Positions 1 through 64,000 of a stretch of 64,000 nt of DNA are shown here, piece after piece; position 1 is the stretch's first letter, and each line of letters starts with the position of its first letter. A program made the position numbers and the translations under genes. Source of the stretch: Oceanobacillus luteolus (GTDB taxonomy: Bacteria; Bacillota; Bacilli; Bacillales; Amphibacillaceae); assembly GCF_023715655.1 (NCBI RefSeq), contig NZ_JAMBON010000007.1, positions 1 through 64,000 on the forward strand, read 5' to 3'. The notes beneath the pieces are model-generated. The model was not told where the DNA came from, did no database searches, and saw only the letters and a program-made list of their open reading frames with translations.

Positions 1-20
1 GTAATATTTATTTGGGTCAT
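1..20 (-). CDS. Start of a gene that runs off the left edge (partial)
   Basis: A GGAGGT ribosome binding site on the minus strand lies about 9 bases before an ATG at 20-18, and the frame stays open for the six codons that remain (M-T-Q-I-N-I). A minus-strand TATAAT at 116-111 could be its -10 element. Too little is visible to say what it encodes. Confidence 0.45.
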
Positions 21-126
21 CTTTTCCTACCTCCATGTGTTGTTTTCTTGGTCGAAAATATTTTAACATGGGTCTGGAAGATGACCTATTTTTTTATACC
101 TTTTTACACAATTATAAGGACGTTAT

Positions 127-230
127 CACGAATCAAGCTAGTATGGGAGTGTAATGTACAATAGAGAGGTTCTATTGACACGAATCAAGCTAGTATGGGA
201 GTGTAATGTACAATAGAGAGCTTCTATTGT
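127..230. repeat. Two tandem copies of a 52-bp unit
   Basis: The unit at 127-178 is repeated at 179-230 with only a couple of differences near its end (gaggttctattga against gagcttctattgt). A third copy may begin at 231 (cacgaa) but diverges at once. Each unit ends in a short inverted repeat (CAATAGA, 4-5 base loop, TCTATTG). The repeats lie just upstream of the minus-strand TATAAT at 116-111, so they could be operator copies for the gene entering the window at position 20. The rest of 21-306 holds no gene. Confidence 0.85.
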
Positions 231-306
231 CACGAACGAATACTGTACGATAGCAAAATAGACAAGAGAGCAGCAATTATTAAAACGTATACCACGCCCC
301 CAATCA

Positions 307-337
307 AAAACCTGAAGAGAAGTTCTCTTCAGGTTTT
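307..337 (-). terminator. Terminator after the FAD oxidoreductase gene
   Basis: Perfect hairpin with 13-base arms (AAAACCTGAAGAG at 307-319, CTCTTCAGGTTTT at 325-337). It sits 18 bases past the stop of the gene ending at 355, and is followed on the minus strand by a T-rich run. Confidence 0.85.
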
Positions 338-354
338 CTCACTCTCATAATCAC

Positions 355-1539
355 TTAAGCATACACTTTATCTTTCTTGAATCGGTTAAAGCTCAACGGT
401 TCTGTTGGCATAATCGTTTCAGATTTTTCATTGATGATCTCTTCCATCAGTTTACCTGTACCAGTCGCTAAGCTGATTCCGTCCCCTTCATGTCCTGCTG
501 CGATATAAAATCCTGGAACTTCGTCGACAGCTGAAACAATTGGTAAATGGTCCTCCGTATACGGTCGGAAACCAGTGTACGCACGAATGATTTTGAAATC
601 ATTCATCTTCGGATAAAATCGGAGTGCACGTCTTGCCATCGTTTCAACCACATTAATGTCAATCGTTGGATCATAACCAACAAATTGACGGCTGCTTCCG
701 AGCAGGAAGTTTTGGCTTTCTGTCGGCTCCAAAACGAGAGCAACACCGTGTTTAGCAGTACGCTCATCAGCGATACGCTCACGGCCAAATTTATTCATAA
801 GGTAACCAAATTCCATGACATTTCGCATCATGACGGGCTCTTGTCTCGCTCCGACAAGAATATGTCCTTTTCTCGGAATGATCGGAATATCTACATCGAG
901 CATTTTTCCGATGAATGGTGCCCAAACACCAGCTGCGTTAACGACTTTTTTCGCACGTACATTTCCATTTGTTGTTTGGATAGTAAAGTCCGCATCGTCC
1001 TTTGAAATATGCTTCACTTCAGCTTGTGTTTTTACGGCTAATCCATAATCTCTCTCTGCTTTATCGATTAACGCATAGCAGAACATATACGGGTTAATTA
1101 AAGAGTCTGTTTCACATTCCAATCCGCCTGGGATGTCATGTGCGAAAAATGGTGATTCATTACGGATATCTTGCTGATCCAACACGTTAAACTTCAAACC
1201 GTTTTCCGTTTGTGTTTTAACCCAGTCAACAGCAGCCTGCATTTCATCATCATTATCACAAACTAGAATACTACCAGATCTTCTATATTCAAATGGTCGA
1301 TCTAACTTTTTGGCCAAGTCTTCAATCAATTCTTGGCTTACCCAAGACATATGGCTGTCGAATCCGGGATCCTTATCAACGATGGATACGTTACCATCAC
1401 AACGGGAACTTGTACCGCTTGCAATATCATTTTTCTCGATCAGAATACAGTCCAATCCTGATTCAGCAAGATAATAAGCTACTGAACAGCCGACAATTCC
1501 GCCGCCAATAATGGCAACTTCATAATTTTTTGTAGGCAT
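355..1539 (-). CDS. FAD-dependent amino/imino-acid dehydrogenase, DadA/HcnC type
   Basis: 394 residues. The N-terminus carries an FAD-binding Rossmann motif (GGGIVGCSVAYYLAESG, about residues 12-28) ending in the acidic IEK that binds ribose, and the length and C-terminal GHEGDGISLATGTGK stretch fit the DAO/glycine-oxidase superfamily. Members oxidise the C-N bond of amino or imino acids. The neighbours (separate pyridine-nucleotide-type flavoprotein, Fer2 protein and BFD-type 2Fe-2S protein) match the beta subunit of heteromeric dehydrogenases such as HcnABC, opine oxidase or D-hydroxyproline dehydrogenase, so this is most likely the catalytic subunit of a membrane- or acceptor-linked complex rather than a stand-alone oxidase. 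It is last in its operon, 65 bases after the preceding gene, and ends at a strong terminator. Substrate unknown; the adjoining ectoine genes suggest a product of that pathway (inference). Confidence 0.8.
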   Translation of the reverse strand: MPTKNYEVAIIGGGIVGCSVAYYLAESGLDCILIEKNDIASGTSSRCDGNVSIVDKDPGFDSHMSWVSQELIEDLAKKLDRPFEYRRSGSILVCDNDDEMQAAVDWVKTQTENGLKFNVLDQQDIRNESPFFAHDIPGGLECETDSLINPYMFCYALIDKAERDYGLAVKTQAEVKHISKDDADFTIQTTNGNVRAKKVVNAAGVWAPFIGKMLDVDIPIIPRKGHILVGARQEPVMMRNVMEFGYLMNKFGRERIADERTAKHGVALVLEPTESQNFLLGSSRQFVGYDPTIDINVVETMARRALRFYPKMNDFKIIRAYTGFRPYTEDHLPIVSAVDEVPGFYIAAGHEGDGISLATGTGKLMEEIINEKSETIMPTEPLSFNRFKKDKVYA

Positions 1540-1604
1540 ACATCATAACCCCCAACCTATAATTAAAAAACAATTTAAAAGCTACCCTAAACTATCTCCG
1601 TTAA

Positions 1605-2849
1605 TTATACGTATTCCAATTCTTTCTCCACTTCTTGTGCTTTTACCAAATCATCATATGCTGCGGATACTTTCGCACGGCCTTCTGGAATATGCGGGTG
1701 GAATTGGATACTTGCTGCATCCCGAGTTGCTTTCACTTCGCTGATAGCTGTTTGTAATTTACCAGTAATCTCAGAAGTATTCTTTTCTTTGATGACGATA
1801 GCCAGACCGGCAACCTTTCCTTGTTCACGGGCAACTTTCGAACTTTCAATTCCAGTAATATTCCCCGCGACATAAATTCCAGCTACCGGTGTCTCCATTT
1901 TTTCATTATGAACCGGCACATGACCACCAAGTTCCTCTGAGTAAATGAATGGACAACCGACAACTCCTGCAAGTTCTGCTAAAGGATACAATCCGCCAGC
2001 TATACAAACAAAATCGACAGGAATTTCCTCTTCGGAATTTCCAATGATGTCCCCGTGCATCGTGACATCAACCATGGTAACGGATTCAACTTTGTCTGTA
2101 CCATTGATTTGTTTAATTGCCTTATTCAAATAGATTGGCATGCCCCACATCTTGATTCCATTTTTAGGATAATATTGGACGACTAAATCTTGAACCCATT
2201 TCCATTTTGCAAATCTGCTTCCGAATTGAATAAACTTCGATGGTGCCAAGTGTGCAATTCGTGACAAACGCTCCATCACAAGGCGCGGATTCGCTTGATC
2301 TTCTGAAACGACATTACGAGTTGGCAGAGCCATACTGTGAAGATCTACCCCGGCAAGCTGCAACTCTCTTGCAATCGCTGCAGATAACACGTTCACACCG
2401 ACAACAATTCCCTTTTCGCCGACTTTTACACGATGAACGTTTGTCATTACTTGTGCAGCACCAATCGACATGACACCCGGTAATGTCCAGCCTGGAATAG
2501 GAGCTGGTGATTCTGCAGCACCTGTTGCGATAAGAACATTATTAGTTACAAATTTTTGTTGCTTCGTATGTACAACAAATTGCTTTTCCAATTTTTCTAT
2601 ATGATAAACCGAATAACCTAAACGAATGTCTGTATTCAGACTTTCCGCTTTTGTCTGTAACGCCTTGCTCTCTTCAATTCCGTTCCACCATTCACCACTC
2701 GGCTCTTGATGGAGCTGTCCAAGAAGACGGCCTCCAACTTTCGGAAATTCATCTAATACGACGACATCTAAATCATTTTCTCTGCATTGGATGGCAGCCG
2801 CTAACCCTGCAGGCCCAGCCCCAATAATAACAACATCTAATTGTTGCAT
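1605..2849 (-). CDS. NAD(P)/FAD-dependent oxidoreductase subunit, HcnB/opine-oxidase A type
   Basis: 414 residues. An FAD-binding motif (VVIIGAGPAGLAAAIQCR) opens the protein, and a second Rossmann fold in the middle contains the usual ATGA element. HcnB-like subunits that I know of are about 460 residues because they end in a BFD-type 2Fe-2S domain. This one stops short, and that domain is instead encoded by a separate gene at 3222-3494, so the complex appears split into one more polypeptide than usual. Start and stop overlap by one base with the Fer2 gene at 2849 (translational coupling). Role: electron transfer between the catalytic FAD subunit and iron-sulfur centres (family knowledge); physiological substrate unknown. 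Confidence 0.8.
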   Translation of the reverse strand: MQQLDVVIIGAGPAGLAAAIQCRENDLDVVVLDEFPKVGGRLLGQLHQEPSGEWWNGIEESKALQTKAESLNTDIRLGYSVYHIEKLEKQFVVHTKQQKFVTNNVLIATGAAESPAPIPGWTLPGVMSIGAAQVMTNVHRVKVGEKGIVVGVNVLSAAIARELQLAGVDLHSMALPTRNVVSEDQANPRLVMERLSRIAHLAPSKFIQFGSRFAKWKWVQDLVVQYYPKNGIKMWGMPIYLNKAIKQINGTDKVESVTMVDVTMHGDIIGNSEEEIPVDFVCIAGGLYPLAELAGVVGCPFIYSEELGGHVPVHNEKMETPVAGIYVAGNITGIESSKVAREQGKVAGLAIVIKEKNTSEITGKLQTAISEVKATRDAASIQFHPHIPEGRAKVSAAYDDLVKAQEVEKELEYV

Positions 2850-3229
2850 TACTTCTGTCCCTCCTGCTCTTTGTACTCCGCGTATGTTCTTGGCTTCACG
2901 CCTTCCTTAGAAGGGTCTAATGGATGAGGCTGAACCTGCCCGCTTTCAACAACCATATTCTCCTGGATAGGAGTTAAACATGCCCGCACATTATCTTCCC
3001 CATCAACCGTTACCCGGCATTCAAAACAATGGCCGATATTGCAATAGATGCCACGAGGATTACCAGATTCCTCATGCTTACGCAACGTACGGACTCCATG
3101 AGCTAAAAGAGCCGATGCAATGGTATCGTTTTCAAATCCTTCATACGTTTTACCATCAAATTGGAATGTTACCTTTCGTTTTTGATCAATTTGACCTAAC
3201 ACCGGATGGTCTACTATTCTATTATTCAT
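2849..3229 (-). CDS. 2Fe-2S ferredoxin-like subunit, HcnA/Fer2_4 type
   Basis: 126 residues. The plant-type 2Fe-2S cysteine pattern is visible as C-x4-C-x2-C followed by a fourth Cys 11 residues later (YCNIGHCFECRVTVDG then RACL), at roughly residues 61-84. This is the small subunit found with sarcosine oxidase-, opine oxidase- and HcnABC-like complexes. It overlaps the BFD-type gene upstream by 8 bases and the flavoprotein gene downstream by one base, which argues for one transcript and fixed stoichiometry. GGAGG lies about 10 bases before the ATG inside the upstream gene. Confidence 0.85.
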   Translation of the reverse strand: MNNRIVDHPVLGQIDQKRKVTFQFDGKTYEGFENDTIASALLAHGVRTLRKHEESGNPRGIYCNIGHCFECRVTVDGEDNVRACLTPIQENMVVESGQVQPHPLDPSKEGVKPRTYAEYKEQEGQK

Positions 3230-3494
3230 CTTTTGCCAGGCCTCCTAAATCTGTCAATGAAAGTGGTCTCACTGGAGGAGCGACCTTTAATGGAAGCTCA
3301 TTTGTAGGATCTTCCCCTGTTATATCAGTTAATACCTTGTCAACAGCTTGACGGCATGTACGCCCACCACAAAAGCCCATCCCGGCTCTTGTCAGCAACT
3401 TGAGTTCACGTGCTGAACTGTTGTATTTTCTTGCTGTTTCTTCTAACTCTTGTAATGTTACTTCCTCACATCTACAAACAATTGTGTCTTTCAT
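3222..3494 (-). CDS. BFD-like (2Fe-2S)-binding protein
   Basis: 90 residues counted from the ATG at 3494-3492, which has an AAGGGGG ribosome binding site 7-8 bases upstream. The open frame extends further upstream to 3644, but that extension looks non-coding and has no ribosome binding site. The bacterioferritin-associated-ferredoxin fold is shown by CxC near the N-terminus (IVCRCEEVT) and C-x4-C further on (GFCGGRTCRQA). In related enzymes this domain is fused to the C-terminus of the HcnB-like subunit; here it is free and is the first gene of a four-gene set. The 321 bases between it and the aminotransferase gene hold a terminator and presumably this operon's promoter; I could not pick a convincing -35/-10 pair there. 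Confidence 0.8.
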   Translation of the reverse strand: MKDTIVCRCEEVTLQELEETARKYNSSARELKLLTRAGMGFCGGRTCRQAVDKVLTDITGEDPTNELPLKVAPPVRPLSLTDLGGLAKDE

Positions 3495-3694
3495 TGTAAG
3501 CCCCCTTGCTGTTAAAAGTTTGTTTATCACTTGTATTCTATCACCAAATTCTTTGAAAATATAGCAAAAATATCGTTTAATAGTTTTTTTACTATAAAAT
3601 GCGACATGACGGGATACAGGTAAAGTTTTCCACCCCATATCCACGATAATTAATGGTCAAAATCATCAACAAAAGTGCACCTTTCATTCACGAA

Positions 3695-3733
3695 AAACTA
3701 GGACTAGTGATGGACACTCACCAGTCCTAGTTT
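3695..3733 (-). terminator. Terminator between the ectoine genes and the dehydrogenase genes
   Basis: Hairpin with 11-base outer arms (AAACTAGGACT / AGTCCTAGTTT) and an inner GTGA/TCAC extension, followed on the minus strand by five T. It lies about 80 bases past the aminotransferase stop, so the four dehydrogenase genes may be a separate transcription unit. Confidence 0.8.
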
Positions 3734-3815
3734 GACATTATATTTCAGAATTAACAATAGGATAGATGGCGTTATTTCGTAATAGTGGCAGAAGTGAATC
3801 TGCCTCTACATTCCA

Positions 3816-5159
3816 TTATAATCCTTTTTTCACTGCCGTTAAGGAAGTATCGATAATCGAAATCATTTTCTCTACTTCATCTTTTGTAATACAGAATGGT
3901 GGTGCAAATGCGATGGTATCTTGACCTTCATAAATGATTGCCCGGCCGATCATATTATGCTTCAGAGCTTCCTCTACTACCTTAGGTGCAAGCGGTTCTT
4001 CAAATGTTGTTTTTGTATCTCTATCTTTGAAAATTTCAATGGCACCGAGTAAACCAATTTGACGAATATTGCCGATTTCATCATGAGTTTGCTCTAGATA
4101 TTTGAATCCTTTCAGTAATTCAGCACCCATTTGGTTTACATTTTCATTTAATTTTTCCTGTTCAATGAGTTCCAAGTTTTTAAGAGCGACTGCGCAGGCA
4201 GTATTATGACCGCTGTACGTATATCCATGGTAGAAGTTGCCCTCTGTCAGCTCTGTCAACTCTTCTTTAAGTCTATCAGTAAATACTACCCCTCCAAGCG
4301 GAGCATAACCGCTAGTCACACCTTTCGCAAACACCAACATATCAGGCACTACACCAAAGTTGTCGATACCAAAAGTTGTACCGGTTCTATAGAAACCATT
4401 GATGACCTCGTCTGCAATGAATAAAATATCGTTTTGATCGCAAATCTCACGAACTTCTTTAAAGAAGTCTTCTGATGGTGGCAGGTTCACCCCGCCAGAA
4501 CCTTGAACTGGTTCAGAAATAATGGCTGCAATGGTTTCGGCACCTTCACGTTCGATTAATTCCTTCAGTGCGTCAATCGATGAATCTACATAGAGGTGTT
4601 CTTGAGATAGCCCTGGGAAATCTCTGAACGGGAACAACTCAGTCGCAGGTGAAGCACCAAGGGATACTCCATGATAAGATTTTCCGCGAGAGATGATTTT
4701 TGTTTTCTTTTCATAGCCTTTCATTTTCCAGTAGTAACGTGCCGTTTTAAATGCCGTGTCATTCGATTCTGAGCCACCACAAGTGAAAAATGTGTAGTTG
4801 AGATCTCCAGGAGTCATTTCGGCGATTTTTGCTGCTAAACGAATGACTGGTTCATGGCTATTCGTTGCGAATGTGGAGCTGTAAGCCAATTTTTTCATTT
4901 GCTCCATTGCCGCAACTGCAAGCTCCTCTCTTCCATGTCCGATGTTAACATTCCATAAAGAAGACAGACTATCAATGACTTCTCTTCCTCTTATATCTTT
5001 TAAATAGATTCCTTTTCCTTCTGTAAAAATAAACCCTGGCCCATCTGCCTGTTGTTGTTTGAATGAGGTGGATGGATGAAAGAAATGCTTCTTATCCAGT
5101 TCAGCCAATTCTTCATATTGCTTTTGTAAGCTTTCCGTTTCTCTTAATAACATATTCAT
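3816..5159 (-). CDS. doeD: Class III PLP aminotransferase, probable L-2,4-diaminobutyrate transaminase
   Basis: 447 residues, the usual size for class III (omega) aminotransferases. Visible marks are the cofactor-binding CGGSESNDTAFKTAR, the EPVQGSGG segment, the Asp of FIADEV that contacts the pyridine nitrogen, and the Schiff-base lysine in FAKGVTSGYAPLGG. In the known ectoine pathway DoeD moves the gamma-amino group of L-2,4-diaminobutyrate to 2-oxoglutarate or pyruvate, giving aspartate beta-semialdehyde. That assignment here rests on the adjoining ectoine hydrolase and aldehyde dehydrogenase genes; the sequence alone supports only a class III aminotransferase. GGAGGG precedes the ATG. 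Last gene of the ectoine unit before the hairpin at 3695-3733. Confidence 0.7.
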   Translation of the reverse strand: MNMLLRETESLQKQYEELAELDKKHFFHPSTSFKQQQADGPGFIFTEGKGIYLKDIRGREVIDSLSSLWNVNIGHGREELAVAAMEQMKKLAYSSTFATNSHEPVIRLAAKIAEMTPGDLNYTFFTCGGSESNDTAFKTARYYWKMKGYEKKTKIISRGKSYHGVSLGASPATELFPFRDFPGLSQEHLYVDSSIDALKELIEREGAETIAAIISEPVQGSGGVNLPPSEDFFKEVREICDQNDILFIADEVINGFYRTGTTFGIDNFGVVPDMLVFAKGVTSGYAPLGGVVFTDRLKEELTELTEGNFYHGYTYSGHNTACAVALKNLELIEQEKLNENVNQMGAELLKGFKYLEQTHDEIGNIRQIGLLGAIEIFKDRDTKTTFEEPLAPKVVEEALKHNMIGRAIIYEGQDTIAFAPPFCITKDEVEKMISIIDTSLTAVKKGL

Positions 5160-5248
5160 TTTCCCTCCAGGTATTATTATATTTTTTCAGCTATTAAGCT
5201 ATTGGATTTCCTGATTAATAGCCTAGTTAAAGGTGTTGCTGCATAGGA

Positions 5249-6700
5249 TTACATAGATTTTCTATAATTCAGCTTAAAACTTACGACCTTTGGCTCTGTC
5301 ATCTCCTGGATGGCATATTTCACACCTTCTCTTCCCAGTCCAGATCCTTTGACACCACCAAATGGCATACCGTCAATCCGATAATCACTACTATCGTTGA
5401 TCATGATTCCACCAACATTCATTTTCTCGATGGCTTCAAATGCTTTTTCGATATCTCTTGTGAAAATTCCCGCTTGCAGGCCATAGTCAACGTCATTCGA
5501 TTGTTGGATCGCAGTAGAAAAATCATCCACGGCATATAGTAGTACAACCGGACCAAATATTTCCTGCTTTGCAATTTTGCAATCTGCCGGAACATCCGTT
5601 AAAACAGTTGGATAATAAAATGCTCCTTCCCGCTTGCCTCCAATTAAGAGATTTGCACCTTTATCAACTGCTTCATTCACCCATCGCTCTACTCTCATCG
5701 CTTCCTTTTCGTTAATCATCGGACCCATATCTGTCGTTTCCAGCATCTTATCTCCCACACGATATTGATTAGTCTGGACAATGAACTCGGAGCAGAATTC
5801 ATCATAGATTTCCTGTTCAATATAAATCCGTTGGACTCCAAGACAGTTTTGACCCGTGGCATAAAAAGCTCCCGATACCGTTGATTCTACTGCCTCTTGA
5901 ACATCGGTATCCTTTAAAACGATGACAGGTGAGTTGGATCCCAGCTCCATGCTTATCTTTTTCAATCCTGCTTTATGTGCAATCTCTTCTCCTGTTTCTA
6001 GGCCACCTGTAAAGGAAACCATTCGAATCGCCGGATGAGTGACTAGCATATCGCCTATTTCTCCACCATGCCCTGTAATAACCGAGAGCACTTTGGCCGG
6101 TAAACCTGCAGCTTCAAATGCTTCCGCTAATAGCAGAGCGCTAAGCGGCGTAACAGTTGCCGGCTTGACGATAATGGCATTTCCTGACGCTATAGCGGGA
6201 CCGATTTTATGGGCAACTAAGTTGAGTGGGTCATTAAAAGGTGTAATGGCGGCAATGATTCCAATTGGAAAACGATAATAATAGCCCAGGCGATCTTCAC
6301 TGCCTTCTCTTTGATCGAAAGGAATGGTTTCTCCATGGATACGCCTTGCCTCTTCAGCTGATATCTGCAATGTTTGGATACAGCGTTCCACTTCAGATCT
6401 GGCTTGAACAATGGTCTTACTACCTTCCAATGCAATAGTTTCCGCATACTTTTCACTATTCTTTTTAATATAATTAGCAGCCTCGTTTAAGATGCTGACC
6501 CTTTCGTGGACCGGCATCGCAGCAGCAATTTCAGCCCCTTCTTTCGCTTGTTCGATGGCGTATAACACATCTTCCTCCGATGCTGCGGGAACACTGGTTA
6601 TAAATGAATCGTCTTGCGGGTTCCAAACTGCAATCGATTCGTCTTTACTGACCCATTCACCTGCAAGAAACATTTTCGTGTGGAGCACTTCGGTTTTCAT
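5249..6700 (-). CDS. doeC: NAD(P)-dependent aldehyde dehydrogenase, probable aspartate-semialdehyde dehydrogenase
   Basis: 483 residues, standard aldehyde dehydrogenase length. Catalytic residues are visible: general base Glu in SMELGSNSP, nucleophile Cys in FYATGQNCLG, and the conserved FGPVV and FGGVKGSG motifs near the C-terminus. In context it would oxidise aspartate beta-semialdehyde, the product of the DoeD transaminase, to L-aspartate, completing ectoine use as a carbon and nitrogen source. The sequence by itself would also fit succinate-semialdehyde or a related enzyme. It lies between the deacetylase and aminotransferase genes with gaps of 33 and 89 bases, same strand, consistent with one operon. 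Confidence 0.7.
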   Translation of the reverse strand: MKTEVLHTKMFLAGEWVSKDESIAVWNPQDDSFITSVPAASEEDVLYAIEQAKEGAEIAAAMPVHERVSILNEAANYIKKNSEKYAETIALEGSKTIVQARSEVERCIQTLQISAEEARRIHGETIPFDQREGSEDRLGYYYRFPIGIIAAITPFNDPLNLVAHKIGPAIASGNAIIVKPATVTPLSALLLAEAFEAAGLPAKVLSVITGHGGEIGDMLVTHPAIRMVSFTGGLETGEEIAHKAGLKKISMELGSNSPVIVLKDTDVQEAVESTVSGAFYATGQNCLGVQRIYIEQEIYDEFCSEFIVQTNQYRVGDKMLETTDMGPMINEKEAMRVERWVNEAVDKGANLLIGGKREGAFYYPTVLTDVPADCKIAKQEIFGPVVLLYAVDDFSTAIQQSNDVDYGLQAGIFTRDIEKAFEAIEKMNVGGIMINDSSDYRIDGMPFGGVKGSGLGREGVKYAIQEMTEPKVVSFKLNYRKSM

Positions 6701-6733
6701 AACATCACACCTTCCTGAAAAATGATTAAAAGA

Positions 6734-7927
6734 TTACTGCTTCAATAATCTTAGAGCAGATGCTGCAAGAATGGATACGCCCATCGGAAGACAGCGCTCG
6801 TCAATATCAAACGTATTTGTATGCAAGTCACGTGAGATTCCATCCTGCATAGCACATCCAAGAAAGAACATGGCTCCTGGTATTTGTCTTGTCATATATC
6901 CAAAATCTTCACCACCAAGACCAAATGGTTTTTGCACAATCTTTAGCTCTGGGTACAGTTCTGTGGCAGCATTTCTTATCACTTCATTCACTTCGCGATC
7001 ATTATTTAAAGCTGGTTCACCTCGTTCTACAACGAATGTATAGGAGCCTCCGAAAGGCTCCACCACTTTAAATGCTTGCTCCACCTCTTTGGCGAGCTGA
7101 TCTCTGACTTCAGGTGAGTAACTTCTCAATGTACCTGTGATCGATACTTCTTCAGGAATGATATTGCTGGCAGTTCCCGTCTGGATTTGACCAATGCTTG
7201 CAACAGCTGTATCCAGTGCAGATATTTTCTTGGAGATGATTCCGTAAAACGCTTGCAAAAAGGAGCCTAGCATCCAAATCGGATCCGTTCCCAAATGCGG
7301 ATATCCACTATGCCCTCCTGTCGCTTTTATTTTTCCATGGAAAACATCGACATTTGCCATACTATAGCCATCATTCATTTGGATGGTCCCTACAGGTTCC
7401 CAAGGACACATGTGAAGAGCAATAATCGATTCGACGTTTTCCAATACCCCCTCCTGAATCATGCGGGGTGCTCCAGATAAACCTTCATGGTCCGTCGCTT
7501 CTTCCGCAGGCTGGAAAATTAGTTTTATCGTCCCTTGGAATAATCCTTCTCTAGCCTTTTCCGCTAGTATTTTCGCTGTTCCAAGTAAAATTGCTGTATG
7601 GGCGTCATGGCCACATGCGTGCATCACACCGGGATTTTTTGATACAAAACTATGTTGATTTTTTTCCATAATCGGCAAAGCATCCATATCAGCACGAATC
7701 GCCACTGTTTTCCCTTCACCAGCAGAAATGGTTGCTACGATTCCAGTATTTGCAATATGTTCTTGAACAGAAACTCCTTCTATCTCCTTCAATTTTTCAG
7801 CAACAAAATCTGCCGTTTGATATTCCTGAAAGCTTAATTCTGGGTATTGATGAAGATGTCTCCTCCAGCTCACAAGCTGACCTTCAATTGCCATCACTTC
7901 TCCAATAAGTTCATTCGTTACCATCAT
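6734..7927 (-). CDS. M20 family amidohydrolase, probable N-acetyl-diaminobutyrate deacetylase
   Basis: 397 residues from the ATG at 7927-7925, chosen because a GGGGGAG site lies about 7 bases upstream; the frame is open further but without a site. M20D metal-binding motifs are present: HACGHDAHTAILLG, the Glu pair in QPAEEATDHEG, and LGGEDFGYM near the C-terminus. The lid domain has GHSGYPHLGTDP. Such proteins remove acyl groups from amino acids (hippurate, N-acetyl-diaminopimelate). In Halomonas and Ruegeria the deacetylation step after ectoine hydrolysis is done by DoeB/EutE, a succinylglutamate-desuccinylase/aspartoacylase-type enzyme; I see none here, so this M20 protein probably fills the step. 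I recall the name DoeB2 being used for such M20 versions but cannot confirm it. It follows doeA by 27 bases. Confidence 0.75.
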   Translation of the reverse strand: MMVTNELIGEVMAIEGQLVSWRRHLHQYPELSFQEYQTADFVAEKLKEIEGVSVQEHIANTGIVATISAGEGKTVAIRADMDALPIMEKNQHSFVSKNPGVMHACGHDAHTAILLGTAKILAEKAREGLFQGTIKLIFQPAEEATDHEGLSGAPRMIQEGVLENVESIIALHMCPWEPVGTIQMNDGYSMANVDVFHGKIKATGGHSGYPHLGTDPIWMLGSFLQAFYGIISKKISALDTAVASIGQIQTGTASNIIPEEVSITGTLRSYSPEVRDQLAKEVEQAFKVVEPFGGSYTFVVERGEPALNNDREVNEVIRNAATELYPELKIVQKPFGLGGEDFGYMTRQIPGAMFFLGCAMQDGISRDLHTNTFDIDERCLPMGVSILAASALRLLKQ

Positions 7928-7954
7928 TAGGTACTCCCCCCTGCCTGCCAACGC

Positions 7955-9154
7955 CTATATAATTAACGTGGAGATGGTATCATCTTTTATAATCAACTCT
8001 CTTGGAAAATTCGTAAGCACTTCACAGCCCGTTTCTGTCACTCTGAACGTTTCACTTATTTCAATTCCATAATCCTCAAACCATAGGCCCGGTATTAAAT
8101 GGAATGTCATATTCGGCTCTAAAACAGTGAGGTCTCCTTTACGGATACTTGCTGTATGTTCACCCCAATCAGGTGGATAACTTAAACCGACGGAATAACC
8201 AACTCTTGATTCTTTGACCAGTCCATGCTGTGAGATGATTTTTGACCAGGCAAATTCGATCTCTTCACAAGTAACACCTGGTTTGACCACATCAAGGGCT
8301 GCATTTAATCCCTCAACCACAACCTTGGATACATCCAATGCTTCCTCACTTGGCATTCCAAGTGATACAGTACGGGCCAGCGGTGCATGATAGCGTTGGT
8401 GGCATCCGGCAATTTCAATAATGACCATTTGATTATTTGTATATTTCCTATCCGTCCAAGTGATATGTGGCGTAGATGTATTTCTTCCAGAAGGAAGCAT
8501 AGGTACAATCGCTGGGTAGTCTCCGCCGAAATCATCCGTCCCCCGGACTAAATCCCGATAAATATCGCCGACGGCATCACACTCTCTAACACCCTCCTGG
8601 ATGGAATTCACAGCAGTTTGCATGCCGATTTCTACAATTTTTGCTGCTTTCTTCATGTATTCAATTTCTTGGTCGGATTTGATAATACGTACATAGTTGA
8701 CTAGTAAACTAGCATCAGAGAATGTCGCATTAGGAAGATTTCTTTTTAGACATTCGTATGATTTTATAGAAAAAAAGTAAGAATTCATTTCAATTCCAAT
8801 GGACCGGTTGGATTGACCAATTTGCGTTAAAATTTGAGCAGCAAATTCGCTAGGATGCTTTGTTTTTGATTGCACATAATCTTCTGGGTAAGGGATAATA
8901 TTTTCATGATAAAGCCAGGTAGTAGCTTTAGCAGCATTCGCATCCATTTGTCTGCCTATCCATATCGGCTGATCCTCATCGACCATCACAACTAGCATCT
9001 GATCTACATAAAATGACCAGCAGTTAAATCCAGAAAGGTAATTCATATTGGAAGGGTTAGTCACGATTAAAACTTCAATCCCTTTTTCCTGCATACTTTT
9101 CTTTGTTTGATCTAGTCGTTTTTTATACTCTTTCAAACTGAATGGCAACATCAT
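7955..9154 (-). CDS. doeA: Ectoine hydrolase, M24 (creatinase/prolidase) family
   Basis: 399 residues. The two-domain pita-bread layout is clear: an N-terminal domain with NPSNMNYLSGFNCWSFYVDQ and a C-terminal M24 domain with GGDYPAIVPMLPSGRNT, IAGCHQRYHAPLARTVSLG and GLWFEDYGIEISETFRV. These stretches resemble Halomonas DoeA / Ruegeria EutD as I remember them and are not typical of true Xaa-Pro dipeptidases, in which a full set of two Asp, one His and two Glu metal ligands is expected. DoeA opens the ectoine ring to N-acetyl-L-2,4-diaminobutyrate in the cytoplasm. First catabolic gene, transcribed away from an AT-rich leader, with the PucR gene and its terminator upstream. GAGAGGGA precedes the paired ATG codons at the start. 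Confidence 0.8.
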   Translation of the reverse strand: MMLPFSLKEYKKRLDQTKKSMQEKGIEVLIVTNPSNMNYLSGFNCWSFYVDQMLVVMVDEDQPIWIGRQMDANAAKATTWLYHENIIPYPEDYVQSKTKHPSEFAAQILTQIGQSNRSIGIEMNSYFFSIKSYECLKRNLPNATFSDASLLVNYVRIIKSDQEIEYMKKAAKIVEIGMQTAVNSIQEGVRECDAVGDIYRDLVRGTDDFGGDYPAIVPMLPSGRNTSTPHITWTDRKYTNNQMVIIEIAGCHQRYHAPLARTVSLGMPSEEALDVSKVVVEGLNAALDVVKPGVTCEEIEFAWSKIISQHGLVKESRVGYSVGLSYPPDWGEHTASIRKGDLTVLEPNMTFHLIPGLWFEDYGIEISETFRVTETGCEVLTNFPRELIIKDDTISTLII

Positions 9155-9251
9155 GTTCCCTCTCTTTCTGATGTAAATATTATTTTATAAGATTGTGATG
9201 ATTCCCTAACTTAATTATAGAAGGAATACTCCAATAATACATTCGATAATT

Positions 9252-9281
9252 TGTATGAATTTTATAAAATATTTTCATACA
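9252..9281. promoter_or_regulatory. Inverted repeat in the doeA leader, candidate PucR operator
   Basis: TGTATGAA at 9252-9259 is mirrored by TTCATACA at 9274-9281, with a 14-base AT-only spacer, about 100-130 bases before the doeA start. A minus-strand TATAAT lies at 9218-9213 between the repeat and the gene, so an activator bound at the repeat would sit upstream of RNA polymerase. No good -35 hexamer is seen, which fits an activated promoter. The regulator assignment is inference. Confidence 0.5.
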
Positions 9282-9342
9282 GTTTGATTTATATTGTTCT
9301 TTATACAGATTTACCTCATGAAAATGCTGATAAAATAAAATC

Positions 9343-9367
9343 AGGCACTCTGCCGAACAGAGTGCCT
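9343..9367 (-). terminator. Terminator after the PucR gene
   Basis: Perfect 10-base arms (AGGCACTCTG at 9343-9352, CAGAGTGCCT at 9358-9367) with a five-base loop, then GATTTTATTTT on the minus strand. It separates the regulator from the doeA transcription unit. Confidence 0.9.
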
Positions 9368-9392
9368 GTAGCTTTTAATCTATATATTTGTA

Positions 9393-11093
9393 TTAAAGCC
9401 CATTTATAGGTGAAGGGCTTGATTTCTCAATTTGTTCTCTCTTAATGACACCTGTCGACCAGACCCGAATACTAAAATCCAACAGAAAGAGATCATCTGG
9501 ATTAACGAGTGATAGTCCTGTCAGTGATTCAATCTTCCTTAACCGATATAAGAGAGACTGACGGTGAAGATTGAGTTCTCGTGCAGTTTGACTTACATTT
9601 CCGCTATTGCGGTTGTATCCTTTGAATGTATGAATTAAATCCATATCCCGTTTTTCATCATATTGTATTAATGGTAAGAGCGGACCCGCGATTATTTCTT
9701 GCACTTCTTCATTTATCGCCAAATTAAGCAATAACCGATTCATACGCATTTCATCAAATTTTAGCCGTTTACCTATTCCAATTTGATTCCTTCCCATATC
9801 CAATGCCGCTTTTGCTTTTTTGAAACTTTTAGGAAACTCTCCAATACCTTCTCTATGTTTTCCAATTCCCCACGAAAAGGTCAAACCAGGAAAGAAATGA
9901 TGTAATCTACGTTCAATCAAATCTAAAAAATGATTAACGGAATCAGTGGTGGATTCTTTCGTTACTTCTAAAAAGATGATGATAAGGTCATCTTCATAAG
10001 CAAATAGCATTTGATGTTTAACAGCTTCTGCCGCATAAATCAATTCTTCTTTTAGATAGCTGATCATCTGCTCCAGTTCATTCTCATTATTTAAATTTCT
10101 ATTATAATCTTTTTCCATTAATGTATCTAAATTCTCTGGATACCCTACAATACATTCGTAAGGTAGTTCTAAATTACATTGAAATTGCTCGGCTTTCGTC
10201 GTTTTATATTCCTCGGACAAATTCTCATCCTTAATCACTTTTAACAGAAATTCATTTTGCAAGTGCATCTCAGCTTCCGTAGCGACACTATTTCGAGTAA
10301 ACCATAATGCAGAAGCCATCGTTGCGTGTTCTATTATATGAATCTTTCCCTGATTTAACGGATCGTTTACATCAGATAAAACACAAATTTCCCCTTCATG
10401 TTCCCCATTTGTTTGAATCGAAAGGTGATACAAGTTGAATTCTTCATCTGTTATCACTCTAATTTTAGACTGCAGCGGATGATTCGATCCTTCCTGTTTG
10501 ATTTGCTTTTTAAATTGATTCCTTATCGCAAAGACCTTGGAATGGTCCGCACTGCCAGCTACCGGTTTTCCTTTCTTGTTTAAAACTAAAATAGGAAGAT
10601 TCAGCTCTTGTTCGACATAACTTGAGATTTGCCTTAAGTCTTTACCATCTAAAATCATTTGAATCAATTTTTGTGGAATCCCATTTGAACGCTTTAGATC
10701 GAGCTGCTGAATTTGATTTAATTCTCTCATCACTTCTTGGATGATATCAGCAAAGCGGATTTCCCATGGCAATTCGATGATAATAAAGTTTCGCTCTTCC
10801 GCGAATCGAATAATCTCATCAGGTATCTCAAATATATAGCGTCCTGTTGCAATCGCTAATGCTGATGCCCCTGAATCATATACATCTTTCACAAACTCTA
10901 ATAAAATATCAATATCCTCGTGACAGCCAATTCCTGTCGTGAGTACAAATTCATTTTCTCTTACAAAATTTTCAACAGGGTATTCTATAACCGAAACCCA
11001 TTCCACCATTTTATTATTTAATACAGCTTTACCTGTCTTTAATGTAGACGTTTTCAAAAGGGGGAGTTCGATAATATCACGGACATGCAACAT
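9393..11093 (-). CDS. PucR family transcriptional regulator
   Basis: 566 residues from the ATG at 11093-11091, which follows a GGAGAG site; the open frame extends 48 codons further but that part is unlike the family. Layout: N-terminal PucR ligand-response domain beginning MLHVRDIIELPLLKTS, a central CdaR/GGDEF-like region (about residues 300-430, with FSWGIGKHREGIGEFPKSFK), and a C-terminal HTH_30 DNA-binding domain (NSGNVSQTARELNLHRQSLL). PucR proteins activate genes for nitrogenous-compound catabolism, for example purines in Bacillus subtilis. Proteobacterial ectoine catabolism is instead controlled by the MocR/GabR-type EnuR, so this would be a different control circuit. Placed between the transporter and the catabolic genes, each with its own terminator. 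Confidence 0.85.
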   Translation of the reverse strand: MLHVRDIIELPLLKTSTLKTGKAVLNNKMVEWVSVIEYPVENFVRENEFVLTTGIGCHEDIDILLEFVKDVYDSGASALAIATGRYIFEIPDEIIRFAEERNFIIIELPWEIRFADIIQEVMRELNQIQQLDLKRSNGIPQKLIQMILDGKDLRQISSYVEQELNLPILVLNKKGKPVAGSADHSKVFAIRNQFKKQIKQEGSNHPLQSKIRVITDEEFNLYHLSIQTNGEHEGEICVLSDVNDPLNQGKIHIIEHATMASALWFTRNSVATEAEMHLQNEFLLKVIKDENLSEEYKTTKAEQFQCNLELPYECIVGYPENLDTLMEKDYNRNLNNENELEQMISYLKEELIYAAEAVKHQMLFAYEDDLIIIFLEVTKESTTDSVNHFLDLIERRLHHFFPGLTFSWGIGKHREGIGEFPKSFKKAKAALDMGRNQIGIGKRLKFDEMRMNRLLLNLAINEEVQEIIAGPLLPLIQYDEKRDMDLIHTFKGYNRNSGNVSQTARELNLHRQSLLYRLRKIESLTGLSLVNPDDLFLLDFSIRVWSTGVIKREQIEKSSPSPINGL

Positions 11094-11228
11094 TTCACAA
11101 TCTCTCCTCTCAAATGTCACCAATAGATTATATTCTGGAACGACCAAATAAACACACACGAAATGATTGAGATACACTTCCATCATACAAGAATCCCAAT
11201 TGGTTATAAACATCTTTGCTAATAAAAT

Positions 11229-11269
11229 GTAAAACACCTTATAACTTATAGATTTATAAGGTGTTTTAC
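11229..11269 (-). terminator. Terminator after the ProP-like gene
   Basis: Inverted repeat with 16-base arms (GTAAAACACCTTATAA at 11229-11244, TTATAAGGTGTTTTAC at 11254-11269), starting five bases past the stop of the transporter gene. AT-rich on both sides, so it may work in both directions. Confidence 0.75.
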
Positions 11270-11273
11270 TTCT

Positions 11274-12734
11274 TTATTTAATGTTTGTTTTTGCAGGAGA
11301 GTTTTGGGTGTACGAAGCTTCTACATGCATCTCCGCTGGTTCTTCTTCCTTCCACCAAAGAGCTTGAACTGGATTTTTCAGTATCTCATCCACTTCGCTT
11401 TGATCTTCAATAGTTGGTGCAGAACCTCTTAACGATTTGCCAGCTGTTTCTTTTACAAAGAGACTGACTACTATAAGACCGACTATACAGGCAGCTATCA
11501 AGTAATATGCAGGAATCATACTGTTGTCCGTCATACTTACTAGCCAAGCGATAATTAGCGGGGTTGTCCCACCAAATAATGAGGTAGAAATATTATACGT
11601 GATCGCAAGTGAACCATAACGTACTTTGGTAAAAAATAGGGACGGCAATGTTGCAGGTAGAACACCTTGGAAAGCTGCGAGCATGATTCCAAGTATAAAC
11701 AGCCCAGAGAAAACAATAAAACCATTACCTGAACTCATCATCATAAATGCTGGTACTCCAAGGATAATGTTTCCGATTAGAGCCCCTATCACAATCTTGT
11801 TGCGACCAATTCGATCACTCCAATGACCCATTATTAAGATGATAGGAATAATGGAAACCATCACTAGAAGTGAATAAACCAATCCCTTTGTTTCACCGTA
11901 ACCAAGTTCTTCAGTTAAATAGGATGGCATATAAGTAAGGACCATATAGAGCGCTGTATTATAGAAGAATACTACTCCTAAACAAATTAGCAATGGCTTC
12001 CAATGATTCGTTAATATTTCTTTAAGCGAAGCACGATGCCGATCTTCTTCCTTTGCTTCTTCCAATGCCATAAATGCAGGCGTTTCCGATAAGCGAGAGC
12101 GCATATAAAAACCAATAACTCCCAACGGCCCAGCAATCAAGAATGGCAGCCGCCATCCCCATTCCACCATTTTTTCAGGACCGAGGATGTAAGTCAACAA
12201 TGTAACTAATGCAGCACTAGAAGCAAAACCCACGAGTGTTCCAACTTCTAAACCACTTGCTAAAAAACCACGTCTTTTATCCGGCGTCGACTCGGCTATG
12301 TAAGTCATAGCACCTGCATATTCTCCTCCGGTTGAGAACCCTTGAATTAATCTGGCAAACAGCAACAAAATAGGAGCTGCAACACCTATAGTAGAATAGC
12401 TTGGAATAAGACCAATAAACACGGTAGACGCTGCCATCATAATTAGTGTAAGCGAAAGGATTTTCTTTCTACCAATCCGATCCCCCAACATCCCAAACAC
12501 CAAACCTCCAACTGGACGTGCAATAAATGCAATGGCAAATGTAGCAAATGCATAAATCAATTGATAAGCAGGATCGATCTCAGGAAAGAACACTTTACCA
12601 ATCGTAACAGCCAAATACGCATATAGACCAAAGTCAAACCATTCCATGGCATTACCAAGTGATGTAACGAAAACCGTCTGTTTAGCAGCCTTCCTGTCTA
12701 CAACAATAATATCGTCTTTTTTTAAGTTACTCAT
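11274..12734 (-). CDS. ProP-type metabolite:H+ symporter (MFS), likely osmolyte/ectoine uptake
   Basis: 486 residues with about 12 hydrophobic segments. The loop signature FGMLGDRIGRKKIL between segments 2 and 3, LGNAMEWFDFGLYAY at the first segment, and IQGFSTGGEYAGAMTYIAE are characteristic of the MHS branch that includes E. coli ProP, which carries proline, betaine and ectoine. The long hydrophilic C-terminal tail (about 50 residues) is also ProP-like, although no clear coiled-coil heptad is visible. Being upstream of a PucR gene and the doe genes suggests it imports ectoine or hydroxyectoine as a nutrient. Known proteobacterial clusters instead use TRAP (UehABC) or ABC (EhuABCD) systems. 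GGAGG precedes the ATG; a cre box lies about 120 bases upstream. Confidence 0.75.
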   Translation of the reverse strand: MSNLKKDDIIVVDRKAAKQTVFVTSLGNAMEWFDFGLYAYLAVTIGKVFFPEIDPAYQLIYAFATFAIAFIARPVGGLVFGMLGDRIGRKKILSLTLIMMAASTVFIGLIPSYSTIGVAAPILLLFARLIQGFSTGGEYAGAMTYIAESTPDKRRGFLASGLEVGTLVGFASSAALVTLLTYILGPEKMVEWGWRLPFLIAGPLGVIGFYMRSRLSETPAFMALEEAKEEDRHRASLKEILTNHWKPLLICLGVVFFYNTALYMVLTYMPSYLTEELGYGETKGLVYSLLVMVSIIPIILIMGHWSDRIGRNKIVIGALIGNIILGVPAFMMMSSGNGFIVFSGLFILGIMLAAFQGVLPATLPSLFFTKVRYGSLAITYNISTSLFGGTTPLIIAWLVSMTDNSMIPAYYLIAACIVGLIVVSLFVKETAGKSLRGSAPTIEDQSEVDEILKNPVQALWWKEEEPAEMHVEASYTQNSPAKTNIK

Positions 12735-12852
12735 ATTTTTTCCTCCAACTTCATCTAAGTATAGGGAATAACAATTTGAAATCTGCCGTACTAATTATTT
12801 GTTATGTGACTCATAGATAATAATAGTTAAATAGAAAAGATAGACCACCCCA

Positions 12853-12866
12853 TATAAGCGCTTTCA
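12853..12866. promoter_or_regulatory. cre box (CcpA site) before the ProP-like gene
   Basis: On the minus strand this reads TGAAAGCGCTTATA, matching the palindromic cre consensus TGAAAGCGCTTTCA at 12 of 14 positions including the whole core. It lies about 120 bases upstream of the transporter start, so carbon catabolite repression of ectoine uptake is likely. Confidence 0.6.
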
Positions 12867-13372
12867 TTATATGGTTCGAACTTGATAATTCATTTCTGAC
12901 AAGTGAATTACATTTCGTATCAAGATTTCACTTTACTGTGTTTTCACTATATTAACAGTAGTTAAAAAACTAAACAATGCACAAATTGTATGAAGAATAT
13001 TTTCTACCTTTTAGACAATCTAACTAGAGATTTAAAAATGATTCCCTCCACTTCATATTGCATTTACAACGTCGATGAATATTTATATCTAGTCTGGTAG
13101 TTACGAAGTGTACCGTACTAAATAGCTTGCCCTAGACATTGCAACCCGTTATAAGATTCATAAAAATCTAATGTTTTTTACAATAAGATGAAGCGATTGT
13201 TAAATTGTTTTTGCCAATTCTTTGAATAAGCAGATTACCTCAACGTTTTGTTAGCTACCATCATTTTTTCCTTTGACATCATAATGATATTGGTTTGTTA
13301 TGAGAACTCCACAGTTTTCTTACATATTTCAGTTATTCTATAAGGGAAGTCAAATGTTTAGGAGGTCAATAG
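12867..13372. other. Intergenic stretch without a visible gene
   Basis: About 500 AT-rich bases between the ectoine island and a lipoprotein gene. Open frames are short and lack ribosome binding sites. An AGGAGG at 13360-13366 belongs to the lipoprotein gene. I see no convincing RNA gene or repeat. Confidence 0.6.
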
Positions 13373-13663
13373 ATGAAGATCAAACAAGTTCTTACAGGTG
13401 TACTTTCTGTTGGTATCGCATTGACGTTAGCTGCTTGCTCAGGAGAAGCGGAAGACCAAGAAGACATGATGGAGACCCCACCAGCTGAGACGGAAACGAC
13501 CCCAAGTACAGGAGAAACGGATCCGGGGACAGACACAGAAATGGAAGAAGAGGAACCTGCTACTGATTCAGAGCCAGGATCTGAACCAGGTGATGCTGAG
13601 GATCCAAACGCTGAAACGGAAGATGAATTAGAAACAGAAGAGCCGACAGATTCAGAGGAATGA
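13373..13663 (+). CDS. Small, highly acidic predicted lipoprotein
   Basis: 96 residues. A lysine-containing signal peptide of about 20 residues ends in a lipobox (LAAC), so the mature protein would be lipid-anchored at Cys22 on the outer face of the membrane. The remaining 75 residues are almost only Glu, Asp, Thr, Ser, Pro and Gly, with repeated Thr-Glu-Thr and Asp-Pro-Gly units and essentially no basic or hydrophobic residues, so it is probably unstructured. An AGGAGG site lies 7 bases before the ATG. Single gene with its own terminator. No family recognised; such acidic tails suit a salt-rich outside and may act as a cell-surface spacer or cation binder (inference). Confidence 0.8.
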   Translation: MKIKQVLTGVLSVGIALTLAACSGEAEDQEDMMETPPAETETTPSTGETDPGTDTEMEEEEPATDSEPGSEPGDAEDPNAETEDELETEEPTDSEE

Positions 13664-13721
13664 TAGTGGCTCGAAAGTTAAATTTTATGTTAGATGACTC
13701 CCCCTTTATATAAAAGATAAT

Positions 13722-13752
13722 GACTGTCTGTCTATGTGCAGGCAGTCTTTTT
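13722..13752 (+). terminator. Terminator after the acidic lipoprotein gene
   Basis: Nine-base-pair stem (GACTGTCTG at 13722-13730 with CAGGCAGTC ending at 13747, one G-T pair) followed by TTTTT. Confidence 0.8.
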
Positions 13753-13790
13753 ATGTTCATTGTTGGATAAAACATCAATGGAAAAATAAA

Positions 13791-13840
13791 GGACAGGCCA
13801 TTTCTGTCATCGTCTATTCGATGACAGAAATGGCCTGTCC
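13791..13840 (-). terminator. Long perfect hairpin, terminator after the ECF gene
   Basis: Two 22-base arms pair without a mismatch (13791-13812 and 13819-13840) around a six-base loop. On the minus strand it follows the ECF stop by 14 bases and continues with TTTATTTTT. The stem is much longer than is needed for termination. Confidence 0.8.
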
Positions 13841-13854
13841 CTACCTCGATTTAT

Positions 13855-14391
13855 CTACTTAAAATAAGAAACTTTCTTCAAGGTTGCACAAAGTGGCAGT
13901 GCAACAAGAATTCCAATCACACTTGATGTGATATCTCCAGGGATGGATGCTAACGGTGTTATCCAGTTGCCATAAAGGATTACTTCACCTAGATAATATA
14001 CAGCGATCATTACTGGAGTGGATACGAGCATCGCAGTCAGGTTGAAGGCAAAACTGTTCCCTTTTCTACCATTAGCCCAAGCAATTTTTCCGATAATATA
14101 GCCCTGCAATCCACGTGCCACAATCGTAATTGGTGTCCAGATTACCCATCCACCTAACAAATCAAATAATCCCATTCCAATCGCTCCGGCAATGGCTCCT
14201 TTTTTCGGACCAAAGAGTATGGAAGCGATAAAGAGCATCGCTGTTCCTAAATGTACAAGCCCGCCATTTGCAGCAATCGGTAGTCTGATATTAATAAAAG
14301 TAGCAATAAAAATAAGTGCGACTAACATAGAGGTAAGTATTAAATCTTGTGTTTTCATTCGTTGCTTCGCATAATTTGGTGTCTGCTCCAT
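13855..14391 (-). CDS. ECF transporter S component, probable vitamin B6 (pyridoxine) uptake
   Basis: 178 residues from the ATG at 14391-14389, which has AAGGA 8 bases upstream; a TTG at 14409 is less likely. About six hydrophobic segments, with the glycine-rich FGPKKGAIAGAIGMGLFDLLGG region and an N-terminal segment rich in small residues, are typical of energy-coupling-factor substrate-binding subunits, which capture vitamins and work with a shared EcfAAT module encoded elsewhere. The divergent neighbour is a pyridoxal kinase, so the likely substrate is pyridoxine or a related B6 vitamer. That is inference from context; a thiamin-precursor role cannot be excluded. Confidence 0.75.
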   Translation of the reverse strand: MEQTPNYAKQRMKTQDLILTSMLVALIFIATFINIRLPIAANGGLVHLGTAMLFIASILFGPKKGAIAGAIGMGLFDLLGGWVIWTPITIVARGLQGYIIGKIAWANGRKGNSFAFNLTAMLVSTPVMIAVYYLGEVILYGNWITPLASIPGDITSSVIGILVALPLCATLKKVSYFK

Positions 14392-14438
14392 CTCGATATT
14401 CCTTCCCAAGTAGAATTTTCTTATTACTTTAGCAAAGA

Positions 14439-14499
14439 ATTGGCATAATCCAAAGTGTCAATTTATGAATTTTTAATGGGGTCAGTTTAGATTGGCATA
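14439..14499. promoter_or_regulatory. Repeated ATTGGCATA in the divergent ECF/pyridoxal kinase promoter region
   Basis: The nine-base word occurs at 14439-14447 and at 14491-14499, 52 bases apart in the same orientation, in the only intergenic space shared by the two genes. Paired direct repeats at about this distance are usual for MocR-type regulators such as PdxR, but no regulator gene is in the window. Confidence 0.4.
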
Positions 14500-14592
14500 T
14501 ATTTATTGAAAGGCCACCCCGGGTTCATGACAATCTGGCCTGCAAATGGTAAAATAGGAAAAGTTTCAATTGTTCGCCTAATGGAGGTTACT

Positions 14593-15441
14593 ATGAAAAA
14601 AGTTGCTGTCATACAAGACTTATCATCCTTTGGAAAATGCTCATTAACAGCTGCGATACCTGTTCTTTCCGTTATGGGAGTGCAAGCATGTCCATTGCCA
14701 ACAGCGGTTCTTTCTGCACAAACGGGTTATCCTAGTTATTTCTGGGAAGATTTCACATCCAAAATGAATCAATTCACGGAAGAATGGAATAAGCTCGAGG
14801 TAACCTTTGATGGAATATTCACTGGCTTCGTAACAGGCGGGGAGCAGATCAATAATATATTCCATTTCTTGGACACCTTTTATAAAGAAGAAACACGTTT
14901 ACTCGTAGATCCAGTCATGGGAGATGACGGAGAAGTTTATGATATATTTAGCGACGGCCTGCTGGAGAGAATGAAGGACCTGGTGAAGCAAGCAGACGTC
15001 ATTACACCAAATGTAACCGAATGCTGCCTATTATCGGGGCTTTCCTTTGAAAAACTGCAGAACTACTCAAGTGCAGAAGATTACATGAAAGCACTGGAAG
15101 AAACAGGTAAACATCTGCGCCAAGCAACCGGAGCTGAAGTGATTATCACCGGCGTGAATCCCCCTGCGCTTCCTGGTGACAAGCAGTCCATTGGAAATCT
15201 TTATATTGATAAAAACAACGCCTTTTACCAAGGTATGGAATATAACGGGAAGAGCTATTCTGGTACTGGTGATTTATTTGCATCCGTCATTATGGGAAGT
15301 ATGATGCGTGGGGAAAACCTGAAAGATGCAGTCCAGCTTGCAGTAAAATTCCTCACTGAAGCTATTCATGATTCTTCGGTGGAAAGCGTCCCTGAAATCG
15401 AAGGAATTAATTTTGAAAAGTATTTGGGGATGTTGTTGTAA
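14593..15441 (+). CDS. pdxK: Pyridoxal/pyridoxamine kinase (PfkB-like ribokinase fold)
   Basis: 282 residues from the ATG at 14593, preceded by GGAGG at 14583-14587; the longer frame from 14506 has no site. The start KKVAVIQDLSSFGKCSL, the middle LLVDPVMGDDGEVYD and the C-terminal anion-hole segment SYSGTGDLFASVIMG are those of the pyridoxamine kinase family, which phosphorylates vitamin B6 vitamers with ATP to enter the PLP pool. The GTGD aspartate is the catalytic base. It is divergent from an ECF S component, making an uptake-and-trapping pair for vitamin B6. A YciI gene follows after 57 bases with no terminator between them. Confidence 0.85.
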   Translation: MKKVAVIQDLSSFGKCSLTAAIPVLSVMGVQACPLPTAVLSAQTGYPSYFWEDFTSKMNQFTEEWNKLEVTFDGIFTGFVTGGEQINNIFHFLDTFYKEETRLLVDPVMGDDGEVYDIFSDGLLERMKDLVKQADVITPNVTECCLLSGLSFEKLQNYSSAEDYMKALEETGKHLRQATGAEVIITGVNPPALPGDKQSIGNLYIDKNNAFYQGMEYNGKSYSGTGDLFASVIMGSMMRGENLKDAVQLAVKFLTEAIHDSSVESVPEIEGINFEKYLGMLL

Positions 15442-15498
15442 TACGGAATTATGTTAATCTTAAAACTAAGAAATGAATCTAGTAACGGAGGGAATCAT

Positions 15499-15765
15499 AT
15501 GTCTTACTTCGCAGCGTTTTTAAAAATGAAAGACCTTGAATTGAGCCAAACGTTTAGACCCGATCATTTATCTTACTTGGAAGAGTTAGAAGAACAGGGA
15601 AAGATTTTTGCTAGAGGTCCATTGGAAGATGGAACAGGCGGGTTGGTTATTTATATTGCTGATAACTTTAAGGAAGCTAAAGAAATGGCAGAGAATGATC
15701 CGTATATCGTCCATGAAGCACGGGAGCTTTCCTTACATAAGTGGAATATGACGACTGGGAAATAA
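15499..15765 (+). CDS. YciI family protein
   Basis: 88 residues from the ATG at 15499, preceded by GGAGGGA; an upstream in-frame ATG at 15451 lacks a site. The fold is the small ferredoxin-like YciI/YCII domain, recognisable from the HLSYLEELEEQGKIFARGPL segment and the C-terminal ENDPYIVHEARELSLHKWN. The conserved Asp-His pair of the family is visible as RPDHLSYL. Members resemble muconolactone isomerase and a few act as dehalogenase or dimeric hydrolase-like enzymes, but most have no known role. Probably co-transcribed with pdxK. Confidence 0.8.
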   Translation: MSYFAAFLKMKDLELSQTFRPDHLSYLEELEEQGKIFARGPLEDGTGGLVIYIADNFKEAKEMAENDPYIVHEARELSLHKWNMTTGK

Positions 15766-15781
15766 TCGTTCTACTAAAATA

Positions 15782-15823
15782 ACTACCCAAGTGAGGGATG
15801 CTGAGCTCCCTCACTTGGGTAGT
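15782..15823. terminator. Convergent terminator between the YciI gene and the HPS-like gene
   Basis: Perfect 17-base arms (15782-15798 and 15807-15823) around an eight-base loop. On the minus strand it continues TATTTTAG, so it chiefly ends the long sugar-acid operon. Confidence 0.85.
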
Positions 15824-15869
15824 AAAACTGTAAATAACTTTGACATGAATCAAAAAACTTTCAAACAGC

Positions 15870-16487
15870 TCAAGATATCATGTTCTTCATTTGCCGTGCT
15901 ACTTCTTTCGGATTATCCGCACCTGTAATGGCACTGCCTACAATTACAATATCCGGCTTCTCTTGAATGATTCGAGGAAGTGACTCCAAGTTCACGCCAC
16001 CGGCCACTGCAATTTTGAGGTCTAATCCTTTTACAAGGGAAAATAAATCAGTTTGAAAACCTTCCTGTTGCTGCCTGTCTTTTCCTAGATGCAGGCTGAC
16101 TAATTGAACACCCACTTTCGATAGCTCTTCCATGCGATTCCTTGAATCGACTTCAAGTAAATCAATCATAATTTCGCCGCCTGACTCCTCAGCAACTTCA
16201 AGTGTGTCTTTAATAGTCAAATCAGCTGAAAATGCCATAACAGTAGTAATATCCGCTCCAGCAGAGAAAGCCTGTTTTGCTTCATGTTTACCAGCATCAC
16301 AAGTCTTCATATCTGCTAAAATTTCATGGTTCGGATATCGGTTATGAATCTCCCTCACAATTGCCATACCATATTCTTTAATGACACCAGTTCCTACTTC
16401 AATGATGTCAATGCTTTCGCTCACCTCTTCGATTAATTGGAAACAACGATCCCACGATAGCCTGTCCAATGCTAGTTGCAGTTTCAT
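15870..16487 (-). CDS. 3-hexulose-6-phosphate synthase-like enzyme (OMPDC superfamily)
   Basis: 205 residues, a single beta-alpha barrel. The superfamily catalytic Asp-x-Lys-x-x-Asp is present in ADMKTCDAGKHE, with VEVGT-type IIEVGTG near the N-terminus and the phosphate-binding AVAGGVN and VIVGSAITG loops. HPS joins ribulose 5-phosphate and formaldehyde; sister enzymes (KGPDC: UlaD, SgbH) decarboxylate 3-keto-L-gulonate 6-phosphate. The loop that reads HTGxD in HPS and HRSRD in UlaD, from memory, is HLGKD here, and DAGK is closer to KGPDC, so the exact reaction is open. Overlaps the kinase gene by four bases (ATGA) and is the last gene of the operon; the paired isomerase lies at its other end. 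Confidence 0.75.
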   Translation of the reverse strand: MKLQLALDRLSWDRCFQLIEEVSESIDIIEVGTGVIKEYGMAIVREIHNRYPNHEILADMKTCDAGKHEAKQAFSAGADITTVMAFSADLTIKDTLEVAEESGGEIMIDLLEVDSRNRMEELSKVGVQLVSLHLGKDRQQQEGFQTDLFSLVKGLDLKIAVAGGVNLESLPRIIQEKPDIVIVGSAITGADNPKEVARQMKNMIS

Positions 16488-17440
16488 CGTTCGATCCTCT
16501 CAATCTCGCCGAGTTTTTCTCGTACTTCTTCATAATATGGGAGTCCCTCGTTATCCCCTACAACACTCACAACCATTGAGCCAATCGTATTACCGAAATG
16601 GAGCGTCTTTCCAAGCGGCCATTCATTTAGAATTCCATAAAGGACACCCGCATTGAATCCATCTCCTGCACCTACCGTGTCGACGACTTTATTAGCTTTC
16701 ACCGGTTTTGCATCAATGGTTTCACCATTGTAGTGCCCGACAGAGCCTTCACTGCCTTGTTTCACAGCGATAAAAGAGATGCCCATCGATTTCACCTTTT
16801 CAATGATTACATTCGGATCCTTCTCACCAATGATGATATCCATTTCTTCGGCACCAGCAAGCAGTATATCCACTTTAGGTAAGATGGATGATAAAACTTT
16901 CCTTGCTTCTTCTTTCGTCCACATCTTCAAACGAATATTCGGGTCAAAGGAAACAAGTAGATTATGTTTTTTCGCGAGTTCAATCGCCTTCTCCATCACT
17001 TCGATGTGAATATCACCAATAGCCGGATAGATGCCTGTAAGGTGAAGTATTTTTGCATCTTTAAAATATGCTTCATCCAGATCTTCAGGCGTTAATGTTA
17101 ATGTAGGAGACTTATCACGATAATAAAATGTCCGGACATTGCCGTCCGCCATAATCTCCTTAAAGTTCAAGGAAGTTGGGTATCCGTCGACAAACTCAGT
17201 ATGCGACATATCAATTCCTTCACCACGGGCAAAATTATAAATGTATTTTCCGAATTCATCATTGCCCAATCGGCTGATATAACCAGTTTTCAAACCAAGC
17301 CGAGCACAACCGATAGCGAGATTCAGTTCTGCGCCACCAATTTTCTTTTCAAATCCGTTTACAAATCTCATCGGCCCATTGGATTGGGGACTGAAGGCAA
17401 TCATCGCTTCACCTATTGTTATAATATCATTCATATTCAT
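16484..17440 (-). CDS. PfkB family sugar-acid kinase, 2-keto-3-deoxygluconate kinase type
   Basis: 318 residues. Ribokinase-fold marks: GEAMIAFSPQ at the N-terminus, IGGAELNLAIGCARLG, the KDG-kinase-like SFDPNIRLKMW, and the C-terminal catalytic VDTVGAGDGFNAG with its Asp base. KdgK phosphorylates 2-keto-3-deoxygluconate at O6 for cleavage by KDPG aldolase, which is encoded in the same operon. Related kinases act on 2-ketogluconate, and that alternative would fit the HPS-like and SIS genes better. AAGGAG precedes the ATG. Spacing to rpiA is 17 bases; it overlaps the HPS-like gene. Confidence 0.8.
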   Translation of the reverse strand: MNMNDIITIGEAMIAFSPQSNGPMRFVNGFEKKIGGAELNLAIGCARLGLKTGYISRLGNDEFGKYIYNFARGEGIDMSHTEFVDGYPTSLNFKEIMADGNVRTFYYRDKSPTLTLTPEDLDEAYFKDAKILHLTGIYPAIGDIHIEVMEKAIELAKKHNLLVSFDPNIRLKMWTKEEARKVLSSILPKVDILLAGAEEMDIIIGEKDPNVIIEKVKSMGISFIAVKQGSEGSVGHYNGETIDAKPVKANKVVDTVGAGDGFNAGVLYGILNEWPLGKTLHFGNTIGSMVVSVVGDNEGLPYYEEVREKLGEIERIER

Positions 17441-17457
17441 CTATCTCCTTACAAGTT

Positions 17458-18123
17458 TTACTTGCTTAAAATTTCTACTTTACCTTCTCTGGCAAGAATG
17501 ACTTTACTCGCCATCTCAGGGAATAGTCCCGTTTCAACTACCCCGGTCAAAGACTTCAATTGTTCATGGAGAGTCACTGGATTTTCAATTAAGTCGAACT
17601 TACAATCTAAAATATAATTACCATTATCGGAAATGAATACCCGACCATCCTTTTCCCTTGGTTCTGGGGTACATCCAAATGCAGCAATATACTCCATTGT
17701 CTTTTCATAACCGAAAGGAACTACTTCGACTGGTAATGGAAAGTTTCCCAACACGGATTTCACCTTTGATGAATCAGCAATGATTATCAATTCATCTGCA
17801 GCCTGATCAACAATTTTTTCTCTGACAAGGGAACCGCCTCCACCTTTTAAAAGATTCAAGCTTGAATCAACTTCATCAGCACCATCGATGGCAAGGTCAA
17901 TCTGCTTGGTTTCAGAGAAATCGGTTAATGGAATACCAAGTTCTTTTGCCAGTTTTTCCGTTTTAACCGAAGTCGGAATTCCTTTAATCTGAAGTCCCTG
18001 TTGCACCCGCTCTCCAAGTTTCCGCAACATATAGTTAACCGTTGAACCAGAACCTAGTCCAACTATCATTCCATCTCGTATATATTTGACAGATGCTTCT
18101 GCTGCTATCTGTTTATCCTCCAT
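17458..18123 (-). CDS. rpiA: Ribose-5-phosphate isomerase A
   Basis: 221 residues, the family length. The signature motifs are GLGSGSTVNYM near the N-terminus, the catalytic Asp region IDGADEVD, and KGGGGSLVREKIV. RpiA interconverts ribose 5-phosphate and ribulose 5-phosphate. Many Firmicutes use RpiB, and a housekeeping gene would not normally sit inside a TRAP-transporter operon, so here it is likely dedicated to consuming ribulose 5-phosphate made by the pathway. It lies between dctM (23 bases) and the kinase (17 bases). Confidence 0.9.
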   Translation of the reverse strand: MEDKQIAAEASVKYIRDGMIVGLGSGSTVNYMLRKLGERVQQGLQIKGIPTSVKTEKLAKELGIPLTDFSETKQIDLAIDGADEVDSSLNLLKGGGGSLVREKIVDQAADELIIIADSSKVKSVLGNFPLPVEVVPFGYEKTMEYIAAFGCTPEPREKDGRVFISDNGNYILDCKFDLIENPVTLHEQLKSLTGVVETGLFPEMASKVILAREGKVEILSK

Positions 18124-18146
18124 AGTAATTCACCTCTTAGCCGGTA

Positions 18147-19433
18147 TTAAAATAATGCCGGGTTGATCAATTTTGGAATATAAAATGCAATTTGCGGGAA
18201 GAACGCCACAAACAGTAATATAACCAAAATAATTGCAATATATGGTATCACTGCAACGAAAGATCTTTCCACAGACATATTCCCGATCTTCGCTGCGAGT
18301 AATAAACATAGACCATATGGTGGTGTGATAAGACCAATCGCAAGTGTAATGACAACAATAAGACCTAGGTGCACAGGGTCTATGCCAAACTCAAGGGCTG
18401 TCGGCAGTATGACAGGAACAAATAAAATCATTGCTGGAATCGCATCCATAAACGTACCGATAAATAGGAAGAATCCAATGATAATCAAAATGAACAGCCA
18501 TTTTGAACCGATATTGCTGTCAAAGAACTCTTGAGCCATAGCTCCTATCTGGTAATAACTCATCAGCTCACCGAGCGCACTGGCTGCTGCGAGAGCAAAC
18601 AATGACAAGGAACTTAGTGCAAGCGTATCCATTAAAATCCCTGATAAATCTTTTACTTTTATCGTCTTATAATAGAACATGCAAACTATTAAAGTATAAA
18701 TCGAAGCCACTGCAGCAGCTTCTGTTGCAGTAAAAAATCCACTGATAATACCGCCTATAATAATGACAGGTGTAAAAAGTGCTGGAATCGATTCTCCGAG
18801 TAATTTAAGGAATTTTTTAATTTCCACCCGTTCCGCTCGTGGATAATTGCGCTTAATCGCTACGATATAAACAAAAACCATCATTCCTACTCCTATGAGT
18901 ATCCCCGGAACAATTCCACCAAGAAACAAAGCACCAATCGAAGCATTCGTCAGTCCAGCGAAGATAATCATCGGGATACTTGGAGGAATGACAACTCCTA
19001 CCGTAGATGACGCAGCGGTAATCCCTACAGCAGTTTCTTTGTCATACCCTTTTTTCAGCATACTTGGAATAAGGATTTTCCCTACGCCTGCTGTATCTGC
19101 CTGAGCCGCCCCGGAAACTCCCGCAAACATCATGGAAACGAGAACGTTTGCATGGGCAAGACCACCGCGGATCGGCCCGACAATCGCTAAAGCAAGCTCA
19201 ATCAACTTTTCGGAAATCTTACCGGAATTCATCAGATTAGCTGCAAGAATAAATAACGGAACAGCGAGTAGAACGAAGGAGTCCAGTCCGTTCACCATTG
19301 ACATCGGCACCGTTGCTTCCGGTGTATATGGAATGCTGATAATACCAATTAAAGCAACGATCCCTATTACAAATGCAATCGGAACCCCAATAATCATTAA
19401 CACGAGAAATATAGCTAGAAGTAAAAAGCCCAT
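18147..19433 (-). CDS. dctM: TRAP transporter large membrane subunit (DctM type)
   Basis: 428 residues, strongly hydrophobic with about 12 membrane segments, including the family features PLFILAANLMNSG, GVSGAAQADTAGVGKILIP and IPPSIPMIIFAG. It forms the sodium-driven channel part of a tripartite ATP-independent periplasmic (here extracytoplasmic) transporter. TRAP systems of this kind import organic or sugar acids. It overlaps dctQ by one base. The substrate is set by the DctP protein and is not visible from sequence. Confidence 0.9.
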   Translation of the reverse strand: MGFLLLAIFLVLMIIGVPIAFVIGIVALIGIISIPYTPEATVPMSMVNGLDSFVLLAVPLFILAANLMNSGKISEKLIELALAIVGPIRGGLAHANVLVSMMFAGVSGAAQADTAGVGKILIPSMLKKGYDKETAVGITAASSTVGVVIPPSIPMIIFAGLTNASIGALFLGGIVPGILIGVGMMVFVYIVAIKRNYPRAERVEIKKFLKLLGESIPALFTPVIIIGGIISGFFTATEAAAVASIYTLIVCMFYYKTIKVKDLSGILMDTLALSSLSLFALAAASALGELMSYYQIGAMAQEFFDSNIGSKWLFILIIIGFFLFIGTFMDAIPAMILFVPVILPTALEFGIDPVHLGLIVVITLAIGLITPPYGLCLLLAAKIGNMSVERSFVAVIPYIAIILVILLFVAFFPQIAFYIPKLINPALF

Positions 19434-19918
19434 TACTCGATAACCTCCTTCGCTTTAACTGCTCTCACATGGTCAATCAGATGTGAAATGGAATAAACAA
19501 TCATCGTCAGTGCCATAATTGGAATTGCAATCCACACGTAACCCATCTTCATTTCCGGCAATGTCGCCCATCTGTAGTTCCAAAACTCTGTAACGACCTG
19601 CATGCCTAACAGGAAGATGACAAAATTGAAAACAATGAGCACTAAATCATTAAAAATGCTTAGTCCCGCTTTTTTCGCACCGGTCAATTTCTGTACAATA
19701 AAATCGAAGTTGAAATGTTCACGGCGATTAATCATAACTGCTGCACCCATGAATATTGCCCAAATGAATGAATAATTCGCCACTTCTTCTGTCCAGATGA
19801 TGGAAATACCGAGATGTCTCGTTATAATTTGCAGTACAATGACAAAAACGAAGATGCATAGAAACAAAACACCAACAGTCATTTGTATTTTTTCCAAAGT
19901 GTTTACAAACTTCTTCAT
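19433..19918 (-). CDS. dctQ: TRAP transporter small membrane subunit (DctQ type)
   Basis: 161 residues with four predicted membrane segments and the typical WTEEVANYSFIWAIFMGAAV segment after the second helix. It partners DctM in the membrane. It starts 19 bases after dctP and overlaps dctM by one base, the usual P-Q-M order. Confidence 0.88.
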   Translation of the reverse strand: MKKFVNTLEKIQMTVGVLFLCIFVFVIVLQIITRHLGISIIWTEEVANYSFIWAIFMGAAVMINRREHFNFDFIVQKLTGAKKAGLSIFNDLVLIVFNFVIFLLGMQVVTEFWNYRWATLPEMKMGYVWIAIPIMALTMIVYSISHLIDHVRAVKAKEVIE

Positions 19919-19937
19919 GTTTCTCTCCCCCTAACCC

Positions 19938-20954
19938 TTACTCTAAATCTCTGATCTTTTGAAGTAATTCTTCAGCTTCAATCTCCTTTACGAACTCATC
20001 TAAAATCGGTTCAGCCACTTCAATAAATGGTTCACGATCAATTTCGTTCACGACTGCACCTTCTTCAATTGCTTTTTCTTTATATTCAACATCCTGCGTA
20101 TTCGTCGCTTCTCGTTCCGCAATCACCGATTCTTCGGCAGCCTTCAAAATAATTTCCTGATAGTTTTCAGGTAGGTTATCAAATTTCTCCCCATTAAACA
20201 AAACGAGTCTTGTCGTAAAGTCATGTGCAGTTTCCGTTATATACTTACCGTTCGGCGTTGTATGGTGCGCTTGCTGCACGAAGAACGGGTAAGCGTTTTC
20301 AGACGAGTCAACAACATCCTGCTGTAATCCTTGGTAAAGCTCTCCCCAAGAAATAGATGAAGGAATTGCACCTGTCGCTTGCCAGAAGTCAGAAATGACA
20401 CCTGATGTTTGTGTCCGGAGAGAAACCCCTTTTAGGTCATCAATCGATTCCAATGGCTTTTTCCCATAGAAATGTCTGACACCAGCAGTCCAATAACCTA
20501 GTACTTTAAAGGAGTTATTCGACTTTTCATTAATAATCTCGGCCATTTCTTCCCCAACTGGCCCATCAATGGCACGAAGCCAGTGATCATAACTTTTAAA
20601 CAAATAGGGTGCTGATAAAATATCAACTTCTCTAATACCTGTCTGTGTCATCAATCCCGGCGAAACGACTACGAGGTCGGCTGCACCCAACTGAAGTTTC
20701 TCGACAAGTTGGGATTCTTCTGTACCAATCGTTCCAGCATGGACTTCGACTTCAATTTTTCCGTCGGATTCATTTTCTACGACTTCTTTAAATTTCAATA
20801 ATCCTGTCTGATAAGGATTATCAGGCGATGTCTGGTTATGAGCGGCAATCAATTTGATTGTTCCGTCCGCCTCCACTTCCAGTTCATCCGTTCCACAGGC
20901 AGATAATAAAAACACCATCAGCAATCCGAGTATGACCATAAAACTCTTACGCAT
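19938..20954 (-). CDS. dctP: TRAP transporter solute-binding lipoprotein (DctP type)
   Basis: 338 residues. The signal peptide ends in a lipobox (LLSAC), so it is tethered outside the membrane, as expected in a Gram-positive. The DctP fold is shown by GADLVVVSPGLM, the carboxylate-binding arginine region GVSLRTQTSG, and WGELYQGLQQDVVDSSENAYPF. That Arg (in LRTQ) clamps a carboxylate, so the ligand is an acid, most likely a sugar acid given the linked kinase and aldolase. It follows the KDPG aldolase gene with only a one-base gap. Confidence 0.88.
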   Translation of the reverse strand: MRKSFMVILGLLMVFLLSACGTDELEVEADGTIKLIAAHNQTSPDNPYQTGLLKFKEVVENESDGKIEVEVHAGTIGTEESQLVEKLQLGAADLVVVSPGLMTQTGIREVDILSAPYLFKSYDHWLRAIDGPVGEEMAEIINEKSNNSFKVLGYWTAGVRHFYGKKPLESIDDLKGVSLRTQTSGVISDFWQATGAIPSSISWGELYQGLQQDVVDSSENAYPFFVQQAHHTTPNGKYITETAHDFTTRLVLFNGEKFDNLPENYQEIILKAAEESVIAEREATNTQDVEYKEKAIEEGAVVNEIDREPFIEVAEPILDEFVKEIEAEELLQKIRDLE

Positions 20955-20955
20955 G

Positions 20956-21600
20956 TTACAAACCCCTTTCGAATGCTTTCACTTTATCTGTATACTGTTT
21001 CGCAACAGCAGTTAATTTCTCGTAATCTTCTTTCGTATTCAATTTTCCTGCGTTTACGAGATTGCTCCCAATACCGACCGCAGCACTTCCCTTCGCAAGG
21101 TATTCCGTCATATTATCTAGCGTAATACCTCCTGTCACCATTGCTTTAACATGTGGCAGTGGACCGAGAATATTTTTTACATAATTTGGTCCAAATGTCC
21201 CCGCAGGGAAAATTTTGACCATTTCAGCACCGTGTTCATAGGCAGTTACTATTTCTGTCGGGGTGAGCACTCCTGGAATATTCAAGATCCCGTATCGGTT
21301 TGTCAGTTTCAGCGTTTCCGTGTTCAATGTAGGCGAAACGATGAAAGAAGCACCCGCCATAATGACAGCCCTTGCCGTTTCCGTATCTAGCACTGTCCCT
21401 GCCCCAATGTTCATTCTATCTCCGACATGTTTTACAGCTGTTTCAATGATGTGAAGGACCCGTGGTGTTTCTGCAGTAATCTCGACAGAATTGATTCCTC
21501 CTTCATGAAGCGCTTCCAATATAGGCACAATATTTTCTTCATTTGCTTTTCTGATAACGGAGACCACTTTCTCCTGTTGGATTTGTTGTTCTATACTCAT
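20956..21600 (-). CDS. eda: KDPG/KHG aldolase
   Basis: 214 residues. Class I aldolase barrel with the catalytic Glu in SVEITAETP, GAGTVLD, and the Schiff-base lysine in EMVKIFPAGTFGP; the phosphate-binding VTGGITLDNM and GIGSNLV follow. It splits 2-keto-3-deoxy-6-phosphogluconate to pyruvate and glyceraldehyde 3-phosphate. With the KDG-type kinase it makes a complete route for imported 2-keto-3-deoxygluconate. It is separated by 11 bases from the SIS gene and by one base from dctP. Confidence 0.88.
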   Translation of the reverse strand: MSIEQQIQQEKVVSVIRKANEENIVPILEALHEGGINSVEITAETPRVLHIIETAVKHVGDRMNIGAGTVLDTETARAVIMAGASFIVSPTLNTETLKLTNRYGILNIPGVLTPTEIVTAYEHGAEMVKIFPAGTFGPNYVKNILGPLPHVKAMVTGGITLDNMTEYLAKGSAAVGIGSNLVNAGKLNTKEDYEKLTAVAKQYTDKVKAFERGL

Positions 21601-21611
21601 TGATATCGCTC

Positions 21612-22169
21612 CTATTCTAAATTGGCGTGTTTTTGATTCAAACTTGTATGGCTGCTTTCGTCTTTATACTTTTCAAGAAGATAAACGATGACTGCATCGA
21701 GCAATAAATGTGCCGATTGGTCAAACTGATTGCCAAGAGGCTGGATCGTATCCGGTTCCATCCCTGTCCGCTTTTTTGTAGCAGCAGGGATGATGAGAAA
21801 CTGGTCGCTGTAAGCACCTATTTTTGATGCTTTATTCGTTGTTACAAGCGCGGTTCTCGCATCAATTTCCTTTGCCTTCTTTGCATAGTTGACCAGCGAA
21901 CCTGTACTTCCCGAGCCTGAAATAAGAATAAGTAGATCATCAGAAGCAATGCTTGGTGTGATTGTTTCACCAACGACGTATACAGAATAACCCGCATGCA
22001 TGAGCCGCATGGCAGATGTTTTCCCAATTAATCCGGAACGGCCCGTCCCTGCAATGAAGATCCGGTTTGCCTCTCTCATGGCTTCGGCAAGTTGGATTGC
22101 TTCTTCGGAATTCACTTTGGCTAGAACTTCGCTGACTTCTGCAGCAACAGTATGAATGATATTATTCAT
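21612..22169 (-). CDS. 6-phospho-3-hexuloisomerase-like SIS-domain protein
   Basis: 185 residues, one SIS domain. The sugar-phosphate-binding GTGRSGLIGKTSAMRLMH, VVGETITP and ISGSGSTGSLVNYA motifs match HxlB, and the protein ends in HANLE as the Bacillus subtilis HxlB does in my memory. The IQPLGNQFDQ segment has Asp where HxlB has Glu (FEQ), close to the active site. PHI moves the carbonyl between C2 and C3 of a hexulose 6-phosphate. It overlaps the LacI gene by 8 bases, so regulator and enzyme are coupled. The usual hxlA-hxlB pair is split to the two ends of this operon. Confidence 0.8.
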   Translation of the reverse strand: MNNIIHTVAAEVSEVLAKVNSEEAIQLAEAMREANRIFIAGTGRSGLIGKTSAMRLMHAGYSVYVVGETITPSIASDDLLILISGSGSTGSLVNYAKKAKEIDARTALVTTNKASKIGAYSDQFLIIPAATKKRTGMEPDTIQPLGNQFDQSAHLLLDAVIVYLLEKYKDESSHTSLNQKHANLE

Positions 22170-23190
22170 TTTGCATCAACCTTTCTTCAGATGATTCTCT
22201 CACGATAATTTTTGGTTCGAAACGATGCACTTCCGGCTCGATCTTTCTATTTTTCCCTTCCATCAATTCGAAGAGGACTTGAACGGCTTTCTTCCCCATT
22301 TCAAATGTCGGTTGTTCAATTGTCGTCAGTGTTGGATTATAGATGCTTGCATAGGAAACATCGTCAATCCCGATAAGTGCCATTGTTTCAGGTATGTTTA
22401 TGTCATTTTCCTTCGCATATTTCAATATTTCCAACAATGTCCGGTCATTAATCGCAAGTACCGCTGTTGGAGGATTAGGCAGGGCAAGAAAATCCTTCAA
22501 CTTGTCCTTGATACTAGAAATTTTACCGTCGATAATGTAATCCGGATTATATTCTATATGATGTTTTTCCAGTGCTTTTTTGAATCCTTCCAACCGCTCT
22601 AGTCGTGGCGTCACTTTTGTCTCCAATGGAGGAGAAACCAATCCGATCTGGCGGTGGCCGTTTTTCACAAACTCATCGACTGCCAATTCAGCGGCAAGCT
22701 CATTGTCCAGTAAAATCGAATGGACAGGAACTTCTGGCAACAACCGATCCATAAAAACAACTGGATAATTACTTTTCTTGATTTCCTTATATAGCTCAAC
22801 ATTTCCACCAGTAGGAAACACGATAATTCCATCTACTTGTTTCGCTCGGAGCATCTCAATATATCTTTTCTCTTTGACTGGGTCATCTTCTGCATTACAG
22901 ACGATGACATGAAAATCTCTCTTATTACAATAATCTTCGATAGCCCGAATAACCTGAGTCGAGAACACGTGCAAGATATTCGCAACAATGACTCCAATTG
23001 TGGAGGATGTTTTCTGTTTTAAACCTCTGGCCAGAATGTTCGGCTGATAATTCAATTCGATAATCGACTGTTCAATTCGCTTTCTAGTTTTACTGCTCAT
23101 ATAATCGAAGCGATTATTTAAATACTGGGATACGGTACTTTTCGACACGTTAGCATGTTTTGCTACGTCTTCAATTGTAGTTCTTTTCAT
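22162..23190 (-). CDS. LacI family repressor of the sugar-acid operon
   Basis: 342 residues. N-terminal helix-turn-helix and hinge (TTIEDVAKHANVSKSTVSQYL, then NYQPNILARGLKQ) followed by a periplasmic-binding-type effector domain with VPVHSILLDNE and IGIDDVSYASIYNPTLTTI. LacI proteins usually respond to the sugar or a phosphorylated intermediate. It is the first gene of the operon, so it would control itself and the eight downstream genes through the palindromes at 23207-23240. AAAGGTG lies before the ATG. Confidence 0.9.
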   Translation of the reverse strand: MKRTTIEDVAKHANVSKSTVSQYLNNRFDYMSSKTRKRIEQSIIELNYQPNILARGLKQKTSSTIGVIVANILHVFSTQVIRAIEDYCNKRDFHVIVCNAEDDPVKEKRYIEMLRAKQVDGIIVFPTGGNVELYKEIKKSNYPVVFMDRLLPEVPVHSILLDNELAAELAVDEFVKNGHRQIGLVSPPLETKVTPRLERLEGFKKALEKHHIEYNPDYIIDGKISSIKDKLKDFLALPNPPTAVLAINDRTLLEILKYAKENDINIPETMALIGIDDVSYASIYNPTLTTIEQPTFEMGKKAVQVLFELMEGKNRKIEPEVHRFEPKIIVRESSEERLMQNE

Positions 23191-23206
23191 AAGTTCACCT
23201 TTTTCA

Positions 23207-23240
23207 TTTACTAAACCGATTTAGTAAACCGATTTAGTAA
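23207..23240. promoter_or_regulatory. Two overlapping LacI-type operators in tandem
   Basis: The 13-base word TAAACCGATTTAG occurs at 23212-23224 and directly again at 23225-23237. The first lies in a 22-base near-palindrome (23207-23228, TTTACTAAA and TTTAGTAAA around CCGA) with the central CG of LacI operators. It begins 17 bases upstream of the repressor gene start, so it overlaps the leader and should give autoregulation of the whole operon. Confidence 0.75.
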
Positions 23241-23253
23241 GAGTTTACTATAA

Positions 23254-23268
23254 AAGAAAGCGCTTTAC
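23254..23268. promoter_or_regulatory. cre-like element upstream of the LacI operon
   Basis: GAAAGCGCTTT is a perfect 11-base core of the cre palindrome, but the outer bases (A before, AC after) deviate from the consensus. It is 14 bases upstream of the LacI operators, the position of a promoter. Confidence 0.4.
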
Positions 23269-23362
23269 AAGGGGTTTTTATGAAATTTTGAATATTTAGG
23301 GTAAAAACGCACTCACATTGAGAAAACAATCCAATGTCATATTAATAGAAGAGATAACAATT

Positions 23363-23398
23363 AAGAGCCTTGTTGAGATTATACTCTACAAGGCTCTT
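23363..23398 (-). terminator. Terminator after pepD
   Basis: Perfect 11-base arms AAGAGCCTTGT (23363-23373) and ACAAGGCTCTT (23388-23398), about 70 bases past the pepD stop, followed on the minus strand by TTAATTGTT. Confidence 0.75.
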
Positions 23399-23468
23399 GA
23401 TAATTTAAATATTTATTAGAACGATAAAATAAATCAACATGTAAAATATTCAGGGACTAAAAAGTCAC

Positions 23469-24926
23469 CTATTTCATCTCTCTCAACACAGCCACAAAGT
23501 ACTCCCAATTATTCAACATCGACGGGATGCTCACATGTTCATTTGGAGTATGTACATCATACATATCCGGACCAATCGAAATGGCGTCTAAACCAGGAAT
23601 TTTCTCAATGAAGATTCCACATTCGATCCCTGCGTGCACGGCGATAATTTCAGGATCTTTTCCTTCTCGTTCCTTATATACTTTTTCAAATAATTGACGT
23701 ACTTTGGAATCTGGATTGTATGGCCATTCTGGATAATCAGAGGTGACTGTAAACTTGCAGTCTAGAATTTCAGCAACGAGCTTAGATTGATCAGCTATTG
23801 CATATTTGCGGCTTTTCACGGAACTTCTTGCATCACTTTCAATGATAATGGAGGAGTCCGTTGTTTCAAGTTTTCCTACATTAACCGAAGTCTCCACTAG
23901 CCCTTTGATATCCAAGCTCATATTCTGAATTCCATTCGGCAATAACATCAGTGCCTTAATTACCTTCTGTTTAGTTTCGTCCGAGAAACATGTCGCCGCT
24001 GAATTTTCGGCTTGCTTCAATTCAACGAAAACATTCGGATCAGAACTCGCAAACTCAAGCCTCAGAGTATTTGTCCACTCTTCTAATTTCTCACGTAACT
24101 TTGCCACTTCGGCTTCCGGCAATGCAATTGTAATGATTGCTTCACGAGGGATTGCATTAGATGCCATACCGCCGCGTACATGCTGGACGACAAATTTAAA
24201 GTCAGTGGATAAGTCATACAATAGACGTCCCATTAATTTAAGCGCATTTCCTCTTTCTTGGTCAATTTCCATTCCAGAATGTCCACCGATTAAACCTTTT
24301 ACCGCTAGTTGGAAACTCACGTATTCCGAAGGCAGATTTTCTTCTATTAACGGTATCTCCAAAATGGTCTGTAATCCTCCTGCACTGCTGACCAATAGTT
24401 TACCGTCTTCCTCCGAATCAATATTGATTAAAATTTTCCCTTCAAAATGACTCGGATCAACGGATAATGCACCGTTCATCGTCGTTTCTTCTTCTGTCGT
24501 AATAACAACTTCTAATGCTGGATGTGGGATATCCTTTGCATCCAACAACGCTAATGCATAAGCAACCGCGACACCATTGTCCGCTCCAAGTGTAGTATCT
24601 GTAGCGTGTAACATATCATCTTCAATTCGTAACTTTAATGGATCTTTTTTAAAATCATGGATGGTTCCATCATTTTTCTCGCAAACCATATCCATATGAC
24701 CTTGGATTATAACGGCCGTTGCCTGCTCGTACCCTTTTGTAGCAGGCTTTTTGATAATAACATTTAATGCTTCATCTTGAATGACTTCCAGTCCACGTTC
24801 ATGTGCAAAGCCGACTAAATAATCACTGATTTCTTTTTCATTCCCTGAGCCTCTCGGGATCTGGGATATTTCATAAAAGTACTTAAATATTGGGTTCTCT
24901 ATTAGTTCCTCTAAACTAGCATACAT
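23469..24926 (-). CDS. pepD: Aminoacyl-histidine dipeptidase (M20C, PepD)
   Basis: 485 residues, the PepD length. Di-zinc site motifs are IIQGHMDMVCEKND, LGADNGVAVAYALALLD and ITTEEETTMNGA, and a lid-domain GLIGGHSGMEIDQERGNA is present. PepD hydrolyses carnosine-like and other unspecific dipeptides in the cytoplasm. GGAGG lies before the ATG. It follows a YfcC-type transporter by 24 bases, so the two are probably one operon for uptake and cleavage of small peptides or amino-acid derivatives. Confidence 0.88.
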   Translation of the reverse strand: MYASLEELIENPIFKYFYEISQIPRGSGNEKEISDYLVGFAHERGLEVIQDEALNVIIKKPATKGYEQATAVIIQGHMDMVCEKNDGTIHDFKKDPLKLRIEDDMLHATDTTLGADNGVAVAYALALLDAKDIPHPALEVVITTEEETTMNGALSVDPSHFEGKILINIDSEEDGKLLVSSAGGLQTILEIPLIEENLPSEYVSFQLAVKGLIGGHSGMEIDQERGNALKLMGRLLYDLSTDFKFVVQHVRGGMASNAIPREAIITIALPEAEVAKLREKLEEWTNTLRLEFASSDPNVFVELKQAENSAATCFSDETKQKVIKALMLLPNGIQNMSLDIKGLVETSVNVGKLETTDSSIIIESDARSSVKSRKYAIADQSKLVAEILDCKFTVTSDYPEWPYNPDSKVRQLFEKVYKEREGKDPEIIAVHAGIECGIFIEKIPGLDAISIGPDMYDVHTPNEHVSIPSMLNNWEYFVAVLREMK

Positions 24927-24950
24927 CGATTGTTCCTCCTTTTATCACAA

Positions 24951-26366
24951 TTAGTATACCCACACAAATGAATGTACAACGAGAAGGAAAATTAGACCTA
25001 CCGCATAAAGGATGAGGATTAACGGAATGAAAAAACGCGCCCATTTAATCCATGATAATCCTGCCAGAGCCAAACTAGCCATCAAATGACCATTGGTAGG
25101 AGTAAGTGCATTGGAAATTCCATCACCAATTTGGAACGCTAAAACGGCAGTTTGTCTGTGCACTTCAAGCAAATCAGCTAAAGGTGCCATAAGCGGCATT
25201 GTTAATGCAGCCTGTCCACTTCCCGAACTGACGATATAGTTGATGGCACTCTGTACACCAAAAATTCCAGCAACTGCAAATGTGGATGGAAGACCTTCAA
25301 CTAACCCAGCTAATGAATGTACGATCGTATCAATTGTATTGGCATTTTCCAAAATGACTACTGCACCATGCGCCAATCCGACAGCAAGTGCTGCAACGAC
25401 CATATCATTACAACCTTTAGTAAATGATTCGGCAATTTTATTATCATTCATCTTCGCAATGATCCCTACAATAACTCCCATGATTAAAAATAGGGATGCA
25501 ATTTCCTTCATATACCATCCATATTTAATGATACCAAAAGGAATAATGATAATGGTAAGGAGAAAAGCGAGTAAAATAACAATTTTGCTTTTCGTTAATG
25601 AATGATTGGACGTCACTTTTTCACCTTGTGGAATCAACTGTCCATCACCATAAACAAGACTTCTCGCCGGATCCTTCAATACCTTTTTAGCATATCTCAT
25701 GACATATAGACTCGCCACGATGATCAATACTGCTAGTAGTACAATCCGGACAGACATCCCCGAGAACAATGGCAATTCGGAAATGGTTTGTGCCACCCCT
25801 AAATTAAATGGATTTGTAACAGCTCCCGCATAGCCAATGGACGTACCAATCATCGGAGTAGCGACTGCGATGATTCGGTCAAATCCGAGTTTCAATAAGA
25901 AAGGCAACAGGATAATCAAGTATGGAATACTCTCTTCCGCCATTCCAAACGTTGCCCCACAAATCGCAAAAAATGTCATTAATATCGGAATCAGGTAAAT
26001 TTCATTACCATTCAGTTTTGTAATCAACCGGTTAAATAGTGCTTCAATTGCACCAGTAGCTGTTAAAATACCAAATGATCCACCAACGATAAATAATAAG
26101 AAGACGATATCAGCACTTTGGACCATTCCATCAAATACAGCAGTAAAAATATCTAAAAATCCAGCTGGGTTTGCTTCGGTTTCTTGATAGGTCCCATTGA
26201 TGACGACCGTTCTTCCATCTTCATTGACTTCCCGTTCATATTCACCAGCCGGAATAAAATAAGTTGTGATTGCTAAAAGAACAATAATGCCAAATAAAAT
26301 GATAAACGTATGTGGTATTTTTGATTTTTCCTTGAATTTCGGTTCCTGAGGTTTTTCAGCCAACAT
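24951..26366 (-). CDS. YfcC family membrane transporter
   Basis: 471 residues with about 12 membrane segments. IPHTFIILFGIIVLLAITTY followed by IPAGEYER at the N-terminus, GMAEESIPYLIILLPF and SAINYIVSSGSGQAALTMP near the C-terminus are characteristic of the YfcC/ArcD-like part of the C4-dicarboxylate/ion transporter superfamily. Members are poorly characterised; those linked to peptidase genes are thought to carry amino acids or peptides. The adjacent pepD gene supports that. Divergent from the small protein gene at 26594. Confidence 0.75.
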   Translation of the reverse strand: MLAEKPQEPKFKEKSKIPHTFIILFGIIVLLAITTYFIPAGEYEREVNEDGRTVVINGTYQETEANPAGFLDIFTAVFDGMVQSADIVFLLFIVGGSFGILTATGAIEALFNRLITKLNGNEIYLIPILMTFFAICGATFGMAEESIPYLIILLPFLLKLGFDRIIAVATPMIGTSIGYAGAVTNPFNLGVAQTISELPLFSGMSVRIVLLAVLIIVASLYVMRYAKKVLKDPARSLVYGDGQLIPQGEKVTSNHSLTKSKIVILLAFLLTIIIIPFGIIKYGWYMKEIASLFLIMGVIVGIIAKMNDNKIAESFTKGCNDMVVAALAVGLAHGAVVILENANTIDTIVHSLAGLVEGLPSTFAVAGIFGVQSAINYIVSSGSGQAALTMPLMAPLADLLEVHRQTAVLAFQIGDGISNALTPTNGHLMASLALAGLSWIKWARFFIPLILILYAVGLIFLLVVHSFVWVY

Positions 26367-26518
26367 GATGTCATTCCCTACTTCCTGAACAATTTCTTTT
26401 TAACACGTTATCACTTCATCTAATAAAAGAATAAAGTAATTATATACGATTCTATTCGGAAAAACAATAGGGTTTGTCGAAAATTGTCGAAATATTTATG
26501 GCATCCTCGACATCCAAC

Positions 26519-26548
26519 CAGACAAAATAGAGGAAGTTATATTATAAT
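26519..26548 (+). promoter_or_regulatory. Probable SigA promoter for the Tim44-like gene
   Basis: A perfect -10 TATAAT at 26543-26548 follows CAGACA (26519-26524, four of six matches to TTGACA) at 18 bases, 46 bases before the start codon of the gene at 26594. Confidence 0.5.
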
Positions 26549-26593
26549 AGAAGTGTACTTACAAAATACGACAACAATAGAGAGGGTCAAATA

Positions 26594-27043
26594 ATGAAGA
26601 AAATTATAGCTGCATTTTTTGCAATTACACTCATATTCTCACCGATTGGAGATTATGTTTTCCAAGATACAGGTACAACAACCGTTGAGGCGAAGCGATA
26701 TAAGTCAGGTAAAAAATCGTTCAACCCAGGAAGCAACAATAACAACAATTCATTCTTCCAAAATAATAAGAAAGACTCCAACGTCAATAAATCCACTACA
26801 AAACAAAACACAAATAATAAAGGCGGCTTGATGTCAGGCGGTCTCATGAAAGGCCTTATGCTTGGTGGACTTGCAGGATTATTGTTTGGCGGTCTGCTTG
26901 GCAGCATGGGTATATTAGGTTCACTGATCGGCCTATTGATTAATGCTCTTGCCATCGCGTTCATCATTGCTATCGCGGTGAAGATTTATCAATTATTGTT
27001 CAAGCGTAAAAAGAAAGAGGATACGAATGTATGGAGAAATTAG
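26594..27043 (+). CDS. Secreted/membrane Asn- and Gly-rich protein, Bacilli Tim44-like family
   Basis: 149 residues in three parts: a signal-like hydrophobic N-terminus ending near VEAKRYKSG, an Asn/Lys/Ser-rich linker of about 45 residues (including five Asn in a row), and a Gly/Leu-rich segment (GGLMKGLMLGGLAGLLFGG) running into a final membrane helix with a basic RKKKE tail. The same arrangement occurs in short Bacilli proteins annotated as Tim44-like, whose role I do not know. It overlaps the downstream DUF2653 gene by 13 bases, so the two are translated together. Confidence 0.75.
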   Translation: MKKIIAAFFAITLIFSPIGDYVFQDTGTTTVEAKRYKSGKKSFNPGSNNNNNSFFQNNKKDSNVNKSTTKQNTNNKGGLMSGGLMKGLMLGGLAGLLFGGLLGSMGILGSLIGLLINALAIAFIIAIAVKIYQLLFKRKKKEDTNVWRN

Positions 27044-27318
27044 TCCTTCCTGAACAAGATATCATTAATGCACTCTGTGTTTATGTTTCACGTAAAAAGC
27101 AAATAAAGCCAGAAGAAGTCGAGGTCGAATTAATGTTTGACGATGACACTGGTTTTTCCGCAGAAGTATTTTGGAATGGCAGGAAGCAAGTCTTGATCAT
27201 GTCTAATCTCATTGAAGCAATACGACTATGGATTGAGGAATATCTGAACGGAGATCCTTTTGCTGGAATTAAGTTAGAGCTGGATGATGAACAAGGGATT
27301 ATCGCTTTCGTTGGATAA
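27031..27318 (+). CDS. YxcD family protein (DUF2653)
   Basis: 95 residues, acidic, no membrane segment. The stretch LPEQDIINALCVYVSRKKQ and the central GFSAEVFWNGRKQVL are recognised from the Bacillus YxcD/DUF2653 family, whose function is unknown. An AGAGGAT site sits before the ATG inside the upstream gene. Coupling to a membrane-anchored partner suggests a cytosolic companion at the membrane (inference). Confidence 0.75.
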   Translation: MEKLVLPEQDIINALCVYVSRKKQIKPEEVEVELMFDDDTGFSAEVFWNGRKQVLIMSNLIEAIRLWIEEYLNGDPFAGIKLELDDEQGIIAFVG

Positions 27319-27333
27319 AACTTTAAAATGATT

Positions 27334-27367
27334 AGCCCCACATACATCATTGTAAGTGGGGCTTTTT
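27334..27367 (+). terminator. Terminator after the DUF2653 gene
   Basis: AGCCCCAC (27334-27341) pairs with GTGGGGCT (27356-27363), followed by five T. Confidence 0.9.
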
Positions 27368-27415
27368 GATGGTGAACAACATCTCCAATAAATGCTTGAG
27401 GCAATCAATTCCCTC

Positions 27416-28309
27416 TCAACTTCCTTTGGAGCTCTGACCTTGAAAAAGTCCTTCTGTAATTTCAATAAATAGTTGAACTGCTGGCGATGCTGCTTTGATG
27501 GAGGGGAGTCCTAACCCAATATGTCTGTAATGGTTGGTTTCCAAAGGCCTGACATTCTCTTTTGAAAAGGAGAGGTTTTCCAGTGAAAGCTCCGGCAGAA
27601 TCAGCACCCCTAACCCTTCCTTAATCATGCCCAATGATGTATTCAGATTCACTGTTTTATATTTTTCGGTGATAGGGATTTTTTGTTTTTTTAATTGATT
27701 TGTAATCGTTGCTTCATAACCCGCATTAGATACAATCAATGATTCGTTTTCCAAATCGGTAAGATGCACATGCTCTTTAGCCATTAATGGATGGCCATTC
27801 GGCAGCATCACTACATAGCGATCCTTGACGAGAGGAATAGTATCTAAATCAGTGCAAGGGAGTTCGACAAAACCGATATCGATTTCCCGTGAAGTCAACC
27901 ATTCAATAATTTCTTCTTGGGAACCCTCCTTAAACGTCAGGGAAACATTTGGCTTTTTTTGCTGGAACGTCCGGATGATTTTGGGCAGGAAATGAGCAGT
28001 GACATTTGGAAAAGTTGCAATCCGGATCGTTCCAGTGATCAAGCCTTTTTCCAAGGAAACTTCCTGCTCCATCTTCTCGAGGCTGTTCAGGATAATCCTC
28101 ACATGGTAGAGCAGGCGTTTCCCAATATCCGTAATGAATAGCTCCCTCCCCCGCTCCCGCACAAGCAAGCTCACACCGTACTCTTCTTCTAACATGGAGA
28201 TGGCATGGCTGACAGCTGGCTGCGACATATGTAGCGCTTGTGCTGCTTTTGTAAAACTTCTTTCTTCCACCACTTTCACAAAGATTTCTAGCTGTGTAAT
28301 CGTTGGCAT
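27416..28309 (-). CDS. LysR family transcriptional regulator
   Basis: 297 residues, the family length. N-terminal winged helix-turn-helix is clear (ERSFTKAAQALHMSQPAVS, then LEEEYGVSLLVRERG); the rest is the two-lobed effector domain. The ribosome binding site AAAGGAGA is about 14 bases from the ATG, unusually far, and the space between holds a 12-base palindrome (AAGTAAATACTT, 28310-28321) that could shorten the effective distance or bind the protein. It is divergent from an MFS gene 142 bases away, the usual arrangement for a LysR regulator and its target. Confidence 0.88.
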   Translation of the reverse strand: MPTITQLEIFVKVVEERSFTKAAQALHMSQPAVSHAISMLEEEYGVSLLVRERGRELFITDIGKRLLYHVRIILNSLEKMEQEVSLEKGLITGTIRIATFPNVTAHFLPKIIRTFQQKKPNVSLTFKEGSQEEIIEWLTSREIDIGFVELPCTDLDTIPLVKDRYVVMLPNGHPLMAKEHVHLTDLENESLIVSNAGYEATITNQLKKQKIPITEKYKTVNLNTSLGMIKEGLGVLILPELSLENLSFSKENVRPLETNHYRHIGLGLPSIKAASPAVQLFIEITEGLFQGQSSKGS

Positions 28310-28451
28310 AAGTATTTACTTATCTCCTTTATAAAATATATCTATTTTATTTATTCCAAATCCTATTGTAACATAAGCACTGTGCGTGTCTTAAAAACTA
28401 TATGAATGGTGATAAGACAAATATAAAATCAAAAAGGAGAGAGTGGTAACA

Positions 28452-29654
28452 TTGACGCGACCGAAATTGTGGACAAAAGACTTCATTATGGTTTGTGTAA
28501 CAAACTTACTTCTTGCAATGAACTACTTTCTGCTCATGGTTATTTTTTCCGAGTATGCTGTAATAAAGTTTGATGCTCCGCAAAGTTTGGCCGGACTTGC
28601 TTCAAGTATCTTTATTATCGGAACCCTTTGTGTGCGCCCCTTGGCCGGAAAGTACCTGGATGTTATCGGAAGAAAGAAAATGCTTTATACCGGTATCATC
28701 ATCTTTGCGATTACTACAGGACTATACTTGGTGATTGATCATTTGCCTCTGTTAATGATAGATCGTTTTATTCATGGTGCAGCGTACGGGGTTGCTTCCA
28801 CGGCGATAACGACTGTGATGACAAGCTCCATCCCGCGTGAACGCAGCGGAGAAGGTATTGGATATTTTTCCATGAGTGTAACGATTGCAACTGCAATCGG
28901 ACCATTCATTGCATTGCTTCTTGTGCAACATACAGGTTATAGCATGACCTTTTTAATGACTTTATCTTTTGCAGTTGTTGCATTACTAGCTTCTTTAGCT
29001 TTAAAAGTGGAGAATATCACATTATCGAAGGAAGAGCTTGATAGTTTGAAGGGATTCAGAATCAGTGACTTCTTTGAATTCAGCGCAGCCCCGATGGCTC
29101 TCATGATGGTCATCCTTGGTTTTGCTTATTCCAGTGTCCTCACTTTTATTTCTTCTTACTCAAATGAAGTGAACCTATCAGAAGCCGCGAGTTTCTTCTT
29201 TATCGTCTATGCCGTATTCCTTCTGGCATCAAGACCATTCACTGGAAAAAGATTTGATTTAAAAGGGGAAAACTCAGTAGTTTACCCATGTATGGCACTA
29301 TTCTTGATTGGACTAGTCATCCTCAGTCAAGCTCAGCATGGCCTTGTTCTTTTATTGGCAGGGGCATGTATCGGGATTGGTTACGGTACGACAATGTCGA
29401 GTGTTCAAACGATTATGGTCAAGAAAGCACCACCCCACAGAGCAGGCCTAGCGAATTCGACATTTTTCATTTCCTTTGATCTAGGATTAGGAATAGGACC
29501 ATTCGTATTAGGTGCTATGCTTCCTTCACTAGGCTACAGGGGAATGTATATCAGTATGGCAGTAGTTGTTTTATTATGTATCATATTCTACTATTTCACC
29601 CACGGTAGAAAAAATAAGTCAGAACAATATGTAGAAAAAGAACAAGTAAGTTAA
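28452..29654 (+). CDS. MFS transporter, drug/metabolite efflux type
   Basis: About 400 residues with 12 predicted membrane segments. The conserved loop GKYLDVIGRKKML between segments 2 and 3 and RFIHGAAYGVASTAITT mark the family. The most likely start is TTG at 28452: AAAGGAG at 28434-28440 is 11-12 bases away, whereas the in-frame GTG at 28443 is too close to it. Probably regulated by the divergent LysR protein; substrate unknown. A strong terminator follows. Confidence 0.8.
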   Translation: MTRPKLWTKDFIMVCVTNLLLAMNYFLLMVIFSEYAVIKFDAPQSLAGLASSIFIIGTLCVRPLAGKYLDVIGRKKMLYTGIIIFAITTGLYLVIDHLPLLMIDRFIHGAAYGVASTAITTVMTSSIPRERSGEGIGYFSMSVTIATAIGPFIALLLVQHTGYSMTFLMTLSFAVVALLASLALKVENITLSKEELDSLKGFRISDFFEFSAAPMALMMVILGFAYSSVLTFISSYSNEVNLSEAASFFFIVYAVFLLASRPFTGKRFDLKGENSVVYPCMALFLIGLVILSQAQHGLVLLLAGACIGIGYGTTMSSVQTIMVKKAPPHRAGLANSTFFISFDLGLGIGPFVLGAMLPSLGYRGMYISMAVVVLLCIIFYYFTHGRKNKSEQYVEKEQVS

Positions 29655-29722
29655 GGGACATCGGAACAGGTACCTTTTACGGGTCCAAATAGGAGAATGC
29701 AAACATTCGCGTCTCCTAGAGT

Positions 29723-29758
29723 GATTTGTGGATTACCATATCCACAAATCATTTTTTT
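29723..29758 (+). terminator. Terminator after the MFS gene
   Basis: GATTTGTGGAT (29723-29733) pairs perfectly with ATCCACAAATC (29740-29750), followed by seven T. Confidence 0.92.
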
Positions 29759-29903
29759 ATCTCTCTTATCTAAAAATCACCTCTTCATATACAAAGCAAA
29801 GGTACGAGGAACCTATCCCCTAGTCCCATTTACCTCCAAATACCCATCACCATTCAGTTACAAAGTTTCATAGACAATTACCACTAATCATTGTAAATTA
29901 AAA

Positions 29904-29917
29904 TGTAAGCACTTTCA
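29904..29917. promoter_or_regulatory. cre-like box before the amiE-nagZ-namZ operon
   Basis: TGTAAGCACTTTCA matches the cre consensus except for A in place of the central G. It lies about 145 bases before the amiE start in a 300-base gap that otherwise shows no gene. Catabolite control of muropeptide recycling would be sensible. Confidence 0.45.
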
Positions 29918-30060
29918 ATATTGCGCAAATATGGATAAAAATCTCTATATTCATTTTGCAATCAACAAAAAAGGAGAAAAATAATGTAAAGGAGGTTTAT
30001 CTATTTAAGAGTTTGGCACTTTAACATAATAGGGGCATGACCCCGATGAGGAGGAATAGG

Positions 30061-31770
30061 ATGCAGAAAAAAAGGATGTCGCTTTTATCTACTGTCGTAA
30101 TCACTTCCGCAATACTTTTTCATTCAACAACTGTAATGGGTGCAAACCATTCACCTATCCATTCGCCAACCATTGAAGTAAAAGAAGAAAAAGAAATCAC
30201 AAACGTCCCCCATCCCCGTTTTTCTTGGGATAACCCGGGTCCGACTTCACCAGTTCTGCACCCTGGGTCCATTAGGGGAGCTGGCATGGTAGAGGGACCA
30301 CTTCATGCAATCGATCAAACCATGAATTCTTTAATTGAAGAAGGCATGATGCCTGGTGCAGTCACATTTGTAGCAAGACGCGGACACATCGTCCAGCATG
30401 AATCCTATGGACATGCGCTTCTTTATAGTGATGATGCGGGCAACTATGTCGATAACCCGATTGAAATGAAGAAAGACACCATCTTTGACCTTGCTTCCAT
30501 CAGTAAAATTTTCACAACAACCGCCGCCATGATTCTCTATGAAGATGGACATTTCGAACTCGATGACCCTGTCGCTGATTACATCCCGGAATTTGCCGAA
30601 AACGGAAAAGAAAATGTGACAATCAGACAGCTTATGACACATACTTCAGGTTTTACCTCTTGGGTTCCGCTTTATACGATTGGTGAGAATAGAGAGGAAC
30701 GTCTTCAATATGTATTCCAATATCCACTAGCAAACGAACCAGGAACAACATACACATACAGTGATTTGAACATGATCACATTAGGAGCTTTAATTGAACG
30801 TCTTTCTGGACAAGGGCTCGATGAATACGTTTTTGAAAACATCACGAAACCACTGAAAATGACTGACACGATGTATAACCCGCCTGAATCACTAAAACAC
30901 CGAATCGCTGCAACAGAATATCAACCATGGACAAACAGGGGTGTCGTCTGGGGAGAAGTGCATGATGAAAATGCTTGGTCTTTAGATGGCATCGCCGGAC
31001 ATGCCGGAGTTTTCTCCACTGCCCATGACTTAGGAAAACTAGCTCATATGTTCATCAATGAAGGCAGATATGGCGGAAAGCGCATATTACACCCAGAAAC
31101 AATCCAACTCTTAGTTGAAAACCAAATACCGGAATTCCCTGGTAATGATCATGGCTTAGGTTGGGAGCTTTCACAGGGCTGGTATATGGATGCATTATCG
31201 GAAACGTCCACTCTTGGGCATACTGGTTATACAGGAACATCAATCGTCGTTAATTTAAACAACGATACGATCGCTATCCTTTTAACGAACCGTGTCCATC
31301 CGACTCGCGAAACCGTATCAACAAACCCTGCACGCCGTGCGTTATCGAGACATGTGGCAGATGCCATTCCGGTCAAATTACCGGATAAAAGAGGGAAGGC
31401 ATGGTTTGCCGGCTACGGTGACGAGTTGAATCGGCCTCTCACTTTGAAAGTCGATATCAAACAGGATGCGACATTACGTTTCGATACGTGGTACCGAACA
31501 GAACAGGGCTATGATTTCGGATTTGTCGAAGTATCAGATGATGGAGAAACATGGAGTCCGCTTCGTACATTTTCGGGTAGCAGTGTCGACTTTGTAAAAG
31601 AAACCTTGGAGATTCCAGCAGGGACAACTCATATCCGCTTCCGCTATCAAACTGATGCAACAACGAACGGACGTGGTTGGTATGTAAGCAATCTTCAGCT
31701 TGCAGATCCTAGTCAGCGAGAATTACCGATTAACATAACGGAAAACGAATGGGAAAAGAGAAATTATTAA
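30061..31770 (+). CDS. amiE: Exported serine hydrolase of the AmiE/YbbE type with extra C-terminal domain
   Basis: 569 residues from the ATG at 30061, chosen for the GAGGAGG site just before it. A signal peptide covers about residues 1-30. The beta-lactamase/class C fold shows the nucleophile motif SISK in FDLASISKIFTTT, YSD in TYTYSDLNMITLG, and HTG in LGHTGYTGT. Homologues with nagZ and namZ are the N-acetylmuramyl-L-alanine amidases (AmiE) that strip peptides from muropeptides outside the cell. YbbE of Bacillus subtilis is near 440 residues as I recall; here about 120 more form a beta-rich domain (from about residue 450; RFDTWYRTEQGYDFGFVEVS, then SDDGETWSPL) resembling carbohydrate- or wall-binding modules. 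Starts 22 bases before nagZ. Confidence 0.8.
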   Translation: MQKKRMSLLSTVVITSAILFHSTTVMGANHSPIHSPTIEVKEEKEITNVPHPRFSWDNPGPTSPVLHPGSIRGAGMVEGPLHAIDQTMNSLIEEGMMPGAVTFVARRGHIVQHESYGHALLYSDDAGNYVDNPIEMKKDTIFDLASISKIFTTTAAMILYEDGHFELDDPVADYIPEFAENGKENVTIRQLMTHTSGFTSWVPLYTIGENREERLQYVFQYPLANEPGTTYTYSDLNMITLGALIERLSGQGLDEYVFENITKPLKMTDTMYNPPESLKHRIAATEYQPWTNRGVVWGEVHDENAWSLDGIAGHAGVFSTAHDLGKLAHMFINEGRYGGKRILHPETIQLLVENQIPEFPGNDHGLGWELSQGWYMDALSETSTLGHTGYTGTSIVVNLNNDTIAILLTNRVHPTRETVSTNPARRALSRHVADAIPVKLPDKRGKAWFAGYGDELNRPLTLKVDIKQDATLRFDTWYRTEQGYDFGFVEVSDDGETWSPLRTFSGSSVDFVKETLEIPAGTTHIRFRYQTDATTNGRGWYVSNLQLADPSQRELPINITENEWEKRNY

Positions 31771-31791
31771 TATAAAGGAGAGAGGGAAACC

Positions 31792-33858
31792 ATGAAAAGA
31801 TTACTGAAAGCATCGTTCATCGTGTTGTTGGCCATTGCATTAAGTATTAGTCCGAGCACCATGAAAACAAATGCCAAGAAAAAGGATTCCGGGAAAGAAT
31901 TGGTCATCCTCGAAAACGTTCCAGAAGTGGAAGCAGAAGTAGTGAATGGTGAAATACAGTTGCAAGCATTAAATGTATATGAAGATGGCCACTTCAAAAC
32001 CACATCCGATAACTTGAGATGGAATTCCAAAAATAGAACCGTTGCCTTTGTAGATGAAGATGGTACGGTGAGCCTTACAGGTAAAAATGGACGTACATGG
32101 ATTTCGGTGACAGATGGCCAATCCCAAGATGAAATTGGCATTCACGTGAAAAACGGCGAAGCGGAAATCATCCAAAAGAAAGGCAAAAAATATAATATCA
32201 TCGACAATGCCATTCAAGGGATGACAATCGAAGAAAAAATCGGTCAAATGCTCATGCCTGACTTCCGAAAATGGAATGGCGAAAACGTGACAGAAATGCT
32301 CCCGGAAATTGAACAAATCGTAAAAGACTATTCATTAGGCGGCGTCATCTTGTTTGCAGAAAATGTCGTGACAACGGAGCAAACGACAAAATTAGTAGCT
32401 GCTTACAAAGAGGCTAGTGAAAAATACGGATTACTACTGACCATCGACCAGGAAGGCGGAATCGTGACACGTCTCCAATCCGGAACAGACATGCCTGGAA
32501 ATATGGCGCTTGGTGCTACAAGATCACCAGAAATAACAGAGGAAGTCGGTAAAGTGATTGGCGCTGAGTTACAAGCATTGGGGATTAATATGAACTTGGC
32601 ACCTGTACTCGATGTCAATAACAATCCTGACAACCCTGTCATCGGTGTACGCTCTTTTGGCGAATCACCTGAGCTCGTATCAGACCTTGGAATTGCTTAT
32701 ATAAAAGGGATTCAAAGCAAAGGCGTAGCAACGACAGCAAAACATTTCCCTGGGCACGGTGACACATCCGTAGATTCTCATCTTGGCTTACCGGAAGTTC
32801 CACATGATAAAGAACGTTTGCTGGAAGTAGAGTTATATCCATTCCAGCAAGCAATGGAAGCGGATGTCGATGCGATTATGACAGCACATGTCACTTTTCC
32901 AAAGATTGATGATACAAAAGTAATCTCCAAAAAAGATGGTACGGAAATCTCTTTACCTGCCACCTTGTCGCATAAAGTATTGACCGGTCTCATGCGTGAA
33001 GAAATGGGCTATGATGGCGTAATTATAACGGATGCATTAAACATGCTCGCAATTGCTGACCATTTCGGTCCAGTTGATGCAGTCATCCGCTCCGTCAATG
33101 CCGGAACAGATATCATCCTGATGCCAGTAGGATTAGAAGAAGTCGTTGAAGGATTACTGGAAGCAGTGGAAACTGGAGAAATTACCGAGGAACGGATTGA
33201 ACAATCGGTGAAACGGATTCTAACGTTGAAGCTGAATCGCGGAATTATTAAACCAGAAACCCCAACTCCTGTAGACGAATTGGTACGAAATGCAGAAGAG
33301 GTCGTTGGACAGGATTTCCATAAAGAGGTAGAGGCGGTAGCTGCAAAGCAATCGATTACACTTCTAAAAAATGATCAGGTCCTGCCACTGCAAGCAGATG
33401 AAAATGAGAAAATCGTTGTCGTCGGGAACACTTACATCAGCAAGTTACATGAAGCTATCAGTGATTACCACGCTAACACAGAACTAATCACTGCTTCAGG
33501 ACCATTGACTGACGCACAGCTCGAACAACTCTCAGACGCAAGTGCGGTCATCTTCGGATCCTATACGTTTAATGTCAGTGGACGTGACCCATTGAGTCCG
33601 CAAATGTTGCTTGTAAACCAGCTTATTCAAGAAGTCGATGCTCCGGTCATTGGAGCAGCCATCCGTAATCCATATGACATTATGGCATTCCCTGAAATCG
33701 ATGCCTATCTGACACAATACGGATTTAGAGATGCAAGCTTTGAAGCAACAGCCGCAACCATTTTTGGAGAAAACAATCCAACAGGCACATTGCCAGTTAC
33801 AATTCCTGACCAAAACGGCGATGTCCTATACGAATTTGGTTTTGGAATTTCCTATTAA
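31792..33858 (+). CDS. nagZ: Exported beta-N-acetylglucosaminidase, GH3 NagZ
   Basis: 688 residues. A signal peptide is followed by a bacterial Ig-like (Big_2-type) stretch at about residues 40-125, then the GH3 catalytic barrel with the NagZ-specific Asp-His dyad motif KHFPGHGDTSVDSHLGL and the nucleophile Asp in VIITDALNML, then the second GH3 domain (to residue 688), which in Firmicutes NagZ is present and in Gram-negatives is absent. It removes GlcNAc from muropeptides in the wall space. The Ig-like insertion is an addition to the Bacillus subtilis form as I remember it. Between amiE (21-base gap) and namZ. Confidence 0.88.
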   Translation: MKRLLKASFIVLLAIALSISPSTMKTNAKKKDSGKELVILENVPEVEAEVVNGEIQLQALNVYEDGHFKTTSDNLRWNSKNRTVAFVDEDGTVSLTGKNGRTWISVTDGQSQDEIGIHVKNGEAEIIQKKGKKYNIIDNAIQGMTIEEKIGQMLMPDFRKWNGENVTEMLPEIEQIVKDYSLGGVILFAENVVTTEQTTKLVAAYKEASEKYGLLLTIDQEGGIVTRLQSGTDMPGNMALGATRSPEITEEVGKVIGAELQALGINMNLAPVLDVNNNPDNPVIGVRSFGESPELVSDLGIAYIKGIQSKGVATTAKHFPGHGDTSVDSHLGLPEVPHDKERLLEVELYPFQQAMEADVDAIMTAHVTFPKIDDTKVISKKDGTEISLPATLSHKVLTGLMREEMGYDGVIITDALNMLAIADHFGPVDAVIRSVNAGTDIILMPVGLEEVVEGLLEAVETGEITEERIEQSVKRILTLKLNRGIIKPETPTPVDELVRNAEEVVGQDFHKEVEAVAAKQSITLLKNDQVLPLQADENEKIVVVGNTYISKLHEAISDYHANTELITASGPLTDAQLEQLSDASAVIFGSYTFNVSGRDPLSPQMLLVNQLIQEVDAPVIGAAIRNPYDIMAFPEIDAYLTQYGFRDASFEATAATIFGENNPTGTLPVTIPDQNGDVLYEFGFGISY

Positions 33859-33866
33859 GTTTAAGT

Positions 33867-33885
33867 GAGGGGGTCAGCCCCCCTC
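33867..33885 (+). terminator. GC-rich hairpin between nagZ and namZ
   Basis: GAGGGGG (33867-33873) pairs with CCCCCTC (33879-33885) with a five-base loop. No T-run follows, so it more likely stabilises the upstream message or lowers read-through than ends transcription. Confidence 0.4.
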
Positions 33886-33938
33886 CTCTTCACTGAGGGT
33901 CTGAGCTTCCTATTAAAATATTAACGGAGGGATCACCA

Positions 33939-35204
33939 ATGAAAAAAATACTAGTCGCGTTCGTAACGCTTACGCTCGTTCTTACGTCCCTTACGATGGC
34001 TTTCGCAGACAAAGGAGAAAGCAACGGGAAAGGCAAAGGGAAGAAAAAGAGCTTCCAGTTAGGTGTGGAAGTTCTATTAGATGAACAAAAACATCTCATT
34101 GAAGGAAAACGTGTCGGCTTAATCACAAATCCTACCGGAGTCGACCAAGAATTAAATAGTATTGTAGACCGTTTGTATGAAGACCCTGATGTTGAGCTCA
34201 CCGCCCTGTACGGCCCAGAACACGGCGTTCGCGGTGATGCACAAGCAGGTGAATATGTGGAATTTTATATTGATGAGTCGACCGGATTGCCTGTTTACAG
34301 TTTATATGGACAAACGCGTAAACCTACTCCAGAAATGCTGGAAAATGTAGATGTCCTCCTCTTTGATATCCAGGATGTCGGTACACGTTTCTATACGTAT
34401 ATTTACACGATGGCATACGCGATGGAAGCTGCAGCTGAAAACGATATCGAATTCATTGTCCTTGATCGCCCGAATCCATTAGGCGGACATAAAGTCGAGG
34501 GGCCAGTACTCGACCCAGAATACGCATCATTCGTCGGTAACTATCCGATTCCACTACGTCACGGGATGACAGTCGGAGAATTAGCAACATTGTTTAATGA
34601 GGAGTTCGACATTAATGCGGACTTGACCGTCGTTGAAATGAAAAAATGGAAACGAAATATGTACTACGATGATACTGGTTTGGAATGGGTTTTACCTTCA
34701 CCGAACATGCCTACATTAGATACTGCCATTGTTTATCCAGGCGCAGCATTAATTGAAGGTACGAACGTTTCAGAAGGCCGCGGTACGACAAAACCATTCG
34801 AATTGATCGGTGCACCATTTGTAAACAGTAAAGATTTTGCAGCTGCATTAAATGATTTGGAGCTACCTGGCGTTACATTCCGTGCGGCATCCTTCACACC
34901 GACCATTTCAAAACATAGCGGAACATTAAGTCACGGGGTGCAGATCCACATTCAAAACGAGAAAGCCTACAAGCCAATCGAAACAGGGCTTCACATCGTG
35001 AAAACCTTGCATGATATGTATCCAGATGACTTTGAATTCCGTGCAGAAAACAGTGCAGGTATTTCCTTCTTTGATAACTTGATTGGAAACGGGTGGATTC
35101 GTGAGGCAATTGAGAATGGTGAATCCGTTAAAGAGATGGAAAAAAGATGGAAGCATGATTTGAAGGAATTTGAGAAGGTGCGGAGAGGGTATTTGTTGTA
35201 TTAA
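33939..35204 (+). CDS. namZ: Exo-beta-N-acetylmuramidase NamZ (DUF1343, GH171)
   Basis: 421 residues with a signal peptide (about 1-25) followed by a short basic linker (GKGKGKKKS). DUF1343 marks are GLITNPTGVD, the catalytic-site GPEHGVRGDAQAGE, DIQDVGTRFYTYIYTMA and LDRPNPLGG. NamZ of Bacillus subtilis (YbbC) releases N-acetylmuramic acid from the non-reducing end of glycan chains, working in turn with NagZ and AmiE, exactly the three genes here. GGAGGG precedes the ATG. The intracellular part of the pathway (MurQ, MurR, MurP) is not in this window. Confidence 0.85.
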   Translation: MKKILVAFVTLTLVLTSLTMAFADKGESNGKGKGKKKSFQLGVEVLLDEQKHLIEGKRVGLITNPTGVDQELNSIVDRLYEDPDVELTALYGPEHGVRGDAQAGEYVEFYIDESTGLPVYSLYGQTRKPTPEMLENVDVLLFDIQDVGTRFYTYIYTMAYAMEAAAENDIEFIVLDRPNPLGGHKVEGPVLDPEYASFVGNYPIPLRHGMTVGELATLFNEEFDINADLTVVEMKKWKRNMYYDDTGLEWVLPSPNMPTLDTAIVYPGAALIEGTNVSEGRGTTKPFELIGAPFVNSKDFAAALNDLELPGVTFRAASFTPTISKHSGTLSHGVQIHIQNEKAYKPIETGLHIVKTLHDMYPDDFEFRAENSAGISFFDNLIGNGWIREAIENGESVKEMEKRWKHDLKEFEKVRRGYLLY

Positions 35205-35214
35205 AAAGGATAAA

Positions 35215-35267
35215 GGGACAGTTCACTGTCTGTTTCTGAATGATGAAACAGATAAGGAAACTGTCCC
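35215..35267 (+). terminator. Terminator after namZ, GGGACAGTT type
   Basis: GGGACAGTT (35215-35223) pairs with AACTGTCCC (35259-35267), and an inner CTGTTTC/GAAACAG stem is nested within. T-rich sequence follows. Confidence 0.8.
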
Positions 35268-35398
35268 TCTTTCTATTCGATAAAGCTAATAAATCATTCT
35301 TGTTATCTAAGGGATTTTTTCAGTGACCTCAGCCTATCCCCTTATCCCAACCTTATCATAAAGGAAGCCTAACCTTTATATAGTAGGTATTGTTTTAC

Positions 35399-36958
35399 TT
35401 ATTGCTTCAACTCACCAGCTGCTTTCGCACGAATTCTTGTAGCATTTCCCGGCAAGTAAGCAAGTGGCACATCTTCAATATCTACAATGACTAGACTGTC
35501 TTCATCTGCCCCTGCATTCATCGCTTCAGCCATAGCTTCTTCTTTCGCCTGTTTAATTGCGTTATCTCTTCCAACCTCATCTAATAGATAGATTTTTTCT
35601 ATTTGACCACTGACTTGGGAGATAGCAGAACCTATTGCATTGGCAACACCGGAATGTTCTGGTCGAAGGACAACGGATGCACCTTTCAATTCAGTCGGGA
35701 ATAGAACACTGCCACCGCCGACAAGAATGACAGGAGTTGGTTCAGCACTTGTTTTCATACGATCTACCGCTTCTTCAACCATTTCAACCATTTTCGCATA
35801 AACACGTTCCAATAATGCTTTATCTAAATGCTCAACTTTTGAAGGATCACCAAGTTCTACTTTACCTAATGCAACGGCAACATCCGTTGTCGTTAATGTG
35901 TCGCCTCCAAAAATAAGAGCCTTCTCCGGCAATTGGTATCCGACACTATCAGGGCCAATTGTGAATTCCCCATTTTCCAAGATACGTACAATCGTTCCTC
36001 CACCAAGGCCGATTGAAACAAGATCTGGCATCCGGAAGTTTGTCCGCGCTCCGCCAATTTCAACTTCCAATGACGATTCGCGTGGGAAGGAATTTACGAG
36101 AACTCCAACGTCAGAAGTCGTTCCTCCAACATCCACGACAATAGCATCTGATAAATCAGCTAAATAGGATGCCCCACGCAAGGAGTTGGTAGGACCACAA
36201 GCGACCGTGAAAATAGGATATTTCACTGCATATTCGACGGACATTAACGTACCATCGTTCTGTCCAAAGAAAACTCTCGCCTGAATGCCTTCATCTTCTA
36301 GTGCCTTGAGGAATCCATCAGCAGCTGTTTTAGCGACTTGAACAACAGATGCATTCAAAATGGTTGCATTTTCTCTTTCCAACAGTCCGACTGAACCTAC
36401 TTCAGAGGACAGAGAGATGGCAATATCTTGCCCCAATACCTCTGTAAAAATATCCCGAGCACGCTCCTCATGAACGGTAGCTACCGGTGAAAAGACAGAT
36501 GTAATCGCTATGGAATCCACTTCGCCCTTTACGTCATGTGCTATTTGGTACAAGTGCTCTTCATCTAATGTTGTAATTTCCCGACCATCAAATTCGTGTC
36601 CCCCGCGGACTAGATACACATATTTTCCGAGCGCATTCCGCAAATCTTCCGGCACACCGACTAAAGGTTTTACCGCCAACGTAGCCGGAGCACCAATGCG
36701 GACTACCGCAATCTTATTTAATCCTTTTCGTTCCACAATTGCATTCGTGCAATGTGTCGTTCCAAGCATGGCATAGTGAATATTTTCACGGGGAACATCA
36801 GCCTCCGTAATAACCGCATGCATAGCATCGTAAATACCAGTAGTGACGTCTTTCGTTGTTGAAGCTTTTGTTTCCGAGATGACCTGATTGTTTTCATCTA
36901 ATAGTACTGCGTCTGTGTGGGTTCCCCCAACATCGATTCCAATTCGATAACTGCTCAT
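35399..36958 (-). CDS. Hydantoinase/oxoprolinase A family protein (HyuA)
   Basis: 519 residues, short for the family because the C-terminal domain of about 150 residues is missing, as in HyuA of two-gene systems. ASKHA-fold ATP-binding marks are GIDVGGTHTDAVLLDE, LGTTHCTNAIVERKG, IVVDVGGTTSDVGVL and SIGLGGGTIVR. Such proteins open cyclic amides (hydantoin, 5-oxoproline) with ATP. The usual HyuB subunit is not in the cluster; the upstream S-Me-THD protein takes its place. The start codon overlaps the preceding stop (TAATG). Substrate not visible from sequence. Confidence 0.85.
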   Translation of the reverse strand: MSSYRIGIDVGGTHTDAVLLDENNQVISETKASTTKDVTTGIYDAMHAVITEADVPRENIHYAMLGTTHCTNAIVERKGLNKIAVVRIGAPATLAVKPLVGVPEDLRNALGKYVYLVRGGHEFDGREITTLDEEHLYQIAHDVKGEVDSIAITSVFSPVATVHEERARDIFTEVLGQDIAISLSSEVGSVGLLERENATILNASVVQVAKTAADGFLKALEDEGIQARVFFGQNDGTLMSVEYAVKYPIFTVACGPTNSLRGASYLADLSDAIVVDVGGTTSDVGVLVNSFPRESSLEVEIGGARTNFRMPDLVSIGLGGGTIVRILENGEFTIGPDSVGYQLPEKALIFGGDTLTTTDVAVALGKVELGDPSKVEHLDKALLERVYAKMVEMVEEAVDRMKTSAEPTPVILVGGGSVLFPTELKGASVVLRPEHSGVANAIGSAISQVSGQIEKIYLLDEVGRDNAIKQAKEEAMAEAMNAGADEDSLVIVDIEDVPLAYLPGNATRIRAKAAGELKQ

Positions 36959-38052
36959 TATTTTTCCCCTCCTTTGTTCACCAGTTCCTCGACAGGAACA
37001 AAGTCAACATCATAACCGAAATATCCTGGTCCCACCGTTTCGATACCTTTTTTCGTGCGCCACTTTGGATGACATGGGATACCAATGATGACACAACGTG
37101 TACCATAACGGATGCCTTCCGTCGTGATGGGAAGTCCTGTTTCTGCATCAAGGACTGCAATTAGATCTGGTGTGACACAGACCACTTGCTCACCTTTCGT
37201 GGCTAGTAAGTGTTCATTTTGGAAACGGAGCTGTAGTGTTTCCCCTTTATCATTGCCGATTCCTTCAAACGTTGCTATTCCACGGGCAAATCCAGTCTCC
37301 GTTTTCCGGTCGATATCGGTAACCTTTCCACGGAATAACTCAAATCCGCCAACGGTTTTCAACACTTCTTGAATCGCATTCACATTATTTTCTTTTGCGA
37401 GACGGATCGTCTTTCCAATCTCTTCTTCCAGCCTTAAAATATTTGGGATTCCACTTTCCCTCAGTTGTTTTCCGCGCATGGAATACATCGCATTCATCAC
37501 AGAGCCGCCCATTTCAATCGTAGCTGCTCGGGCAATCCGCTCGGTCCATACATTATCAATCGTTGTCAACAATGCGCTGTTTCCTTTTTCATCTGCAATT
37601 ACTGCCGGAGTGGCAGAGATTCCATCCAAATAGAAAGTAACCATCTGTAATTCTGGAAATGCTCGTCCCATCCCATCTGCATCCACTACCGGTAAACCTA
37701 ATCTTGCCGCCAGCGCAAATGGAAGCATGGAATTGACACCTCCCGCTTCAATTGGAAACGTGGCATAGATTTTTTCATCTAAATATGCTTCTAATTTTTG
37801 AAAAGCTTCAATCGCTTCTTCCCCACTCGGAACTTTCTCCAACATGACGGTCGGAGCACCCATCATGGAAGATGGGACGACGAGTGCATCGTCCGGTACT
37901 TCCTCTGGGTCTAACACAGTCACCGGGCCAAATTCTTCAATAGCCTGCAAAGCCATCAGTTTTCCAATGTACGGATCTCCGCCTCCTCCAGTTCCAAGGA
38001 GTGCGGCTCCTACTGCCATATCTTCAATCTCTTGTTTGCCTATTTTTCTCAT
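36958..38052 (-). CDS. S-Me-THD domain protein (former DUF917)
   Basis: 364 residues. The N-terminal glycine-rich GAALLGTGGGGDPYIGKL and the C-terminal half (with TPDLIAVLDAETGLPI) are those of DUF917, since renamed after S-methyl-thiohydantoin desulfurase, an enzyme that turns a methylthio-hydantoin into a hydantoin with release of methanethiol. Many members always neighbour HyuA genes, so it could act on, or ATP-dependently with, the HyuA protein. AGGAGG precedes the ATG; 18 bases separate it from the permease gene. Confidence 0.8.
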   Translation of the reverse strand: MRKIGKQEIEDMAVGAALLGTGGGGDPYIGKLMALQAIEEFGPVTVLDPEEVPDDALVVPSSMMGAPTVMLEKVPSGEEAIEAFQKLEAYLDEKIYATFPIEAGGVNSMLPFALAARLGLPVVDADGMGRAFPELQMVTFYLDGISATPAVIADEKGNSALLTTIDNVWTERIARAATIEMGGSVMNAMYSMRGKQLRESGIPNILRLEEEIGKTIRLAKENNVNAIQEVLKTVGGFELFRGKVTDIDRKTETGFARGIATFEGIGNDKGETLQLRFQNEHLLATKGEQVVCVTPDLIAVLDAETGLPITTEGIRYGTRCVIIGIPCHPKWRTKKGIETVGPGYFGYDVDFVPVEELVNKGGEK

Positions 38053-38070
38053 TTATTATAACCTCCTAAT

Positions 38071-39387
38071 TTATGCCACTTTTCTAGTCAAACGATCCTT
38101 GTCGTTAAATTTTTTTATGATCACTGCTCCGATTAGATAAACCAACCCGCTGATGACAAGGGAGTTGATGGAAGGGATACCAAGTGGAACAAAATATCCT
38201 GAAGCAAATCCTGCGACCCAAGCAATCAATGTAATTGGATGTAGGCTACCAATATTCTCTGGTAATGTACCTTCTTTTCTAGTTTCATCCAATGCTTGAC
38301 GATGAGTTTTAAGGATGAAATATTCCACTAACATGATTCCAGCGATTGGTGGAACGAGTACACCTAAAAATACGAGAAAATCAACAAAATAATCGAGAAT
38401 TCCTATTACAGAAAGCACTGTTCCAATAATTCCAATGACAAGTGTCACGATACCGCGGTTCAGTTTGATGTTGAACAAAGAATCAAAAATATTCGTAAAG
38501 CCAAGGGAAGAAGAATATAAATTCAGATTATTGATTTTAACCGTTGATAAAATGACGACAAGTGCACCGAACCAACCGGCTGTGCCAACCATTATACTAA
38601 CGACATCATTGGTTCTTGCAGCAAGTGCAAGCAGAACAGCAATCATATTAATTCCGAGTTCACCGATAAGTACACCAATCGTTGCCATCCAAAAAACATC
38701 TTTTCCACTCTTTGCAAAACGGGTGAAGTCTGGAGTAATGACAGCACCGATGATAAATCCCCCGGCTACCATAGTGGCAGCTGCTCCCATCGTCAATGGC
38801 TCCCCTGCTGGCGTAGCACCAATCAAATCAAGGATAGAATGTTCGCTTAACACTTGATAAATCCCAAAGCCAACAGCGAGTAAAAAGAGAGGAACCGTAA
38901 TCGAGGCCGTAATACTTAACAGCTTAAATCCAAAAATTACTAGTACGGTAACTCCAAGTCCAGTGATCGTCGCAGCGACAGGAAGCGATAATTTTCCACC
39001 CGTTGCTTGGACAATTCCATTCGCAAAAACGGAATTTTGAACACCAAACCAGCCGATACAGGAAATGGCAATAACTGCCCCAATAATACTTGATCCATAT
39101 CTACCGAACCCGGTCCAGCGAGCTAATAGACTAGTAGATAACCCTTCGCGAGCACCTGCATATCCAAGCAGAAAACTAATAACTTGTAAAATTACACTCC
39201 CTAACATCGTCGCCCAGAATGCTTCCCAAAATGACATTCCAAACCCTAAGGATGCACCCAACATGAATTGTGAAATCGTCGCTAAAGCACCTACGCGAAT
39301 AATAGTAATGCTCCATAGTGATTGTCTTGCTGACATCGGCACTCTTGATAATGAAAAGTCGTCTCCAATATTTGCTTTTTGTCCCAT
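38071..39387 (-). CDS. NCS1 family permease (cytosine/hydantoin type)
   Basis: 438 residues from the ATG at 39387-39385, which follows AGGAGG; the longer frame to 39426 has none. About 12 membrane segments, with DDFSLSRVPMSARQSLWS at the N-terminus and GFIIGAVITPDFTRFAKS in the middle as in CodB-like NCS1 transporters. The family carries purines, cytosine, allantoin and hydantoins (Mhp1). Located immediately before the S-Me-THD and HyuA genes, it is likely the importer for their cyclic-amide substrate, which is inference. Confidence 0.85.
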   Translation of the reverse strand: MGQKANIGDDFSLSRVPMSARQSLWSITIIRVGALATISQFMLGASLGFGMSFWEAFWATMLGSVILQVISFLLGYAGAREGLSTSLLARWTGFGRYGSSIIGAVIAISCIGWFGVQNSVFANGIVQATGGKLSLPVAATITGLGVTVLVIFGFKLLSITASITVPLFLLAVGFGIYQVLSEHSILDLIGATPAGEPLTMGAAATMVAGGFIIGAVITPDFTRFAKSGKDVFWMATIGVLIGELGINMIAVLLALAARTNDVVSIMVGTAGWFGALVVILSTVKINNLNLYSSSLGFTNIFDSLFNIKLNRGIVTLVIGIIGTVLSVIGILDYFVDFLVFLGVLVPPIAGIMLVEYFILKTHRQALDETRKEGTLPENIGSLHPITLIAWVAGFASGYFVPLGIPSINSLVISGLVYLIGAVIIKKFNDKDRLTRKVA

Positions 39388-39425
39388 TGCCTTGCCTCCT
39401 AATGTTGTCTGATTTATTATTGTCA

Positions 39426-39437
39426 TTCTCGCGAGAA
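39426..39437. promoter_or_regulatory. 12-base palindrome before the permease gene
   Basis: TTCTCGCGAGAA is a perfect palindrome 39 bases upstream of the permease start, in the 149-base gap after the TetR gene. It differs from the TetR-gene palindrome at 40153, so what binds it is unknown. Confidence 0.35.
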
Positions 39438-39536
39438 GTAACTATCATAGCTTTCTAGTTTTGCTACATAAATCTATCAAAAATGCTGATGTCTTTTATA
39501 CAAAACTTGTCATTGTTTTCTCAAGACTGACGTCAC

Positions 39537-40142
39537 CTATTCAGAAAACGATTGCTTGATATATTTCTCATTGATTTCCTCACATAAAGATTGAATAATT
39601 TTTTCAGCAAGCGTTATTTGTTCCTTTAAGACTTCTCCTTCGTAAAGCTTAATTCCCCAGAAAACTCCATTCCCAATTAGGATAAATTGTTTAACGATGC
39701 AGTCCACTTCATTTGTAGCCATCCCCGGATATCTTTTTTTAAGGATGGATTCCAACGATTCTGTAAGCCAATCATTGTATCGCAGCATATGATTATGGAG
39801 ATAATCGGATATTTCATCTAAGGGAGAAGTAACTAGGGAGATGTATGCATTCGTTCCCTGCATATCATCCGTATGATGATCTACAATCCCTTGAAGCATC
39901 GCGTTAAAAATCTCTTGAATTGGTTTATCTTTATGTTCCTTTAAAATGTTCTCCATTTTACAAAAGTGGTTGTCAAGCAGGTGCTGAAATGCAGCAATAA
40001 ACAATTCTTCTTTATTTTTATAAAAATAGTATATCGATGCAGGTTTGATTCCGACTTCCTCTGCGATTTTCCGCATCGTCGCGCCATTATATCCATAAAT
40101 GGAATATTGATTAAGTGCTGCTTGTATTAGTTTGGTATGCAA
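39537..40142 (-). CDS. TetR family repressor
   Basis: About 201 residues. The helix-turn-helix is clear (YGYNGATMRKIAEEVGIKPA, then SIYYFYKNKEELF). A TTG at 40142 preceded by GGCGGTG is the likely start; the track-type start at 40160 falls within the operator. The C-terminal ligand domain is not family-specific. It is upstream of, and on the same strand as, the permease-S-Me-THD-HyuA genes, so it probably controls them and itself. Confidence 0.85.
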   Translation of the reverse strand: MHTKLIQAALNQYSIYGYNGATMRKIAEEVGIKPASIYYFYKNKEELFIAAFQHLLDNHFCKMENILKEHKDKPIQEIFNAMLQGIVDHHTDDMQGTNAYISLVTSPLDEISDYLHNHMLRYNDWLTESLESILKKRYPGMATNEVDCIVKQFILIGNGVFWGIKLYEGEVLKEQITLAEKIIQSLCEEINEKYIKQSFSE

Positions 40143-40152
40143 TATATCACCG

Positions 40153-40168
40153 CCTAACAAGTGTTAGG
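40153..40168. promoter_or_regulatory. TetR operator palindrome overlapping the tetR start
   Basis: CCTAACAAGTGTTAGG is a perfect 7-2-7 palindrome only 10 bases upstream of the TTG start, overlapping the ribosome binding site. Binding there would block expression of the regulator gene and read-through into the transport genes. Confidence 0.7.
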
Positions 40169-40447
40169 TGCAATTATATTCATTTTATTTTTTTCTGTCA
40201 ATTAGTTTTTTGATAATTTTCGCTTGGTAAAATTTTATAGTTTTAATAGAAAGCGCAACCTATATTGAAAAATAGCCATTTTACAGAGTCCGCGAAATTT
40301 TCATTTATTTTTCTCTTATTTGCTTTTCGCATCATCACACTGTACTTCTATATTCCATTCGAAATAAAAAATAAATACATGAAGCTAAGGAGCGACTTTA
40401 CAGTGAAACTATCCCCATCTTCTGGATGAATTTTCCAAAATCATGCC

Positions 40448-40483
40448 AAAAGAAAAGACACCCAAGTGGATGCCTTTTCTTTT
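40448..40483. terminator. Bidirectional hairpin in the TetR-catalase gap
   Basis: AAAAGAAAAG (40448-40457) and CTTTTCTTTT (40474-40483) pair perfectly with A and T runs at the ends. The gap 40169-40635 holds no convincing gene; a plus-strand AAGGAG followed by an eight-codon GTG frame (40403-40429) precedes this hairpin. Confidence 0.55.
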
Positions 40484-40552
40484 ATTACTTCCCTCTTACA
40501 TTTCAAATGATTAGTTTGAATAGATTAAGTTCAAATCCCATACAAAAATCAA

Positions 40553-40583
40553 GCTACTATCCCATTTATATTGGAGTAGTAGC
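40553..40583 (-). terminator. Terminator after the broken catalase gene
   Basis: GCTACTA (40553-40559) pairs with TAGTAGC (40577-40583), with T-rich sequence on both strands. About 50 bases past the catalase stop. Confidence 0.6.
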
Positions 40584-40635
40584 CTTTTTAAATACCTAAT
40601 CATTTTTTTAAATCACATGACATAACTCTTGCTAC

Positions 40636-42118
40636 TTACTGCCTCTCCCAAAAACGTCCCTTCACAACCGCAGCAACAAACTCCTCTTCAAAGCCACTAT
40701 TACCCTCAGCCAACACAACACCAACTAATTTTTCTTGGTCTTGTTTCGCTAAGTATTTCGCTCCTGTTGTTGCGATACCGATTGGCTTGAAGTATTTATA
40801 TTGCATATTTATGAATTCTTGGACTTGATCATCGAACTTTTGTTGATTCTTACTTATTCCGCCAACAACATATAGGCTATCAAAAAGAGTTGGATGGGTT
40901 GTCAGGAATGTATCCGTTACCTGCAGCGCTGTTCCGTTAGTCCCTTTCACTTCGCCAAGCTGATCACTGACGATATGGACAAACGCCCCCTCTTCTTTAA
41001 GAGCTGAAAGTGTTTTTTCCACTTCTTCATCATTAAAGTCATTACCAATCAATACTGCAACTTTTTTCGTAAATGCAGAAGGTTGTGTATTTGCAAGACT
41101 GATTGCTTCCGAGCTTTCTGTTACTGGGACATGGGACCCTGTTGGAGGCTCGACGCCAAGATTTTCAGCAAGTGCTGTCGCCATGTCTTTATCCACATTA
41201 ACCCACATGTTTACGTTTTGTTCACGTACAGATTTTGATTTTACTTTCTGCAGGTGGAATGTTAATGTTTCTAACAGATCTTTCTGCTCTACTGTTGTCA
41301 GGCTGTTCCAGAACATTCTTGGTTGAGAGAAGTAATCCTCAAACGAATCACTTGGAACTTCACTCGATTTATGTCCTTCGACCTTTTCAGGATAATGTCC
41401 AAACCCGCCTTCTTCTTCACTTGCTTCTCTTGGTGTATTTTCTTGTAGTGAATTCTTATGGAAATGGACTGGGTCCGTATCAATTGGATGTTTTTGATAG
41501 CTGTTTCTTGTATTTTGATTTCGTTCATTAATCGGTCGGTTTACCGGAATATCGTTGATGTTTGCTGAGTTTTGACGGTAAAGCTTGGTATCCCGATATG
41601 CAAAGATTCTTCCTTGTAGAACTGGGTCATTTGTGAAATCAATACCAGGTACAAGGCTGGAAGGATCAAATGCTGATTGCTCTTCCTCGGCGAAGAAATT
41701 ATCCATGAGTCGGTTCAATGTCATCTTCCCAATGGTTTCAACTGGTACAACTTCTTCTGGCCAAAACTTCGTATCGTCCAGAATGTCAAAATCATAATTC
41801 GTTGCATCTTCCTCTTCAATCAACTGAACACCAAGCTCATATTCCGGATAAGCTCCTGTTTGTACCGCTTGTATAATATTTTTCCGGAATACGCTCCCGA
41901 TTGAATGCTGTCTGTTTTCGATAAAAATGAACATCTTCATAAACTAGTGGACCGCGTTTTCCTGCACGTAAAGTTGTTTCCGTATTAGAAACTTTCACCC
42001 CGTTGTCGTCTGTCAGGTGACGGTCTCCACCTGTATTCTTTTTACGTTCCACCTCGAGCTGTGCATCTTTATGATCCATTGGTTCCTGTTCGTATCTGTC
42101 ATCTTTTTCATTAGCCAT
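40636..42118 (-). pseudogene. katE: Clade 2 (large-subunit) catalase with internal deletion and frame change
   Basis: Two frames that belong to one protein. Reading from 42118, MANEKDDRYEQE to NRERIPE is the catalase N-terminus (the LRAGKRGPLVYEDVHF stretch is typical), and it runs out at 41837. The other frame resumes at about 41880 with GAYPEYELGVQLIEEE and carries the heme-binding proximal Tyr segment QGRIFAYRDT and a DJ-1/PfpI-like C-terminal domain (to 40636). Between RIPE and YPEYEL a normal KatE has about 230-250 residues, with the distal His (VVHARG) and Asn; here they are gone, and the frame shifts at the junction near 41881. The protein cannot be an active catalase. A continuous frame that appears to start at 41940 (MKMFIF) is an out-of-frame reading of the N-terminal part. 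Confidence 0.85.
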
Positions 42119-42264
42119 GTCCATCCACATCGTTTAGCAAAACTTTTTGTAATCATTTGACACATTCCCGACCTATCCGTTTATTAAACTTGACTTTTTG
42201 GGCGGGTTGGCAAAGGTTCTGGAAGTATCGATTGGCATGAATTCTTTGATTGTTTATTGCAAAA

Positions 42265-42307
42265 AAATAACCTTGCACTTCGGCTAAGCAAACGTGCAAG
42301 GTTATTT
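42265..42307 (-). terminator. Terminator after the small membrane protein gene
   Basis: Perfect 14-base arms (AAATAACCTTGCAC and GTGCAAGGTTATTT) with seven T following on the minus strand. Confidence 0.85.
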
Positions 42308-42378
42308 CCCGGGGAATATTGTCTGTTTTTGGAATACTCATCGACAAAATACGTCAATGAGACTCCATTATTTGGTAT

Positions 42379-42729
42379 TCAGTAAAGAAACAAAGGGATA
42401 TAAAGGAGTACACCAAGAATGAACATTGTCACGAGCAGCAGAATGCTTTTCCATCGCTTTTTCCTCCAAAATAATAAGGAAACAATAATGCTCTGAATGA
42501 AGATTAGAGTCGCACCAATCATGACCAGCAGTAAAGAACCCATAAAAGTTCCTAACATATTTACGATAAGACCGACAGGCATTAGGGCGATTGTTAAGAT
42601 TGCTGCTGGACTGTTTTTAATACGCTCCAGTATTTTTTTCTTATCCGACTCCGTATATTGATCATATTCAACGAGCGCAAACCAACCTGTAAGTACGACG
42701 ATCGCTCCAAGCACCGAAAATGATCCCAT
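42379..42729 (-). CDS. Small membrane protein of unknown function
   Basis: 116 residues from the ATG at 42729-42727, which follows GAGGGAGGG; the open frame further upstream lacks a site. About four hydrophobic segments, separated by a short charged loop (YTESDKKKILERIKN) and a basic WRKKRWKS. I recognise no family. It sits between two damaged stress genes. Confidence 0.65.
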   Translation of the reverse strand: MGSFSVLGAIVVLTGWFALVEYDQYTESDKKKILERIKNSPAAILTIALMPVGLIVNMLGTFMGSLLLVMIGATLIFIQSIIVSLLFWRKKRWKSILLLVTMFILGVLLYIPLFLY

Positions 42730-42908
42730 AATCAACCCTCCCTCTATCCTTCTATTCGTACTGATATTTAAAACTCCTCTATCTATCATTCTAACCAACA
42801 AACATAATTATGAAACTAAATGGCAACTTTCCACGCTATTCCTTCACCAACGAATAAATCTTTCAACATCGGGTATAGACGACTAAACGCAAAAAGGAGG
42901 ACTTTTTG

Positions 42909-43483
42909 ATGGATAAAAAAATAATCGGCGGTGTATTCTCGGATGTAGCTACTACAGAACAAGTCATTACAAAATTGAAGGAACAAGGCTACACTTCCAA
43001 TGATATTTCTGTATTTGTGCACGATAAAAGTAAAGCAAACGTTCTGGAAGATGAGACACGGACTGGAGTCATTACGGATGATGAAGGTCGAGCGAAAAAT
43101 GCTGGTAAAGGAGCTGGTATCGGAGCTGCGACTGGCGGGTTGCTCGGAGGACTAAGCGGATTAGTTTTAGGACTAGGACTCTTAACCATTCCAGGTATTG
43201 GTCAGATCGCCGCAGCAGGTCCGATTGCGGCAGCACTGACTGGAGCTGGAATTGCGCAGGCGGCGGTGGTATTGTCGGTGCTCTTGTTGGACTAGGTATT
43301 CCAGAAGAGCAAGCGAAGCAATATGAAGGTTTCCTTAAAAACGGAAAAATTATTGTACTAGTTGAAGCGGATGAAGAACATGAAAACCTTGTTTATGCCA
43401 CATTCATGTCCCATGATACGGAAAATAAAGGGATGTATCCAGAGCATGCAACTACGAGAAGCAGACGTGCAGATAGATTTTAA
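42909..43483 (+). pseudogene. YflT-type general stress protein gene, split by a one-base frameshift
   Basis: From the ATG at 42909 (AAAGGAGGA upstream) the protein begins with IIGGVFSDVATTEQVITKL, the YflT domain, and then a Gly/Ala-rich hydrophobic core. At about 43254 the frame breaks: the reading ends at 43295, while the adjacent frame continues cleanly with GIVGALVGLGIPEEQAKQYE and FLKNGKIIVLVEADEEHEN to a stop at 43481-43483. Adding one G after ATTG at 43251-43254 restores an uninterrupted protein of about 191 residues. Either a recent mutation or a sequencing error. Its paralogues in Bacillus are sigma-B-dependent proteins. Confidence 0.85.
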
Positions 43484-43491
43484 TTGTAATG

Positions 43492-43522
43492 AAAGGGAGA
43501 TGTTGTCATGACATCTCCCTTT
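43492..43522 (+). terminator. Terminator after yflT-like gene
   Basis: AAAGGGAGATGT (43492-43503) and ACATCTCCCTTT (43511-43522) pair perfectly and T follows. It nearly equals the terminator at 54785. Confidence 0.88.
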
Positions 43523-43540
43523 TAGTATACGTATTCCTCT

Positions 43541-44590
43541 TCATACCTGAACTCCAAATTTATACCTAGTAACAGAATAATATTTTTCACCCGGTTGTAA
43601 AAGGATGCTTGGAAAATTACTGTGGTGGATCGCATCAGGTGGAGCTTGAGTTTCCAGACAAATTGCAATGTGCTTAGAAGACTTCTTTCCTCCATGCATC
43701 ACCAAATCATCACCTAGATTATTAGATGTATAGATTACGACACTGGGCTGGTTTGTCTCCACCGTTAGTACCCTGCCGGATTTCTTTTCACTTAAAGTGA
43801 TATTACTAGCATCCTCTTTCAGCATAAATGGATGGTCGAATCCATTCCCTGTTAACTCAATTTGCGGATGATTTGATTGGAATACTTCTCTCAATTCTCT
43901 TCCTCTTCTGAGATCAAATACAGTTCCATCCACTTCCAGCATGTTACCTGTCGGAATAAAGTTCTCATCCAACTCTAGAAAACGGGTACTATCCATTTTC
44001 AATTCATGGTTTCGCATGTCCCTTTTAAAGTTTCCCGATAAATTAAAATAGCTGTGATTCGTCAGATTGAGCAACGTCTTTTTATCGGTCTTACCTTCAA
44101 TCATCTGGGTCCATTCATTTTTATCATTCAGCAAATAAGTTACGGTTGCTGTCACGTTTCCTGGATAGTTTTCTTCTCCATCCTTGCTCAGATACGTGAA
44201 TTCAACTCCGATTTGATTTTCCTTTCTGAGTATCTTACCTTCCCAAATCTTTTTATGAAAACCTTCCACACCACCATGAAGATGATTTGGACCTTCATTT
44301 TCAGCAAGCTTATAGATTTCATCATCAAGTTGAAATGTGGCATCCTTTACCCTTCCAGCCACTCTTCCAATAATTGCCCCAAAGAAGGCAGGGTTAGATA
44401 AATAATCTTCTATATGACCAAATCCGGCGACGATATTTTCAAAGTTTCCATCTTTATCGGGTGTTAAGATCTCAGTAACGATACAACCTAGATTCAGAAC
44501 GGTCATCTGCATTCCGTTATTATTTTTCATCGTATAAGCGATGATTTGTTTACCTTGTAAATGGCCTATAACATTTGCAGAAACATCCAT
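43541..44590 (-). CDS. galM: Aldose 1-epimerase
   Basis: 349 residues from the ATG at 44590, which follows AAGGAG at 8 bases; a GTG two codons earlier is too close to that site. Marks of the family are NGMQMTVLNLGCIVTEIL, RVAGRVKDATF, the catalytic His-containing NEGPNHLHGGVEGFHKK, LLNLTNHSYFNLSG, and the catalytic Glu in CLETQAPPDA. Mutarotase speeds alpha/beta interconversion of sugars such as xylose and galactose. It follows xylB by 69 bases, across a hairpin (44616-44648), so it is the third gene of a xylose operon. Confidence 0.88.
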   Translation of the reverse strand: MDVSANVIGHLQGKQIIAYTMKNNNGMQMTVLNLGCIVTEILTPDKDGNFENIVAGFGHIEDYLSNPAFFGAIIGRVAGRVKDATFQLDDEIYKLAENEGPNHLHGGVEGFHKKIWEGKILRKENQIGVEFTYLSKDGEENYPGNVTATVTYLLNDKNEWTQMIEGKTDKKTLLNLTNHSYFNLSGNFKRDMRNHELKMDSTRFLELDENFIPTGNMLEVDGTVFDLRRGRELREVFQSNHPQIELTGNGFDHPFMLKEDASNITLSEKKSGRVLTVETNQPSVVIYTSNNLGDDLVMHGGKKSSKHIAICLETQAPPDAIHHSNFPSILLQPGEKYYSVTRYKFGVQV

Positions 44591-44615
44591 CGTCACCTCT
44601 CCTTTACATCACAAT

Positions 44616-44648
44616 AGTAGTCCACAAGTAGAAAACCCGTGGACTACT
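44616..44648 (-). terminator. Hairpin between xylB and galM
   Basis: AGTAGTCCAC (44616-44625) pairs with GTGGACTACT (44639-44648). No T-run on the minus strand, so it is probably a processing or attenuating structure. Confidence 0.45.
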
Positions 44649-44659
44649 GTAGCTCTATA

Positions 44660-46159
44660 CTAATTCCTATATTCCATCAACTGTTCATTCAACTCTTTCG
44701 TTTTACCATATACCCCTTGGTAAATTTTAAAGAGCCCTTTATACTTCTCTACATTTTCAGGAATCGGAGTATACACTTTATCTTCCTTCAAGAAAGCATC
44801 AGCACAATCTTTTAATGAGCCAAACCAGCCACAACCATAAGCCGCTAGCATAGCAGCTCCCATTCCTGGTCCTTGTTCACTTTTCAGCTTGATAATATTC
44901 GCTTGAAAAATATCGGCTTGCATTTGCAGCCAAATTTCATTTTTCGCTCCTCCACCGATGGTGACAATTTTATCGATTTTCTTTCCATGTTGACGGAATA
45001 TCTCAACGGACTCATTTAAGGAAAAAGTAATCCCTTCTAGAACAGCTCGGGCAAAATGCTTTTTCTTATGTGTTCCATCCATTCCGATGAAACTTCCCCG
45101 AATCGTGGAATCGACGTGCGGGGTCCTTTCCCCTACAATATACGGGGTGAAGATCAAGCCATTTGACCCGATGGATACATCCCCGACATCAGCTAATAAC
45201 TCTTCGAAACTGATATCCTCGGCGAATGTATCCTTAAACCAGGACAAGCTATGCCCAGCAGACAAGGTCACACCCATCGTATAAAATGCACCCGGTGCCG
45301 CATGATTAAAGTAATGGACTTTTCCTGCAAAATCCTTCTCAACACTAGCTTCATAAGACAAGACGACACCCGACGTCCCGGTACTTACTAATGTTTTTCC
45401 GTCTTCCAAGATTCCCGAACCAATCGCTCCACATGCATTATCCGCTCCGCCAGCAAACACCTTTGTACGTTTGCTAAGCCCTGTAATTTCCGCAATTTCC
45501 TCCGTTATTGTTCCAACTTCAGCATGTGATTCCACAAGTGGTGGGCAAATTTCTCGAGTGATTCCTAAGCTTTCACAGATTTCATTACTCCATGTTTTTT
45601 CAGCAACATCCAAGAGGAGTGTTCCTGCAGCATCAGAATATTCCATTTGGAGTTCTCCAGTCAGGCAATAGCGTACATAATCTTTAGGTAAGACAAATGT
45701 ATTTACTCTCGCAAAAATATCCGGTTCGTGTTTTTTCACCCAAAGTATTTTAGGAAGAGTGAAGCCTTCTAATGCAGGATTTTTTGTAATCTCCAATAAG
45801 CGCCCTTTTCCAACTCTCTCATAAATTTCTTGGCACTCTTCCGTTGTTCTCGTATCATTCCAGAGAATCGCATTCCGCAACACTTCATTTTGATCATCAA
45901 GCAGAACTAAACCATGCATTTGTCCCGAAAAACTGAGTCCTTCAATTTCTTCTGGACGCCCTGTAAAATTTTTCATAAGTTCTGCCAGCCCAGCCATCGT
46001 TTGGTCCACCCAATCTTGTGGGTTTTGCTCACTGTATCCGGCCCATTCCTGTAAGAGCGGATAAGATTTCGACACTTCCTGAACGACATCTCCATGCTGG
46101 TCCACTAATAATATTTTCACTGCACTAGTTCCTAAATCAACACCAATCACATATTTCAT
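44660..46159 (-). CDS. xylB: Xylulokinase
   Basis: 499 residues from the ATG at 46159-46157, which follows GGTGGGG; the open frame extends 26 codons upstream through an intercistronic hairpin. FGGY kinase marks: VIGVDLGTSAVKILLVD at the N-terminus, SGQMHGLVLLDD, GGADNACGAIGSG and the C-terminal TIGGGAKNEIWLQ. It phosphorylates D-xylulose with ATP for entry into the pentose-phosphate pathway. The catalytic Asp of the family lies in the GGADNACG segment. Confidence 0.93.
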   Translation of the reverse strand: MKYVIGVDLGTSAVKILLVDQHGDVVQEVSKSYPLLQEWAGYSEQNPQDWVDQTMAGLAELMKNFTGRPEEIEGLSFSGQMHGLVLLDDQNEVLRNAILWNDTRTTEECQEIYERVGKGRLLEITKNPALEGFTLPKILWVKKHEPDIFARVNTFVLPKDYVRYCLTGELQMEYSDAAGTLLLDVAEKTWSNEICESLGITREICPPLVESHAEVGTITEEIAEITGLSKRTKVFAGGADNACGAIGSGILEDGKTLVSTGTSGVVLSYEASVEKDFAGKVHYFNHAAPGAFYTMGVTLSAGHSLSWFKDTFAEDISFEELLADVGDVSIGSNGLIFTPYIVGERTPHVDSTIRGSFIGMDGTHKKKHFARAVLEGITFSLNESVEIFRQHGKKIDKIVTIGGGAKNEIWLQMQADIFQANIIKLKSEQGPGMGAAMLAAYGCGWFGSLKDCADAFLKEDKVYTPIPENVEKYKGLFKIYQGVYGKTKELNEQLMEYRN

Positions 46160-46186
46160 CTTTCCCCACCTGCTTTTCCTATAATA

Positions 46187-46219
46187 AAAGACGAAGCTGG
46201 CTACCTGTTCTTCGTCTTT
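46187..46219 (-). terminator. Intercistronic hairpin between xylA and xylB
   Basis: AAAGACGAAG (46187-46196) and CTTCGTCTTT (46210-46219) pair perfectly, followed on the minus strand by TTATTAT. A weak terminator here would make less xylB than xylA. It resembles the hairpin at 54852. Confidence 0.6.
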
Positions 46220-46229
46220 ATTATTTTGG

Positions 46230-47552
46230 TTAATCATTAAATGTTGTCAATAAGTATTGATTAATCGTAGCTTTAATACTTTCCTGCTTACCAGATGCAT
46301 GCTGGATATCCTTCAAATCTAACGCGTACGCTTCTAATTTCTTCAAGTCTGTATTACCTTCCACAATATCCAAGCCGATGCCTTCTGTATACGATTGGTA
46401 ACGATCTTCAATAATTCCATCCAATACGTTATCATCGATTAAGCGCTGTGCCACTTTTAGACCGATTGCAAAGCTGTCCATACCCGCAATATGTGCATGG
46501 AACAGATCTTCTGGTGTAAATGAACCACGGCGTACTTTCGCATCAAAGTTCAATCCTCCGCGGCCTAAGCCACCATTTTTCAAAATTTCATACATGGCAA
46601 GTACGGTCGTATGCAGGTCAGTCGGGAATTCGTCGGTATCCCAGCCGAGTAACGGATGACCTTGGTTTGCGTCTACAGAACCTAGCATGTTATGGATTCT
46701 TGCATAATGCAATTCATGTTCAAATGTGTGACCTGCAAGTGTTGCATGGTTTGCTTCAATATTGAATTTGAAAATATTTTCTAAGCCATAGTGTTGTAAG
46801 AAAGCATATCCGCTCGCCACATCAAAATCATACTGATGAGATGTTGGCTCTTTTGGTTTTGGTTCAATCAGGAACTGTGCATCAAAGCCAATTTCATTTG
46901 CATAATCTTTTGCCATATGGAAGAAGCGCGCCAGATTATCCAATTCCAGCTTCATATTTGTATTCAAGAGAGTCTCGTATCCTTCACGACCACCCCAGAA
47001 TACATAGTTTTCGGCACCTAATTCCTTTCCAACCTCTAAAGCCTTCTTCACTTTAGCTGCTGCATACGCAAACACATCTGCGTTATTGGATGAAGCCGCT
47101 CCATGGACAAATCGTGGATGACTGAAGTTGTTCACTGTATTCCAGAGCAATTTCGTCTTGCTGTCTTTCATGTAATCTTTGATCATCGCTACAATAATAT
47201 CCAGGTTTTTATTCGTTTCCCTTAATGTATCCCCTTCAGGAGCGATATCCACATCATGAAAAGCGAAATATGGGGCATTGATTTTTTCAAAGAATTCGAA
47301 TGCTGCTTCGACACGTGCTTTCGCTAAATCCAAACCTGTATACTTATCCCAAGGGCGGACGGCAGTGCCGACACCGAATGGATCGGATAAGTCCTCTGTA
47401 AATGTATGCCAGTAGGCAATACCAAAGCGAAGAATCTCTTCCATTGTCTTTCCACCGACTTTTTCTGTCGGATTGTAAAATTTAAAGGCTAATGGATTCG
47501 TTGATTTTGGACCTTCGTACTGGATTTTCTCAATTGTTTTAAAGTATGTCAT
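46230..47552 (-). CDS. xylA: Xylose isomerase
   Basis: 440 residues, the usual size. Motifs include [15 protein letters not shown] (catalytic His), [32 protein letters not shown] (metal-binding Glu), [17 protein letters not shown] and [19 protein letters not shown]. It isomerises D-xylose to D-xylulose using two divalent metal ions. First gene of the xylA-xylB-galM operon. Confidence 0.96.
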
Positions 47553-47619
47553 GAATACACCCTCCTAATAATGTTGAAACTTCTTGAAAGTAATGTTTCT
47601 ACTATTTGAATCACTCTAC

Positions 47620-47648
47620 ACTCAGTTAGTATAGCAACTGAACTGAGT
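47620..47648 (-). promoter_or_regulatory. Inverted repeat around the xylA -10 region
   Basis: ACTCAGTT (47620-47627) is mirrored by AACTGAGT (47641-47648), and TATACT, a good minus-strand -10, lies in the spacer at 47633-47628. A repressor bound here would cover the promoter. The arms differ from the XylR operator at 51670, so the regulator is uncertain. No good -35 hexamer is present. Confidence 0.5.
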
Positions 47649-47810
47649 TTCGGTTTTAATCCCTTATTTATTCATCTATCAATCTATATCTTTTAAAATC
47701 TCCCCGTTTATCCTCTTCCAACCATTTTCTTTGTTGTCTGGATAGATAAAGAGAATTTGATGTCGTATAATACTTGTACATCATAGACAATTTGAACAGG
47801 GGGAGATTAT

Positions 47811-48428
47811 TTGAACAACGCAATGGGCAAGCTTTATTCCATATTCGAATGGGTCACCAGATTTGCCTTCGTGAATCTGTTATGGATTCTGTTCACTTTG
47901 CTCGGTGGCGTCATACTTGGATTTTATCCTGCGACCATCAGCATGTTTGCCATGGTCCGCGACTGGTTGCGAGGAAAATCAGACATCCCGGTCTTTAAGA
48001 ATTATTGGAATTACTATAAACAGGACTTCTGGAAAAGTAACCTTTTAGGAATCTTTATTAATGTTCTTTTCGCTCTCATCGCCATAGATATTTATTACAT
48101 TCAACATGCAAATGAACAACTTACCTGGACGTATGTCCCGTTATTCGCATTCATGCTGATTATCCTTATCTATTTGTTTTACATTTTTCCGAGCTTTGTG
48201 CATTACGACTTGAAGATTCTGCCACTCTTGAAAAATGCATTCTTAATTATGATCATTAGTCCGATACATAGTTTCTTGATGATGGTCTGTCTCATTTCCA
48301 TATTTTTCATTATGCAAGCGGTACCAGCATTATTTTTTATATTCGGTGGTACAACCTATGCATTTATCACCACTTGGCTTAGCTTGCATGCTTTCAATAA
48401 AATTCAAGAAAAACAACAAGCAAACTGA
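47811..48428 (+). CDS. YesL family membrane protein (DUF624)
   Basis: 205 residues, TTG start with GGGGGAG five bases upstream, about five membrane segments. The N-terminal NLLWILFTLLGGVILGFYPATISMFAMVRDWLRG is the DUF624 core. YesL proteins are regularly found with polysaccharide-uptake ABC operons, role unknown. It is divergent from xylA and convergent with the xylo-oligosaccharide ABC operon. TATAAT at 47766-47771 is the probable -10; an ACTTGTACATC around 47773 vaguely resembles an AraR site. A paralogue at 56541 serves the second sugar operon. Confidence 0.8.
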   Translation: MNNAMGKLYSIFEWVTRFAFVNLLWILFTLLGGVILGFYPATISMFAMVRDWLRGKSDIPVFKNYWNYYKQDFWKSNLLGIFINVLFALIAIDIYYIQHANEQLTWTYVPLFAFMLIILIYLFYIFPSFVHYDLKILPLLKNAFLIMIISPIHSFLMMVCLISIFFIMQAVPALFFIFGGTTYAFITTWLSLHAFNKIQEKQQAN

Positions 48429-48433
48429 CCATT

Positions 48434-48473
48434 CACACCATTTCTTCCCAAGCGGCTGGAGTGGTGTGTTTTT
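48434..48473. terminator. Convergent terminator between the YesL gene and the ABC operon
   Basis: CACACCA (48434-48440) pairs with TGGTGTG (48462-48468), followed by TTTTT on the plus strand. Confidence 0.7.
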
Positions 48474-49293
48474 ACCCTTTCACAGCGCTGGCCGTGATTC
48501 CTTCCATGATTTTGTTGCTGAAGAATAAGAATGCTATGATGATAGGTAATACACTAATCACCAACGTCGCCCCTATCGCACCCCAGTCCGTCATATACTG
48601 TCCGATAAAGTTTTGGATACCAACAGTAAGTGTTTTATATTTATCGGAACTGATAAACGTATTGACGAATACGAATTCGTTCCAATTGTAAATCATATTA
48701 ATGATCACGGTTGTTGACATGATTGGCATCGATATCGGAAGAATAATACTGAAGAACATGCGATGGATTGAACTTCCGTCAATGATCGCCGCCTCTTCAA
48801 TTTCCCGAGGGATCGTCGTATAGAATCCATATAAAATCATAACCGTAATCGGCAAATTATAAGTGACATACGTAATGACGATAGATAATGGATTATCAAT
48901 TAAATTGACATTTAAAAACATGTTATACAAAGGAATCAAAGCGGAATGAATCGGAATCATAAGACCCATCATAATAATCCCTAGAACCAGCCCACTTAAT
49001 TTCCATCTCATCCTCGTTATCGCGAACGTTGCCATACTTGCAATGAGCACCGTCAGTACTGTAGCAACAACGGTTATCCAAATACTGTTCCAGAAATATG
49101 TTCCAATCCCGCCTTCAAATACTTTTAAATAGTTCTCCCATTTCGGATCCAGCGGAAGCGCAAATGGATTACCCGCGAATATCTCTTGGTTTGTCTTTAA
49201 GGAAAACGTGAACAGCCAAATGATCGGGAATATCTGGAAGACAGCGACTAAACCTAAACAAATATAAAGTATCGTAAGACCAAGTCGACGCAT
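48472..49293 (-). CDS. ABC sugar importer permease (MalG type)
   Basis: 273 residues from the ATG at 49293, preceded by AGGAGG at 7 bases. Six membrane segments and the cytoplasmic EAA loop (EEAAIIDGSSIHRMFFSIILP) that contacts the ATPase. Third gene of the binding protein-permease-permease set. A xylo-oligosaccharide substrate is inferred from the neighbouring xylR and xylosidase genes. Confidence 0.85.
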   Translation of the reverse strand: MRRLGLTILYICLGLVAVFQIFPIIWLFTFSLKTNQEIFAGNPFALPLDPKWENYLKVFEGGIGTYFWNSIWITVVATVLTVLIASMATFAITRMRWKLSGLVLGIIMMGLMIPIHSALIPLYNMFLNVNLIDNPLSIVITYVTYNLPITVMILYGFYTTIPREIEEAAIIDGSSIHRMFFSIILPISMPIMSTTVIINMIYNWNEFVFVNTFISSDKYKTLTVGIQNFIGQYMTDWGAIGATLVISVLPIIIAFLFFSNKIMEGITASAVKG

Positions 49294-49307
49294 CTGCAAT
49301 CCTCCTC

Positions 49308-50186
49308 TTAGTATTGAATTTCCTCATTATTTGCGGTTGCTCGGCGAACAACGATTGTAACAATCAACGTTATGATCAACAGTAAGAAACCAATGGCACT
49401 TCCATAGCCGAAATCATAACTAGAGAAGGCTAACTTATACATGTACGATGCCATCACTTCACTAGCTCCGTTCGGTCCTCCACCTGTCATTACATAAATC
49501 AAGTCGAAGTATTTTAATGAACCGACAAAGGATAATACAATCGTAACTTTAAATACGTTCATCACTAATGGAATTTTGATTTTCATCGCTATTTGCAATG
49601 GAGACGCTCCGTCAATTTTGGCTGCTTCTATCAAGGATTCCGGGATGTTCTTTAATGCAGCGTAGTAGATTAAGATGTAGAATCCCGCATATTGCCAAAT
49701 GATAGGAACAAATATTGCAAACAGCACAAGATCGTTATCTGCCAACCATGCTGGAGGATTATCCACTCCAAGAGACATGAGAATACTATTCAACATACCG
49801 TTTGAAGGGTTATACACTTTGATCCACAACTGAGCAATGGCAACAGAGGATAAAAGCATTGGTATTAAGTATATTTTTCTAAGTAGATTTGTACCTTTTA
49901 ATTTAGACGCAAGTATTAATGCAACTGCTAAATAACCGATCAGACTAAGACCAGAAAATATCGCCAACAGGAAAGAATGCTTGGCACTTTGCCAAAACTT
50001 TGCATCTTGTAATGCAACAATATAATTATCTAGTCCGATAAACTCCATCGCCCCTATGCCGTCCCATTTCATTAACCCAAAATATCCTGAAAGAAATAAT
50101 GGAATAAGGATTAGAACAGCTATCAAAAGGATTGCCGGGAGTGTATATAAGAAAATGATCCACTTATTGGACATCACTTTATTCAT
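49308..50186 (-). CDS. ABC sugar importer permease (MalF type)
   Basis: About 292 residues; I took the ATG at 50186 because the residues that follow match the family start (a second ATG at 50201 is possible). Six membrane segments with the EAA loop EAAKIDGASPLQIAMKIKIPL. It pairs with the permease that follows after 14 bases. Confidence 0.82.
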   Translation of the reverse strand: MNKVMSNKWIIFLYTLPAILLIAVLILIPLFLSGYFGLMKWDGIGAMEFIGLDNYIVALQDAKFWQSAKHSFLLAIFSGLSLIGYLAVALILASKLKGTNLLRKIYLIPMLLSSVAIAQLWIKVYNPSNGMLNSILMSLGVDNPPAWLADNDLVLFAIFVPIIWQYAGFYILIYYAALKNIPESLIEAAKIDGASPLQIAMKIKIPLVMNVFKVTIVLSFVGSLKYFDLIYVMTGGGPNGASEVMASYMYKLAFSSYDFGYGSAIGFLLLIITLIVTIVVRRATANNEEIQY

Positions 50187-50298
50187 GATATTCAACCCCA
50201 TGTTATCGATTTGGAAGTCCTTTTCTCTAAAACTGTTAGATAAGAAAAGGGCAATAGATGCCCTTCTCTCATCTGTTTTTCATAGTAAAACCAAGGCA

Positions 50299-51609
50299 TC
50301 ACTCTTGAGAAAGTGTTTCTTCATGCGTTTTTGCAAAGTCTTCAGGGGTTACTTCACCACCGAATAATGCTTGAATCATATCTAAATGTACTTGAGCGGC
50401 ACTTGCACTCATTTGGACATCCGCATACAATGTGATATTTGTCGCTGCATTCAGATCATCTAAAACATCCACATACATTTGCGGGAGATCCAATGCATCG
50501 GTGTCTACCTTCGTTGCAGGGATAACCCCAACATCAGTCACCGCTTTTTCTCCCCATTGCTGCACGAAGTAAGAGGCGAATGTCTTCGCTTCTTCTTTGA
50601 CATCCGAGTTCTCCGCTACAAATAGACCAACACCAGGTCCACCTACATAACTGTCCGTTGTTCCACTGCCATCAACCGTCGGGAATTTGAAGTAACCGAC
50701 AGAGTCTCTGAACTCTTGCGGAACATCTTCATTTGTCGTAAAGTTCGGCAAGTCCCAAGTAGCAATCAGGTACATCGCTGCCTGTTCAGACATAAACATG
50801 CTCTTGGCTTCTTCGTCTGCAAGTCCATTAAATCCGGAAATGAATGAGTCAGCATCTACAAGATTCTGAATTTCTTCCGCAGCTTTCACTAATGCAGGGT
50901 CTTCGAAAGAGATTTCCCGGTTGATTGCTTGGGTCAAAGCATCTTTATCCCCGGCAATCCGATCTGCTAAGTACATGTACCACATCGAACCTGTCCACGC
51001 ATCTCGGTTTCCAAGAGCGATTGGATTGACACCGTTTTCATTTAAGGTTGCAACAATTTCATTTAGTTCATCTAATGTTTCCGGTTCTTCCAAACCGTAC
51101 TCATCAAAGATTTGTTTATTATAAAAGATTGTAGAGATATTCAACTCTAACGGAAGTCCATGAACACTATCATTAATTGTGAAGGCTTCTAAAGTTCCCG
51201 CTACAAAATCATCGGCTAATTCACCTTCAACTACATCATCAAGAGCAGCAAATTTGTTTCCGTTGACAAATGGCTCCATATAACCAGCAGCCCATGTCAT
51301 CCCAACATCAGGCAATTCATCAGAAGTAGATAATACCGTAATTTTATCTTTATATTGCTCATTACTTAGTACTTCAAGTTCGATTTTAATATCTTCATGT
51401 TCTGCTTCAAAATCTGCAATAATTTCGTTTACCACTCGGTGATGCTGAGCAGAGCTTCCTTCAGGCCATAAGTGCATGAACTTTACTGTCTTTGCATCAG
51501 ATGAACTAGTCGCTTCGGCTTCTCCCCCATCATCCCCGCTACAAGCAGCCAAAAACAAAGCCAACACCAGCAACATCGCAGGAAATGTAAACGCTCTCTT
51601 AAAATTCAT
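50299..51609 (-). CDS. ABC importer solute-binding lipoprotein, probable xylo-oligosaccharides
   Basis: 436 residues. Signal peptide with a lipobox (FLAACSG) and a long Ser/Ala/Glu-rich linker. The MalE/UgpB-type fold is shown by HLWPEGSSAQHHRVV and MTWAAGYMEP. GGGGG precedes the second ATG at 51609. First gene of the operon, under the operator-containing promoter at 51662-51690; the divergent neighbour is xylR. Substrate is inferred. Confidence 0.82.
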   Translation of the reverse strand: MNFKRAFTFPAMLLVLALFLAACSGDDGGEAEATSSSDAKTVKFMHLWPEGSSAQHHRVVNEIIADFEAEHEDIKIELEVLSNEQYKDKITVLSTSDELPDVGMTWAAGYMEPFVNGNKFAALDDVVEGELADDFVAGTLEAFTINDSVHGLPLELNISTIFYNKQIFDEYGLEEPETLDELNEIVATLNENGVNPIALGNRDAWTGSMWYMYLADRIAGDKDALTQAINREISFEDPALVKAAEEIQNLVDADSFISGFNGLADEEAKSMFMSEQAAMYLIATWDLPNFTTNEDVPQEFRDSVGYFKFPTVDGSGTTDSYVGGPGVGLFVAENSDVKEEAKTFASYFVQQWGEKAVTDVGVIPATKVDTDALDLPQMYVDVLDDLNAATNITLYADVQMSASAAQVHLDMIQALFGGEVTPEDFAKTHEETLSQE

Positions 51610-51661
51610 CATTGAACCCCCTAAAAGTATTTTGATAGCTTATCCTCCTAAGCTTATTTTT

Positions 51662-51690
51662 ATAGTAGCAGACAAAACATCGTTTGTCTA
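51662..51690 (-). promoter_or_regulatory. XylR-type operator lying inside the ABC operon promoter
   Basis: On the minus strand TAGACA (51690-51685) and TACTAT (51667-51662) are a -35/-10 pair with exactly 17 bases between. The spacer and its edges hold an inverted repeat, AGACAAA at 51670-51676 and TTTGTCT at 51683-51689. A second palindrome, ACAAAGTTTGT at 51699-51709, lies toward xylR, so the repressor may act on both genes. Confidence 0.7.
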
Positions 51691-51764
51691 GTGGATGAAC
51701 AAAGTTTGTAGTAAAGTAAAATTATGTGCTATACTATTCTCAAAACGTGAAAAGAGTTGAAAAG

Positions 51765-52970
51765 ATGAAGAGTACTAAAACATGGAACCAGCAAGTTGTA
51801 AAGCAAGAGAACAAAGCTTTAGTTCTCGAAACAATCATAGCAAACTCTCAGATCTCAAGAGCGGATATCGCCACTTCCACCGGACTGAATAAAGGGACCG
51901 TTTCATCCTTAGTGAAGGAATTATTGGATGAACAATTAATTAATGAAGTTGGTCCTGGTAAATCCAGTGGAGGCAGAAGACCGGTTATGCTACTCTTCAA
52001 TGAACTGTCTGGTTATTCCATCGGAGTTGACTTGGGTGTCAATTATATTCTCGGTGTGTTGACAGATTTAAGGGGCAATATCTGTCAAGAGAAAAAGACG
52101 AACATCAGTGATTTAACGTATGAAGAAATCTTGGAAGAACTGTTTGCAATCATTGACACACTCATTAAATCCGCACCATCCAGTCCATATGGAATTGTAG
52201 GAATTGGAGTCGGTGTGCCAGGTATCGTCAACAAAGATCAGAAAATTTTACTTGCACCTAATCTGAATTGGAAAAGCATCGACTTGAAATCAGAGTTGGA
52301 GAATAAATATAATCTCCCAATTGTTGTAGAGAACGAAGCGAATGCCGGAGCTTATGGAGAAAAGAACTTCGGCGTCGGTAAACACAACGATAATATCATC
52401 TATGTCAGTGTCGGCATCGGGATTGGTGTAGGTCTGATATTGAACGGTGAGCTCTATAGAGGGAATAATGGCTTTTCCGGAGAATTCGGTCATATGGCGA
52501 TTGAAGCAGATGGAGCAAAATGCAGCTGCGGCAGCAATGGTTGTTGGGAACTATATGCATCAGAGAAGTCTCTGCTATTCAATGCTCAGCGATCTGATTT
52601 AAAAGAGACATTAGATGGTGAACTATCACTTGAAACCATCATGAAACTCGCGGAAAGTGGCAATGATACCGCTCAGCAATTATTCAACAGAATCGGTAAA
52701 TATCTGGGAGTGGGCATCAATAACATCATCAATATCTTTAATCCTGAACAAGTCATCATCGGCAACCAAATGGCTGAAGCAGCACAGTGGTTGGAGCCTT
52801 CCATGATGGAATGGATCGAAGAGCAATCCTTATGGTTCAGCCGCAAAGATTTGACGATTGACTTTTCCGGTCTGCAAACGCATTCCACTGCCTTAGGTGT
52901 TGCGGCGTTTTCAGCAGAAAATTTCATTTCAAGCAAAGTGTTTCAGGAAAATAATAAATACGCCCTTTAA
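51765..52970 (+). CDS. xylR: ROK family xylose repressor
   Basis: 402 residues from the ATG at 51765 (weak AAAAGAG site). N-terminal helix-turn-helix (ISRADIATSTGLNKGTVSSLV) followed by the ROK sugar-binding domain with GVDLGVNYILGVLTDL, GEFGHMAIEADG and the zinc-binding CSCGSNGCWE. XylR represses xylose and xylan genes and is released by xylose. Divergent from the ABC operon and 110 bases before xynB, so it sits among its likely targets. Confidence 0.88.
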   Translation: MKSTKTWNQQVVKQENKALVLETIIANSQISRADIATSTGLNKGTVSSLVKELLDEQLINEVGPGKSSGGRRPVMLLFNELSGYSIGVDLGVNYILGVLTDLRGNICQEKKTNISDLTYEEILEELFAIIDTLIKSAPSSPYGIVGIGVGVPGIVNKDQKILLAPNLNWKSIDLKSELENKYNLPIVVENEANAGAYGEKNFGVGKHNDNIIYVSVGIGIGVGLILNGELYRGNNGFSGEFGHMAIEADGAKCSCGSNGCWELYASEKSLLFNAQRSDLKETLDGELSLETIMKLAESGNDTAQQLFNRIGKYLGVGINNIINIFNPEQVIIGNQMAEAAQWLEPSMMEWIEEQSLWFSRKDLTIDFSGLQTHSTALGVAAFSAENFISSKVFQENNKYAL

Positions 52971-53030
52971 TTCCTGGGACACAAGCTTGGCTTGTATAGA
53001 AAAGAATACTTATTGTCTAGTTGCATTAAA

Positions 53031-53044
53031 TGAAAGCGCATTCC
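53031..53044. promoter_or_regulatory. cre box before xynB
   Basis: TGAAAGCGCATTCC matches the cre consensus in the whole left half and core; only the last base departs. It is 37 bases upstream of the xynB start. Confidence 0.65.
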
Positions 53045-53080
53045 TGCGCATAAATAAAATATTAAATGAGGTGGAAATTC

Positions 53081-54694
53081 ATGACAACGATTAAAAATCC
53101 AATTTTACCAGGTTTTAACCCAGATCCGAGCATTTGCCGTGTTGATGAAGATTACTATATTGCCGTATCAACATTCGAATGGTTTCCTGGAGTTGGAATC
53201 TACCATTCGAAAGACTTGAAAAACTGGCGATTAGTATCCCGACCGTTAAATCGACTCAGCCAATTGAATATGATGGGGAATCCAAACTCTGGAGGGATTT
53301 GGGCTCCTCAGCTTTCGTATAATGATGGAAAGTTCTGGTTGATTTATACCGATGTCAAAGTGACGGAAGGACGATGGAAAGACTGCCATAACTACCTCGT
53401 AACAAGTGAAACGATTGATGGAGATTGGTCAGAACCGATTTACCTGAACAGTTCCGGCTTCGACCCTTCCCTCTTCCACGACGAAGATGGCAGAAAATAT
53501 CTTGCCAATATGTTCTGGGACCATCGTGTCGGCAATCATAATTTCTATGGTATTGTGCTGCAAGAGTACGATCCGGTTGAGCAAAAACTGATTGGTAAAA
53601 AAGAAATCATCTTCAAAGGCACCGATGTGAAGTTGGTGGAAGCACCTCATATATATAAAATTAATGACTACTATTATTTACTCACTGCAGAAGGTGGGAC
53701 AAGATTCGATCATCAGGCAACCATTGCCCGATCTAAGAATCTATGGGGACCTTATGAAGTTCATCCTGAGAATCCATTAATTTCATCCTTTGCACACCCA
53801 AGAGATCCATTGCAAAAAGCTGGACACGGATCCATCGTGCAAACACATACAGATGAATGGTTCTTCGTACATTTGACTGGCCGTCCTTTACCGAACGAGG
53901 ATCAGCCTCTACTTGATCCACGCGGTTTCTGTCCACTAGGCCGTGAAACAGCCATTCAGCGTCTCGAATGGAAAGATGATTGGCCGTACATTGTTGGCGG
54001 GAACAAGCCTTCCCTTGAAATTGAAGGCCCTGCGATTGAAGAAGTAAAATGGGAACCGGATTATGAGGAAAAGGATGATTTTGATTCCAACCAATTAAAT
54101 CTCCACTTCCAAACATTACGGATTCCATTAGGAGAAGAGATTTTATCATTGAATGACAATCCTGGTCATCTTCGTTTGTATGGTAGAGAGTCTCTAACAT
54201 CGAAATTCACCCAAGCCCATGTAGCAAGACGTTGGCAGCATTTTAATTTTACAGCGGAAACCAAGGTCGCTTTCAACCCTGAATCATTCCAGCAAGCTGC
54301 AGGTCTAGTAAACTATTATAATACTGAAAACTGGAGCGCTCTGCAGATTACATGGAATGAGGAAAAAGGTAGAATACTAGACTTGACGATATGCGATAAC
54401 TTTACGTTTGAGCAACCATTAAGGGGTAATGAAATCGTTGTACCTAATGATGTGGAATATGTGTCCCTTCGAGTGGAAGTTAATACAAATATATACGAAT
54501 ACTCCTATTCATTTGATGGCGAAACATGGGAGAAGATTCCTGTACAGCTTTATTCTTACAAACTATCCGATGACTATATCCGCGGTGGCGGCTTCTTCAC
54601 AGGAGCTTTTGTCGGAATGCAATGTCAGGATACATCAGGAGAACGTAAACCTGCAGATTTTGATTACTTTATGTATAAGCCGGTAGAGGAGTAA
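53081..54694 (+). CDS. xynB: Beta-xylosidase / arabinofuranosidase, GH43
   Basis: 537 residues from the ATG at 53081, preceded by GAGGTGG. The five-bladed propeller shows the catalytic base Asp in [16 protein letters not shown], the pKa-modulating Asp in [13 protein letters not shown], and the acid Glu in [16 protein letters not shown]; a beta-sandwich C-terminal domain (about residues 330-537) completes the active site as in Geobacillus XynB3. No signal peptide, so it works in the cytoplasm on imported xylo-oligosaccharides. Controlled by XylR and by the cre box just upstream (inference). Confidence 0.92.
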
Positions 54695-54784
54695 GTTATT
54701 AAATTAGTAATTGCATAATAAAAGATTATTGATCGAGCTAACTTGGAAGAACAAGCAAACCCATATGGTAGATTCATGTACATG

Positions 54785-54818
54785 AAAAGGGAGATGTTGT
54801 GATTGACATCTCCCTTTT
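54785..54818 (+). terminator. Terminator after xynB, near copy of that at 43492
   Basis: AAAAGGGAGATGT (54785-54797) and ACATCTCCCTTTT (54806-54818) pair perfectly. The arms equal those at 43492-43522. Confidence 0.88.
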
Positions 54819-54851
54819 TATTTAAGCACAAAATGTAGTTTTATAGAAAAA

Positions 54852-54883
54852 AAGACGAAGTCAGCTTTACCCGTCTTCGTCTT
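54852..54883 (-). terminator. Terminator after abfA
   Basis: AAGACGAAG (54852-54860) and CTTCGTCTT (54875-54883), then T7 on the minus strand. Its arms equal the core of the xylA-xylB hairpin at 46187. Confidence 0.88.
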
Positions 54884-54913
54884 GTCATTATACTATTAAA
54901 TTGTACCTTCACC

Positions 54914-56509
<1,596 letters not shown>

Positions 56510-56540
56510 TTAAGTTTTTGATTTGCCTGCAAACATAGAT

Positions 56541-57158
56541 CTATTCTGCGGCTTCCATCTTTTTGAATATATATTCTGAAATCCAAGACCAACATAAGAT
56601 AGCAATACTAAAGCTAAAGAATAAAATCATTCCCGGAAATTCCAAGGATATATAGGTAACAGCAAACAAAAGAATTAATATGACTAACGTGTAATGAATT
56701 TTTACTACCCCGATTATCATTGCGTTTTTCAGATGCTGGATGATGGAAGCATTATAATGTGATAGTAATGGAAATGACCAAATGACTACAATAACGTATA
56801 AAAAAGTGATCAGGTAAAAAGCAGTGAGTACGATGATGGGAATTTCTCCAACGCTATTACTCATAACTAGATAGTTTAAATATAAAAGTAATCCCATTAA
56901 AGTGATTGACCAACCTAGAATATTTGCAGCGATGTATTCTTTACGATAAATCTGTTTAAAGGTTTTCCACATGGTGGTATTTTGATTTCCCTCTTTCCAT
57001 GACCTGCATATACCTAAGGCAGCAATGGTCGAGGGGAAAATGCCGGCGATAAATAGACCCCGTATGGAGAATAGAATCCATAAGAGATTCAGTAATGCTA
57101 AGCGGGTTATCCAAGTAAGAATCGTATTCAGTGAACCAGTAATTCCATCTACATTCAT
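56541..57158 (-). CDS. YesL family membrane protein (DUF624), second copy
   Basis: 205 residues, about five membrane segments, the same length and core (NLLWILFSIRGLFIAGIFPST) as the protein at 47811 but clearly diverged. It lies 37 bases after the arabinoside permease gene and 100 bases before abfA, within the operon. The role of this family in sugar-uptake operons is unknown. Confidence 0.8.
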   Translation of the reverse strand: MNVDGITGSLNTILTWITRLALLNLLWILFSIRGLFIAGIFPSTIAALGICRSWKEGNQNTTMWKTFKQIYRKEYIAANILGWSITLMGLLLYLNYLVMSNSVGEIPIIVLTAFYLITFLYVIVVIWSFPLLSHYNASIIQHLKNAMIIGVVKIHYTLVILILLFAVTYISLEFPGMILFFSFSIAILCWSWISEYIFKKMEAAE

Positions 57159-57195
57159 CTACGTTACACCTTCTTCAAATCGTTATAACTTACTC

Positions 57196-58035
57196 TTATC
57201 CCTTTACACCACCAGTTGTAAGCCCTGCAACAAAGTAACGCTGGAATAAAGCAAAGAGAATGACAATAGGAATAACTGTCATCACAGCACCTGCAATTAA
57301 AATGTCATAGTTATTACCATAAGGGGTTAGCAATGTAGCCAAACCAATCGGCAACGTAAATAAATCACTGGATCTTACCACGAGTAATGGCCATAAAAAG
57401 TTATTCCAACTATGCAAGCCTTGTAGAATTGCCATTGCAGCAAAAGACGGTAACATCAATGGCGCCATTATCTTAAAAAATATTCCATACTCTGTACTTC
57501 CATCAATTCTTGCAGCGTCCATCAATTCTTTCGGTAGTCCCATCGCATACTGTCTAAAGAAAAATACTGCTGTTGGGGAAACTATCAAAGGTAACATGAT
57601 ACCAGTATAGGTATTGATTAATCTTAAATCGATCATCAATTGGTACAGTGGCAACAATAACACTTCAAATGGAATCATGATAATAATCAAAACAAATAAG
57701 AAGATCAAGTTTCTCCCTTTAAAATCATAAGATGCCAATGCATAGCCGACCATGGAAGAGAAAAACAACGAAAAGATAATAATCAGACCAGAAATAATTA
57801 AACTATTACCATACCACTTCCAGTATTCACCAGCTTGGGTAAATATATATAAATAGTTATCTAGTGATAGTTCACTCCAGTTAATGGAGAAAGTTATCCC
57901 ATCTCTCATTAGTTCCGTAGAGGGACGAAATGAAGAGATAATTAAACTAATCAACGGAAACAATGCAATGAGGGCGATGATACCGATAATGATAGTGAGT
58001 AGCCATGTAGCCACCTTATTACTTTTCTTTTTCAT
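57196..58035 (-). CDS. araQ: ABC arabinoside importer permease (AraQ/MalG type)
   Basis: 279 residues, six membrane segments, EAA-type loop MDAARIDGSTEYGIFFKIMAP. The start is one base after the stop of the preceding permease gene and has GAGGTGA. It forms one half of the channel for arabino-oligosaccharides (substrate inferred from abfA). Confidence 0.85.
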   Translation of the reverse strand: MKKKSNKVATWLLTIIIGIIALIALFPLISLIISSFRPSTELMRDGITFSINWSELSLDNYLYIFTQAGEYWKWYGNSLIISGLIIIFSLFFSSMVGYALASYDFKGRNLIFLFVLIIIMIPFEVLLLPLYQLMIDLRLINTYTGIMLPLIVSPTAVFFFRQYAMGLPKELMDAARIDGSTEYGIFFKIMAPLMLPSFAAMAILQGLHSWNNFLWPLLVVRSSDLFTLPIGLATLLTPYGNNYDILIAGAVMTVIPIVILFALFQRYFVAGLTTGGVKG

Positions 58036-59013
58036 TTATTCGTCACCTCGTTTAAATCCACCTGTTATTAATAAGTAGAGTATACTTACGATGAAAATGA
58101 TTAATAAGACAATTACTCCAATTGCTGCTCCAAATCCCATGTCGTTTTGCTGAATACCTTGTTCGTATAAGTACCCTACTAAAGTCAACCCAATGTTACC
58201 CGGCGAATTACCTTGCCACAATACATAACTTTCTTCAAATACCCTAAAACCACCAATGATACTAATGGTAGTCACAAAAATTATAATAGGTTTTAAAGAA
58301 GGCAGTGTGATATACCGGAATTTTTGGAATACATTTGCACCATCTATATCTGCTGATTCATAAAGTTCCTTTGATATATTTTGTAATCCAGCCAGGAAGT
58401 AAAGAACGTTAACCCCCATCCAACGCCAAGATGCAATTAGTACCATTAATAACATTCCAGACCAGCCAGTATATTGCCAACTAATCGGATCAATACCAAA
58501 TACACCTACAATCTGGTTAGCTATCGAACCTCCTGATTCAGCAAAAAATAGCCTGAAAATAATACCTGCTACGACTACGGATGTTAGCGAGGGAATAAAC
58601 AAAGCAGATCGAAATATCGTTTTAAACCTTACTAACTTGGAGTCTAATAGTGTTGCTAAAATCATTGGTACTAATACAAGAATAGCTACTGTTGCTACTG
58701 TATATATCGTTGTGTTCGCTAATGCCTTGAAAAAAGCAGGGTTGAATATTCTTTCATAATTTTGAAAACCTATAAAAGTAACTTGACCAGGTAAAATCCT
58801 TTGAAAACTCATGACAAAGGCTTGAATTGTCGGATAAAGAGTAAGTATTAAAAAAGAAATAATAAATGGAGACACAAACACATATGGTACGACCTGTTTT
58901 GAATTTAAAAAGCTTTTAGCCCTTTTTCTTTTTTTCACTGGTGGTGGCTCTTTTCTATTTTTTCTTCTTTCAAATTCAAAGCCTTCAACATCATGTCTAA
59001 CCTTATTTATCAT
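58036..59013 (-). CDS. araP: ABC arabinoside importer permease (AraP/MalF type)
   Basis: 325 residues from the ATG at 59013-59011, preceded by AAGGG; an ATG seven codons earlier lacks a site. After a basic N-terminus (KEPPPVKKRKRAK) come six to seven membrane segments with the loop YESADIDGANVFQKFRYITLP. Paired with the next gene. Confidence 0.85.
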   Translation of the reverse strand: MINKVRHDVEGFEFERRKNRKEPPPVKKRKRAKSFLNSKQVVPYVFVSPFIISFLILTLYPTIQAFVMSFQRILPGQVTFIGFQNYERIFNPAFFKALANTTIYTVATVAILVLVPMILATLLDSKLVRFKTIFRSALFIPSLTSVVVAGIIFRLFFAESGGSIANQIVGVFGIDPISWQYTGWSGMLLMVLIASWRWMGVNVLYFLAGLQNISKELYESADIDGANVFQKFRYITLPSLKPIIIFVTTISIIGGFRVFEESYVLWQGNSPGNIGLTLVGYLYEQGIQQNDMGFGAAIGVIVLLIIFIVSILYLLITGGFKRGDE

Positions 59014-59042
59014 TTTATCCCTTCTTACAATCATATTTTGGG

Positions 59043-59068
59043 AAAAAGGACAGTTTCCTGTCCTTTTT
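59043..59068 (-). terminator. Symmetrical hairpin between araN and araP
   Basis: AAAAAGGACAG (59043-59053) and CTGTCCTTTTT (59058-59068) pair perfectly, with T5 on both strands. In the usual design this lets the binding protein be made in excess over the permeases. Confidence 0.75.
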
Positions 59069-59078
59069 AGTTTACCTA

Positions 59079-60422
59079 TTAATTTGCACTCTTCATTTTT
59101 TGACTGATTGTATCAGCTGACTGTTTTAAAGCCTCTTCCGGGGTTTGATTTCCTTCTCTTAAGACGCTGTGCATAATATTGGAATCAATCTCTGATAAAA
59201 CATCGGGTGTATACTCTGATAGATTTATACCTGCAACGTCATCTTTAACTGATAATAAAATATCAAAGATATCTTCATGGAAATACTCATAGAACACATT
59301 ATCTTCCCTTACTTCTGGTGCTTCCCATACGTCCCAACGTGGTGGGTCGAATCCAAGTTCAGTCCATAAATGAATGTTTCCTTCTTTTGATAGTTTGGCG
59401 TAATAAAGGAAATCTTTCGCTAAATCAGCATGCTCTGATTGACTGATTACTGCAGTACCCGTCCCACCCATTGCAACAGACTGGGTATCTGAGCCAGGTG
59501 CTAACGGCATTGGTCGAATTTGCATCTTTCCTTCTAGATCAGGCATATACTCCACAAAGTCTTTCATGTAAAACATAGGTATGACAATAGAAGCCTGTCC
59601 ACCATTATTCATAAAACCGTAGAATTCCTCTGAATGGTAACCGCCACCAGGTGTGATCTCAGCAATTTCATGTTCATTAATTAAAGAATCAACAAATTCT
59701 AGTGCTTCAACAACCTCTGGACTATCAAGTGTTAGTTCACCTTCTTCATTAAAGAAGTCTGCTCCTTTTTGAGTAACGAACGGCCAAATACCGTACCAAT
59801 TTGTTGGAATCGTTGTCATTGGTTTACCAGTTGCGCTGACAACTTGTTTACCAGCTTCAACATAATCATCCCAAGTTTCAATGGAGTCGATATCAACTCC
59901 AGCCTCATCCATTATTTCTTGATTGTAATAAACTACTGTTGCACCTAAGTGTGTTGGAGCACCGTAGTAATTACCATCCTTCGTATATATCCCTAGTCTT
60001 TCCTCTACAAAACTATCTAATTCTGGTTCAATTAATTCATTCAAGGGTTCTAATTGTATATCGCCTTTTAAAAAGTTCGAGAATTTAGCAATTTCAATAT
60101 CTGCCAAGTCCGGTGCACCACTTCCAGATTGCAATGCAAGCAATAAATTATTGTGCATCTGATCGAACGGATATGTTTCTGCAGACAATTTTATTGGCCT
60201 GTCAGGATTATCCTCATTCCATCTCTCCGCAGCATTTGCAAAGTAGTCTGCATGTGTACCAGCAAAGGTCCAAAATGATAATTCAGTTGCATCTTCTATA
60301 TCTTCCCCGGCCACTACAGTCTCGTCTGCGTCACTTGAAGTACTAGTTTCAGACTCACCATCAGAACATGCACCTAAAATAAATAGCATGAATACTAGCA
60401 ACACCAAGAAAAACTTTCTCAT
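59079..60422 (-). CDS. araN: ABC importer solute-binding lipoprotein, arabinoside type
   Basis: 447 residues. Signal peptide with lipobox (ILGACSDG), followed by a Glu/Ser/Asp-rich linker and a MalE-type fold (ELSFWTFAGTHADYFANAA, then GGGYHSEEFYGFMNNG). GGAGG precedes the ATG. First gene of the arabinoside operon; the promoter region upstream has a cre box and a possible AraR site. No ATPase gene accompanies the operon. Confidence 0.82.
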   Translation of the reverse strand: MRKFFLVLLVFMLFILGACSDGESETSTSSDADETVVAGEDIEDATELSFWTFAGTHADYFANAAERWNEDNPDRPIKLSAETYPFDQMHNNLLLALQSGSGAPDLADIEIAKFSNFLKGDIQLEPLNELIEPELDSFVEERLGIYTKDGNYYGAPTHLGATVVYYNQEIMDEAGVDIDSIETWDDYVEAGKQVVSATGKPMTTIPTNWYGIWPFVTQKGADFFNEEGELTLDSPEVVEALEFVDSLINEHEIAEITPGGGYHSEEFYGFMNNGGQASIVIPMFYMKDFVEYMPDLEGKMQIRPMPLAPGSDTQSVAMGGTGTAVISQSEHADLAKDFLYYAKLSKEGNIHLWTELGFDPPRWDVWEAPEVREDNVFYEYFHEDIFDILLSVKDDVAGINLSEYTPDVLSEIDSNIMHSVLREGNQTPEEALKQSADTISQKMKSAN

Positions 60423-60706
60423 TATTTTTCCTCCTTAGTAATAGTTTAATAGATTTTTATATTTACCTTTTCTTTCAGACTCAACCTCGCTGTACTGGTA
60501 GCTCCGTCTAATGTTAGACTTACTAATTCTTTCATCGGATAATCTCCTTTTTATGACTATTTAACAGAATTACTAGAAACCTTCTCTTATCGATTGCCAA
60601 CCGGAACTTTGTCCCTCCAGTGCACTAAGAAAGCTTTCCAACTCCCTTCAAATTAAAATATCTTTCTATGGAGACCATATAAAATCAGTATTAAAAAGAA
60701 ACAACT

Positions 60707-60754
60707 TTGTACAATCGGTAAATTAAGTGTATAATCATTTGAAAGCGGTGTCAA
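60707..60754. promoter_or_regulatory. Two overlapping promoters on opposite strands, with a cre box
   Basis: Minus strand, toward araN: TTGACA (60754-60749), 17 bases, TACACT (60731-60726). Plus strand: TTGTAC (60707-60712), 17 bases, TATAAT (60730-60735). A cre box TGAAAGCGGTGTCA at 60740-60753 fully matches the consensus and overlaps the minus -35 and the plus start site. TTGTACAA at 60707-60714 resembles half an AraR operator. Other parts of the 604-base gap (60423-61026) show no gene. Confidence 0.6.
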
Positions 60755-60890
60755 TATAAAATATTCAATTCGCATAAAATTCACTATAATACAACTTCAA
60801 AACGTTTCTCTACATTGATCCGGAATATTACTTCTACCACAGTTTGGAAACGTCAGAGAGTGACTCTAGTAAAATATTTTTTAAAAACAA

Positions 60891-60926
60891 AAAAAGGAAG
60901 ATGTCATGAAGGGCATCTTCCTTTTT
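60891..60926. terminator. Bidirectional terminator between the araN leader and the amidohydrolase gene
   Basis: AAAAAGGAAGATG (60891-60903) and CATCTTCCTTTTT (60914-60926) pair perfectly. A-rich left and T-rich right sides make it effective on both strands; it ends the gene at 61027 and any plus-strand transcript from 60742. Confidence 0.85.
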
Positions 60927-61026
60927 CGTGTAATAATTATCCAGGATGCACTATAAAAGGAGTGACTTGGTAATTGTGAACTTCAGCATATTCACAAGAA
61001 ACATCAGCATTCCTCAACAGGACCAA

Positions 61027-62247
61027 CTACTCCCGATCCAACTCCAACAACGTTCTATACAGTACATTCCCCGCTTTTTCAATATCTTCTTCTGACGTGA
61101 ATTCTTTAGGGTTATGACTGATGCCATCTTTGGATCTTACAAAAATCATTCCGATAGGCGCGACATGTTTAAATTGCATGCCGTCATGGCCGGCACCGCT
61201 TGGAAGGGAAATAGCTTCCCCATCCACTTCCTCTTGAATACCTTTCTTAATCGCTTCCTGGATACGAGAATCACAGAGAACGGGCTCCACACGTTGCAGT
61301 TCGTTAATTGTTAATTCTAAACCACGTTCATCGGCTACTTGATTAGCAAACGTTCTAATTTGCTCTTCAACCACATCTCTCTTCGCTTCATCAATATCCC
61401 GGATATCGACGTTCCATTGGACTTCTCCAGGAATGACATTTGTCCCGTTAGGTTTGACGTTCAGTTTACCGACAGTAGCTACAGTCGTGTCTGTGCGTGA
61501 TGCGATTTTCTCAATTTCAGAGATGATGATACTCGCTCCGACAAGGGCGTCTTGCCGTTGGTTCATTGGGGTTGTCCCCGCATGTTCAGCGAGCCCCTTC
61601 AGCGTGAATTCAAGCCAAAGCGGGCCGGCAATTCCTGTCACATTTCCAACAGGCATTTCATTGCTTTCGAGTATCTTCCCTTGTTCAATATGGACTTCTA
61701 AATAAAGTTTAATATTGTCGATGATAGCTTGTTGGAAATTAGTATGCTTCAATCCTGCATCTTCCATCGCCTGTTTGATTGTAATCCCATTATCGTCTGT
61801 ATATTCCAAATCGGCTTCGGTTAGTATACCAGCTGCTGCTCTGCTTCCAATCATCCCGAATCCAAAGCGACTGCCTTCCTCATCTTTAAATGAAATGACT
61901 TTTACCGGATGGTTCAGCCGCTCTCCCTTTTCGGTTAGAGAATGAATGACTTCAATTGCCGTCAGTACACCTAAAGCTCCGTCATACTTCCCACCATCTG
62001 GTACGGTGTCGATATGGGAACCAATGATGATAACCGGAAGATTCTTGTCGCCATCCAGGCTTCCAATCACGTTTCCGACTGCATCTTCCTCCACGGTTAA
62101 ACCAGCTGCTTCCATATACTGTTTGACAAGCTCATTTGCCTCTCTTTCCGTTTCTGAATACGAAAAGCGGGTGACGCCACCATTTTCCGTGCCACCGATT
62201 GTTGCAAGTTCTTCGATATGTTTATTTAACCGATTACCATTAATCAT
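61027..62247 (-). CDS. Zn-dependent amidohydrolase, N-carbamoyl-L-amino-acid hydrolase / AllC family
   Basis: 406 residues from the ATG at 62247-62245, preceded by AAAGGA at 8 bases inside the upstream gene; an ATG three codons earlier overlaps that site. M20F di-metal motifs are IIIGSHIDTVPDGGKYDGALG, FKDEEGSRFGFGMIGSR, YLEVHIEQGKILES and the C-terminal SGAGHDGMQFKHVAP. Relatives hydrolyse allantoate, N-carbamoyl-amino acids or beta-ureidopropionate, releasing CO2 and ammonia. The overlapping ATC-hydrolase-like gene suggests an N-carbamoyl-L-cysteine hydrolase as in the atcB-atcC pair of Pseudomonas; other N-carbamoyl substrates are possible. Confidence 0.85.
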   Translation of the reverse strand: MINGNRLNKHIEELATIGGTENGGVTRFSYSETEREANELVKQYMEAAGLTVEEDAVGNVIGSLDGDKNLPVIIIGSHIDTVPDGGKYDGALGVLTAIEVIHSLTEKGERLNHPVKVISFKDEEGSRFGFGMIGSRAAAGILTEADLEYTDDNGITIKQAMEDAGLKHTNFQQAIIDNIKLYLEVHIEQGKILESNEMPVGNVTGIAGPLWLEFTLKGLAEHAGTTPMNQRQDALVGASIIISEIEKIASRTDTTVATVGKLNVKPNGTNVIPGEVQWNVDIRDIDEAKRDVVEEQIRTFANQVADERGLELTINELQRVEPVLCDSRIQEAIKKGIQEEVDGEAISLPSGAGHDGMQFKHVAPIGMIFVRSKDGISHNPKEFTSEEDIEKAGNVLYRTLLELDRE

Positions 62248-62947
62248 TTGATTCATCCTTTAATTTGAATAAGAAGTGGCAGTTGCCTTCTCTTAAAATA
62301 TATTTGTCATGCTCTACTTCGAATTTCGGGTTATATCCTCTCGCAACCGCTGGGTCGATCATTTGGCAATACAAAATGCCGTATTCATGCATATTATCAT
62401 CTGCCCATTGTTGGCCAAAAGGACAAGCAGTGAAGTTTTGTTCAATGACTTCTGGTCGATATTCCGTCGTATATTCGAATAAATCGCTTCGTTCCATATC
62501 GTAGTTCGTTAAGTAGTTTTCAATAGTATTATTCTCACCATTCGTGCGTGCTCGCTGTGCGATTCCTCTGCCACGTTCTTCACCGAATGTCCGGACACCT
62601 TCCCTCACAGCATCTTTTCCATCCGGGCCGTACGTATCAACAACTTGTTTCGCAATCTGAGCAAAGAGCTTGGCCATTAAAGCATAGATTGTCAGGTTTT
62701 CATATTTTCTTTCCGTCTGGTGGTCTGCTGGAATATAGTCAAATAGAATATGATTTTCATTTTTCAACGTGGCATCTTTAGCAATCTCTTCTGCATCTTT
62801 GTAACCGAAGATTTCTAGACCTTTTCCAATCAATTCTTTTGCTTCTTCACCAAATTTTGCTACCACAGCTTTTTCAACATGTGTAAATAATCTTGCTGTG
62901 ATTGCATGCATAGAAAGCGGTGGGATATTTATTTTCGCTTCACTCAT
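62240..62947 (-). CDS. L-2-amino-thiazoline-4-carboxylate hydrolase family protein
   Basis: 235 residues from the ATG at 62947-62945, preceded by GGAGGGG. An all-helical N-terminal half and a C-terminal domain with conserved Cys residues (NFTACPFGQQWAD, ILYCQMIDP, EGNCHFLFKL) fit the ATC hydrolase family (PF14196). The named member opens a cyclic amidine (ATC) to N-carbamoyl-L-cysteine, but most of the family is uncharacterised. It overlaps the carbamoylase gene by 8 bases (62240-62247), so the two act together, the first opening a ring and the second removing the carbamoyl group (inference). The region 62948-63247 upstream holds only the terminator of purU and the promoter. Confidence 0.78.
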   Translation of the reverse strand: MSEAKINIPPLSMHAITARLFTHVEKAVVAKFGEEAKELIGKGLEIFGYKDAEEIAKDATLKNENHILFDYIPADHQTERKYENLTIYALMAKLFAQIAKQVVDTYGPDGKDAVREGVRTFGEERGRGIAQRARTNGENNTIENYLTNYDMERSDLFEYTTEYRPEVIEQNFTACPFGQQWADDNMHEYGILYCQMIDPAVARGYNPKFEVEHDKYILREGNCHFLFKLKDESND

Positions 62948-63162
62948 TCTTAGCACCCCTCCATTCATTTACAAATTAAAATAGTAACAGTCGTCTGATA
63001 ATTAAACTAACATCTTCTATTATATAGAAAACTAGATCTAAATTAAATGCATCTGATTAATAGAAGTTAAAGAACATGATTCCTTGTAAATAAAATAAAC
63101 AGTAAAAGCAAGTACGTTTTTCATCTATATCCTACTGTATTCAATTTAATGTCCCCGGATGA

Positions 63163-63200
63163 AAAACAGAAGCTGTCCTCATTCGGCAGCTTCTGTTTTT
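63163..63200 (-). terminator. Terminator after purU
   Basis: AAAACAGAAGCTG (63163-63175) and CAGCTTCTGTTTT (63187-63199) pair perfectly, with T-rich flanks on both strands. Confidence 0.85.
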
Positions 63201-63247
63201 TGTTACCTATGAAAATTTAAATTGACTTGCATTTACGAGCACAACAA

Positions 63248-64000
63248 TTAAAATACGATTGTCTTATTCCCATGAACAATAATGCGGTCTTCCAAATGCC
63301 ATTTTACTGCACGGGACAGAACGCTGCGCTCAATCTCTTGTCCTATTTTCTTCATTGCAGCCACATCATCCCGATGATCCACTCGACCGATATCCTGCTC
63401 GATAATCGGACCTTCATCCAAATCATCCGTCACATAATGTGACGTGGCACCAATCATCTTCACTCCTCGTTGGAATGCGCGCTCATACGGCTTCGCACCA
63501 ATGAATGCAGGTAGGAAAGAGTGATGGATATTGATTAACCGATTCTTGTATTCTTTTACAAAATCTGGTGTCAAAATCTGCATATAACGCGCAAGGACGA
63601 CAAGATCAATATCATATTGCTCTAGTATCTTCTTTTGTTCCTCTTCTACTTGCTTGCGAATTTCAGGGTTTGCTGGAATGTAGTAAAATGGAATACCGCG
63701 TGATTCTACCATTTCTCTTACCGTTTCGTGGTTACTGATGACAACTGCAATATTAGCCATCAGATCTCCACTTTCCCACTCCCATAGGAGCTCAAGCAAG
63801 CAATGCGGCTCTTTCGATGCAAAAATTGCCACATTTTTTATATCATGCACATACATGAAGTCGTAATTCATTTCAAATTTATCTGCAATCAGAGAAAAAT
63901 CTTTCTCCATGTTGCTTTTCTTTTTCAATAAGTCGGGACACTCATACTCGATACGCATGAAAAATTGCCCGCCCTCTGGATCTAGGGTATATTGGTCGGA
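63248..64000 (-). CDS. purU: Formyltetrahydrofolate deformylase, C-terminal part (cut by the window edge)
   Basis: The frame runs to the last base of the window with no stop; the 14 codons before the Met at 63958 also match the family (DPEGGQFFMRIEYE), so that Met is not the start and the N-terminal part of the ACT domain lies outside. The hydrolase half shows VAIFASKEPHCLLELL, the catalytic Asn-His-Asp set (NIHHSFLPAFIGAKPYERAF, ATSHYVTDDLDEGPII). PurU releases formate from 10-formyl-THF to balance one-carbon pools or supply PurT. A terminator follows. Confidence 0.92.
   Translation of the reverse strand, partial: SDQYTLDPEGGQFFMRIEYECPDLLKKKSNMEKDFSLIADKFEMNYDFMYVHDIKNVAIFASKEPHCLLELLWEWESGDLMANIAVVISNHETVREMVESRGIPFYYIPANPEIRKQVEEEQKKILEQYDIDLVVLARYMQILTPDFVKEYKNRLINIHHSFLPAFIGAKPYERAFQRGVKMIGATSHYVTDDLDEGPIIEQDIGRVDHRDDVAAMKKIGQEIERSVLSRAVKWHLEDRIIVHGNKTIVF

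Follow-up and report, generated by a model that had tools for sequence, protein, structure and literature searches.

A TRAP-linked operon with HPS- and PHI-like enzymes as a candidate redox-neutral 2-keto-aldonate pathway in Bacillaceae

The nine-gene operon described here probably encodes the redox-neutral use of a 2-keto-aldonate, which is most likely 2-keto-D-gluconate. In our model, a TRAP transporter would bring in the keto acid, and the PfkB kinase would turn imported 2-ketogluconate into 2-keto-6-phosphogluconate. The latter is fructose 6-phosphate with C1 oxidized to a carboxylate, which makes it a plausible substrate for a PHI-family enzyme, and the PHI-like isomerase would shift its carbonyl from position C2 to position C3. 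The HPS-like protein, acting in the manner of KGPDC, would then convert the 3-keto acid to D-ribulose 5-phosphate and CO2, protonating the enediolate in place of adding formaldehyde, and RpiA would interconvert ribulose 5-phosphate and ribose 5-phosphate. The KDPG aldolase may take 2-keto-3-deoxygluconate, which could also be a substrate of this transporter or kinase, and the LacI protein would hold the operon off via TAAACCGGTTTA operators until the keto acid appears. We infer all substrates, every reaction, the effector and the direction of flux from sequence comparison.

A preliminary description of this DNA had proposed the same succession of kinase, C2-to-C3 shift and decarboxylation as a bypass of the reductase, and comparison supports this proposal in three ways. 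In kgu-like operons, which retain a KguK-like kinase and in most cases KguE and KguT, the enzyme pair appears to occupy the place of KguD; active-site changes in both enzymes set the pair apart from the classic formaldehyde HPS and PHI; and the classic loci lack an operator that is common to the window-type and kgu-type operons. A phenotype stands against our reading: Gracilibacillus timonensis, which carries the operon (L128), is reported to be negative for acid from potassium 2-ketogluconate (PMC6485780), and O. massiliensis is also listed as negative for acid from 2-ketogluconate. Such acid tests say little about halophiles that acidify few sugars, but the result counts against the pathway all the same.

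Layout and conservation of the operon

In the window, i.e., the whole stretch of 64,000 nucleotides that was analyzed, the minus strand carries nine ORFs at 15870-23190. Their order, overlaps and small gaps match the earlier description, whose nine same-strand genes with overlaps or gaps of up to 24 bases are borne out by the ORF positions, and the domain families of the nine proteins were confirmed (OMPdecase/HUMPS, PfkB, RpiA, DctM, DctQ, DctP, KDPG/KHG aldolase, SIS and LacI). The features are as follows.

15782..15823, minus strand: intrinsic-terminator-like site with a 17-pair stem, directly past the HPS-like gene (from the sequence)
15870..16487, minus strand: HPS-like protein (OMPDC/HUMPS suprafamily), proposed 3-keto-6-phosphogluconate decarboxylase, Lys136
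16484..17440, minus strand: PfkB kinase, proposed 2-keto-aldonate 6-kinase, TSLN motif
17458..18123, minus strand: RpiA, ribose 5-phosphate isomerase A, accessory (family match)
18147..19433, minus strand: DctM, TRAP large permease (family match)
19433..19918, minus strand: DctQ, TRAP small permease (family match)
19938..20954, minus strand: DctP, TRAP solute-binding protein, proposed 2-keto-aldonate binder
20956..21600, minus strand: KDPG/KHG aldolase (Eda), accessory (PF01081, TIGR01182)
21612..22169, minus strand: PHI-like SIS isomerase, proposed 2-keto/3-keto-6-phosphogluconate isomerase, F-D-Q
22162..23190, minus strand: LacI-family repressor (family match)
23209..23239, minus strand: two overlapping operators, TACTAAATCGGTTTACTA and TACTAAATCGGTTTAGTA, 13 bases apart, just upstream of lacI (from the sequence)
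23254..23269, minus strand: cre-like site TGTAAAGCGCTTTCTT, an imperfect match and possible CcpA site (by eye, against the cre consensus)

The N-terminus of DctP looks lipoprotein-like, as judged by eye.

Bacillaceae share this nine-gene operon, and its recurrence in many genomes rules out a chance arrangement. Our named set of window-type loci comprises 80 of 179, with further genomes drawn evenly from the larger groups. Every locus except L204 was found via HPS, so that hps is constant by selection and conservation carries information for the other genes only. On the hps strand of the 80 named loci we found pfkB in 79, lacI, dctM and phi in 78 each and dctP in 77; phi is missing only in L109 and L129, which end at contig ends. 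By comparison, eda was found on this strand in 60 of the 80 loci and rpiA in 39, and 20 loci keep hps and have no eda, three of them incomplete (L109, L129 and L161). The near-constant core thus consists of LacI, TRAP, the PfkB kinase and the HPS- and PHI-like proteins, and eda and rpiA are variable. This is the opposite of HPS and PHI genes being absent from otherwise conserved neighborhoods, the outcome that the preliminary description had named as speaking against it. Its remark that the two genes sit at opposite ends of the operon holds for the window but not as a general rule, since hps and phi are direct neighbors in 40 of the 80 named loci; their separation is lineage specific.

kgu-type operons, shared operators and the imported acid

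The strongest evidence for the proposed route comes from kgu-type operons, which lie outside the window. The HPS-like/PHI-like pair also sits in 22 kgu-like (2-ketogluconate) loci of 11.6 to 20 kb, whose kinase is 44 to 56% identical to an annotated 2-ketogluconate kinase in 22/22; KguK was the sole kinase query here, and the designation "KguK-like" rests on this identity plus a Gln motif. The lowest values (44 and 45%) say little alone because KguK and an eda-linked KDG-type kinase are already 41% identical to each other. A KguT homolog (63 to 67%) is present in 13 of the 22 loci and KguE in 16, of which 10 have it as a separate gene and 6 as a fusion with the kinase; L204 was found with the KguE query, and therefore its KguE is not independent evidence.

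A search within these 11.6- to 20-kb loci found the KguD reductase in none of the 22; conversely, there are annotated kgu operons that have the reductase and carry no HPS/PHI. Among the nine window operon genes there is no KguD, KguT or KguE, and a KguE homolog lies upstream of 8 of the 80 window-type operons. The genome of the window has five 2-hydroxyacid dehydrogenase matches (29 to 35%), the best KguD-like match being at 35%; these matches, like the lack of KguT and KguE, weigh against our reading. A cluster of D-2-hydroxyacid dehydrogenases from 8 of the 80 loci was considered as KguD: six come from one Cytobacillus-like group (35 to 37%), and L132 is at 29%. The gene of V. indicus (L097), which lies ~8 kb from hps on the opposite strand, is 52% identical to the Klebsiella reductase and is likewise evidence against our reading.

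Both types of operon also have an operator in common. TAAACCGGTTTA occurs within one mismatch upstream of lacI in 71 of 77 window-type operons (shuffle mean, 0.06), and an operator of this type is found in 19 of the 22 kgu-type loci (five shuffles: 0, 1, 4, 0 and 0), with shuffles that preserve base composition only. It is absent from the classic HPS/PHI loci (0/16). PtxS binds TGAAACCGGTTTCA and has 2-ketogluconate as its effector (PMC11678583). The AAACCGGTTT core is common to PtxS and the window-type operators (at most one mismatch in 72/77); the flanks differ (GAAACCGGTTTC within one mismatch in 0/77). As judged from these comparisons, the operator of the window-type and kgu-type operons comes close to the PtxS palindrome in its core, and the unmatched flanks weigh against our reading.

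The pathway might instead run the same chemistry on another 2-keto-aldonate (e.g., 2-keto-D-galactonate or 2-keto-L-gulonate) and end in another pentulose 5-phosphate. The TRAP transporter of the window is not KguT, part of the loci have no rpiA, and the 2-ketogluconate kinase of C. necator also phosphorylates 2-keto-D-gulonate and 3-deoxy analogs (PMC6651773). However, RpiA, where linked, indicates D-ribulose 5-phosphate, and the kgu-like operons have the same operator and enzyme pair; we consider another acid unlikely. The best matches to DctP are TRAP solute-binding proteins, most of them listed without a ligand; several are probably uronate binders. DctP is divergent (26 to 29%) in the seven loci with an Ldh_2 dehydrogenase, and 70 of the remaining 73 have a DctP, all at least 42% identical. 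A different imported acid may thus go together with the presence of an enzyme able to make the keto acid.

Active-site residues, the kinase and the aldolase

The HPS-like and PHI-like proteins pass the NCBIfam equivalog cutoffs for HPS (TIGR03128, 269 versus 200 bits) and PHI (TIGR03127, 224 versus 160 bits), and the former is the sole HPS match in the window's genome. Both facts are consistent with an ordinary RuMP formaldehyde module for detoxification or assimilation, co-transcribed by chance with a KDG catabolic operon, but the residues argue otherwise. HPS column 136 holds Lys in 80/80 window-type and 21/22 kgu-type proteins and Tyr in 23/23 classic HPS. Two relatives depart from this and weigh against our reading: L200 has Val, and L070 (47% identical), a row of a 40-row alignment, has Ile; this alignment overlaps the other counts, as several named loci come from genomes that it already contains. 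The column corresponds to Arg139 of KGPDC and to Leu or Tyr137 of HPS (PMC5980557, Table 1). Gly34, present in the window's protein and 78 of its 80 named relatives, is Pro34 in 23/23 classic rows; neither this Pro34 nor the uncharged Tyr/Leu of characterized HPS (active-site column 20 in the same table) is found in the HPS-like protein. The PHI motif reads F-D-Q in 78/78 window-type and 22/22 kgu-type proteins and F-E-Q in 16/16 classic ones; the window has NQFDQ where the classic PHI have S-L-F-E-Q with its Glu.

Furthermore, the window type forms a separate clade, and 18 of 50 genomes with a window-type HPS have an additional HPS match at 36 to 44%, with Tyr136 in all of the nine examined. 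At all 16 classic loci (7 to 19 kb), no homologs of pfkB, lacI, TRAP, eda or rpiA were found, and the pair persists in the 20 loci without eda mentioned above. The formaldehyde module was therefore rejected as the main reading: the two types fall into separate clades and differ in their residues, and 16/16 classic loci lack homologs of the other seven genes. It is improbable.

The PfkB protein falls under every NCBIfam cutoff, the best being KDG/KDGal kinase (229 versus 400 needed). It is 43% identical to the eda-linked KDG-type kinase to which KguK was compared above and 37 to 39% to annotated KguK, a small difference that speaks against our reading. The motif is TSLN in the window, TG[IV]Y in eda-linked KDG-type kinases and TGFQ in KguK-like ones; its last position is Tyr in 3/3 eda-linked KDG-type, Gln in 22/22 kgu-type and Asn (73/79) or His (6/79) in hps-linked window-type kinases. 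The Tyr of KDG kinases is presumably a substrate contact. Eda scores above its cutoffs (PF01081, 163.7 versus 27.8 bits; TIGR01182, 183.1 versus 156.05 bits) and is the only Eda match found in the window's genome. KDG catabolism (TRAP-KdgK-Eda) could thus be the main function, with the HPS- and PHI-like proteins acting on a side product. The frequency of eda and the similarity of the kinase to KDG kinases are in line with this, as is the L170 operon, which has UxuA and UxuB among its scanned extra genes, predicted to make KDG, and a single kinase. Yet hps is kept in the loci without eda, and the TG[IV]Y kinase, found in three loci, is a second kinase gene beside eda, which makes this explanation very improbable.

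Hardly credible is a reverse RuMP supply of pentose as in archaea (fructose 6-phosphate to ribulose 5-phosphate and formaldehyde, then RpiA, with separate TRAP/KDG genes), in which the same-strand rpiA would fit, but which would free toxic formaldehyde, has no need of the nearly constant kinase and TRAP and leaves the residue changes unexplained.

A Gfo/Idh/MocA oxidoreductase (clustered in 21 of the 80 loci) was considered as a pathway enzyme but kept as an accessory, as it lies under all NCBIfam cutoffs and is confined to these clusters in a minority of the loci; its gene starts <1 kb from the hps start in 14 of the 21.

Origin, significance and relation to known systems

When KGPDC is used as the root of the HPS tree, the first branch to separate is the kgu type, which leaves the window type and classic HPS as sister groups. 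The tree has 56 rows (19 window-type, i.e., the window and 18 named, 22 kgu-type, 12 of 23 classic and 3 KGPDC-like) and is without archaeal or methylotroph HPS, with a long-branch warning for KGPDC_L091, K_L204, K_L077, K_L213 and K_L214. A tentative and still doubtful extension of our model is that Lys-HPS/Asp-PHI marks a reductase-free 2-ketogluconate pathway in several Firmicute families and with four or more kinds of transporter (TRAP, KguT, gluconate-type symporter and PTS), and that, in view of this branching order, the decarboxylating type is the older one, the formaldehyde-fixing HPS of Bacillaceae being derived by loss of Lys136.

KguD reduces 2-keto-6-phosphogluconate (PMC11678583), reduction of free 2-ketogluconate is another known way (PMC11837542), and no description of the proposed route was found in the open-access literature, among the matches listed (including PMC4062624; PMC9171043 is unrelated). 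If true, our model adds a further, reductant-free way to use an oxidized sugar acid, with one CO2 lost and pentose phosphate made directly. Proteins annotated as HxlA/HxlB would gain two activities, 2-keto/3-keto-6-phosphogluconate isomerase and D-3-keto-6-phosphogluconate decarboxylase, both new to our knowledge. A simple rule based on residue 136 (Lys or Tyr) and on the PHI motif (Asp or Glu) would correct annotations and prevent false calls of formaldehyde assimilation, and it would become testable whether the RuMP enzymes arose from the KGPDC side.

Solved HPS, KGPDC, PHI and KDG-kinase proteins are strong sequence matches to the operon proteins. With HPS (HxlA) and PHI (HxlB) of the RuMP pathway, the window-type pair shares the sequence families, the pairing and the D-arabino sugar-phosphate backbone, but it differs in Lys136, Gly34 and Ser185 of the HPS-like protein, in F-D-Q of the PHI-like protein, in its linkage to kinase and TRAP and, as proposed, in releasing CO2 instead of adding formaldehyde.

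KGPDC is similar in the proposed decarboxylation of a 3-keto-aldonate 6-phosphate and in the positive charge at the Arg139 position; His136 and Arg139 of KGPDC presumably act in a proton relay, and KGPDC has reportedly been engineered toward HPS. The HPS-like protein is nevertheless not a KGPDC: it misses the model cutoff (125 versus 250 bits needed), residues 109 (D) and 162 (A) are in the HPS and not the KGPDC state (E, T), and the set Glu112, Arg139, Thr169 and Arg192 (PMC5980557, Table 1) is replaced by Asp109, Lys136, Ala162 and Ser185. Its product would belong to the D-series, whereas that of KGPDC belongs to the L-series.

The Entner-Doudoroff KDG branch (KdgK-Eda) resembles the window operon in Eda and the related PfkB kinase, but Eda is dispensable in window-type loci, the kinase motif is unlike that of KDG kinases, and the two kinases occur together in three loci. 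The kgu operon (KguE-KguK-KguT-KguD, PtxS) likewise combines a LacI-family repressor and a AAACCGGTTT-core operator with a PfkB-type kinase and an acid transporter. In the window operon, however, the HPS-like and PHI-like proteins stand where KguD would be, with neither reductase nor NADPH step, TRAP takes the place of KguT, and the product would be ribulose 5-phosphate instead of 6-phosphogluconate.

The operon and its conservation

Re-derived ORF coordinates place the nine genes at 15870-23190 of the minus strand, in agreement with the preliminary description, and a family search assigned all nine products to the families named there. Since operators and a cre-like site precede lacI and a terminator-like stem follows the gene of the HPS-like protein, the transcription unit looks delimited at both ends.

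23209-23239: two overlapping operators, directly upstream of lacI (by eye)
Directly upstream of lacI: cre-like site (by eye)
15870-23190, minus strand: nine-gene operon
15782-15823: terminator-like 17-pair stem, directly after the HPS-like gene

The O. luteolus genome (4.0 Mb, 206 contigs) has one match each to HPS, PHI and Eda, all inside the operon (E 1e-3). Two further PfkB matches in the genome show 32% and 25% identity, and the gene of the nearer one (32%) adjoins seemingly sucrose-type genes (by eye). The genes flanking the operon at 14506-15441 and 23469-26366 (pyridoxamine-kinase-like, M20 peptidase and, by eye, a large permease) look unrelated to it.

An HPS match is present in 79 of the 159 genomes of the window's family. 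Full-length matches of at least 47% identity occur in 50 genomes, one of them with an internal stop, and broken pieces of this type in two more; a second group comprises matches of 36-44% identity, and 18 of the 50 first-group genomes carry one too. The neighborhoods of the first group (39 loci) mostly keep the operon. For counts of this TRAP-linked, window-type operon, 80 loci out of 179 relatives were taken (the named loci). On the hps strand, they encode pfkB (79), phi (78), lacI (78), dctM (78), dctP (77) and dctQ (75) and, more variably, eda (60) and rpiA (39); counted on either strand, 37 have both eda and rpiA, 23 eda alone, 12 rpiA alone and 8 neither. The phi-less loci L109 and L129 stop at contig ends, three eda-less loci (L109, L129 and L161) are cut short, and no cause was found for the absence of pfkB from L101. 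Because of this distribution, the near-constant core is the transporter, the kinase and the HPS-like and PHI-like enzymes; eda and rpiA come and go. The placement of hps and phi at opposite ends holds for the window but not as a general trait: the two adjoin directly in 40 of the 80 named loci, and their separation is therefore a local arrangement. A window-type operon was also seen in a record named Roseburia sp. 1XD42-34 (L140); the name is probably wrong, with an apparent match to G145, which belongs to the same family as the window.

Diverged HPS and PHI proteins

As controls, we used 7-19 kb around HPS genes of 36-44% identity, that is, classic loci of the formaldehyde type; L077, itself a member of the new type, and the KGPDC-like L089-L091 (26-30%) were left out. 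At all 16 control loci, hps and phi are the only members of the nine genes. His136 and Arg139 of KGPDC, a related keto-acid decarboxylase, hold the water molecules from which the enediolate is protonated once CO2 has left. According to Table 1 of PMC5980557, the column of Arg139 is that of Leu/Tyr137 in HPS, and it corresponds to residue 136 of the window's protein. In the alignment, all 80 named window-type proteins have Lys here, and 23/23 classic ones have Tyr; an earlier family set, overlapping the named set, has Lys136 in 39 of 40 rows including the window, and solved HPS-like proteins have Leu, Ile or Thr. A Lys at this position might be expected of an HPS relative that decarboxylates its substrate. 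Furthermore, 78 of the 80 window-type proteins have Gly34 (Ser in 2), against Pro in 23/23 classic proteins, and 78/80 have Ser185, against Gly in 23/23; the HPS-type Asp109 and Ala162 are kept in all 80. The PHI-like proteins have NQFDQ, SQFDQ or, once, SSFDQ (78/78), compared to SLFEQ in all 16 classic proteins.

At three loci from genomes of the window's genus, classic HPS genes are bunched (four ORFs in L079, three plus fragments in L080, three in L088), which suggests that the formaldehyde module was amplified recently. Two loci from genomes outside the window's class (L187:4800-12400 and L188) have an HPS/PHI pair with VHTAVD and GNLFE in a different sugar operon, which encodes a glucose-6-phosphate-isomerase cupin (by Pfam) and, by eye, an ABC transporter and FGGY-like kinase, ribokinase-like and DeoC-like proteins; this is perhaps a third use of the pair.

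Relation to 2-ketogluconate operons

A second group of Lys-HPS/Asp-PHI pairs emerged when 398 genomes of the phylum were searched and 17 fetched stretches inspected. The gene order in locus L199 is KguE-like, PfkB kinase, MFS transporter, eda, lacI, hps and phi. Among 295 genomes surveyed in one family, 16 have a 50-57% match to the L199 HPS, and L194 and 15 further loci were examined. The yardstick was an annotated kgu operon encoding PtxS, the epimerase KguE, 2-ketogluconate kinase, an MFS transporter (labelled tartrate transporter) and 2-ketogluconate 6-phosphate reductase; a second annotated kgu operon has the same layout. Each of the 22 kgu-type loci has a kinase 44-56% identical to the annotated 2-ketogluconate kinase, 13 have a homologue of the yardstick transporter (63-67%), and KguE occurs on its own in 10 and as a fusion with the kinase in 6. 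Their HPS carries Lys136 in 21/22 cases (Val in L200) and their PHI the Asp in 22/22. A homologue of the KguD reductase was detected in none of the 22 (E 1e-3, within the 11.6-20 kb loci). Judged by this gene content, the enzyme pair therefore occupies the expected place of the reductase in recognizable 2-ketogluconate operons. A Lacticaseibacillus paracasei plasmid locus, retrieved with a KguE query, has the same set of genes, being publicly annotated as encoding a sugar phosphate isomerase/epimerase, a gluconate:proton symporter, a sugar kinase, a HUMPS family protein, hxlB, KDPG aldolase and LacI. Four kgu-type loci (L077:2337-7794, L205:2565-9700, L208 and L211) combine Lys-HPS/Asp-PHI and a KguK-like kinase with a PTS EIIBC (by Pfam in L077, by visual likeness in the others) instead of KguT, accompanied by a conserved protein of 542-547 aa that gave no Pfam match (L077); possibly, these loci take up the same acid as a glycoside, which is then cleaved.

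The HPS tree (56 rows, long branches flagged, archaeal and methylotroph HPS outside the sample) resolved one group each for the window type (99/95), the kgu type (95/84), classic HPS (100/100) and KGPDC-like proteins (100/99); window type and classic HPS were joined at 94/80, below the starred level. If the root lies on the KGPDC side, Lys136 would be more simply explained as the older state.

Solved KDG kinases align with Tyr at one motif position (TG-L/I-Y). This position is Gln in all 22 kgu-type kinases and the annotated KguK; among 82 kinases of the named loci, it is Asn in 73, His in 6 and Tyr in 3. The three with Tyr are encoded ahead of eda as second kinases in L137, L145 and L164, where a TSLN kinase precedes hps. 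Overall, the window kinase is 43% identical to the eda-linked kinase versus 39% to KguK. Since the 2-ketogluconate kinase of C. necator is described as accepting 2-ketogluconate, 2-keto-D-gulonate and deoxy analogues (PMC6651773), it is plausible that one kinase serves both the keto acid and the deoxy acid branch.

A further link is the operator. With one mismatch allowed, 71 of 77 operons (the window and 76 of the 80 named loci) have TAAACCGGTTTA within 300 bases upstream of lacI; 50 mononucleotide shuffles averaged 0.06 and never exceeded 1. Searched anywhere in the locus, it is present in 19 of the 22 kgu-type loci (0, 1, 4, 0 and 0 loci in five shuffles) and in none of the 16 classic loci; 5 of the 11 kgu-type loci viewed site by site have it doubled at 13-base spacing, like the window. 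PtxS is described as binding TGAAACCGGTTTCA, with 2-ketogluconate as the effector (PMC11678583). The PtxS site shares its core with the window-type operons but differs in the flanks, and GAAACCGGTTTC was found within one mismatch in 0 of the 77 operons. Similar cores may serve other LacI-type repressors, and therefore, the operator ties window-type to kgu-type operons more firmly than it proves the effector.

Substrate and comparison with known pathways

In seven of the 80 named loci, an Ldh_2-type dehydrogenase accompanies a divergent TRAP transporter, whose DctP is 26-29% identical, compared to at least 42% in the 70 other named loci possessing DctP; UxuA is also present in three of the seven. 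A natural reading is that at these seven loci an aldonate or uronate would be imported and the 2-keto acid made inside the cell. The scanned locus L170 has extra genes for an Ldh_2 protein, an MDR dehydrogenase, mannonate dehydratase and mannonate oxidoreductase; KDG would be served there by its only kinase as well, or by another kinase elsewhere. A KguE homologue lies ~7-8 kb upstream of hps in 8/80 window-type loci. A Gfo/Idh/MocA oxidoreductase with no close characterized family (L118:10996-11970 and relatives) forms a cluster with members in 21/80 window-type loci, 14 of which have it within 1 kb of where the HPS-like gene starts. The operon of Tenuibacillus multivorans (L123:3516-16097) is near gluconokinase-like and 6-phosphogluconate dehydrogenase genes, another route to ribulose 5-phosphate, and has a 2,5-diketogluconate-reductase-like gene upstream.

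Some observations speak against a 2-ketogluconate pathway of this kind. The window operon has neither KguE nor KguT. Gracilibacillus timonensis, a carrier of the operon (L128), is described in PMC6485780 as not acidifying 2-ketogluconate, and Lys136 is replaced in two HPS-like proteins (Val in L200, Ile in L070, the one exception in the family set). V. indicus has a KguD-like gene ~8 kb from hps, and therefore, the bypass may not be the exclusive route in this organism.

Nevertheless, active-site residues, kgu-type loci and the operator support the proposal that 2-ketogluconate 6-phosphate is isomerized to its 3-keto form and decarboxylated to ribulose 5-phosphate, with the enzyme activities predicted. 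We infer that the TRAP transporter of the window operon imports a 2-keto-aldonate. In sum, the comparison of sequences supports, as the best description, a new variant of 2-ketogluconate catabolism that dispenses with the reductase and employs diverged HPS and PHI proteins.
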